Source: a virus. From it: a stretch of DNA of 33,259 nt. The stretch is from positions 1 to 33,259 of IMG/VR virus record IMGVR_UViG_3300006868_000051; one strand, given 5' to 3'. Below are positions 1 through 33,259 of this stretch, in pieces. A program made the position numbers and the translations under genes. Position 1 is the first letter of the stretch, and each line of letters begins with the position of its first letter. The notes below the pieces were generated by a model. The model ran no database searches. It was given only the letters and a program-made list of their open reading frames with translations, and had not been told where the DNA came from.

Positions 1-1
1 A

Positions 2-139
2 ACTATTGAGCGCATCAAAAAAACTGAAGATGACGGCACCGTTTGGACCTTCAAAGCTAACGGACAAAACTGTATGGCTTTGGAATATCAAGCCTGGCTA
101 GCCGAAGGCAACGAACCACTGCCCGCTGACTCTGAATAA
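2..139 (+). CDS. 3' end of a small conserved phage protein (partial, start outside window)
   Basis: Only the last 45 codons are visible, reading in frame from base 2 to a TAA at 137-139. The tail is acidic and ends with a segment around ALEYQAWLAEGN followed by EPLPADSE. Similar ends occur on small cyanophage proteins encoded next to tail-fibre genes, so a fibre-assembly or chaperone-like role is possible, but this is an inference from style and position. The stop codon lies inside a late-promoter motif, a junction type repeated through the window. Confidence 0.6.
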   Translation, partial: TIERIKKTEDDGTVWTFKANGQNCMALEYQAWLAEGNEPLPADSE

Positions 140-142
140 ATA
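135..142 (+). promoter_or_regulatory. T4-like late promoter motif (AATAAATA)
   Basis: AATAAATA overlaps the TAA stop of the upstream partial gene and is followed by ACTAAATAAAAAAC. It lies 47 nt before the next start, the longest spacing in the set. Confidence 0.6.
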
Positions 143-189
143 ACTAAATAAAAAACAAACCATTCGTTCATAATATTTTCAGAACAATT

Positions 190-606
190 ATGGCTCACTT
201 CGCTAAACTTGACGAAAATAATGTCGTCACTCAAGTAATTGTAGTTGACAACAAGGACATTACTGATCCTCATACTGGACAGGAAGATGAGATCCTTGGT
301 ATTGCCTTCTGTAAGAAACTTCTTGGTGGAAACTGGAAGCAGACTTCTTACAATAACAATATGAGAGTCCGTTATGCTGGCATCGGATATTCCTATAACG
401 CTGGTCTCGATGCATTTGTTCCACCACAACCTCACGCATCTTGGGTTCTTGATAACGACACTGCTAACTGGGAGTCACCTCTTGGTGCAGCACCTGCATT
501 GACTGATGCAGAGTTGGAAGCAGGTTCATTCTATATCTGGGATGAAGATGCACATCAGGCAGACAACACAACTGGATGGGTATTAGAAACTCCTTCTGCT
601 GAGTGA
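190..606 (+). CDS. Conserved cyanophage protein of unknown function (138 aa)
   Basis: The 138-aa product begins MAHFAKLDENNVV and has the look of a conserved T4-like cyanophage protein: N-terminal AKLDENNVVTQVIVVDNKD, then a central region with GGNWKQTSYNNNMRVRYAG and a C-terminal acidic, tryptophan-containing part. No catalytic motif, membrane segment or signal peptide is visible. Placement among fibre genes and behind a late promoter suggests a virion-associated role, but I cannot assign a function. No clear Shine-Dalgarno sequence is visible; the ATG is the first in frame after the promoter. The gene ends at TGA 604-606, where the relic of another gene begins in a different frame. Confidence 0.85.
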   Translation: MAHFAKLDENNVVTQVIVVDNKDITDPHTGQEDEILGIAFCKKLLGGNWKQTSYNNNMRVRYAGIGYSYNAGLDAFVPPQPHASWVLDNDTANWESPLGAAPALTDAELEAGSFYIWDEDAHQADNTTGWVLETPSAE

Positions 607-643
607 GTTATTTAATGATCAACTTAAACAGTCGTTGGTCTGA
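605..643 (+). pseudogene. Relic 3' end of a second Peptidase_G2-type fibre gene
   Basis: Read in the frame of 605-643, the bases just after the 138-aa gene give ELFNDQLKQSLV and a stop. This aligns with the last residues of the 622-aa fibre protein downstream, DINEQLEKWLVR. The DNA agrees too: both end in GTTGGTCNGATAAATAACT and continue into CTAAAAA. There is no start codon or body, so this looks like the scar of a deleted paralogous fibre gene. The late promoter at 642-649 is retained at the junction. The short length makes this moderate-confidence. Confidence 0.5.
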
Positions 644-649
644 TAAATA
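642..649 (+). promoter_or_regulatory. T4-like late promoter motif (GATAAATA)
   Basis: GATAAATA followed by ACTAAAAAGC, ending 16 nt before the ATG at 666. The leader is nearly the same as that at 23731-23754. Confidence 0.75.
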
Positions 650-665
650 ACTAAAAAGCACTATA

Positions 666-1076
666 ATGGCACTTGATCGCTTAACACAGATTACAACAAC
701 TGGTATTTCCACTGGATCATCAATATCAGTATCTTCTATTGATGTTGTTGGTGGTGTAGGTTTAACCACGACTTTTTCTGTTGAGGGTCAATCTCAAATA
801 AGAAAAGTTGCCATTACAACAACGTCAACCGATTTGACGTTAGAAGTAGGTAGAACATATGTTTATTATGATGCTGGAACTTACACACTTCCAGCATCAC
901 CAGAACATGGAGATAAGATTGAGGTGATAAATAGGAGCGGAGTCACAACAGCGATTCTTGCAAGAAATGGCAGCAACATTATGGGAGTTGCTGATGACTT
1001 AGAGTTAGATATTCTTGATGCTAATTTCAAGATTCTTTATGCTAATAATATAGATGGTTGGATAGTAGGTAGTTAA
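666..1076 (+). CDS. Short tail-fibre / virion structural protein (136 aa)
   Basis: The N-terminus (MALDRLTQITTTGISTGSSI) resembles that of the 136-aa product at 17099, sharing a TxxIxTxSSISVS pattern. The C-terminal ~80 residues form a predicted beta-rich domain with YTLPASPEHGDKIEVINRSG, then a NGSNIMGVADDLELDI segment and a final DGWIVGS. This is a familiar C-terminal fold of phage fibre proteins: LPASP, RNGxNIMG and a closing GW. It is followed 3 nt later by the 622-aa fibre gene with no promoter between, so the two are probably co-translated. The binding target is unknown. Confidence 0.8.
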   Translation: MALDRLTQITTTGISTGSSISVSSIDVVGGVGLTTTFSVEGQSQIRKVAITTTSTDLTLEVGRTYVYYDAGTYTLPASPEHGDKIEVINRSGVTTAILARNGSNIMGVADDLELDILDANFKILYANNIDGWIVGS

Positions 1077-1079
1077 GTT

Positions 1080-2948
1080 ATGCCAAGAAAACTTTCTAGA
1101 TATTTAAGAGGTCTTACCACAGAAATTGGGATTAGAACTTCAAGAAATTTAGTTATTGGAACAGATGAAAGAATTGCAGATACTGCTGAGCATAGACTCC
1201 AAGTGGATAGTGGTGCTGTCTTTACTGGTAATGCTGGCATTGGAACAACAAATCCTCAGGCAAAACTTGATGTTGTAGGTGATGTTAAAGTTAGTGGAGA
1301 CTTAAATATTGGTATTGGTTCTGTCGGTATTGGTATTGCCGATCCATATTATCTTCTTGATGTTCGTTTTAACGATGATACTACAGAGTTAAGTGGTGGT
1401 GCTTCTGGTAACTGGGGTGCTCAAGGTCTAAGACTTGAAAATGATAATACTACTGCTGGTAGTATGTCTTTGATGCATTTTAGATCGGGCAATAATGCTG
1501 ATTGGCACGTTGGAACAAAATATTATGGTACTGCTAATTCTGACTTTATAATGCTTGAGGAGGGCGTTGAAAAACTTCGTATTACAAATGAGGGCAGAGT
1601 TGGTATTGGGACAGATACCCCAAATGCTAACTTAGAGATTTGGGGAGATGAGGGACTATACATTCAGTCGGCAACAAGTGCAACAGAAGCAAAGATAAGA
1701 TTATCATCCCATATTGCTTCTGCAATTGATTACAGTAATCCATTTGCTGATGGTTCGTTTCAATATGGAACTATAAGTTATACTCACTCTGATACTGATT
1801 CGGGTGATTATTATAGTGGTAATACTTATAATGAAAGGTTTCTTGTACAAGGATCAGAGACTAAAACTAAGTTTCAAGTTAATGGTGATATTTGGTCAGT
1901 AACTGAAGATGGTGCTAGCGGAAGATTTGCTTGTATTGATGGTGTAGGTCGCTTTTATAGCAGTGTAACTACTGGTTTACTTTACCATCCAGATGGAACT
2001 CGTACATATAGTGGCTCTGAGAATGGGCATTATTCTTATGTAAACGGTTCCGATACTTATACTTATATTGCAGCAAGGGAAGCTAGTGATTGGTCTGCTA
2101 TTTTCCATTCCAAGTATGTTGACGTTAATAGACATGGATTTTACGGGAATGGAGTTGCTTCCCATTACAGTACAATGTATATTGGAAGAGTATTTGATAA
2201 TGGTACTAGTTCTACTCCTGTTTCTGATTATAATTCAGCAGAATATGGTATTCAATGCCATGCATCTGCATCAAATGATAGAACATATATGTATGGAAGA
2301 AATGTTGCCGACACCTCAGCAGTTTTTCTTTCTCAAGTTAATGGTGAAGATAATATTGAGTTTACAGCAGCTGGTAATGGATATTGGGATGGTAGTGCTG
2401 ACAATGGTCCTGCTGACTATGCAGAATACTTTGAGTGGGCAGATGGAAATCCAAATAATGAAGATAGAGTTGGAAAGACTGTAGTTATTGTTCCAAATAC
2501 AAATGGTAAAATTGGAATTGCTTCAACAACTGATGATGCCTCATTGATTATTGGTGCTGTTTCTGGAAGACCAGCAATTGTTGGTGACAGTGCTCACTTT
2601 GCATGGCATGGAAGATATAGAACTGATGAATTTAATCGAAGGATTACAGAAACTGTTGAGATCTATACTTATGAAGGTGTTGATGGTGAATTGGAAAGGG
2701 TCAGAAAAGACAAACTTGAAGAAGGATTTGAAATTCCAGACAATTGGACTTTAACAACTGCAGAGTCATTATCTTTAAGTGATGATTATGATCCTAGTAT
2801 GGATTATACTCCAAGAGAAGATCGTCCAGAGTGGAGTCCAATTGGTTTACTGGGTAAACTGACAGTATATAAAGATCAAATTAAGGGTGATCGTTGGATC
2901 AAAATGGAAGATATTAATGAGCAACTTGAAAAATGGTTGGTCCGATAA
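1080..2948 (+). CDS. Tail fibre protein with C-terminal Peptidase_G2 (intramolecular chaperone autocleavage) domain
   Basis: 622 aa. Residues ~50-190 carry three copies of a fibre repeat (GIGTTNPQAKLDV at 53-65, VGIGIADPYYLLDV at 82-95, VGIGTDTPNANLEI at 174-187) typical of trimeric beta-helical shafts. The middle is rich in G, S, T, Y and N, as in receptor-binding shafts. From ~residue 446 the sequence matches the Peptidase_G2 family: DYAEYFEWADGN, a VSGRPAIVGDSAHFAWHGRY segment with DEF after it, and a terminal PEWSPIGLLGKL. In phi29-like appendage proteins this family trimerises the fibre and then cleaves itself off. The same maturation is inferred here. Catalytic residues were not verified. 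It is co-transcribed with the 136-aa gene, and its stop lies inside a late promoter. Confidence 0.88.
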   Translation: MPRKLSRYLRGLTTEIGIRTSRNLVIGTDERIADTAEHRLQVDSGAVFTGNAGIGTTNPQAKLDVVGDVKVSGDLNIGIGSVGIGIADPYYLLDVRFNDDTTELSGGASGNWGAQGLRLENDNTTAGSMSLMHFRSGNNADWHVGTKYYGTANSDFIMLEEGVEKLRITNEGRVGIGTDTPNANLEIWGDEGLYIQSATSATEAKIRLSSHIASAIDYSNPFADGSFQYGTISYTHSDTDSGDYYSGNTYNERFLVQGSETKTKFQVNGDIWSVTEDGASGRFACIDGVGRFYSSVTTGLLYHPDGTRTYSGSENGHYSYVNGSDTYTYIAAREASDWSAIFHSKYVDVNRHGFYGNGVASHYSTMYIGRVFDNGTSSTPVSDYNSAEYGIQCHASASNDRTYMYGRNVADTSAVFLSQVNGEDNIEFTAAGNGYWDGSADNGPADYAEYFEWADGNPNNEDRVGKTVVIVPNTNGKIGIASTTDDASLIIGAVSGRPAIVGDSAHFAWHGRYRTDEFNRRITETVEIYTYEGVDGELERVRKDKLEEGFEIPDNWTLTTAESLSLSDDYDPSMDYTPREDRPEWSPIGLLGKLTVYKDQIKGDRWIKMEDINEQLEKWLVR

Positions 2949-2951
2949 ATA
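2944..2951 (+). promoter_or_regulatory. T4-like late promoter motif (GATAAATA) in a stop codon
   Basis: The TAA stop of the 622-aa gene (2946-2948) lies inside the motif. It is followed by ACTAAAAAACC and ends 14 nt before the next ATG, so the transcript would be almost leaderless. Confidence 0.8.
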
Positions 2952-2965
2952 ACTAAAAAACCATA

Positions 2966-3739
2966 ATGGGATATCTTGGCAGGGGTTTAGACAGAGGGAA
3001 CTATTTAAAACTGGACGACATACAGTCACAGTTTGATGGTTCCAAAGTGACCTTTAATTTGACATCTGGTGGTCAAGTATTTTATCCTGGTTCTTCCTAT
3101 TCCATTTTAGTTTCACTTGCTGGTATTATTCAAGAACCAGAGTCTGCTTATACTATTACAAATAATACTATTACATTTGCTTCTGCACCAGCAGCAACTG
3201 ATGATTATTTTTGTATTGCCTTAGGTGTTCCACTTGCTATCGGTGTTCCTGGACAAGGAACAGTTAACTCAACACATATTCAGAGTGGATCTATTAGTTT
3301 TGAATTATTAGACTCTGATGCTAGAGGTGTTGGTATTCAGTCTGGTGGTGTTTCGATTGCTGGTGCTGGTGTAACTCAACTCAACTTTGTTGGTACTGGC
3401 AATACTTTCATATATAATTCTTCTACTAATACAGTAGATATTAGTATTGAAGGTGGTGGAGGAGTTGCGGGTATTGTAACTGCAGTTGATAATACTAATT
3501 CTGAAATAGTTATAGTTGGCATTGGTACAACAGTAGTTGCTGGTGCTGCTAAATCTGAAGGTGTATTACAGTCTCGTGGCAACGTCGCTATTGTAGAAGG
3601 AGCACTATTAACTGATAAGAATATTGAAGGAGAAATATTTGTACCCAATGATAAAAACGCACTTCTTATTGGACCAGTAACTGTTGGTGTTGCCGCAACA
3701 ATTGATGTTGCACCAGGTTCTGTTCTGGTTATAGTCTAA
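2966..3739 (+). CDS. YLG-type fibre adaptor-like structural protein, block A (257 aa)
   Basis: Residues 1-88 (MGYLGRGLDRGNYLKLDDI, then FDGS..TFNLTSGGQ, VSLAGIIQEP, ITFASAPAATDD) form the beta-sandwich found at the N-terminus of many marine phage fibre proteins. Residues ~125-165 (GIQSGGVSIAG, LNFVGTGNTF, NTVDISI) match the 423-aa protein at 23755. The last ~35 residues carry the C-terminal module KNALLIGPVT...VLVIV shared with five other products. It heads block A, ahead of a 181-aa protein and the 1193-aa adhesin. The combination of a shared end and a following adhesin suggests an adaptor, which is an inference. Confidence 0.82.
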   Translation: MGYLGRGLDRGNYLKLDDIQSQFDGSKVTFNLTSGGQVFYPGSSYSILVSLAGIIQEPESAYTITNNTITFASAPAATDDYFCIALGVPLAIGVPGQGTVNSTHIQSGSISFELLDSDARGVGIQSGGVSIAGAGVTQLNFVGTGNTFIYNSSTNTVDISIEGGGGVAGIVTAVDNTNSEIVIVGIGTTVVAGAAKSEGVLQSRGNVAIVEGALLTDKNIEGEIFVPNDKNALLIGPVTVGVAATIDVAPGSVLVIV

Positions 3740-3742
3740 ATA
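3735..3742 (+). promoter_or_regulatory. Weak late-promoter-like motif (TCTAAATA)
   Basis: TCTAAATA overlaps the TAA stop at 3737-3739. It departs from NATAAATA by one base, in the same way as the variant at 22259-22266. It ends 22 nt before the ATG at 3765. Confidence 0.35.
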
Positions 3743-3764
3743 TTAGAAAGGATATTATAAGAGA

Positions 3765-4310
3765 ATGAGTACTCTCCGCGTTAGTAATATTGAGGCGAAG
3801 GCGGATGCGTCTAGTCCCTCAGTAAATGAAAAAGTAAAAGTTACTAACTCTAATGGTGATGTATTAGTCACTATTAATGGGGAGACTTCTGGAATTACAA
3901 CTGTTGGTATTAATACAACAGAACAAACTTTTAATGTTGATTCAAATCAGAATGTAACATTTGTTGGTGACTTATATGCACCAAATATTTCTGTTGCAGG
4001 AACGATTACATATGATGATGTAACTAACGTTGACTCTATCGGCATTGTAACCGCACGGAACGACTTACATCTGGTAGGTGCAGCGTCATCAGTCGGTATT
4101 AGAACAGACCAACCAGAAGTCTGTCTAGATGCCTCACAAGCAACTGATGCCTTTGCACTTCCACAAGGAACCACAGCACAAAGACCCACTGGAAATAATC
4201 CCTACATAAGATACAACACAACCAACAGTGCTTTGGAGTTCTATAACGGCACTGATTGGGTAGAGATTATCAGTGATTATTTTCCAACTGGTTCAGTAAT
4301 TTTAGGTTGA
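3765..4310 (+). CDS. Short tail-fibre protein, block A (181 aa)
   Basis: The N-terminus MSTLRVSNIEAK is one of ten similar tags in the window. The middle has repeat-like strands with VTTVGINTTEQ-type spacing and the motif YDDVTNVDSIGIVTAR. The C-terminal ~60 residues (VCLDASQATDAFALP, GTT.QRP, IRYNTTNSALEFYNGTDWVEI) nearly repeat those of the 142-aa protein at 25055. This last domain is common at fibre ends. The next gene, the giant adhesin, begins 11 nt later after a GAGGTAA ribosome site, so the two are probably translated together. Confidence 0.85.
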   Translation: MSTLRVSNIEAKADASSPSVNEKVKVTNSNGDVLVTINGETSGITTVGINTTEQTFNVDSNQNVTFVGDLYAPNISVAGTITYDDVTNVDSIGIVTARNDLHLVGAASSVGIRTDQPEVCLDASQATDAFALPQGTTAQRPTGNNPYIRYNTTNSALEFYNGTDWVEIISDYFPTGSVILG

Positions 4311-4321
4311 GGTAAGACATA

Positions 4322-7300
4322 ATGGCAAATGAGTATTTAAAAAGAACTCCTACAAGTAGTGGCAATAGAAAGGTTTTTACTTGGGCAGGTTGGGTAAAGA
4401 GACAACAAGATGCTTATGAAATAATAAGTTTTTCTAGTCCCAATACAGTCAATGATGGACTAGTAATGTTTGGATTTAATGCTAGTGGGGGTACAGGTAT
4501 CTACCTTAATTTTTATCAGTCATCTACTTCTAGAGTTTATGAAGTAGATGAAGAATATAGAGATTTTGGTTCTTGGTTACACTATCAAATCGTTGTTGAT
4601 ACAACACAGGCAACTGAGGATGATAGACTTAACCTTTACATAAACGGTGTTCAGAGATCTTTGAGTGTTGTTTCTGGATATTCTGCTATTCCCCAAAATT
4701 ATCTTTGTGATAATATGACAGCAGGGCAGGAAACATTGCTTGGAGTTGGACGTAATAGTTCTGGAAATTTTGCTGGGTATGCCAAATTAGAATTATCTGA
4801 TATTTTTTTCGTAGACGGTCAAGCACTCACACCAGATGTGTTTGGTTTCTATAAGGACGGAAAAGGATATCAGTCTTCTGGAACTTCACAAGCAACTGAT
4901 TTCAGACCAGGACAATGGGTTCCAAAGACACCAAGAATTATCAAGACTGAAATCAACCGCAGAGGTGGATTTGGAGTCAATGGTTTCTATCTACCAATGA
5001 ATGATAGTTCCAACTTTGGTGCTGACTTCCATACCACACCAAATAGTATTATCACTCTGAAAGGAGAGAACCTACCACAACCACGCAACGGTGCTCCAGA
5101 GACAACTGATGCTTATGTCAGTCAGTTAAGAACAGACCCTTATGCTGCTAATTTGGTTCTTGCTGTTCCTGGTATTTCTACTGCTACTGGTCCAGAATTG
5201 GTAACAAATGGAGATTTTAGTAATGGTACAAGTGGTTGGACATTAAATTCAGCAACTGGAACATTAAGTGTTGTTAATGGAGAATTATTCGTAGAATATG
5301 TAAGTACTAATGGTGCAAATTGTATTCAAACAATCACAACAGAAATTGGTAAATCATATAAGGTATCCGTTACATCCAGAACAGCAACTTCAAATCAACC
5401 TGCAAAATTTAGTGTCGGAACAGCGGCAAATACTAATGATTTGACAGCAAGAATTGATAATAATGATACATCTAATAAAATACAAACTGCTTCTTTTGTT
5501 GCCACATCAACTACCACATATCTTACCTTAGGAGCAAACTATACATCAGATGCATATTTTGATAATATTTCAGTAAGGGAAGTAAATATCCCAACAGATT
5601 ACTCTGCCGATATTAAAGGTAGTGGAAGTAATAAGACTCTTACAGTAAACGGTGGTGCTGGTATCGCTGATATTCCATCATATTATGGAAGTGCTTTAAG
5701 TTTTGATGGTACTGATGATTATTTTACAGTTCCCAATACAGCAGATTTGAGGATGGGATCTGATGATTTTACAGTTGAAGCTTGGTTATATGCCAAGGAC
5801 TTTACAGGTGGTAATGGCATTGTTGGTCTTTGGAATTATGCTGGAGGTCTGAATAGAAGAAGTTGGCTCTTATATACTGGATCTAGTAATGATGCAAATT
5901 TTATCGTGTCATCTGACGGAACATCTGCAGGACAATTGGTTATATCAAGTGGGAATAACTTTTTAACAACAAATCAATGGAATCATATTGTTGGAGAAAA
6001 AGAAGGAACTACCATACGTCTGTATGTTAATGGTGTGGTTGTTGGTATATCTACCGTAGCACCTTCATCATTGTACGAAAATACCGACGATACTATTAAA
6101 ATTGGTACTTGGGATGCTGGATCCACAGAAGAAACTAATGGATATATACAAGATGTCCGTGTATACAAAGGCGTAGCAAAATACAAAGGTGGTTTTGATG
6201 TTCCGAAACCTTATGCCCCAGTAGGTATTGAGAGTTGGAGAGCAGTTCCTGATTGCACTGCGAATAACTTTGCTACTTTAAATCCTCTTGATACAGCTAA
6301 CCTTGTACCATTTAATGGTAACTTATCTATAGATCAATCTAGTGGGGGATGGCATACTCTTCTGGGAACACATTATGTAAGAAGTGGAAAGTGGTATGCA
6401 GAAATGAGAATAGATAGATTGGACTGGATTTTCTTTGGTATAGACCAAACTTGGTTAGAAACACACACAAGACACGTAGGTGGTCAGACTGGATCTAAAG
6501 GAGTTGGACTTGTATATAATACTGGAAGTAGAGGAGATATAACATACAATGGTACAAATAGTGTATACACTGGTGGAGATGCTACGGCAGCAACTGGGGA
6601 TATAATATCAATTGCTCTGGACTTGGATAGTAATAATATAAAATTTTATAAAAATAATGTTCTTCAATATAATTTAACTAATATATTAGAATCGGGAGCA
6701 GACTATGCATTTGGAGTATCTCCTTATAGTAATGTTGCTGCTACAGTAAACTTCGGGCAAAACCCAACATTCTCTGGAAACACCACAGCAGGAACCTATA
6801 CCGATTCTAATGGTAAAGGACTCTTCAAGTATCAACCTCCAAGTGGTTTCCTAGCATTATGTGAGGACAACTTACCAACTCCTGCGATTAAGAATCCTGG
6901 TGAGCACTTTAAGACTGTGCTTTGGACTGGTGATGGGAACACTAGAAGTATTACTGGTATTGGATTCCAACCAGACTTGGTTTGGATAAAGTCAAGAAAT
7001 GCTCAACTATACCATTTACTTACTAATAGTGTTACGGGGGTTGACAATACTTTATCTACCAATACCACAGATGCTGAATCATTTTCCACTGAAAGAGTTT
7101 TGAATTCTTTTGATAGTGATGGATTTTCACTTAATGTTGATGATGGTTCTGGTTACTATGGATGGAATGTAAGCGGTCAAAATATGATCGCCTGGTGTTG
7201 GAAAGCAGGTGGTCCAGCAGTAACAAATACTGATGGAAGTATCACATCACAGGTGAGTGCTAATCAGACTGCTGGGTTTAGTATTGTTTCTTATACTGTT

Positions 7301-7903
7301 TCAGGAACTTCTGCATATACTACTGGACATGGTTTGAATCAAGCACCAGAATTTATAATCTGGAAGTCAAGAGATAGAGATGCTGGATGGTCCATTTATC
7401 ATAAAGACATTGGGAATGCCAATGTTTTGAGATTTACCACTGCTGCTGCTTCTGCCAGTGGTTCTTGGAATAGTACAACTCCAACTTCTTCTATTGTATC
7501 ACATGGAGGATATTATGATGGTGATAAAATAATCTATTATGCGTGGCACAGTGTAGAAGGTTTCAGTAAGTTTGGAAGTTATATAGGTAATGATAGCACT
7601 GACGGACCCTTTGTGTATTGTGGATTTAAACCTGCTTGGGTAATGATTAAGGCAGCAATTGGAGTAACAAATGGTTGGGTAATAATGGATAATGCTAGAA
7701 GTTCTGATAATCCCAATGGAGAAACTATTTTTGCAGATAATTCCAATACTGAATACACCGACTTAACATACAGAGCAATGGATTTTCTTTCCAATGGATT
7801 TAAAATTAGAGCGGGTGTTGGAAATGAAAGGAATGGTAATGGAGCAACTTACATCTTCGCTGCCTTCGCAGAGTCACCATTCCAGACGGCGAACGCTAAA
7901 TAA
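4322..7903 (+). CDS. Large multi-lectin-domain adhesin, block A (1193 aa)
   Basis: Domains, by residue and by eye: an N-terminal LamG-like domain (1-175, opening MANEYLKRTPTSSGNRK); a conserved linker (160-285); a carbohydrate-binding-like domain starting ELVTNGDFSNGTSGW (291-420); a second LamG-like domain (455-630, with DDFTVEAWLY and NQWNHIVG); a SPRY-like domain (665-812, with GKWYAEMRID and IALDLDSNNIKFYKN); and C-terminal repeats of a pattern GFxPDLVWIK...AWCWKAGG (about 880-965, 1000-1075 and 1100-1185). These folds bind glycans or proteins, so receptor recognition is inferred. It is a paralogue of the 1185-aa protein at 25495, with near-identical linkers and diverged domains. No signal peptide or membrane segment is seen. 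Confidence 0.88.
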   Translation: MANEYLKRTPTSSGNRKVFTWAGWVKRQQDAYEIISFSSPNTVNDGLVMFGFNASGGTGIYLNFYQSSTSRVYEVDEEYRDFGSWLHYQIVVDTTQATEDDRLNLYINGVQRSLSVVSGYSAIPQNYLCDNMTAGQETLLGVGRNSSGNFAGYAKLELSDIFFVDGQALTPDVFGFYKDGKGYQSSGTSQATDFRPGQWVPKTPRIIKTEINRRGGFGVNGFYLPMNDSSNFGADFHTTPNSIITLKGENLPQPRNGAPETTDAYVSQLRTDPYAANLVLAVPGISTATGPELVTNGDFSNGTSGWTLNSATGTLSVVNGELFVEYVSTNGANCIQTITTEIGKSYKVSVTSRTATSNQPAKFSVGTAANTNDLTARIDNNDTSNKIQTASFVATSTTTYLTLGANYTSDAYFDNISVREVNIPTDYSADIKGSGSNKTLTVNGGAGIADIPSYYGSALSFDGTDDYFTVPNTADLRMGSDDFTVEAWLYAKDFTGGNGIVGLWNYAGGLNRRSWLLYTGSSNDANFIVSSDGTSAGQLVISSGNNFLTTNQWNHIVGEKEGTTIRLYVNGVVVGISTVAPSSLYENTDDTIKIGTWDAGSTEETNGYIQDVRVYKGVAKYKGGFDVPKPYAPVGIESWRAVPDCTANNFATLNPLDTANLVPFNGNLSIDQSSGGWHTLLGTHYVRSGKWYAEMRIDRLDWIFFGIDQTWLETHTRHVGGQTGSKGVGLVYNTGSRGDITYNGTNSVYTGGDATAATGDIISIALDLDSNNIKFYKNNVLQYNLTNILESGADYAFGVSPYSNVAATVNFGQNPTFSGNTTAGTYTDSNGKGLFKYQPPSGFLALCEDNLPTPAIKNPGEHFKTVLWTGDGNTRSITGIGFQPDLVWIKSRNAQLYHLLTNSVTGVDNTLSTNTTDAESFSTERVLNSFDSDGFSLNVDDGSGYYGWNVSGQNMIAWCWKAGGPAVTNTDGSITSQVSANQTAGFSIVSYTVSGTSAYTTGHGLNQAPEFIIWKSRDRDAGWSIYHKDIGNANVLRFTTAAASASGSWNSTTPTSSIVSHGGYYDGDKIIYYAWHSVEGFSKFGSYIGNDSTDGPFVYCGFKPAWVMIKAAIGVTNGWVIMDNARSSDNPNGETIFADNSNTEYTDLTYRAMDFLSNGFKIRAGVGNERNGNGATYIFAAFAESPFQTANAK
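4343..4398 (+). repeat. Identical tract A1 (56 nt), copy in block A
   Basis: By eye, 56 consecutive bases are the same as 25516-25571. They encode the N-terminal RTPTSSGNRKVFTWAGWVK segment of both large adhesins. Confidence 0.9.
4805..4845 (+). repeat. Identical tract A2 (41 nt), copy in block A
   Basis: By eye, identical to 25951-25991. It encodes the FFVDGQALTPDVFG linker after the first lectin-like domain. Confidence 0.88.
6764..6904 (+). repeat. Highly conserved linker tract A3, copy in block A
   Basis: This stretch matches 27916-28056 closely. It contains identical runs of 35 nt (6764-6798 with 27916-27950) and 45 nt (6860-6904 with 28012-28056). It encodes the linker between the SPRY-like domain and the C-terminal repeats. 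Confidence 0.85.
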
Positions 7904-7921
7904 TAGAAAACCTGATATAAG

Positions 7922-9973
7922 ATGGCGTCAGAGATTCGTGTAAATCAGATAACCAGTAGAACAGGGGTAAGCACAGTAAGTTTTACTGATAGTGGTCCTG
8001 TAATTTCTGGCGTCACCACAGTTCAGGGAAGTCTAAATGTTGCTGATGGTATCACTGGCAATCAGATTACTGTTGGTGATACATTTTTAACACCCACAAG
8101 TATTGGTATCGGAACCACAAACACGACTGGAAGAAGTGCTGGTATTAATACAGCACAAGGAACTTTAATCTACAATAGCGATACTGGTTCTGTTCAAGTT
8201 TATAATGGTAATTCCTGGTCTGATGTCGGCAAAGAGGCAATGAATGCCACTGGTGGTTTGGTGAATGAGTATGTAGAAGGTGGTAGGGTTTATAGGGCTC
8301 ATATCTTTACTTCATCTGCGTCTTTTAATGTATTATCGGCACCTCCTTCTGCGACTGTTGACTACCTTGTGGTCGGTGGTGGGGGTGGTGGATCTCCAAA
8401 ACGTGGTGGCGGTGGTGGTGCCGGTGGTTTTAGAATTGGTAGTGGTTCTCCAATAACTGTAAGTTCGTATACAGTTACAGTAGGCGGTGGTGGAGCTGCA
8501 GCAGAACTAGTACCTACCAATCAATCAGCAAGTGGATCTCCTTCAATATTTTCCACCACAACATCACAAGGCGGTGGTGCAGGTGGAGCAGATGCCGCTC
8601 CACCCATCGCAGGTGGAGTACCCGGTGGTTCGGGTGGAGGAGCTTGCCAGCGAGCTACTACTGGAACTCCTGGAACTGGAAATAGAGTTACGGGAACATC
8701 AACACCAGTACCACCACAAGGAAATGATGGTGGATCTGCAGATCCTTCTATTTCTGGTGCTCCAAATTATGGAGCTGGTGGTGGAGGAGGAGCAAGTAGT
8801 AATGGATCTGATGGAAGTCCCACTATTGCTGGACCTGGTGGATCTGGTTCTCTGTCTGCTATTACTGGATTTTCTACTCATTATGCCGGTGGTGGAGGAG
8901 GAGGACATTATGAACCAGGTGCAACTAGATCAACAGGTGGAATAGGTGGAGGAGGTGCTGGTGGTACTGGACCAAATATACCAGGAGTTTCTGGAACTGT
9001 TGCTACTGGTGGTGGTGGAGGAGGAGGATGGAATAATATTCCAGGAACTCAATTGTCAGGTGGTTCCGGTGGTTCTGGTATCGTAGTCATCCGTTATGAG
9101 ATAGGGCAAGTTGGAGGAATCGCCAAAGCAACTGGTGGTGCGATTTCTTATGCTAATGGGAAAACAATTCATACATTCTATTCATCAGGAACCTTTACGG
9201 TTACTAATCCAGCACTAACGTCCGTTGACTACCTTGTGGTCGCTGGTGGTGGTTCTGGTGGATCAGCTTCCAGTCCTTCCTCTTGGGCTTCTGGCGGAGG
9301 AGGAGGTGCAGGTGGTTTTAGAACTGGTATTGGATTGCCGATTTCTGGAAGTATATCAGTTACTGTTGGTGGTGGCGGCGCAGGAAATAAAAAATCTAAT
9401 AATGGAAATAATGGATCTCCGTCAGTATTTTCCACTATAACTTCAACAGGAGGTGGCGCCGGTGGAGCTTATTATGGAAATCCAGGTCAACCTGGTGGTT
9501 CTGGCGGCGGCGGATCCCAGGGTCCTAGCGGTATTCTTCCTGGTGGAACTGGAAATACTCCACCAACTTCTCCTCCACAAGGAAATAATGGAGGTGCTGG
9601 TAGTCCGGGTGGGCCAGTATATGGTGCTGGCGCCGGTGGCGGTGCTGGTGGCGCTGGTCAATCAGGAACACCAACTGCTGGTGGTAATGGAGGACTCGGA
9701 GCAGCATCTGCTATTTCTGGAACATCAGTAACTTATGCTGGTGGTGGAGGAGGAGGAACTTTTTTTGGTCTAGGAACTGCTGGATCTGGTGGAATAGGTG
9801 GAGGAGGAGCAGCTGGATTATCAGATCCTAATGGAAATAACGGCAATTCTGGAATTCAAAGTCTTGGAGGAGGTGGAGGTGGTGCGTCTGGGGCTGGAAC
9901 GTTCGCTGCTTCCGATCAAATATCTGGCGGCGACGGTGGATCCGGTATCGTCATCATCGCTTATCCTTCATAA
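7922..9973 (+). CDS. Glycine-rich tail fibre / adhesin protein 1 (683 aa)
   Basis: N-terminal tag MASEIRVNQI, then a shaft with NQITVGDTF, PTSIGIGTTN and a LIYNSDTGSVQVYNGNSW segment (to ~105). Two tandem glycine-rich domains follow at about 147-396 and 435-683. Each is introduced by HIFTSSASFNV- or HTFYSSGTFTV-like strands and VDYLVVGGG, and each ends in GGSGIVVIRY or GGSGIVIIAY. Long runs of G with S, A, P and N recall glycine-rich sandwich domains of fibre tips and phage adhesins; receptor binding is inferred. It follows the 1193-aa gene by 18 nt without its own late promoter. Long opposite-strand frames here are by-products of GGT-rich coding. Confidence 0.88.
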   Translation: MASEIRVNQITSRTGVSTVSFTDSGPVISGVTTVQGSLNVADGITGNQITVGDTFLTPTSIGIGTTNTTGRSAGINTAQGTLIYNSDTGSVQVYNGNSWSDVGKEAMNATGGLVNEYVEGGRVYRAHIFTSSASFNVLSAPPSATVDYLVVGGGGGGSPKRGGGGGAGGFRIGSGSPITVSSYTVTVGGGGAAAELVPTNQSASGSPSIFSTTTSQGGGAGGADAAPPIAGGVPGGSGGGACQRATTGTPGTGNRVTGTSTPVPPQGNDGGSADPSISGAPNYGAGGGGGASSNGSDGSPTIAGPGGSGSLSAITGFSTHYAGGGGGGHYEPGATRSTGGIGGGGAGGTGPNIPGVSGTVATGGGGGGGWNNIPGTQLSGGSGGSGIVVIRYEIGQVGGIAKATGGAISYANGKTIHTFYSSGTFTVTNPALTSVDYLVVAGGGSGGSASSPSSWASGGGGGAGGFRTGIGLPISGSISVTVGGGGAGNKKSNNGNNGSPSVFSTITSTGGGAGGAYYGNPGQPGGSGGGGSQGPSGILPGGTGNTPPTSPPQGNNGGAGSPGGPVYGAGAGGGAGGAGQSGTPTAGGNGGLGAASAISGTSVTYAGGGGGGTFFGLGTAGSGGIGGGGAAGLSDPNGNNGNSGIQSLGGGGGGASGAGTFAASDQISGGDGGSGIVIIAYPS

Positions 9974-9976
9974 ATA
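9969..9976 (+). promoter_or_regulatory. T4-like late promoter motif (CATAAATA) in a stop codon
   Basis: It contains the TAA stop of glycine-rich protein 1 (9971-9973), is followed by TCTAAAAAAGC, and ends 17 nt before the ATG at 9994. Confidence 0.8.
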
Positions 9977-9993
9977 TCTAAAAAAGCACCAAG

Positions 9994-10233
9994 ATGTCCA
10001 CAATCAAGGCAAACATTATTGATTCATCTTCCGCAACAACGGAGTTCAAAGATCAGATTACTGCTAATGGTGATAAGCAGTGGGTGGATTCTTATGGTGT
10101 GATTAAAACCAATCGCACAACTATCTCAGAAGATGTGACGATTCCAGCAGGATCAAATGGTCTTTCCGCAGGACCAATTACGATTGCTGATACTTATGAG
10201 GTAACTGTTAATGGGGAGTGGGTGATTGTATGA
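9994..10233 (+). CDS. Small fibre adaptor-like protein, tandem copy 1 (79 aa)
   Basis: The product starts with the shared tag MSTIKANIID and continues with a TTEFKDQITANGDKQW segment, then YGVIKTNRTT and the C-terminal module IPAGSNGLSAGPITI...GEWVIV. It is exactly as long as the next protein and alignable along its whole length, so the two arose by tandem duplication. It has no enzyme motif. Position directly upstream of a glycine-rich fibre suggests an adaptor or base component (inference). The last bases contain the ribosome site and overlap the ATG of the next gene as ATGA. Confidence 0.85.
   Translation: MSTIKANIIDSSSATTEFKDQITANGDKQWVDSYGVIKTNRTTISEDVTIPAGSNGLSAGPITIADTYEVTVNGEWVIV
10213..10218 (+). 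promoter_or_regulatory. Ribosome binding site (GGGGAG) deciding the start at 10230
   Basis: GGGGAG lies 11 nt before the ATG at 10230. An upstream in-frame ATG at 10218 is less likely because the one at 10230 yields the conserved N-terminal tag. Confidence 0.5.
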
Positions 10234-10469
10234 CTAAATTAATTGTAAATACAATACGCTCACATCAGGGCACTGTTGACTTTAAAGATATTATTTCTGC
10301 GAATGGTGCAAAGCAATGGTTAGACACTTACGGTGTCATCAAGGCTTGTAAGAATACCATTGATGAGGATGTAACTATTCCAGCAGGAACTAACGGAGTC
10401 ACAGCAGGAGCAGTCACAGTAAGTTCTGGTAAGACTGTCACTATTCAAGGAGAGTGGAGGATCATATGA
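10230..10469 (+). CDS. Small fibre adaptor-like protein, tandem copy 2 (79 aa)
   Basis: I place the start at ATG 10230, overlapping the previous TGA as ATGA, rather than 12 nt upstream, because it gives MTKLIVNTIRS, which aligns with the tags of neighbouring proteins and makes the protein the same length (79 aa) as copy 1. It shares FKDIISANGAKQW, YGVIK and EDVTIPAGTNG with copy 1, and ends VTIQGEWRII. The conserved AGP of the terminal module is AGA here. The two small genes and the glycine-rich protein 2 gene form a translationally coupled set driven by the promoter at 9969. Confidence 0.82.
   Translation: MTKLIVNTIRSHQGTVDFKDIISANGAKQWLDTYGVIKACKNTIDEDVTIPAGTNGVTAGAVTVSSGKTVTIQGEWRII
10456..10460 (+). 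promoter_or_regulatory. Ribosome binding site (GGAGG) deciding the start at 10466
   Basis: GGAGG ends 5 nt before the ATG at 10466. It supports that start over the in-frame ATG at 10454, which lies upstream of the site. Confidence 0.65.
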
Positions 10470-12553
10470 CTAGCAAGATTATTGTCAATACAATAGAAGG
10501 AGATGTTGGAGTTAGCAGCGTAACAGTTGCTAGTAATCTTAATGTTCCTGGTTCTATAACTGTTGGTAACTTAATAGGAAATGTTACTGGCGAGGTAAAT
10601 ATTACAAATAAAACCACACTACAAAGAAATGCTGGTGTTGGAACTGATGATGGTGCATTAGTTTATAATTCTGACGTAAAGCAGTTACAGGTATATAACG
10701 GATCTATTGGGTGGTCTAATCTTGGTGGTGGATATATTGAAGCATCTGGTGGTACTGTTTCAGAATACCAAGATGGTAGTGTTTTTTATAGAGCACATAA
10801 GTTTACTAATTCTGGACAGTTTAACGTACATAATGCACCAGAAAATGCAAAGATCGACTATCTTTTAGTTGGTGGTGGTGGTTCTGGTGGAACTGGTGGT
10901 ACTAATGGTAGATCTGGTGCAGGTGGAGGTGCGGGTCTTCTCCGTTATCAGACCAATCAATCTATTTCGGAAGGTTCTTATAACATTACTATCGGTGCAG
11001 GTGGGGTTGGTAGTATCAGTAACGTTATTGGTAATCCTGGAAATGCTTCTACATTAGAGTTGGGATCTACCACAGTTACTTCACCAGGTGGTGGTGGTGG
11101 TGGTGGGGGATCTAGTGGTATTGACCAAAGAGGTGCAGATGGTGGTTCTGGTGGCGGTAGTCAGCAAGGTGTTGGTGGTAGTGGTGATGGAGACTCTGGT
11201 GGTTCCAATGGATCTGTTTCGCCAGATCAAGGATGGGGTAATAATGGTGAGAGTGCAATAAATGCTGGCGGTGGCGGCGGAGCAGGTCAATCTGGGGGAA
11301 CGGGCAGAGCAAGGGATGGTGGTGATGGATTATCATATAATATTACTGGAATTACAACTTACTATGCTGGCGGCGGTGGTGGTGCTGATAGTGAAATTGG
11401 TCTTAGTGGACCATATGTAGAACCATTGGCAGGTGTTGGTGGTCTTGGTGGCGGTGGGGATGCACATAGTACATATCCAACGAGAACTGGTGAAGCTGGT
11501 GGTGCTCAGCACGGTGTTGGTGGTTCTGGTGGAGGTGGCGGAGGTGCTGCAAGATTTGAACCAGCCCCAGTTGGACTTCAGATGGGTGCAAATGGTGGTT
11601 CTGGTGTTTGCGTTATCAGATATCAAATTGGTGGACTAAGTGGTACTGCCAAAGCAACTGGTGGTATGATATCTTTTAAAGGTGGAAAAGTAATTCACCA
11701 ATTCCTTTCATCAGGAGAATTTACTGTTACCAATCCAACATTGACATCTATTAACTATCTTGTCGTCGGTGGCGGCGGAGGTGGTGGTGGAGATAATAAC
11801 AATAATGGTGCTGGCGGCGGAGCAGGTCTTCTACGTTATGCTGAAAATCAACCAATATCCACAGGAACATATCCTGTTGTTGTTGGTGCTTCTGGTGCAG
11901 GTGGACAGCAAGGTACTGGACTTAATTCGGGACCCGGATTTGATGGTGGTGCATCAACACTCAATCTTCCTTCCGCAATAACATCTCCTGGTGGTGGAGG
12001 TGGAAGTGGTCAAGATGGTTCCGGTAGAGCAGGTGGTTCTGGCGGAGGAGGTGGCGGCGGAGGAAATCCTGCTTTAGGTGGTAGTGCAACTGGTGCAAGT
12101 GGAGGAACTCCAAACTCAGTATCTCCACCACTTGGATGGGGTAATAATGGTGGACAAAATAATGGAAATGAACCATATTGTGCAGGTGGCGGCGGCGGTG
12201 CTGGTGCAAATGGTTATGATGGTGGAAACGCCAACTCATTCCCAACAACAATGGTTCCAAGAGGTCAACTTGGTAGAGGTGGAACTGGACTCATTTACAA
12301 CATTACTGGTTATGATGTTGGATATGCTGGTGGTGGAAGTGCCTCACTTTCAGAAAGAGGTCCTGATATAGGTGGTGGTGGTCGTGGTCCAGGATCTTAT
12401 GATACGCCAGGATCTGGTACTGCTGGTCAAGTTAATCGTGGATCTGGTGGTGGAGGAGGTTGTCGAGTTCCTGGCAATGGTCCTGATCCAAATATTGCTG
12501 GTTCTGGTGGCAATGGTGGTTCTGGTATCGTCATCATCTCTTATCCAGTCTGA
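10466..12553 (+). CDS. Glycine-rich tail fibre / adhesin protein 2 (695 aa)
   Basis: I use ATG 10466, overlapping the previous stop as ATGA, because GGAGG lies 5 nt upstream and the product begins with the tag MTSKIIVNTIEG. The shaft has VTVASNLNVPGSITVGNL and a LVYNSDVKQLQVYNG segment. Two glycine-rich domains follow, opened by KIDYLLVGGG and by SINYLVVGGG, and closed by GGSGVCVIRYQIGG and GGSGIVIISYPV. It is a diverged relative of glycine-rich proteins 1 and 3, with the same two-domain plan. The role is probably receptor binding at the fibre tip (inferred). Its stop overlaps a late promoter. Confidence 0.86.
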   Translation: MTSKIIVNTIEGDVGVSSVTVASNLNVPGSITVGNLIGNVTGEVNITNKTTLQRNAGVGTDDGALVYNSDVKQLQVYNGSIGWSNLGGGYIEASGGTVSEYQDGSVFYRAHKFTNSGQFNVHNAPENAKIDYLLVGGGGSGGTGGTNGRSGAGGGAGLLRYQTNQSISEGSYNITIGAGGVGSISNVIGNPGNASTLELGSTTVTSPGGGGGGGGSSGIDQRGADGGSGGGSQQGVGGSGDGDSGGSNGSVSPDQGWGNNGESAINAGGGGGAGQSGGTGRARDGGDGLSYNITGITTYYAGGGGGADSEIGLSGPYVEPLAGVGGLGGGGDAHSTYPTRTGEAGGAQHGVGGSGGGGGGAARFEPAPVGLQMGANGGSGVCVIRYQIGGLSGTAKATGGMISFKGGKVIHQFLSSGEFTVTNPTLTSINYLVVGGGGGGGGDNNNNGAGGGAGLLRYAENQPISTGTYPVVVGASGAGGQQGTGLNSGPGFDGGASTLNLPSAITSPGGGGGSGQDGSGRAGGSGGGGGGGGNPALGGSATGASGGTPNSVSPPLGWGNNGGQNNGNEPYCAGGGGGAGANGYDGGNANSFPTTMVPRGQLGRGGTGLIYNITGYDVGYAGGGSASLSERGPDIGGGGRGPGSYDTPGSGTAGQVNRGSGGGGGCRVPGNGPDPNIAGSGGNGGSGIVIISYPV

Positions 12554-12559
12554 TAAATA
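12552..12559 (+). promoter_or_regulatory. T4-like late promoter motif (GATAAATA) in a stop codon
   Basis: It overlaps TGA 12551-12553 and is followed by TCTAAAAAAGTATTATATAA, almost the same leader as at 22267-22286. The ATG is 20 nt downstream. Confidence 0.8.
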
Positions 12560-12579
12560 TCTAAAAAAGTATTATATAA

Positions 12580-14691
12580 ATGTCTGACATCAGGTTTAAT
12601 AATTGGTATCACCAATCTGGAACTGGCGGAGTTTATCAGGACGGTTCTGGGAATATTGGCATTGGAACTTCTGTGCCAACTTCAAACCTTGATGTTGCGG
12701 GAACTGTAACTGCTACGACTTTTAGTGGTAACCTGACTGGCAACCTGAGTGGTAATGTAACTGCAAATCAGATTACTGTTGGTGATAGTTTTATAAGACC
12801 AACAAGTATTGGAATAGGTGCGACTGATACCACAGGACGGAATGCTGGTGTTGGAACTGCTGTTGGAACTCTTATATTCAATGCGTCTACCAATATGGTT
12901 CAGGGATATGGACCAGAGGGTTGGGTTGATGTTAAGTCATTGGTCAAGTCTGGACTTTCTGCTACTGGTGGAATCATCAGTGAATATGAAGATTCTGGTA
13001 TAGCGTATAGAGCACACGTATTTACTTCATCAGGAACCTTTAATGTAACACAACTTTCTGAGGATTTTGCTAATAATGTTGACTATCTTGTGGTCGCAGG
13101 CGGCGGCGGTGGTGGTGGAAAAAGAGGTGGTGGTGGTGGTGCTGGCGGATTTAAATATGTAACTGGATCTCCCGTAGATATACAGTCATATTCAGTTGTT
13201 GTTGGTGGTGGGGGTAGGGGAAATCAATCTCCAGAGGGTGCTAATGCTGCACCAAATGGTAGCAATTCATCATTTAATGGAACAACATCTAGTGGTGGTG
13301 GCGGTGGTGGATCATGTGATCCAGCTGGAACTAGTTCGACTGGTGGTTCTGGTGGTTCAGGTGGCGGTGGTTCTGGTCAAGGAACAACAAATGCTGATGG
13401 TGGTGCAGGAACAGCACTAGAAGGCAATCCAGGATTTAAGGCAGAAGCTTCACCAGGAACTGCTGGTGGTGGAGGTGGTGCTGGTACTGGGGGACCAATT
13501 ACAACGATATCAAAAAATGGTGGTAATGGTTTAGCGAATGCTATTACTGGAACATCAATAACTTATGCTGGCGGCGGAGGTGGTGGTGCCGTACCAGGAG
13601 AAGGTACTGGTGCTGGAACAGGTGGAACTGGTGGTGGTGGTGATGGTCGTAATGATGGTGGATTTTTTGGATATTCTGGCACTGCTGGATTAGGTGGCGG
13701 TGGCGGTGGCGGACCTAGTAATGATACTCAAGGAGGTCACGGTGGTTCAGGTACAGTTATTATCAGATATAAAATCGGATTAAATCAAACAGGAACTGCA
13801 AAAGCAACTGGCGGAAATATAAGTTTTTATGATAGCAAAACCATTCATACCTTTACAAATACTGGAACTTTTGTAAATACTTCAGGATCTCCACTTTCTA
13901 TCGAATATGTTGTTGTTGCTGGTGGTGGTGGCGGCGGCGGAAATATTGGTGGCGGTGGAGGTGCCGGTGGATATCAAACTGGATCTACTACTTGCCCAAC
14001 AAGTCCCGTAACTGTAACTGTTGGTGCTGGAGGTAATGGTGGACCTCAATCACCCGACGGTCTTTCTGGATCTGATGGATCGGCGGGAGGTCTAAGTGGA
14101 GCATTAACCGTTCCTGTTGCTGGTGGTGGTTATGGTGGAAAAGGTGGCGGAGCTGCTGCAAACGGTAATCCTGGCGGTTCTGGTGGTGGAGGAGGAGGAT
14201 ATAACGCAACTTCTGCGGGGACGGGAATTGGTGGTCCTCCAAGACAAGGTTATAATGGTGGTGGTGCTGCTTCATATGGAGGAGTAGGTGCAGGTGCAGG
14301 CGGCGGCGGAGGTGCTGGTGGAGTAGGAGAATCAAATACTGGAAACGCACCTGCTGGCGATGGAGGTCTTGGAGTTCAAATTCCTGCAACGTTTAGAGAT
14401 CCAAAATCAACTGTTGGATTCCCTGGTCCATCTGGAACTTATTGGGTTGCTGGTGGAGGAGGAGGAGGAAGATATGATCCTGCCACAGGAAATGGAACTG
14501 GTGGTTCAGGTCCATCAGGTGGTGGACCATATGCAGGAGCAGGAAATGGTGCTTTACAGAATACTGCTGGGGATGATGCTTTAGCAAACTCTGGAAGTGG
14601 AGGTGGTGGAGGAGGTTCTTATTCTGGACAACCAGCAAAAAGTGGTGGTTCTGGTGGTTCTGGCATTGTCATTATCTCCTATCCAACCTGA
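12580..14691 (+). CDS. Glycine-rich tail fibre / adhesin protein 3 (703 aa)
   Basis: The N-terminus differs (MSDIRFNNWYHQSGTGGVYQ) and leads into IGIGTSVPTSNLDVAGTV, then TATTFSGNLTGNLSGNVTAN, then NQITVGDSF and PTSIGIGATDTTGR, which repeats the shaft of glycine-rich protein 1. Two glycine-rich domains follow, opened by NVDYLVVAGGGGGGG and IEYVVVAGGGGGGG, and closed by GGSGTVIIRYKIG and GGSGIVIISYPT. The mixture of a fibre-repeat N-terminus with the domains of its neighbours shows modular assembly. Its own late promoter and the downstream small chaperone-like gene make it a separate expression unit. Confidence 0.88.
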   Translation: MSDIRFNNWYHQSGTGGVYQDGSGNIGIGTSVPTSNLDVAGTVTATTFSGNLTGNLSGNVTANQITVGDSFIRPTSIGIGATDTTGRNAGVGTAVGTLIFNASTNMVQGYGPEGWVDVKSLVKSGLSATGGIISEYEDSGIAYRAHVFTSSGTFNVTQLSEDFANNVDYLVVAGGGGGGGKRGGGGGAGGFKYVTGSPVDIQSYSVVVGGGGRGNQSPEGANAAPNGSNSSFNGTTSSGGGGGGSCDPAGTSSTGGSGGSGGGGSGQGTTNADGGAGTALEGNPGFKAEASPGTAGGGGGAGTGGPITTISKNGGNGLANAITGTSITYAGGGGGGAVPGEGTGAGTGGTGGGGDGRNDGGFFGYSGTAGLGGGGGGGPSNDTQGGHGGSGTVIIRYKIGLNQTGTAKATGGNISFYDSKTIHTFTNTGTFVNTSGSPLSIEYVVVAGGGGGGGNIGGGGGAGGYQTGSTTCPTSPVTVTVGAGGNGGPQSPDGLSGSDGSAGGLSGALTVPVAGGGYGGKGGGAAANGNPGGSGGGGGGYNATSAGTGIGGPPRQGYNGGGAASYGGVGAGAGGGGGAGGVGESNTGNAPAGDGGLGVQIPATFRDPKSTVGFPGPSGTYWVAGGGGGGRYDPATGNGTGGSGPSGGGPYAGAGNGALQNTAGDDALANSGSGGGGGGSYSGQPAKSGGSGGSGIVIISYPT

Positions 14692-14697
14692 TAAATA
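14690..14697 (+). promoter_or_regulatory. T4-like late promoter motif (GATAAATA) in a stop codon
   Basis: It overlaps TGA 14689-14691 and ends 26 nt before the ATG at 14724. The usual downstream CTAAAAA element is missing. Confidence 0.7.
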
Positions 14698-14723
14698 CTG
14701 CTGTATATCAATTACTTGACTAT

Positions 14724-15092
14724 ATGGCATACAGAAAGTTCAAGGGTAAGCAGTACCCTATTCCTGGTGTAGACACCGCAATCAATACACTTCGTCCAGG
14801 TTCTCGTTGGGACCTATCAAACACTACTTTCACAAGATTTGAAGACGATCAAGGTAGGGAAGCACCAACGTGGGAAGAAATTCAAGCAGAAGTTGAAAGA
14901 GAAGTAGATATCTACAACTACTTCCTTTACGAAAGAAACAGACAAGAAGCATATCCCGATTGGAGAGACCAACTTGATATGTTGTATCAAGATATTAAGT
15001 CTGGTAATCTAGCAGATGGTAGTTGGGTTGCTGCTATCGATAAAGTAAAGGAAGCACACCCCAAACCCGAAGGTCCAGAACCCGAACTCTGA
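14724..15092 (+). CDS. Small acidic protein, probable fibre-assembly chaperone-like (122 aa)
   Basis: Residues ~20-55 (AINTLRPGSRWDL, then APTWEEIQAEVERE) correspond to the N-terminal part of the proteins at 21886 and 31170. Residues ~68-90 carry the YERNRQEAYPDWRDQLDMLY motif seen in many small phage proteins encoded beside tail fibres. The protein is strongly acidic and has no enzyme motif. It follows the third glycine-rich fibre, so a cognate assembly role is plausible but inferred. No Shine-Dalgarno sequence is visible; the start is the first ATG after the promoter. Confidence 0.78.
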   Translation: MAYRKFKGKQYPIPGVDTAINTLRPGSRWDLSNTTFTRFEDDQGREAPTWEEIQAEVEREVDIYNYFLYERNRQEAYPDWRDQLDMLYQDIKSGNLADGSWVAAIDKVKEAHPKPEGPEPEL

Positions 15093-15120
15093 ATCAAAAT
15101 CGACTTTTGTTTTCAAAGAT

Positions 15121-15150
15121 CGGGGGAAAAATTCCCGGTAAAAATTTTAG
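15121..15150 (+). terminator. Weak candidate terminator between the fibre unit and the oxygenase unit
   Basis: GGGAA (15124-15128) can pair with TTCCC (15132-15136) over a three-base loop, and an A/T-rich run follows. There is no clean run of T, so termination is uncertain. The rest of the 122-nt gap holds only the promoter at 15164. Confidence 0.25.
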
Positions 15151-15163
15151 TCTCCAGGGTCGA

Positions 15164-15192
15164 TTGACTGTTGGGGCACATTCAACTATAAT
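15164..15192 (+). promoter_or_regulatory. Near-consensus sigma70 promoter for the oxygenase operon
   Basis: TTGACT (15164-15169) is followed after exactly 17 nt by TATAAT (15187-15192). This is the host-type promoter that cyanophage early genes use, unlike the late NATAAATA motif elsewhere in the window. It is placed 22 nt before the ATG at 15215. Confidence 0.78.
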
Positions 15193-15214
15193 AAACTGAA
15201 ACTAGTACTCAATT

Positions 15215-15832
15215 ATGGCGTATCTGACTTGTTGGCATATGACTAATTTGCCGACTGAAATTGTAGAAATCATAGAAAAAGACGTTCAAACATTTGATGC
15301 AGTTGCACAAGACTCCCAGATTATGGGAGAGCAAGTAGATAAAGTAATCCGTAATAGTAAGAACGCTTGGATTCCTACCTCGCACTGGATCGGCGGTTGG
15401 TTGTGGTATTACATCGATAAGATTAACAGAGAGAACTTCTGTTATGACTTATATGATATTGATGGTGGTAGTATTCAATATACTCAATATGGTGAAGGAC
15501 AGTTTTATAACTGGCACCAAGATGCTGATATCGATACTTTCTACAAACCACAATTGGTTCCTAGTTCTGGCACCAATTTGAGTCAAGACCAAGTTACACT
15601 GCAAGGTGAGACTGTAAGAAAACTGTCTTTTGCAGTTCAACTCTCTGATCCTAGTGACTACACTGGCGGAGAAGTTCAGTTCCTTGATAATAGTGGCAAG
15701 ACATACTTTGCACCTAAACAGCGTGGAACTCTGATGGTATTTGACTCACGCACTAAGCACCGTGTTCGTCGTGTTCGCTCTGGTATGCGTAAGAGTCTTG
15801 TTGGTTGGGTTGTTGGTCCGAGGTGGAAGTGA
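15215..15832 (+). CDS. 2OG-Fe(II) oxygenase, prolyl-4-hydroxylase-like (205 aa)
   Basis: The core of the double-stranded beta-helix fold is visible: QYGEGQFYNWHQDAD with the iron ligands H101 and D103, a strand LSFAVQLSDPSDYTGGEVQF, and DSRTKHRVRRVRSGMRKSL, where H182 is the third ligand and R192 would bind 2-oxoglutarate. The length is normal for phage oxygenases of this type. These enzymes hydroxylate proteins, nucleic acids or small molecules with O2 and 2-oxoglutarate; the substrate is unknown. It is the first gene of a three-gene set whose stops and starts overlap. It has a sigma70-type promoter and no clear Shine-Dalgarno sequence. Confidence 0.88.
   Translation: MAYLTCWHMTNLPTEIVEIIEKDVQTFDAVAQDSQIMGEQVDKVIRNSKNAWIPTSHWIGGWLWYYIDKINRENFCYDLYDIDGGSIQYTQYGEGQFYNWHQDADIDTFYKPQLVPSSGTNLSQDQVTLQGETVRKLSFAVQLSDPSDYTGGEVQFLDNSGKTYFAPKQRGTLMVFDSRTKHRVRRVRSGMRKSLVGWVVGPRWK
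15820..15826 (+). promoter_or_regulatory. Ribosome binding site (GAGGTGG) deciding the start at 15832
   Basis: GAGGTGG lies 5 nt before the ATG at 15832, inside the end of the upstream gene. It supports that start over an in-frame ATG at 15805. Confidence 0.6.
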
Positions 15833-16542
15833 TGAAAGAGTTTGTATCAACTGGTGGTGTTTATGAAGAGGGATATCAGAAATGTGCTACTCCAACTACC
15901 ACCAATATGAGTAAGAATGAGTCTTTTGAGAAGAATGGTTATCTTGCTCTTCCAGGACTTATTGCAGATCCTCAAAATCTTTACTGCGACCCTCCACTAG
16001 ATGAGAATGGTAATCGTCTGACAGGTCAGATGAACTATATCCGTAAGGATAAGTACACTTATATTCCTGATGAGAAGCAGGTGAACGGTTCATTGGCACG
16101 ATATAATGTGCCGATGTATAAGCAACTTCATTATCTTGTTCGTAAGGAAGTGGAGAAGCGTCTTGGTATGGACTTGCTTCCTACTTACTTCTATGACAGA
16201 TTCTATTATGTCGGACAACAACTGAAGCGTCATAGTGACCGACCTGCTTGTGAAGTTAGTGTTACTCTTCAAATTAGCACCAACTCTGAGAATCCTTGGC
16301 CTATTTGGTTCGAGCGTCCTGATGGTAGTGAGTCTTACGTTCTAATGAAGAATGGGGATGCTGCTGTCTATAAGGGTTGTGAGCGTGAGCACTGGCGTGA
16401 TCCTCTACAATCCAAATACAGTGGACTGGAAAGAAAGTGGCGTAGTTGGAGTAAGAAAGAAGACGATACTTATCACCATCAAATCTTCCTTCACTATGTA
16501 AACTCACAAGGTCCTTTTGTTCATCACGCTAACGACAGATAA
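15832..16542 (+). CDS. 2OG-Fe(II) oxygenase-like protein (236 aa)
   Basis: Start chosen at ATG 15832, overlapping the previous TGA as TGATG, because GAGGTGG lies just upstream; an in-frame ATG at 15805 would need a 28-nt overlap. Numbered from this start, QQLKRHSDRPACEVSVTLQI supplies H134 and D136. GDAAVYKGCEREHWRD supplies the probable third ligand H187 and a nearby arginine, and HHQIFLHYV closes the fold. An N-terminal FEKNGYLALPGLI segment is typical of phytanoyl- and prolyl-hydroxylase-like enzymes. The substrate is unknown. It ends in TAATG, overlapping the next gene. Confidence 0.82.
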   Translation: MKEFVSTGGVYEEGYQKCATPTTTNMSKNESFEKNGYLALPGLIADPQNLYCDPPLDENGNRLTGQMNYIRKDKYTYIPDEKQVNGSLARYNVPMYKQLHYLVRKEVEKRLGMDLLPTYFYDRFYYVGQQLKRHSDRPACEVSVTLQISTNSENPWPIWFERPDGSESYVLMKNGDAAVYKGCEREHWRDPLQSKYSGLERKWRSWSKKEDDTYHHQIFLHYVNSQGPFVHHANDR

Positions 16543-17075
16543 TGTTGAATCTATTGTTCTATGTGCCTCTCTATTCTTATGAGGTGAAAGAGTGGGATAG
16601 AAAGAAAAAAGCACTTCTTTCTAGAATCAATAGAAGTGACTTTGGATATCACGGTCTGAATACCTTTCAGACCGATAGACACACCAAGAAGAACAGATAC
16701 TCTCTTGACTTTGAGGGTATCTTTTCTGAGGAGTTGGAAGAGTTTAAGAAGGAAGCAAACTTAGAGTATCTCCGAGTAATGGATATTTGGACTCTAAAAT
16801 ATACCAAGAAGACGGAAAACCACTGTCCCCACAATCATCGGTCTATTGGTTACACTGGACTGATGTATCTTGAATATGATGAAAAGGTTCATACACCGAC
16901 CAAGTTCATTGGACCGTGGAATGACCCAGTATCAGACACAACTAACATTGCATCGATACCAGAACCGAAAGAAGGAGTGATGTATATTTGGCCAAGTGTA
17001 TTAGTGCATTATGCCGATGCAATGCAGACAAATAAGTTGCGTATGATAACCTCTTGGGATATGGAAGTGCGATAA
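16542..17075 (+). CDS. Divergent 2OG-Fe(II) oxygenase-like protein with an HNH motif (177 aa)
   Basis: The C-terminal half shows HCPHNHRSIGYTGLMYLEY (H97, H99), a VHTPTKFIGPWND stretch, and MYIWPSVLVHYADAMQTNKL, with H156 and R167 as the expected distal ligand and 2-oxoglutarate contact. This pattern belongs to the 2OG-Fe(II) oxygenase type common in marine phages. The first ligand pair reads H-N-H rather than the usual H-x-D, so iron binding could be unusual or altered. Translation is coupled to the upstream gene (TAATG). The N-terminus (MLNLLFYVPLYSYEVKEW) is slightly hydrophobic but has no clear signal peptide. The function is unknown. Confidence 0.75.
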   Translation: MLNLLFYVPLYSYEVKEWDRKKKALLSRINRSDFGYHGLNTFQTDRHTKKNRYSLDFEGIFSEELEEFKKEANLEYLRVMDIWTLKYTKKTENHCPHNHRSIGYTGLMYLEYDEKVHTPTKFIGPWNDPVSDTTNIASIPEPKEGVMYIWPSVLVHYADAMQTNKLRMITSWDMEVR

Positions 17076-17078
17076 ATA
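17071..17078 (+). promoter_or_regulatory. T4-like late promoter motif (GATAAATA) in a stop codon
   Basis: It contains the TAA stop of the third oxygenase (17073-17075) and ends 20 nt before the ATG at 17099. It restarts late transcription after the oxygenase island. Confidence 0.72.
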
Positions 17079-17098
17079 AAAGAAAATAGTCATTATAA

Positions 17099-17509
17099 AT
17101 GGCATTTACTAAGATTGTATCTGCTGGTATTGGAACGGTATCTTCAATATCAGTCTCTGGTTCTGCTGGTATCAATACATTATCAGTAACTGGGGAAGCA
17201 GGTTTTACAACTACAACATCAATACAAATACCTTCAGGAACTTCAGCAGAGAGACCTGGAACGCCTACTGCAGGTATGATTCGCTATAACAGCGAGAATC
17301 AGCAGTTTGAGGGTTATGCAACTGCCTGGGGTGGTTTTGGTGGTGCCTCTGGTAATTCTGGTAATGCAGTGTTTTATGAAAACGATACGAGTGTGAGTTC
17401 CTCGTATACGATTACGACAGGGAAGAATGCAATGTCAGCGGGACCTATCACTTTGGACGCAAGTGTTGTAGTCACTATTCCAGCAGGTTCTGTCTGGACC
17501 GTAGTATAA
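17099..17509 (+). CDS. Short fibre adaptor-like protein (136 aa)
   Basis: The N-terminus (MAFTKIVSAGIGTVSSISVS) resembles that of the 136-aa product at 666. A middle TSAERPGTPTAGMIRYNSEN motif with FEGYATAWGGFGGA is common in marine phage fibre proteins. The last ~35 residues are the shared terminal module GKNAMSAGPITL...VWTVV. The next fibre gene follows 11 nt later after AAGGAGA, as with the other genes that carry this module. An adaptor or base role is inferred. Confidence 0.85.
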   Translation: MAFTKIVSAGIGTVSSISVSGSAGINTLSVTGEAGFTTTTSIQIPSGTSAERPGTPTAGMIRYNSENQQFEGYATAWGGFGGASGNSGNAVFYENDTSVSSSYTITTGKNAMSAGPITLDASVVVTIPAGSVWTVV

Positions 17510-17520
17510 GGAGAAAATAA

Positions 17521-18762
17521 ATGCCACTATCTATTGACGGATCTGGTAAAATTAACGGAGTTGACCAAGGACTTAATGTTGTTGGTGTTCTCACTGCATC
17601 TTCCATTGATAGTACTATCAATGGTAATGTAACAGGCAATGTAACAGGTAGCATAACAGTAGGAACTGGTGCTACTGTTCATGGAGAAGAAAATACTGTT
17701 ATATTATCGACTCATAATGATGAGAGACTTCGTATAGTTTCAAGTGGTAACATTGGTATTGGATCTACACAACCAAGAGCAAAACTTGATGTAAGACAAT
17801 CAAGTAATGATGCGTCAACCGCGTTTTTTTATAATGGTGGTGGAGGTGCTCCATCAACAGTTCACATATGGGAAGATAATAGTTCAAGTGATCATTATGG
17901 ATTATTTGTTGGTGGAGAAGATCATACAAATCCTGTACTAATAACAAAGTCCAATGCTGTTGGAATTGGAACTTCTGCACCAACTAGAAAGTTTCAAACT
18001 TATGATGATAGTAATAGTATAATAAGTGTTCGTGCAGGTAATGATGGATCTAATTCCAATTATGCTCAGATAGAATGGAAAATTGGTGATGAACCTAGTA
18101 GTTGGATTTGGAAGTCAAGTCCTCTTTCCACAGGATACGCTGGTGGCAACTCTTGGGTATTTTACAACGCACATAATACATCCACTTCATTTTATACAAA
18201 TAATGAACGGAGACTAGATATTAGAGGTGATGGTGATGTTGTTATTAATGGTACAGATACGAGCAGAGCAAAACTTGATTTAAGAGCAAATCCAGATCAT
18301 CCTGCATTTAATATTACATACCCAGACGGATCATTCTGGAGAGATCTTGGAACAGTGGGACCAAACGATAGTGATGGAAACTATCCTAGCGGTGCTGGTT
18401 ATTTACATGTCAGACTCAGAACTATTTGGAATGATTCTTCTATGACAATGTTCCGTGTTACTGGATATTATGCATATAGTCATTATACAGAATCGTATGT
18501 TGGTATGTATCGTTATGGCAGCTCTAGTTATAGATACACTCCATATGGATTGAACATTAATAATCAAGGAAGAGCTACCGTTCATAGTGTGTACAATACA
18601 AATGCAGATCCTGGATATCTTGTGATTGTATTGAATGCTGGCACTTATGTTGGGTATCGTATAGAACACTGTGGATCTGGTGGTGAGTATGCTTCATATA
18701 TGCAACATGACTTAGAAATTATAGATACTAAAAGAACAAGCAGTACATCTGCACAATGGTAA
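17521..18762 (+). CDS. Tail fibre protein (413 aa)
   Basis: Strong Shine-Dalgarno AAGGAGA lies 6 nt before the start. N-terminal MPLSIDGSGKINGVDQG and NGNVTGNVTGSITVGTGATV precede fibre repeats ERLRIVSSGNIGIGSTQPRA and AVGIGTSAPTRKF, then a RRLDIRGDGDVVINGTDTSR repeat. The last ~130 residues, from about LHVRLRTIWNDSSMTMFRVTG, form a beta-rich head domain rich in Y and S, which is a plausible receptor-binding tip. No catalytic motif is seen. The gene is followed after 13 nt by a tail-assembly-chaperone-like gene, and it is probably co-transcribed with the 17099 gene. Confidence 0.85.
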   Translation: MPLSIDGSGKINGVDQGLNVVGVLTASSIDSTINGNVTGNVTGSITVGTGATVHGEENTVILSTHNDERLRIVSSGNIGIGSTQPRAKLDVRQSSNDASTAFFYNGGGGAPSTVHIWEDNSSSDHYGLFVGGEDHTNPVLITKSNAVGIGTSAPTRKFQTYDDSNSIISVRAGNDGSNSNYAQIEWKIGDEPSSWIWKSSPLSTGYAGGNSWVFYNAHNTSTSFYTNNERRLDIRGDGDVVINGTDTSRAKLDLRANPDHPAFNITYPDGSFWRDLGTVGPNDSDGNYPSGAGYLHVRLRTIWNDSSMTMFRVTGYYAYSHYTESYVGMYRYGSSSYRYTPYGLNINNQGRATVHSVYNTNADPGYLVIVLNAGTYVGYRIEHCGSGGEYASYMQHDLEIIDTKRTSSTSAQW

Positions 18763-18775
18763 TAGGGAGTAAAAA

Positions 18776-19066
18776 ATGATTTCATCCGAGAGATATCAGC
18801 AAATACTTGTAGAAGATATTGCAAGAATGAATGTCAATGCAGCAAGATCTTCAGAAGAATCAGGACCAGTTCCTACTTCCGAAGATGATATGAATTGGTT
18901 GAGAAGTGAACGAGATAGAAGAATTTCTGAGACTGATTGGACTCAATTGCCCGATGTTCCAGAAGCAACTAAAATTGCATGGCAAACATATAGACAAGAA
19001 CTGAGAGATGTTCCTCAAAACTATACTAATATGTTAGATGTTGTTTGGCCAACTAAACCTTCCTAG
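18776..19066 (+). CDS. Phage tail assembly chaperone-like protein (96 aa)
   Basis: Residues ~45-96 fit the small phage tail assembly chaperone family (Pfam Phage_tail_APC type): SERDRRISETDWTQLPDV, then WQTYRQELRDVPQNY and a terminal VVWPTKPS. The N-terminal half, SERYQQILVEDIARMNVNAA, is a helical acidic stretch without a known motif. It lies 13 nt after a fibre gene with an AGGGAG ribosome site, so it is likely the cognate assembly factor (inference). A second protein with the same C-terminal domain is encoded at 31170. Confidence 0.85.
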   Translation: MISSERYQQILVEDIARMNVNAARSSEESGPVPTSEDDMNWLRSERDRRISETDWTQLPDVPEATKIAWQTYRQELRDVPQNYTNMLDVVWPTKPS

Positions 19067-19074
19067 GATAAATA
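19067..19074 (+). promoter_or_regulatory. T4-like late promoter motif (GATAAATA)
   Basis: It abuts the TAG stop at 19064-19066 and is followed by TTCAAAAAAGAAG, a variant of the usual downstream element. The ATG is 22 nt away. Confidence 0.75.
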
Positions 19075-19096
19075 TTCAAAAAAGAAGTAGTATAGA

Positions 19097-21259
19097 ATGT
19101 CAACTTTACGCACTAATAATTTACAAAATCCGGATTCGGGAGATGTTAATTTACAATTAACTCAAGATGGCGGTGCTGTATTTGTTGGACTTGTAACCAC
19201 TAATAGTTTAAATGTAAATGGTAATGTAACCATAGGTGGTACAATTACTTATGAGGACGTAACTAATATTGATTCAATTGGTATTATTACTGCTAGAAGT
19301 GGTATCATTGGTGACCTAACTGGTAATGTAACGGGAGATATCGTTGGCAATCTTGCAGGAACAACAACGATCGCTGGTATCAGTTCTGAAATCTCTGATA
19401 CTGCTGTTGATATCTTTGTTTACGATACTTCAAAGGACTCTGATGGTGGTGCTTGGAGAAAGAGAACTCAACACACCTCTTGGTATAATGAGACCTTAAA
19501 TACTGCAACCAGAGGTAGTAGAAGAGAGTTTCCTGCTGTTGCTGTGATTGTTAGAGAAGCAGGATTTTTAAAAATATATGATGGTGACGATCCAGACTTG
19601 CCTATGTGGATGGTTTTTGAGGCAAATAATAATGGCGATACATCATATCTTTTAGAATATTTCACAACTGGAGGAACATCTGTTACTGCGTTAAATGGGA
19701 TAATAACTAGTGGTCATAACTCTAATGGTGCCACTACTATTAACTTTATAAATGAAAAATCTGTAAGATATAGGGTGACAGGTGCATCTGGAACATATGA
19801 TATATTAGAAACAATTGCAGATAGAAATACTCTCGCATCTATTACATTTGAACCGTATTCAAGTACAATAGGACTAGTAAATTCCGCAGTAAACGACGTA
19901 GCAATGACCGTGCTACCAAACGCACCCATTGACGATGCTACTGGACTTCCAATCCCCACTATTGCCGTTGCGACTGATCGTGGTGTGAGTATTATTAAGG
20001 ATGATGATGTTGTTGTTGACCTTGAGCATGATGGTGGAACTCACGAAACTTGTAGAAATGTTGCATTTTCTGAGGATAACACCAAAGTATTATTCGAGTC
20101 TGATGTAAATGACGATAATACTTTTAGAAGGAGAGTTATCGTAGAAGATATTCCTGCAGGTGATACAACATTCACGGTAATTCAAAATGATTCATATCAG
20201 ACTACAACTGGTGGATATGATAATGGAAGACCTAGAATATTGGGTGGTAACACTAGTTCTACTGGAATTAATGAAGTTTTACCGCAAGCAATTGCCAGCG
20301 GTGAGGGAATAACATTCTTAGATAATGAACTTGATGATATTTTGAGTAGTAGAGTTGCTTATGCCACCACCTCTTACAACACAGGATGGATGCACGGAGC
20401 AATCAAAGGTGCTTTCCTGTCTGATACTGATACTACTGATAAGACAAACGGACAGACAGACCCAGACCGTTCAGTAAATAATAACTCACTTACTGTTTAT
20501 GGGACAATCACCAAGAGTGCCGTTGCCACTGGTGCCGAACTGGTTGCATATAGTAATTGGAGTACAAGTAATTATTTGGAACAACCATACAATTCCGATT
20601 TAAACTTTGGAACCAGTGACTTCTGTATTATGTGTTGGGTTAAAGTGACATCATATAGTAATATTCAAGTTTTACTTTCTCAATGGAATGGAACAGATGA
20701 TACTGGAAATAGATTTGCGATGTATATTCTTGCTACTACAGGAAATTTTTCTTTTTATCAACAAAATGGTGCCTCAACCACAAATACAAATAACGGACCA
20801 GTAATTCCACAAAATGTCTGGACTCATTTGACAATGATTAGAAAAAGTACTGGAATTAGTTTTTTTGTAAATGGTGAGGAAACTTTCATTTCAGCAACAT
20901 CAAGAGACCTTTCACATAGTAGTAATATATTAAATGTTGGTATAGATTATAATTATGCATCTCCTTCTAGTAATACATCCATGAGTTTATTGAGACTATC
21001 AGCATCAGCACCTTCCGCCGAACAAATCAAAAAAATCTATGAGGACGAGAAGTTCTTATTCCAAGAGAACGCTGCTTGTACCCTTTACGGTTCCTCTGAT
21101 GCTGTAACAGCACTTGCTTATGATGAAGTAACCGAAAGACTTCATGTTGGAACTTCAAGTGGTCGTTCAGAATTCCAAGGACTACGTAGAATAAATAATA
21201 CAACCACAGCAGTCACCACTGCGATTTCTGCGTATGATAGTTTTGTAGTGGAGCAATAA
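19097..21259 (+). CDS. Large tail fibre / adhesin with a LamG-like domain (720 aa)
   Basis: N-terminal tag MSTLRTNNLQNP, then YEDVTNIDSIGIITARSGI (about residues 55-75). From ~105 comes a module around FVYDTSKDSDGGAWRKRTQH, widespread in marine phage fibres, followed by a beta-rich, possibly propeller-like region (NDDNTFRRRVIVEDI, SIIKDDDVVVDLEHDGG). A LamG-like domain (about 490-650) carries TSDFCIMCWVKV and VWTHLTMIRKSTGISFFVNG. The last 70 residues (APSAEQIKKIYEDEKFLF, then EFQGLRRINN) are another common C-terminal segment. Receptor binding is inferred from the LamG domain. The next gene starts 3 nt after the stop. Confidence 0.86.
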   Translation: MSTLRTNNLQNPDSGDVNLQLTQDGGAVFVGLVTTNSLNVNGNVTIGGTITYEDVTNIDSIGIITARSGIIGDLTGNVTGDIVGNLAGTTTIAGISSEISDTAVDIFVYDTSKDSDGGAWRKRTQHTSWYNETLNTATRGSRREFPAVAVIVREAGFLKIYDGDDPDLPMWMVFEANNNGDTSYLLEYFTTGGTSVTALNGIITSGHNSNGATTINFINEKSVRYRVTGASGTYDILETIADRNTLASITFEPYSSTIGLVNSAVNDVAMTVLPNAPIDDATGLPIPTIAVATDRGVSIIKDDDVVVDLEHDGGTHETCRNVAFSEDNTKVLFESDVNDDNTFRRRVIVEDIPAGDTTFTVIQNDSYQTTTGGYDNGRPRILGGNTSSTGINEVLPQAIASGEGITFLDNELDDILSSRVAYATTSYNTGWMHGAIKGAFLSDTDTTDKTNGQTDPDRSVNNNSLTVYGTITKSAVATGAELVAYSNWSTSNYLEQPYNSDLNFGTSDFCIMCWVKVTSYSNIQVLLSQWNGTDDTGNRFAMYILATTGNFSFYQQNGASTTNTNNGPVIPQNVWTHLTMIRKSTGISFFVNGEETFISATSRDLSHSSNILNVGIDYNYASPSSNTSMSLLRLSASAPSAEQIKKIYEDEKFLFQENAACTLYGSSDAVTALAYDEVTERLHVGTSSGRSEFQGLRRINNTTTAVTTAISAYDSFVVEQ

Positions 21260-21262
21260 TCA

Positions 21263-21889
21263 ATGACAGTCAGAGCAAATAAACCAGCATTTAATATAAG
21301 AGAAAAGTTAAAGGAACTTGATTACTCTCACGTTCCTTATGATAAGATGCCATTAGGTTCTTGCATTGGTTCTGCTTTCTATCATAGTTCAAATACTGGT
21401 GTTGATAATTATACTATCGATGTTGGAAACTCTAATAATGGATATGTAATAGATCCTACATTTACATATTATAAGAGAGATCCAAATAGTATTTTGTATG
21501 TTGAATTTCAATTTAGTATTGGAGATCCAGAAGGATATTGGAGAGAAAACATACTTTTTGACCACACACAAGAAAATGCGTATACCGTTGATACCATTAT
21601 TACTAATGGTGGTGCTGATGCTCAAGCAAATTCTTCTGATAATAGTTTAGTGGAATCACAAAAAGCGGTTGGCGTTATTTCTGGATATGTTGTGGGTGCA
21701 AATGCTTCAAGTGGAGTGACCTCTGGTGATAATCACTACATAGCTAGAAATCGCAGTGGTTTTATTCACCATTCAAGTAATTTTGTAAGTATATGTATGA
21801 CTATTGGTACTGACAGTGGTAACACTCTTCTTATAAGAGATGACCGTTATTATTCACCAAAAGCATATGTTATGGAGTTCCTACAATGA
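21263..21889 (+). CDS. Fibre-associated virion protein (208 aa)
   Basis: The N-terminus has MTVRANKPAFNIREKLKELD and then YDKMPLGSCIG, the NKPAFNIREKL leader being familiar from cyanophage and pelagiphage structural proteins. The remainder is beta-rich, with a repeat-free, aromatic-rich C-terminal half (YIARNRSGFIHHSS, SICMTIGTDSGN) that suggests a small head domain. No enzyme motif is apparent. It lies 3 nt after the large fibre gene and overlaps the next, chaperone-like gene by 4 nt (ATGA), which implies joint expression and perhaps a shared fibre complex. Confidence 0.78.
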   Translation: MTVRANKPAFNIREKLKELDYSHVPYDKMPLGSCIGSAFYHSSNTGVDNYTIDVGNSNNGYVIDPTFTYYKRDPNSILYVEFQFSIGDPEGYWRENILFDHTQENAYTVDTIITNGGADAQANSSDNSLVESQKAVGVISGYVVGANASSGVTSGDNHYIARNRSGFIHHSSNFVSICMTIGTDSGNTLLIRDDRYYSPKAYVMEFLQ

Positions 21890-22257
21890 ATTATTACAGT
21901 AAAGCATTAAAACAATTAGCACCCGATGGAGTTGGGTGGGTAGTCAAAGGACAAAATCATAAGTGGTTGACCGAAGTTTCTGATGATATAATTTTACCAA
22001 CCGAAGAAGAAATCGTCCAGAAGGTTGCCGAACTAGAATATCAAGAAGAAGTCAACGAGTATCAGAGACAACGTGCTGCTGAATACCCTTCTTATGCTGA
22101 CCAGTTTGACCAAATCTATCACGAAGGTGTAGATGCCTGGAAGGCAACCGTCCAAGCAGTCAAAGATAAGTATCCAAAGCAAGTGATGGAACCCGAAGTT
22201 CTTGAAGAAAGAAAGAGGCTGGCATTGGCAGATTTAGAAGCAAGTAGGGAATCGTAA
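21886..22257 (+). CDS. Small acidic fibre-chaperone-like protein with YPSYADQFD domain (123 aa)
   Basis: Residues 5-55 (ALKQLAPDGVGWVVKG, then PTEEEIVQKVAELE) match the N-terminal part of the 125-aa protein at 31170. The C-terminal part differs: YQRQRAAEYPSYADQFDQIY, related to the 122-aa protein at 14724, then DAWKATVQAVKDKYP. It is acidic and probably helical. It overlaps the preceding fibre-associated gene by 4 nt. A chaperone or assembly-factor role is inferred from its domain and neighbours; the exact target is unknown. Confidence 0.8.
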   Translation: MNYYSKALKQLAPDGVGWVVKGQNHKWLTEVSDDIILPTEEEIVQKVAELEYQEEVNEYQRQRAAEYPSYADQFDQIYHEGVDAWKATVQAVKDKYPKQVMEPEVLEERKRLALADLEASRES

Positions 22258-22258
22258 A

Positions 22259-22266
22259 CCTAAATA
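22259..22266 (+). promoter_or_regulatory. Variant late-promoter motif (CCTAAATA)
   Basis: One base off the NATAAATA consensus. It is followed by TCTAAAAAGTATTATATAAG, almost identical to the leader at 12560-12579, and ends 20 nt before the ATG. Similarity to that leader is the main support. Confidence 0.55.
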
Positions 22267-22286
22267 TCTAAAAAGTATTATATAAG

Positions 22287-23438
22287 ATGTCCAAGATTAA
22301 ACTGACAGGCGAGAATAGTGGATATGTAGAAATTTCTGCTGGACAGAATGCAGGAAATAATACGCTTGAACTGCCTACTAGTGGAACAAAAGTCGTTGCG
22401 TCTGATGATAGCGGAAACGTAGATAATCTTGGCATTGTAACTGCTACGACTTTTAGTGGTAATATAACTGGCAATGTAACAGGTGATGTAACATTAGCGA
22501 CTGGTGCGACGATAAGTGGATCTACGAATACCATTACCGCATTAACGAATGGTAGTGAGAGAGTTAGAATAGATTCAAGTGGCAATGTCGGCATCGGGAC
22601 CACCAATCCAGCGACAAAACTTGAAGTTTACAGTGGTAAAATCCGAGCAGGAACGGACCAGGCAACTAATGGTACTACTATTATTGAAGGACATTATAGT
22701 GAGGCAGGGGATGTACTGAATATTCTCGGATCTCATTATTCCAATGGTGCAACAATCCTTAGTTATGGAATGCGTCCCAAAACTGGTTCTAGTGGATACG
22801 TATCAAGTTTTGGCAACTTCAGTAGTGGAAGAGTTGCACTTGAAATGTGGGGAAATGGGGCACAAATTGTAACCGCACCAGCACAACAGACTGCAATTGG
22901 TAGTGATGTAACTAGTGTTGCTGGTGCCGTAATGGTCAGGAACAATGGTGACGTGACAATGCGTGGCACCGATTCCCAATATATTGAGATGGCATCATTT
23001 AGAACAACTAATGGAAATACCGCAGATACTGGTCTTGTAGCCCTAAATGGTGGTGATTTAGATTTCACACCAATTCAAAATACTAATGATTCTGTTATCG
23101 TCCACTCTACAGTAACAAATCCAAGTAGGATTACTTTTTCAGTCGCTGGTGTAGTTCATTTAAATTATCATCAAGACATTAAAACTGGTAATGCAACTAC
23201 GTCAGCACATTATGAACATATCAAAGTTAAATTAAATGGTAGTAATGCAAATAGAAATGCTTTGATAACATCTACAAGTGGTTTTTGGGACTCGATTATT
23301 GGAACTGCAACAATTGAAGTTGCTGCCAATGATTATATTGAATTGGAACTCTCGACAAACACCAGTATTGTGAGTTGGGATGATTCTGGATGGAGTTCTT
23401 ATAATTTCATATTCGCACCTATTAATACTAATCGTTAA
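22287..23438 (+). CDS. Tail fibre protein with C-terminal C1q-like domain (383 aa)
   Basis: The N-terminus (MSKIKLTGENSGYVEISAGQ, then LPTSGTKV) is a common fibre opening. Residues ~50-120 contain LGIVTATTFSGNITGNVTGD and the repeat NVGIGTTNPATKLEVYSGK. The last ~130 residues include GVVHLNYHQDIKTG, KVKLNGSN and ATIEVAANDYIELELS, a jelly-roll strand pattern like C1q/TNF-type heads of phage fibres. Trimerisation and receptor binding are inferred. It lies behind a variant late promoter. A 90-aa protein gene follows. Confidence 0.84.
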   Translation: MSKIKLTGENSGYVEISAGQNAGNNTLELPTSGTKVVASDDSGNVDNLGIVTATTFSGNITGNVTGDVTLATGATISGSTNTITALTNGSERVRIDSSGNVGIGTTNPATKLEVYSGKIRAGTDQATNGTTIIEGHYSEAGDVLNILGSHYSNGATILSYGMRPKTGSSGYVSSFGNFSSGRVALEMWGNGAQIVTAPAQQTAIGSDVTSVAGAVMVRNNGDVTMRGTDSQYIEMASFRTTNGNTADTGLVALNGGDLDFTPIQNTNDSVIVHSTVTNPSRITFSVAGVVHLNYHQDIKTGNATTSAHYEHIKVKLNGSNANRNALITSTSGFWDSIIGTATIEVAANDYIELELSTNTSIVSWDDSGWSSYNFIFAPINTNR

Positions 23439-23444
23439 TAAATA
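23437..23444 (+). promoter_or_regulatory. T4-like late promoter motif (AATAAATA) in a stop codon
   Basis: It overlaps the TAA stop at 23436-23438 and is followed by CCTAAAAAAATT. It ends 15 nt before the ATG. Confidence 0.78.
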
Positions 23445-23459
23445 CCTAAAAAAATTACT

Positions 23460-23732
23460 ATGGATTATACTATCACTTTAACAGAAGCACAACGCAAGGC
23501 AATGGAGTACGTTGCTGTTGATGTTGATACTTGGATTACTAATGCTGCCGAAGTTAGAGCAAATACTGCGATTGATAAAATTTGCTCCATCTATACAACA
23601 TATAAGTTAGATCGTAATGAACCCATTACTGCTGTTGGTAAAGCAGCAATGGTAGATGCTGCATATGCTGAGGGTGTAATTCAAACTGTTGCTCAAAGAA
23701 ACGCTGGTATTTCAACAGCAGCTGGTTCCTGA
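23460..23732 (+). CDS. Small conserved helical phage protein (90 aa)
   Basis: The sequence begins MDYTITLTEAQRKAMEYVAV and continues with VDTWITNAAEVRANTAIDKI, a mostly helical protein with a C-terminal GVIQTVAQRNAGIST segment. I recognise the style as a conserved small protein of marine T4-like phages, but its role is unknown. It follows a fibre gene, fitting the local pattern of a fibre followed by a small partner, although here the partner has its own late promoter. No Shine-Dalgarno sequence is visible. Confidence 0.82.
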   Translation: MDYTITLTEAQRKAMEYVAVDVDTWITNAAEVRANTAIDKICSIYTTYKLDRNEPITAVGKAAMVDAAYAEGVIQTVAQRNAGISTAAGS

Positions 23733-23738
23733 TAAATA
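23731..23738 (+). promoter_or_regulatory. T4-like late promoter motif (GATAAATA) in a stop codon
   Basis: It overlaps TGA 23730-23732 and is followed by ACTAAAAACCCCTATAATG, much like the leader before 666. The ATG is 16 nt downstream. Confidence 0.8.
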
Positions 23739-23754
23739 ACTAAAAACCCCTATA

Positions 23755-25026
23755 ATGTCATATCTCGGCAATCAACCAGCAACAGGTGAAAATAATTCTT
23801 TTAGGATATTAGATGACATCACGTCATACACTCTGACGTTTGATGGTTCATCAACATCTGTTGTATCTGTTGCTGATGATACGATTACATATAACGACAA
23901 TCGTTTCATTCAAGGTCAGCGAGTGACCTACAATGACGGTGGTGGGACAGCGATTGGTGGACTTTCCAATGGTGTTTATTATGTCATAAAAAATGATAAG
24001 AATACCATTAAACTTGCAGCATCAGCGTCTGATGCAGTTAATAACATTGCAGTACCAATCAGTGGTCTTGGTGTCGGTACCTCACATACACTGAATGTTG
24101 CATTTGATGGGGTAAACACTAGATTTACTGCATCATATAATGGTGGCACCAAGGCACAGATGACAAGAGCAGCACAACTGCAATTGTCTATCAATGGTGT
24201 GATTCAGCAACCACAGGACACAACAACTCCTGCAAATGGATTTGGTATTGATTTAGGTTCTGTCATTGTATTTTCTGTTGCACCAACATCAACTGATATA
24301 TTCTGGGGAAATCTTGTAGCAAATAACTTCCCAACATTTGATATTGCCGATAATGATGTTGACAGTTTTACTGGTGACGGAACTACAACAGACTTCACAC
24401 TATCCAAAATTCCTGTCAACAGTCAAAATATTCTTGTAACTATTGATGGTGTTGTTCAATATCCATCAGATAATCAAAATATAAGAGCGTATGATCTAAG
24501 TTCTAACGTATTAGGATTTACTGCTGCTCCTCCAAATAATTCTAATATTCAAGTCAGACATATTGGATTTGCGGGTGCAACTACTAGTGAGGTCACTGGA
24601 TTCTACGGAAGAACTGGTAATGTTGTCATCACAGATACTGATCCAGTTGTTGCTATTCAGTCCGGTGGTGTTGCTATTGGAACTGTAAGAACTTTAAACT
24701 TTGTTGGTTTAGGTAACAGCATATTACTTAATGGTAATACAGTTGATATTCAAATTTCTGCTGTTGGTGCAGGAGGAACTTGGGGTTCCAACTCTGTTGG
24801 AGTTCACACAACGAAGTCTGCTGGTATTAATACGACTGATATTGGTGATGCAATCACTGGTATTGGAAATTCTTTCCAAGGAGTATATGTTTCTAACGGA
24901 ATGATGTTAATGGATAATACTCTAAATGGAAATCATTATATTGGAACAGCATTCAATGGTCTGATGGCAGGACCTGTTAATATCGCTGGTGTTCTGACTG
25001 TTGATGGACATTATGTAGTTGTTTAA
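23755..25026 (+). CDS. YLG-type fibre adaptor-like structural protein, block B (423 aa)
   Basis: It starts MSYLGNQPATGENNSFRILDD, comparable with the 257-aa block A protein, but has an enlarged middle. Two copies of a beta-sandwich motif with FDGVNTRFTASYNGG...INGVIQQPQ and FTGDGTTTDFTL...IDGVVQYPS lie at about 120-270. A VAIQSGGVAIG...LNFVGLGNS stretch matches block A. The C-terminal ~75 residues (VGVHTTKSAGINTTDI onward, ending AGPVNIAGVLTVDGHYVVV) match the end of the 118-aa protein at 30265. It heads the duplicated gene block ahead of the 142-aa and 1185-aa genes. Confidence 0.84.
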   Translation: MSYLGNQPATGENNSFRILDDITSYTLTFDGSSTSVVSVADDTITYNDNRFIQGQRVTYNDGGGTAIGGLSNGVYYVIKNDKNTIKLAASASDAVNNIAVPISGLGVGTSHTLNVAFDGVNTRFTASYNGGTKAQMTRAAQLQLSINGVIQQPQDTTTPANGFGIDLGSVIVFSVAPTSTDIFWGNLVANNFPTFDIADNDVDSFTGDGTTTDFTLSKIPVNSQNILVTIDGVVQYPSDNQNIRAYDLSSNVLGFTAAPPNNSNIQVRHIGFAGATTSEVTGFYGRTGNVVITDTDPVVAIQSGGVAIGTVRTLNFVGLGNSILLNGNTVDIQISAVGAGGTWGSNSVGVHTTKSAGINTTDIGDAITGIGNSFQGVYVSNGMMLMDNTLNGNHYIGTAFNGLMAGPVNIAGVLTVDGHYVVV

Positions 25027-25032
25027 TAAATA
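25025..25032 (+). promoter_or_regulatory. T4-like late promoter motif (AATAAATA) in a stop codon
   Basis: It overlaps the TAA stop at 25024-25026 and ends 22 nt before the ATG at 25055. A GGAGGA ribosome site (25040-25045) lies between, 9 nt from the ATG. Confidence 0.75.
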
Positions 25033-25054
25033 CTTGAACGGAGGAAACTCATAA

Positions 25055-25483
25055 ATGACAGTCATTAATCCCAATAGTATTGCAGGAATTGCCAGTGTAT
25101 CCTCGCAGGGTTCCACTCTTGCAATCTATGCAAATAACGTACAGTTTTCTGGTAGCATTGGTGTTGCTGGTACGGTCACTTATGATGATGTAACCAATGT
25201 AGATTCTATTGGGGTTATTACTGCCAGAACAGGAATCAATTTAACTGGTGCTGGTAGTTCATTAGGAATTAGAACAGACTCCCCTAAGGTCTGTCTAGAT
25301 GCCTCACAGGCAACTGATGCTTTTGCACTACCAAAAGGCACTACGGTACAAAGACCAGCATCACCAGATAGTGGTTATATGAGGTGGAATGATACTTCTG
25401 GTTCTCTTGAAGTATATAATGGAAGTAACTGGATTGAAATAGTTTCAGAATACTTTCCAGAAGGTTCAGGTATTTTTGGTTAA
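25055..25483 (+). CDS. Short tail-fibre protein, block B (142 aa)
   Basis: It is a shortened counterpart of the 181-aa block A protein. The motifs YDDVTNVDSIGVITARTGI and VCLDASQATDAFALPKGTT are nearly the same, followed by YMRWNDTSGSLEVYNGSNW and the closing SEYFPEGSGIFG. The N-terminus (MTVINPNSIAGIASVSSQGS) is different from block A, so the N-terminal part was replaced. The next gene, the 1185-aa adhesin, begins 11 nt later. Fibre function is inferred from the shared domain. Confidence 0.85.
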   Translation: MTVINPNSIAGIASVSSQGSTLAIYANNVQFSGSIGVAGTVTYDDVTNVDSIGVITARTGINLTGAGSSLGIRTDSPKVCLDASQATDAFALPKGTTVQRPASPDSGYMRWNDTSGSLEVYNGSNWIEIVSEYFPEGSGIFG

Positions 25484-25494
25484 GGTAATAAAAA

Positions 25495-28400
25495 ATGGCA
25501 AACGAATATTTAAAGAGAACTCCTACAAGTAGTGGCAATAGAAAGGTTTTTACTTGGGCAGGTTGGGTAAAAAGAAATCAAATTTCCAGTGACAGTTTTA
25601 TTTTTTCTGCAGGAAGTTTAGCAAGTAATTGGGGAGGTATACACTTAAATTCAACTCGTGGTGTTGGTTTATTAGATATTGTTTCATCAACTCAACTTCA
25701 AGTGCAAACTTCGGAAGCAAGGAGAGATGCATCTTCTTGGTTGAATATTGTAGTTTCTGTAGATACTACTAAAGAAACTAGTGAAAATAGAGTAAAAATG
25801 TATGTTAATGGCATAAACCTTACTAGTTTTCAATCATACACTGTTACTCAAAATTATAATACTTGGGTTAATAGTTTAACAATGCATGGAGTTGGAAGAC
25901 TATTTGATGGAGCAACTACTTTTGCTACTGAAAGCGAAATGTTTGATGTCTTTTTCGTAGACGGTCAAGCACTCACACCAGATGTGTTTGGATATCATAA
26001 AGATGGTGCTGGATACATCTCTGCTGGTTCTGCAGAAGCAACTAGTTTTAAAAGAGGACAGTGGGTTCCAAAGAAACCATCATCAATTAAAGCAGCAATT
26101 AATGCCGAAGGTGGATTTGGTGTCAATGGTTTCTATCTTCCCATCAATGATGCATCAAATATGGGAGCAGATTTCCATTGCGAACCTAACAGCATCATTA
26201 CATTAAAAGGTGAAAATAATCCACAACCACGCAACGGTGCTCCTGAAACTACCGATGCTTATGTAAGTCAGTTGAGAACAGACCCTTATGCTGCTAACCT
26301 AGTTCTTGCGGTTCCTGGTATTGCACTAGAAAACACTAATACAGAACTCGTTACGAACGGAACATTTGATACTGATATTAGCAGTTGGAATAGCGTTCAG
26401 TATGGCACTGGCACAATAACCTGGAGAGACGGTACACTTGTACTTGGTGGTCAGGATGGAACTTCAGCAAACTATGCAGATTTACATCAACAAGTTACTG
26501 GACTGACTATTGGAACTAGATATTATTTCTCATTTGAAACTAGTCGTTTAGGTTATCTTTGCAGACTAGGAACTACTGGAAAATATTCTCAAGATGTTTT
26601 TGGTATAGAACCAGGAACTGAATATAAATTTGATTTTGAATTTGAGGCAACGGCAACAACTCTTGATATTACTTTCCATTCAAGAAATAATTCTGGAGAA
26701 GTATATTTTGATAATATCTCTCTTAAAGAAGCAATTCCAGTAAGAGACTACTCTGCCGACATCAAAGGTAGTGGAAGTAATAAAACACCCACATTATCTG
26801 GTAGTTCTGGTGTAGGTTATGAACTTGGTGGATACTATGGAAGTGCATATACTAGCAGTTCTAACAATGATTATCTAGAATTTCCAGGAACTTCTGGTGA
26901 TTTTAATGTTGGGACTGGAGATTTTACTATAGAGATGTGGTTAAATCCAGATTCAACTCAAACAACAAATGCCAGAATTTTTGGGCAGGATGCAAATAGT
27001 GCTGGAAATTGGGATGTTTATATCAACGGCACATCAGCATCAAATCAAATTTATATGATGGGTGGTGGCGTGAGTCTTACTGGAGGTAGTGGTAGTTCAT
27101 ATGGAAATTTAGTTGGTGAACAATGGAATCATTTTTGTTTAGAAAGATATAATGGACAACTGACAACTTATATGAATGGGGTTGCAGTTTATACTCAAAC
27201 ATACACTTCTTCTATTGGTGATAGTAATCCGTTTAGGATTGCACAAATTGGTTCTAATGCTTATGGTGGTGTTGGATATGGTTTTAATGGTGATATACAA
27301 GACTTCCGTTTCTACAAAGGTGTAGCAAAATACAAAGGTGGTTTTGATGTTCCTAAACCTTATACACCAGTGGGTTTTGAGAGTTGGAGAGCAGTGCCTG
27401 ATTGTACTGCGAATAACTTTGCGACTTTAAATCCTTTAATACCATCTCCAGATACTTTAACAAACGGAAATCTTACCGTTGCTGGCGGAGCAGGTAAGTT
27501 TTCGCAAGGAACTATAGGAATATCTTCATCAGTGGGAGGTAAATGGTATTTTGAATTCAATCCAAGCAACGTAGGTGGTTCAAGAGCAGGTGCTGTTGGT
27601 TGGGCAGCAACTTCGTATGATATTACAGTCAGTGGGTATTTTAGTTACAGGAATAGTGGAACTTATTATCCACCAAATACTGCATATGGAGACAGTTGGA
27701 CCATCGGTGATACTGTTGGTATCGCATTAGATGTGGATAATGGAAGAATATTTGCAAGTAAAAATGGAGTATGGCAAAATTCTGGTGACCCTGTTGCTGG
27801 GACAAATCCAATGGCATCTAATATTTTTAGTGGTCTTACTAATAGTGTTTTAGTTCCTCTTGTTGAGGGGTATGGAAGTGGTGGTCCAGCAGGCAGTTTT
27901 AACTTCGGTCAAAATCCAACATTCTCTGGAAACACCACAGCAGGAACCTACACAGACTCCAACGGCAAAGGACTCTTTAAGTATCAACCTCCAAGTGGTT
28001 TTCTAGCATTGTGTGAGGACAACTTACCAACTCCTGCGATTAAGAATCCTGGTGAGTATTTTAAGGGTGTGCTTTATACTGGAAGTCAGACTCCAAGAAG
28101 CATTCAAGGTCTCGGATTTAAACCAGATTTAGTTTGGATAAAAGTTAGAAGTGAAGGTGGAAGCCATGTATTATTTGATAGTGTAAGAGGACCTGCTTTA
28201 CAGATAAAAACAAACAGTCCTGATGCTGAATATACTGATACAGTTAATCTTACTAGTTTTGATGATGATGGGTTCTCACTGGGTTCTGGATACACTAGTG
28301 TTGGAACTAATGGAAGTGGAAGAACTTATGTAGCTTGGTGTTGGAGAGCAGGAGCAGGCACCACATCAACAAACACAGATGGTTCAATTCAATCTGTGGT

Positions 28401-29052
28401 GAGTGCGAATCAGACTGCTGGGTTTAGTATTGTGTCTTATACTGGTGATGGAAACGCAGGTGCCACTTTCGGTCACGGACTCGGAAAAACTCCAGGATTT
28501 ATTATTGTAAAGAGAAGAGACAGTGCTTCACAATGGAATGTTTGGACATCATCACTAACAAATAATCAAGCATTGTATCTGAATCTCACAAATAGTATTC
28601 AGAGCAGTACTACATTTTGGAATGATACAGACCCAAACTCTTCTGTTATTACATTAGGAACTGATAGAAATGTCCTTAATGGAACTTATATCGCATACTG
28701 TTGGGCAGAAATAGAAGGCTTCAGTAAGTTCGGAAGTTATGTGGGTAATGCAAGTACTGATGGTCCTTTTGTGTATTGTGGATTTAAACCGGCACTAGTA
28801 ATGATTAAATCATCAACTGTTGCTACTAATTGGTATATTTTTGATAATTCAAGAAAACCCACAAATCCAATTACTGGTGTTTTATTCTCTAATACATCAG
28901 ATGTAGAAACTTTTAATGCTCATGATATTGATTTTCTTTCTAATGGATTTAAAGTAAGGCAAGCATCGGGGTATGGTGGAAATAATAATGGGGCTACTTA
29001 CATCTTCGCTGCTTTCGCAGAGTCTCCATTCCAGACTGCAAATGCCAAGTAA
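25495..29052 (+). CDS. Large multi-lectin-domain adhesin, block B (1185 aa)
   Basis: A paralogue of the 1193-aa block A adhesin with the same plan: N-terminal LamG-like (1-165), conserved linker (150-280), carbohydrate-binding-like domain opening ELVTNGTFDTDISSW (283-410), LamG-like (450-610, with TGDFTIEMWLNP and EQWNHFCLE), SPRY-like (655-805, with GKWYFEFNP and DTVGIALDVDNGRI), and C-terminal repeats from ~873 (GFKPDLVWIK...VAWCWRAG) to the end. The linkers are nearly identical to block A, while the lectin-like domains differ. This pattern suggests domain exchange. Receptor binding is inferred. It ends in a TAA inside a 91-nt gap that holds the next late promoter. Confidence 0.88.
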   Translation: MANEYLKRTPTSSGNRKVFTWAGWVKRNQISSDSFIFSAGSLASNWGGIHLNSTRGVGLLDIVSSTQLQVQTSEARRDASSWLNIVVSVDTTKETSENRVKMYVNGINLTSFQSYTVTQNYNTWVNSLTMHGVGRLFDGATTFATESEMFDVFFVDGQALTPDVFGYHKDGAGYISAGSAEATSFKRGQWVPKKPSSIKAAINAEGGFGVNGFYLPINDASNMGADFHCEPNSIITLKGENNPQPRNGAPETTDAYVSQLRTDPYAANLVLAVPGIALENTNTELVTNGTFDTDISSWNSVQYGTGTITWRDGTLVLGGQDGTSANYADLHQQVTGLTIGTRYYFSFETSRLGYLCRLGTTGKYSQDVFGIEPGTEYKFDFEFEATATTLDITFHSRNNSGEVYFDNISLKEAIPVRDYSADIKGSGSNKTPTLSGSSGVGYELGGYYGSAYTSSSNNDYLEFPGTSGDFNVGTGDFTIEMWLNPDSTQTTNARIFGQDANSAGNWDVYINGTSASNQIYMMGGGVSLTGGSGSSYGNLVGEQWNHFCLERYNGQLTTYMNGVAVYTQTYTSSIGDSNPFRIAQIGSNAYGGVGYGFNGDIQDFRFYKGVAKYKGGFDVPKPYTPVGFESWRAVPDCTANNFATLNPLIPSPDTLTNGNLTVAGGAGKFSQGTIGISSSVGGKWYFEFNPSNVGGSRAGAVGWAATSYDITVSGYFSYRNSGTYYPPNTAYGDSWTIGDTVGIALDVDNGRIFASKNGVWQNSGDPVAGTNPMASNIFSGLTNSVLVPLVEGYGSGGPAGSFNFGQNPTFSGNTTAGTYTDSNGKGLFKYQPPSGFLALCEDNLPTPAIKNPGEYFKGVLYTGSQTPRSIQGLGFKPDLVWIKVRSEGGSHVLFDSVRGPALQIKTNSPDAEYTDTVNLTSFDDDGFSLGSGYTSVGTNGSGRTYVAWCWRAGAGTTSTNTDGSIQSVVSANQTAGFSIVSYTGDGNAGATFGHGLGKTPGFIIVKRRDSASQWNVWTSSLTNNQALYLNLTNSIQSSTTFWNDTDPNSSVITLGTDRNVLNGTYIAYCWAEIEGFSKFGSYVGNASTDGPFVYCGFKPALVMIKSSTVATNWYIFDNSRKPTNPITGVLFSNTSDVETFNAHDIDFLSNGFKVRQASGYGGNNNGATYIFAAFAESPFQTANAK
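25516..25571 (+). repeat. Identical tract A1 (56 nt), copy in block B
   Basis: By eye identical to 4343-4398; the encoded N-terminus of the adhesin is the same. Confidence 0.9.
25951..25991 (+). repeat. Identical tract A2 (41 nt), copy in block B
   Basis: Identical by eye to 4805-4845; a linker between two lectin-like domains. Confidence 0.88.
27916..28056 (+). repeat. Highly conserved linker tract A3, copy in block B
   Basis: Matches 6764-6904 with identical runs of 35 and 45 nt; the remaining differences are mostly synonymous. Confidence 0.85.
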
Positions 29053-29121
29053 TAAAGATTAGCCCCTCTCTTCAACCCTAACAAAGGTATTCTACTCATA
29101 ATAGAGACTCTTGTCAAGTAT

Positions 29122-29129
29122 CATAAATA
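29122..29129 (+). promoter_or_regulatory. T4-like late promoter motif (CATAAATA)
   Basis: It lies in the 91-nt gap after the 1185-aa gene, is followed by CCTAAAAAACCATAATGG (the same leader as at 2952), and ends 14 nt before the ATG. Confidence 0.8.
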
Positions 29130-29143
29130 CCTAAAAAACCATA

Positions 29144-29911
29144 ATGGCTAGTCAACTTCGTGTAGATCAAATACTACCAACTATTGGTGTGAATATTGGT
29201 ATTGGCACTGCTGGTGGAAATATAGTTGTTGGTGGTGCCAGTACCGATGTGGTAGTAAATGGTTCTGCTCACATTACGGGAAATGTTCAAGGAGGAACTG
29301 CTTCATTTACAAATATTTCTGCTGGTGTCAATAATGGATTCCACGTTGATGGTGGAGCACCTGCATCATCATTAATGGTTAATAATCTTGGCAATACTGT
29401 TGTTGGATCTGGTCATTCTCTTTATCTTACCAACGGAAACCTAGTATTCTCAACATCAGGAACTGGTATTGACTTCTCTGCGACTGCTGACGCCACTGGA
29501 AAAACTTCTGAACTCCTGGATGATTACGAGGAAGGGACTTGGACCCCTACTTCAGAAACTGGAACTATTGACTATACTAGTGCTAAGTATACTAAAATTG
29601 GAAATATTGTTCATTTAAATGTTTACATTGATGGTTGGTCTAATATTACGTCCGATGCTGTGGTTCAAATTCAATCATTACCTTATGCTGGCGAAAATAC
29701 AGATGCTAATGTTGGCAGTGTGATGTACAGATATATTAATGATACTGACGGTATTGGAGGAGATTTGGCTCTCTTTATGGCGAATGGTAATAGTTTAAGA
29801 TTTTATTTTCAAAATTCTGTTGGAGACAGTAATTATGCTGCCTTGAAACATAAAGATATTAATGGGGATACTTCAAGTTTTCGTATTCAAATGACTTACA
29901 GAGCAGCATAA
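29144..29911 (+). CDS. Tail fibre protein (255 aa)
   Basis: It begins with the shared tag MASQLRVDQILPT, then a shaft with VNIGIGTAGGNIVVGG and VNNLGNTVVGSGHSLYLTNG. The C-terminal ~115 residues open with ELLDDYEEGTWTPTSETG, then YTKIGNIVHLNVYIDGW. This DDYEEGTWTP domain is very common at the ends of marine phage fibres and is predicted to be a beta-sandwich receptor-binding domain. A 96-aa small gene follows behind its own late promoter. Confidence 0.86.
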   Translation: MASQLRVDQILPTIGVNIGIGTAGGNIVVGGASTDVVVNGSAHITGNVQGGTASFTNISAGVNNGFHVDGGAPASSLMVNNLGNTVVGSGHSLYLTNGNLVFSTSGTGIDFSATADATGKTSELLDDYEEGTWTPTSETGTIDYTSAKYTKIGNIVHLNVYIDGWSNITSDAVVQIQSLPYAGENTDANVGSVMYRYINDTDGIGGDLALFMANGNSLRFYFQNSVGDSNYAALKHKDINGDTSSFRIQMTYRAA

Positions 29912-29917
29912 TAAATA
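29910..29917 (+). promoter_or_regulatory. T4-like late promoter motif (AATAAATA) in a stop codon
   Basis: It overlaps the TAA stop at 29909-29911. The leader to the ATG at 29956 is longer than usual (38 nt) and holds a GGAGGA ribosome site at 29942-29947 within the palindrome AGGATTATCCT. Confidence 0.7.
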
Positions 29918-29955
29918 CCTACGCCTAAACCTGTTTAGTTCGGAGGATTATCCTA

Positions 29956-30246
29956 ATGGCACTTACTGAAAGATGCGAAAACGACAAGATTGAAGTTGTC
30001 GGACAATACAAAGCAGTCCAAGTTCGCTGTGCGACTGTGATTGAAAGAGATGGTGTAGAAGTCACCCGTTCATTCCACCGTCACGTTCTTCATCCTGGTA
30101 CTCTTGGAGAAGGTAATGTTCTGGTAGATACTGACCTTTCTGGTGAAGATGCGGACGTGCAAGCAATCTGCACTGCTGCCTGGACAGATGCAGTCAAAGA
30201 AGCGTGGAGACAGAAGTTAGTTGCTGACGCTGAAGCAACACCATAA
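29956..30246 (+). CDS. Small conserved phage protein (96 aa), possible fibre partner
   Basis: It has the opening MALTERCENDKIEVVGQYKA and the central TVIERDGVEVTRSFHRHVLH segment typical of a conserved small protein found in diverse phages, ending with a helical part (AICTAAWTDAVKEAWRQKLV). The function is not established, and no catalytic motif is evident. It lies after a fibre gene, as the other small partners do. A clear GGAGGA ribosome site precedes the ATG, unlike at most genes here. Confidence 0.85.
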   Translation: MALTERCENDKIEVVGQYKAVQVRCATVIERDGVEVTRSFHRHVLHPGTLGEGNVLVDTDLSGEDADVQAICTAAWTDAVKEAWRQKLVADAEATP

Positions 30247-30249
30247 ATA
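30242..30249 (+). promoter_or_regulatory. T4-like late promoter motif (CATAAATA) in a stop codon
   Basis: It contains the TAA stop at 30244-30246 and is followed by CCTAAAAAAACTCC. It ends 15 nt before the ATG. Confidence 0.8.
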
Positions 30250-30264
30250 CCTAAAAAAACTCCT

Positions 30265-30621
30265 ATGAGTATTCTGAACGTCAACCAAATACAACCAGTA
30301 GGTGGTGGTCAGACTATAACTGTAACTGCTCAGCAGACTACGGTTAAAGATCTAACTGCCGACTCGGTTAATATCAAAGGGGGTAGTGCCAACTTCACTG
30401 GAAATGTTGGCGTTCATACCAATAGTACTAGCAGTAGTACTCTCACAGGAGTTGGTAATTCTTTTGTTGGAATGTATATCGGTGATGGGTTCTTAGCATT
30501 TAATCCAACATTGGATAACCCAAATGGTTATTATATTTCAGCAAGTATCAATGCGTTAAATGCTGGACCAGTCACTCTTGGTTCTACTATGACGCTTGAC
30601 GGTACTTGGGTTATCGTATAA
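30265..30621 (+). CDS. Short fibre adaptor-like protein (118 aa)
   Basis: Tag MSILNVNQIQPVGGG, a TITVTAQQTTVKDLTADSVN segment, and a C-terminal ~75 residues starting NVGVHTNSTSSSTLTGVGNS and ending NALNAGPVTLGSTMTLDGTW plus VIV. This end aligns with the last part of the 423-aa block B protein at 23755. It lies 9 nt before the C1q-like gene behind a perfect AAGGAGGT ribosome site, so the two are probably translated together. An adaptor or fibre-base role is inferred from the module's repeated placement. Confidence 0.85.
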   Translation: MSILNVNQIQPVGGGQTITVTAQQTTVKDLTADSVNIKGGSANFTGNVGVHTNSTSSSTLTGVGNSFVGMYIGDGFLAFNPTLDNPNGYYISASINALNAGPVTLGSTMTLDGTWVIV

Positions 30622-30630
30622 GGAGGTAAT

Positions 30631-31146
30631 ATGGGAACTCTTAACTTCGCAGGTGGTGCTTCTTTTTCTGGCATAGGAAACAATAATATTTTCACAAGTG
30701 GAAATTTAATAAAATCTTCACACCCAGCATTTTCTGTTTATCGTTCTGGTAATCAAGATATAGCACATAATTCCAGAACAAAAGTTCAATGGAATGTAGA
30801 AGTTTTTGATGTTGGTGGAAACTTTGATAGTACAACAAATTTTAGATTTACAGCACCAGTTGCTGGAAAATATCTTTTTATGGGGCACTTATACATTTAC
30901 AGTGTGTATCAGGCGGAAGCATTTATCTATAAAAATGGATCCGAATACAAAAGGTTTTCTGGACCATTAGGAAGTGGAGGGAATGATAATCCAAATGGTA
31001 TAGATTTTATGGATATTGTACATCTTGATGTGAGTGAATATGTAGAAATTTATGGATATCAATCTAGAAGTGGAGATACTGCAACTCAAAGCATATATGG
31101 TGGCGTCATCAAAGAAACATCATTTGTCGGTTACTTTTTAGGATAA
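30631..31146 (+). CDS. C1q-like fibre head protein (171 aa)
   Basis: After MGTLNFAGGASFSGIG, residues ~30-171 show a C1q/TNF-like jelly-roll: PAFSVYRSGNQDI, TKVQWNVEVFDVGGNFD, FRFTAPVAGKYLFMGHLYI, AFIYKNGSEYKRFSG and the closing VGYFLG. Such heads form trimers at fibre tips and bind receptors; this is inferred from the fold. The protein lacks a shaft, so it may assemble on the adaptor encoded just upstream. The stop overlaps a late promoter. Confidence 0.88.
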   Translation: MGTLNFAGGASFSGIGNNNIFTSGNLIKSSHPAFSVYRSGNQDIAHNSRTKVQWNVEVFDVGGNFDSTTNFRFTAPVAGKYLFMGHLYIYSVYQAEAFIYKNGSEYKRFSGPLGSGGNDNPNGIDFMDIVHLDVSEYVEIYGYQSRSGDTATQSIYGGVIKETSFVGYFLG

Positions 31147-31149
31147 ATA
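31142..31149 (+). promoter_or_regulatory. T4-like late promoter motif (GATAAATA) in a stop codon
   Basis: It contains the TAA stop at 31144-31146 and ends 20 nt before the ATG at 31170. Confidence 0.72.
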
Positions 31150-31169
31150 AACACATATAACATATTACT

Positions 31170-31547
31170 ATGAAATACGATATTCCATCAGCACTACAAA
31201 AACTCACACCAGGAGCAGAATGGGTTCTGCGTGGTGGTGAGTATTCTGGTTTGGAGTGGATTAGAGGAAACGGATACGAGAAACCAACCGAAGAAGAAAT
31301 TACCGCAAAGATTGCCGAACTGGAAGCAGAAGAACCAGTAAGACTTCTACGTATTGAGAGAGACAAGAGACTCGCAGCAACTGACTGGAAAGTTGTAAAG
31401 GCAAAGGAGACTGGTACAAACCTTTCTGCCGACTTCAAGGCATACCGTCAGGCACTTCGTGACCTTCCTTCTACGGCGACTCCTACGCTGAATGAGATGG
31501 GAGACCTTGACCTTTCTTCTGTTACTTGGCCCACCGAACCTGCTTGA
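31170..31547 (+). CDS. Phage tail assembly chaperone-like protein with hybrid domain plan (125 aa)
   Basis: Residues 7-55 (SALQKLTPGAEWVLRGGEYS, then KPTEEEITAKIAELE) match the N-terminal part of the 123-aa protein at 21886. Residues ~60-125 (IERDKRLAATDWKVVKAK, AYRQALRDLPSTATP, VTWPTEPA) fit the tail assembly chaperone family and match the 96-aa protein at 18776. So this gene is a hybrid of two local domain types. It follows the C1q-like gene, in the usual fibre-then-partner order. The next gene's ATG lies in the TGATAAATG after the stop. Confidence 0.86.
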   Translation: MKYDIPSALQKLTPGAEWVLRGGEYSGLEWIRGNGYEKPTEEEITAKIAELEAEEPVRLLRIERDKRLAATDWKVVKAKETGTNLSADFKAYRQALRDLPSTATPTLNEMGDLDLSSVTWPTEPA

Positions 31548-31550
31548 TAA

Positions 31551-32192
31551 ATGGCTTCTGAATTAAGAGTAGATAGAATTATTCCTGTTAATGGTGTCCC
31601 TACTGGTGGTGGGGGTGGTATTATACAGGTAAAATCCACAAACTTTAATACTGAACTAGTATATGGAAGTGCTGATGGAACTGGACAATCCTTGACTAGT
31701 GGATTTAGTGTTATTCCATCAGAGTCTTATGTAAATATAACATCAATAGGAACAAACTCTAAATTTTTAGTAATATTTTCCGGTAATATTTCTGCAAGCA
31801 ATGATGCTGTTTATGGTGACTGTATCTCTGGATTTGGAATTGTTGTGGATCCAGCTGGAGGAACATCTTGGTCTAGGATAGGATCTGGTGGAAATAATAC
31901 ATATCCAAACAATGTTAAATTCTTTTTTAGTAGATTTGATGCTGGCGCTGCTGGAAATGATGCTTTTCATAAAATGCCTTTGAGTGGAAATTTTCTTTAT
32001 TCATCTTCCGTTGCATCAGGTACAATAATGAGATTTGCAATTGAGTATTTTCATTATGATGATAATAACCATAACACGCTTTATGTTAATAGGAGTAGTA
32101 ATAGTTATACAACTGCTTCCAGCCCTGATAATAGTAGAGTATACGCAGGCGGTAATGCAACATCTATAACAGTTATGGAGATATCAGGATAA
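31551..32192 (+). CDS. Short tail fibre / structural protein (213 aa)
   Basis: The tag MASELRVDRIIPVNGVPTGG is followed by GGIIQVKSTNFNTELVYGSA and ITSIGTNSKFLVIFSGNIS, a beta-rich module widely seen in marine phage fibres, and an ending TSITVMEISG. It is a paralogue of the next gene (GGIIQ..., S.K.L..., T.MEVSG). It has no enzyme motif and probably acts as a small fibre or receptor-binding protein (inferred). It lies 3 nt after the chaperone-like gene and overlaps the next as TAATG. Confidence 0.83.
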   Translation: MASELRVDRIIPVNGVPTGGGGGIIQVKSTNFNTELVYGSADGTGQSLTSGFSVIPSESYVNITSIGTNSKFLVIFSGNISASNDAVYGDCISGFGIVVDPAGGTSWSRIGSGGNNTYPNNVKFFFSRFDAGAAGNDAFHKMPLSGNFLYSSSVASGTIMRFAIEYFHYDDNNHNTLYVNRSSNSYTTASSPDNSRVYAGGNATSITVMEISG

Positions 32193-32683
32193 TGTCAGAA
32201 TTAAGAACAAATAGAATTATTCCAAGAGACGGACTGCCTGCTGGTGCGAGTGGTGGTATTATTCAGATTGTACAATCAAACTATTCAGTATCAACTGCAA
32301 TTAGTGCAAACACTGATTATACCGATACTGGATTAACTGGAACAATCACTCCAACAAGAAGTGATAGTAAAATTCTTATAATAGTATCACAACAAGGGCA
32401 CGTTTATAGAACTACAGCATCTAACCGTTGGGCTAATATAAGAATTGTTCGTGGATCCACTGAAATTTTTGAATGTAAACAAGCAATAGGTGGAAGAGGT
32501 GCTATTTCTGGAGATGCTTCCGACGTTGCTTCTGTAATATTACAAACATTAGATTCTCCAAATACAACTAGTGCAGTCACATATCACATTGAAGCACGAA
32601 TTAATGATAATAACAATGCAAACTATACTGCTCAGGTAAGTGAAGGAACTTCTACTATGACTCTTATGGAAGTCTCTGGTTAA
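32192..32683 (+). CDS. Short tail fibre / structural protein, paralogue (163 aa)
   Basis: It starts MSELRTNRIIPRDGLPAGAS with GGIIQIVQSNYSVSTAIS and ITPTRSDSKILIIVSQQGH, and ends STMTLMEVSG, paralogous to the 213-aa protein before it. The last shared motif, T-x-M-E-[VI]-S-G, appears in both. A TAATG overlap couples it to the upstream gene. It ends the fibre region; a 115-nt gap with a sigma70-like promoter follows. Confidence 0.83.
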   Translation: MSELRTNRIIPRDGLPAGASGGIIQIVQSNYSVSTAISANTDYTDTGLTGTITPTRSDSKILIIVSQQGHVYRTTASNRWANIRIVRGSTEIFECKQAIGGRGAISGDASDVASVILQTLDSPNTTSAVTYHIEARINDNNNANYTAQVSEGTSTMTLMEVSG

Positions 32684-32747
32684 AGCTAAATCCCATCTTT
32701 AAAAGCAACAAACCTAGTCTACTTGTAATTCAGAGGTATGTCAAGCC

Positions 32748-32776
32748 TTGACTTATAAGTAGATTTGTTTTATGAT
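32748..32776 (+). promoter_or_regulatory. Sigma70-like promoter for glutaredoxin, with an overlapping dyad
   Basis: TTGACT (32748-32753), then 17 nt, then TATGAT (32771-32776). The -35 overlaps a GTCAAG-C-CTTGAC inverted repeat at 32740-32752, which could be an operator. The predicted start is close to the ATG at 32799. Confidence 0.65.
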
Positions 32777-32798
32777 AATTTCTATCTAACTATTTTCT

Positions 32799-33035
32799 AT
32801 GAAATTTTTAGTATATTCAAAAACAGGATGTCCTTATTGCACTAAGGTAATGACAGTCTTGGAAATGACTGGTAAGAAATTTGTTGAGTATAAACTTGAC
32901 AGAGACTTTACACGGCAAGAGTTTTATGATACATTTGGGGAGGGTTCTACATTCCCACAAGTTTTATGTGATGATAAAAAGATAGGAGGATGCGTTGACA
33001 CCATTCAGTTTCTCAGAGAAGAAAAAGTTATCTAA
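32799..33035 (+). CDS. Glutaredoxin (78 aa)
   Basis: The active site CPYC is at residues 11-14, the cis-proline motif TFPQV at 51-55 and the glutathione-contact GGCVD at 63-67, in a full-length thioredoxin fold of the usual glutaredoxin size. It would use glutathione to reduce disulfides, for example in phage ribonucleotide reductase. It is soluble, with no signal sequence. It has a separate sigma70-like promoter and no Shine-Dalgarno site, so it is not part of the late fibre unit. Cyanophages commonly encode such a glutaredoxin, and T4 has nrdC in an analogous role. Confidence 0.93.
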   Translation: MKFLVYSKTGCPYCTKVMTVLEMTGKKFVEYKLDRDFTRQEFYDTFGEGSTFPQVLCDDKKIGGCVDTIQFLREEKVI

Positions 33036-33216
33036 TCAACACATAAATAAAATCAGTACCCGTGAAGTAAATCGCGGGGTTGACATTATTCTTAATGGAG
33101 GTAAGAAGAAGCAATCAAAACCATTTCACATTGTCTTTGAAAAGATGGTTTGCTTCTTTAAGAGGGAAGTAACTATCTATTTCGAGTTTTCCTTAAACAC
33201 AAGGAAGAAAAGTTAG
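32995..33216 (+). CDS. Small conserved-looking ORF of uncertain start (up to 73 aa)
   Basis: Reading in this frame gives a C-terminal part that looks real: STREVNRGVDIILNGGKKKQ, a central PFHIVFEKMVCFFKREVTIY and an end FEFSLNTRKKS, basic and aromatic. The coordinates use a TTG start inside the glutaredoxin gene (41-nt overlap), which is doubtful, since the plausible conserved part begins near 33055. An in-frame ATC lies at 33052, and the only in-frame ATG, at 33145, would leave 23 residues. I do not recognise a function. The late-promoter motif at 33042 sits across its start. Confidence 0.4.
   Translation: MTPFSFSEKKKLSNQHINKISTREVNRGVDIILNGGKKKQSKPFHIVFEKMVCFFKREVTIYFEFSLNTRKKS
33042..33049 (+). 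promoter_or_regulatory. T4-like late promoter motif (CATAAATA)
   Basis: It lies 7 nt after the glutaredoxin stop. It probably serves the small ORF's downstream part or the gene starting at 33236. The CTAAAAA element is missing. Confidence 0.55.
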
Positions 33217-33224
33217 TTTCCCCC

Positions 33225-33229
33225 GAGGT
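33225..33229 (+). promoter_or_regulatory. Ribosome binding site (GAGGT) for the gene at 33236
   Basis: GAGGT lies 6 nt before the ATG at 33236, which supports the partial gene that runs off the window. Confidence 0.55.
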
Positions 33230-33235
33230 AGAAAA

Positions 33236-33259
33236 ATGTTAGCAGCAGGTTTAGTATTT
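33236..33259 (+). CDS. 5' end of a further gene (partial, 8 codons)
   Basis: ATG at 33236 with a GAGGT site 6 nt upstream opens MLAAGLVF and runs off the window. Eight codons are too few to identify it. Confidence 0.5.

Follow-up and report, generated by a model that had tools for sequence, protein, structure and literature searches.

Few accessory genes are as common in marine cyanophages as those for 2OG-Fe(II) oxygenases. The closest described counterparts of the three-gene cassette analyzed here are found in the isolates Bellamy (genes 46-48) and S-SM2 (SSM2_035-038), in which the same three families occur in the same order, behind the same promoter architecture, either inside the fibre cluster or at its end. 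S-SM2 differs in that a fourth 2OG gene (GC180) is inserted, and Bellamy in that a further 2OG gene lies just upstream; the proteins of our cassette are 42-59% identical to their counterparts in these two phages. Coupled 2OG oxygenases that include a relative of our gene 2 are also found near tail or structural genes in the pelagiphages HTVC008M, HTVC023P and Mosig, but these clusters have a different order and membership, and the gene 2 relative is only 28-30% identical. Among host enzymes, the PiuC/PKHD-type hydroxylases (3dkq, 9ghl), which are encoded outside fibre clusters, show a weak sequence match to the C-terminal half of gene 1, which falls below their NCBIfam equivalog cut-offs (44 bits versus 143); 3dkq also fits the predicted fold of gene 2 (Z 13.4).

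The gene 2 family is known in the literature under another name. The label goes back at least as far as the description of T4-GC615 as "Hyp. with ferrochetalase domain" (PMC3037559), and has since served in arguments for haem-related auxiliary genes of pelagiphages and for seasonal enrichment (PMC9599517, PMC11561400). The phage ferrochelatase has further been reported to be always adjoined by a 2OG oxygenase (PMC9599517). With respect to transcription, cyanomyoviruses lack alt, modA/B, motA and asiA, and it has been proposed that their early genes are transcribed via host sigma70, their late genes via NATAAATA and their middle genes perhaps via both (PMC2984593).

The window, i.e. the whole stretch of DNA analyzed here, is a virus contig from IMG/VR and comprises 33,259 bases. 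The locus is also present in a 65-kb contig of the same collection, with 100% identical proteins, and a near-identity DNA search across phage records returned no match to the window. Its fibre-like products, its ATAAATA late promoters and every relative that was found place it among the T4-like cyanophages (Kyanoviridae). The features relevant to the cassette are the following:

12580-14691, + strand: glycine-rich fibre-like protein, neighbour of the cassette (PF21722, PHROG 2295)
14691-14697, + strand: ATAAATA late-type promoter 5' of the ORF 14724-15092, from which late transcripts may run on into the cassette
15164-15192, + strand: sigma70-type promoter TTGACT-N17-TATAAT, exact sequence, with an architecture conserved in homologues
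15193-15214, + strand: leader, the 22 nt that separate the -10 box from the start codon; CTGA(A/G)-N-ATTAT in relatives, degenerate here
15215-15832, + strand: gene 1, predicted 2OG-Fe(II) oxygenase (PF13640, PHROG 61, T4-GC412, PiuC/PKHD-like)
15832-16542, + strand: gene 2, predicted 2OG-Fe(II) dioxygenase-fold protein (PHROG 2954, T4-GC615; "ferrochelatase" in PHROG 2954 and RefSeq)
16542-17075, + strand: gene 3, predicted member of a 2OG-Fe(II) oxygenase family (PF13759, PHROG 81, GC155-like)
17072-17078, + strand: ATAAATA late-type promoter that overlaps the gene 3 stop codon and belongs to the fibre gene that follows
32748-33035, + strand: glutaredoxin-like gene (32799-33035) with TTGACT-N17-TATGAT (32748-32776)
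14724-15092, 18776-19066, 21886-22257, 23460-23732, 29956-30246 and 31170-31547: chaperone-like small proteins, by inspection

The small ORFs in the last line alternate with the fibre genes and resemble tail-fibre assembly chaperones; the first of them (14724-15092) matched only PHROGs of unknown function.

The layout put forward in the initial annotation was borne out. Three oxygenase-like proteins are encoded (genes 1 and 3 recognized by Pfam, gene 2 by its predicted fold and the residues of its active site), they are translationally coupled through the overlaps TGATG (15830-15834, genes 1 and 2) and TAATG (16540-16544, genes 2 and 3), and gene 1 is preceded by TTGACT at 15164, a spacer of 17 and a TATAAT ending at 15192. 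The claim that neighbouring genes use late promoters also holds, with ATAAATA standing ahead of other genes of the fibre cluster: it occurs 18 times in the window, always on the + strand, against 11.2 occurrences expected by chance over both strands, and 15 of the 18 lie just 5' of an ORF in the ORF list, most of them preceding fibre genes. A scan of the window found none directly before gene 1, the nearest being at 14691 upstream and the next at 17072. The window also has no detectable terminator-like hairpin between the ATAAATA at 14691 and gene 1, and late read-through into the cassette from this site is possible. The view that a coupled trio is in itself notable fared less well on comparison, as the same trio occurs in S-SM2 and Bellamy and the pelagiphages have comparable multi-gene versions. 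The cassette is real, conserved and independently promoted, and similar ones are known from cyanophages and pelagiphages that have been sequenced.

Gene 1 is predicted to belong to the 2OG-Fe(II) oxygenase superfamily on account of its Pfam domain (PF13640, 52.2 bits against a cut-off of 27; PHROG 61, 1.9e-35) and its HxD...H...R motif, with H101, D103, H182 and R192 invariant in 20 sequences. Gene 3 matches PF13759 (30.9 bits against a cut-off of 27) and PHROG 81 (1.5e-23). In its divergent relatives H97, H99 and H156 are invariant and R167 nearly so, and its predicted metal site has the form HxH...H rather than the textbook HxD; its AlphaFold model (pLDDT 55) was too poor for use. Sequence searches of the PDB with genes 2 and 3 gave insignificant matches only.

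Gene 2 gave no match in a Pfam search, but is matched by PHROG 2954 (3.5e-57). An AlphaFold model built from 32 relatives has a mean pLDDT of 89.6, and the top of its Foldseek list is made up of 2OG dioxygenases throughout, among them AlkB, a Pseudomonas prolyl-4-hydroxylase, FtmOx1 and EctD. On realignment the best folds were SnoN (Z 15.1, 170 residues, rmsd 3.1), PHD2 (Z 14.3) and P4H (Z 14.0), the matches spanning about 160-170 residues at about 3 A. The modelled structure hence corresponds to the double-stranded beta-helix of the 2OG dioxygenases. H134, D136 and H187, the putative Fe-binding HxD...H, are invariant in the 32 sequences and in 15 more divergent ones, and are retained even in comparison with the pelagiphage and S-PM2 "ferrochelatases" at 28-33% identity. 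R123 and R189 are also invariant and are candidate 2OG anchors; the last strand has no conserved Arg or Lys. A comparison of sequence profiles found no significant similarity between the gene 1 and gene 2 families, and the assignment of gene 2 therefore rests on structure and motif. The ferrochelatase domain proper, PF00762, was detected neither in gene 2 or its 32 homologues nor in 19 cyanophage genomes, whereas 8 of 14 control genomes gave a match.

The name ferrochelatase for the family of gene 2 (PHROG 2954/T4-GC615) accordingly looks wrong, judging from its predicted fold and conserved residues. This mis-naming is the main surprise of the analysis, the phage "ferrochelatase" resembling in its model a 2OG dioxygenase. 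The constant presence of a 2OG oxygenase beside it would then be explained by the two genes being an oxygenase pair. If the family is indeed one of oxygenases, published conclusions on phage haem and iron metabolism and on the seasonal enrichment of ferrochelatase need rewording. The predicted 2OG-Fe(II) dioxygenase fold and HxD...H, with no PF00762 similarity, were also noted across PHROG 2954, PHROG 3531 and T4-GC615 (L365, L366, L367 and L369).

The promoter cannot be separated from chance on a single sequence. The site before gene 1 is the sole exact TTGACN-N15-19-TATAAT of the whole window, but 25 of 100 shuffled sequences also yield one, and the region contains about as many sigma70-like sites as chance would give (38 observed versus 36). 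Its significance comes instead from the comparison of relatives. A sigma70 promoter with at least 11 of the 12 consensus bases, placed 22-30 nt before the start codon, precedes 26 of 33 non-redundant gene 1 homologues as against 3 of 293 control ORFs from the same contigs, with the proviso that the homologues share ancestry and so do not count as independent events. Conversely, an exact scan of the 60 nt that precede each annotated match start found ATAAATA in none of the 33 homologues versus 75 of the 293 controls. The cassette can hence be classed, by its sequence features, as a sigma70-type transcription unit of cyanophages, with TTGACA-N17-TATAAT upstream and free of ATAAATA; the same promoter architecture is seen at the cassettes of S-SM2 and Bellamy.

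Several individual relatives are instructive in this regard. One related contig (L006) matches the window at 90.9% DNA identity starting at the start codon of gene 1; the DNA upstream is unalignable, and again has a sigma70 promoter, as does the window. Most differences between the two cassettes fall at third codon positions, and computation shows the cassette to be under purifying selection. Strong terminators lie directly 5' of the -35 box in L013, L014, L016, L017, L021 and L044. In P-RSM4, S-SSM5, S-CAM8, ACG-2014b, ACG-2014g and S-RIM50 the preceding gene is read in the opposite direction, and the pair must therefore have a promoter of its own, the canonical boxes being weaker in these phages. 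Exceptions were also encountered: L035 has an upstream late-type ATAAATA and no sigma70 site, which makes it a late-type exception if an alternative start is used, and L038 has neither. In L042 (5001-7833) the gene 1-gene 2 pair is tandemly duplicated, the second copy having a late-type ATAAATA.

Relatives also have a leader motif in common, CTGA(A/G)-N-ATTAT, which lies in the stretch separating the -10 box from the gene 1 start codon. Searching blindly and strictly for the -10 box plus this motif recovered 17 distinct stretches that also have a -35 box; 13 of them lie ahead of gene 1 homologues and one more ahead of a truncated copy. In contig IMGVR_UViG_3300031787_000469 (L270) a second, truncated gene 1 with an intact promoter stands before an unrelated 324-aa gene. 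The motif listings of a first, looser search were discarded, being mostly chance among the matches listed. The motif was not seen as a general element of S-SM2 early genes, and an Rfam search of the leader gave no match; a RegA-like operator may be a candidate for it.

The order gene 1-gene 2 is kept in all 44 loci and isolates examined, with one ORF intervening in L028-L031. This intervening ORF (L028:5664-6320) is a NUMOD3-type homing endonuclease (PHROG 314). By this comparison the pair is a conserved module and gene 3 an optional addition. L013 has a second PF13759 gene between genes 2 and 3, L014, L016 and L021 have an ORF of like size in the same place, and in L017 and L043 gene 3 is reduced to a remnant.

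A glutaredoxin gene lies directly after the cassette, or one gene away, in at least 11 related contigs; in the window it is found 15.7 kb downstream. The simplest reading of these arrangements is that the cassette sat at a border between late and early genes, beyond which about 15.7 kb of fibre genes now extend, and a gain of fibre genes here and a loss elsewhere would both be compatible with it. The presence of a host-type promoter inside the fibre region would be explained by this former border. Random placement in related genomes, which had been named as a potential refutation, is not what we observe, the cassette being non-randomly placed. The argument that its position favours a role in fibre modification carries less weight than at first sight, as many relatives have the cassette at the border between the fibre cluster and an early-type gene.

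Our preferred reading, which as a whole we give roughly an even chance, is a self-contained trio of 2OG-Fe(II) oxygenases with its own host-sigma70 promoter and coupled translation at a former late/early border, acting on proteins made by the phage. Within it, the order of the genes, their coupling, the conservation of the promoter, the 2OG-dioxygenase fold and HxD...H of gene 2 and the purifying selection are computational results, while the hydroxylation of phage proteins is inferred from them. The cassette probably tailors proteins, perhaps fibres, rather than contributing to haem synthesis, and fibre or tail proteins are tentatively its likeliest substrate, at a little under even chances. 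The enzymes would consume O2 and 2-oxoglutarate in hydroxylating side chains on proteins that the phage makes, of which the neighbouring fibre and tail proteins would be the likeliest targets; oxygenases made from the start of infection would be on hand when the late fibres are made. Consistent with this, glycine-rich ORFs are found within 5 kb of the cassette in nearly all relatives with enough flank, and in Sf-CH11, where the pair is elsewhere in the genome, near gp13, two Gly_rich_2 matches flank it. The co-occurrence with glycine-rich fibres suggested as a test was not discriminating, PF21722 being present in 8 of 10 phages with the pair and 6 of 9 without it; PF21722 searches of S-SM2 and S-MbCM6, both of which have the pair, gave no match. 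A fibre substrate is made less certain by the ancestral border, which accounts for part of the positional evidence, and a sigma70 promoter would equally suit an early host target. The HxH of gene 3 in place of HxD, its poor model and the missing conserved Arg or Lys on the last strand of gene 2 also weigh against the preferred reading. The conserved, independently promoted pair beside fibre genes makes the question of its substrate directly testable in the existing isolates Bellamy and S-SM2.

The strongest competing explanation, possible but clearly less probable, is an early modification of the host, with the trio hydroxylating a host protein of the translation or transcription machinery, or RNA, and its position among fibre genes being a relic of the border. 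It draws on the conserved sigma70 promoter, a promoter type shared by early-type 5' ends in S-SM2 (for example before gp55 and hli), on the adjoining or nearby early-type glutaredoxin gene in at least 11 contigs, and on the match of the gene 2 fold to P4H of Pseudomonas putida, a prolyl-4-hydroxylase crystallized with EF-Tu. However, the association with tail and fibre genes recurs at differing genome positions and in pelagiphages, and L035 and the second copy in L042 carry the late-type ATAAATA instead. The initial annotation had taken the promoter type to favour an early action on host protein or nucleic acid, but the promoter leaves the substrate unsettled: since combined early and late promoters have been proposed for the middle genes of cyanomyoviruses (PMC2984593), a sigma70 site does not by itself confine expression to the early phase, and L035 is late-type. 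"Sigma70-type" is hence a safer label for this promoter than "early-only".

A metabolic role, in which the enzymes draw on 2OG or have some small molecule as their substrate and thereby shift 2OG/NtcA nitrogen signalling, was proposed for cyanophage 2OG oxygenases in 2010 (PMC3037559) and would accord with the many copies per genome (PMC9602691), but it is doubtful, as turnover of 2OG needs no set of different, coupled and conserved active sites in a fixed order beside fibre genes. AlkB-like repair or modification of nucleic acids is more improbable still: DNA repair has been suggested for cyanophage 2OG proteins (PMC3037559) and AlkB chains top the Foldseek list of gene 2, but these alignments have a TM of about 0.4 and an rmsd of about 9, SnoN, PHD2 and P4H come first after realignment, and the cassette has no DNA genes. 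That gene 2 is a ferrochelatase which provides the oxygenases beside it with haem or iron, as its PHROG and RefSeq names and the published reading for pelagiphages have it (PMC9599517, PMC11561400), is scarcely credible in the face of the missing PF00762 and the predicted 2OG barrel with its invariant HxD...H, and haem supply would be needless, as 2OG oxygenases require no haem.

Returning to fibre and tail proteins as the preferred substrate, several relatives have enzymes acting on hydroxyls, indoles or sugars beside the cassette: a NolO-type carbamoyltransferase, a Trp halogenase, a radical SAM/SPASM protein or glycosyltransferases. A broader and rather unlikely extension, which we offer as speculation, is that PHROG 2954/T4-GC615 is an unrecognized 2OG-dioxygenase family paired with a PiuC-like oxygenase within a fibre-tailoring island that decorates glycine-rich receptor-binding proteins, and that this island also takes in the carbamoyltransferases, halogenases, radical SAM enzymes and glycosyltransferases sharing the slot. 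Carbamoyltransferase and Trp halogenase were considered as obligate partners of the cassette and rejected, since they adjoin it in some phages and lie elsewhere in others, which amounts to a tendency only. In Syn9 (NC_008296, about 30600-35900) the glycine-rich genes are immediately followed by two genes for tryptophan halogenases, a type of position that the oxygenases occupy in other phages.
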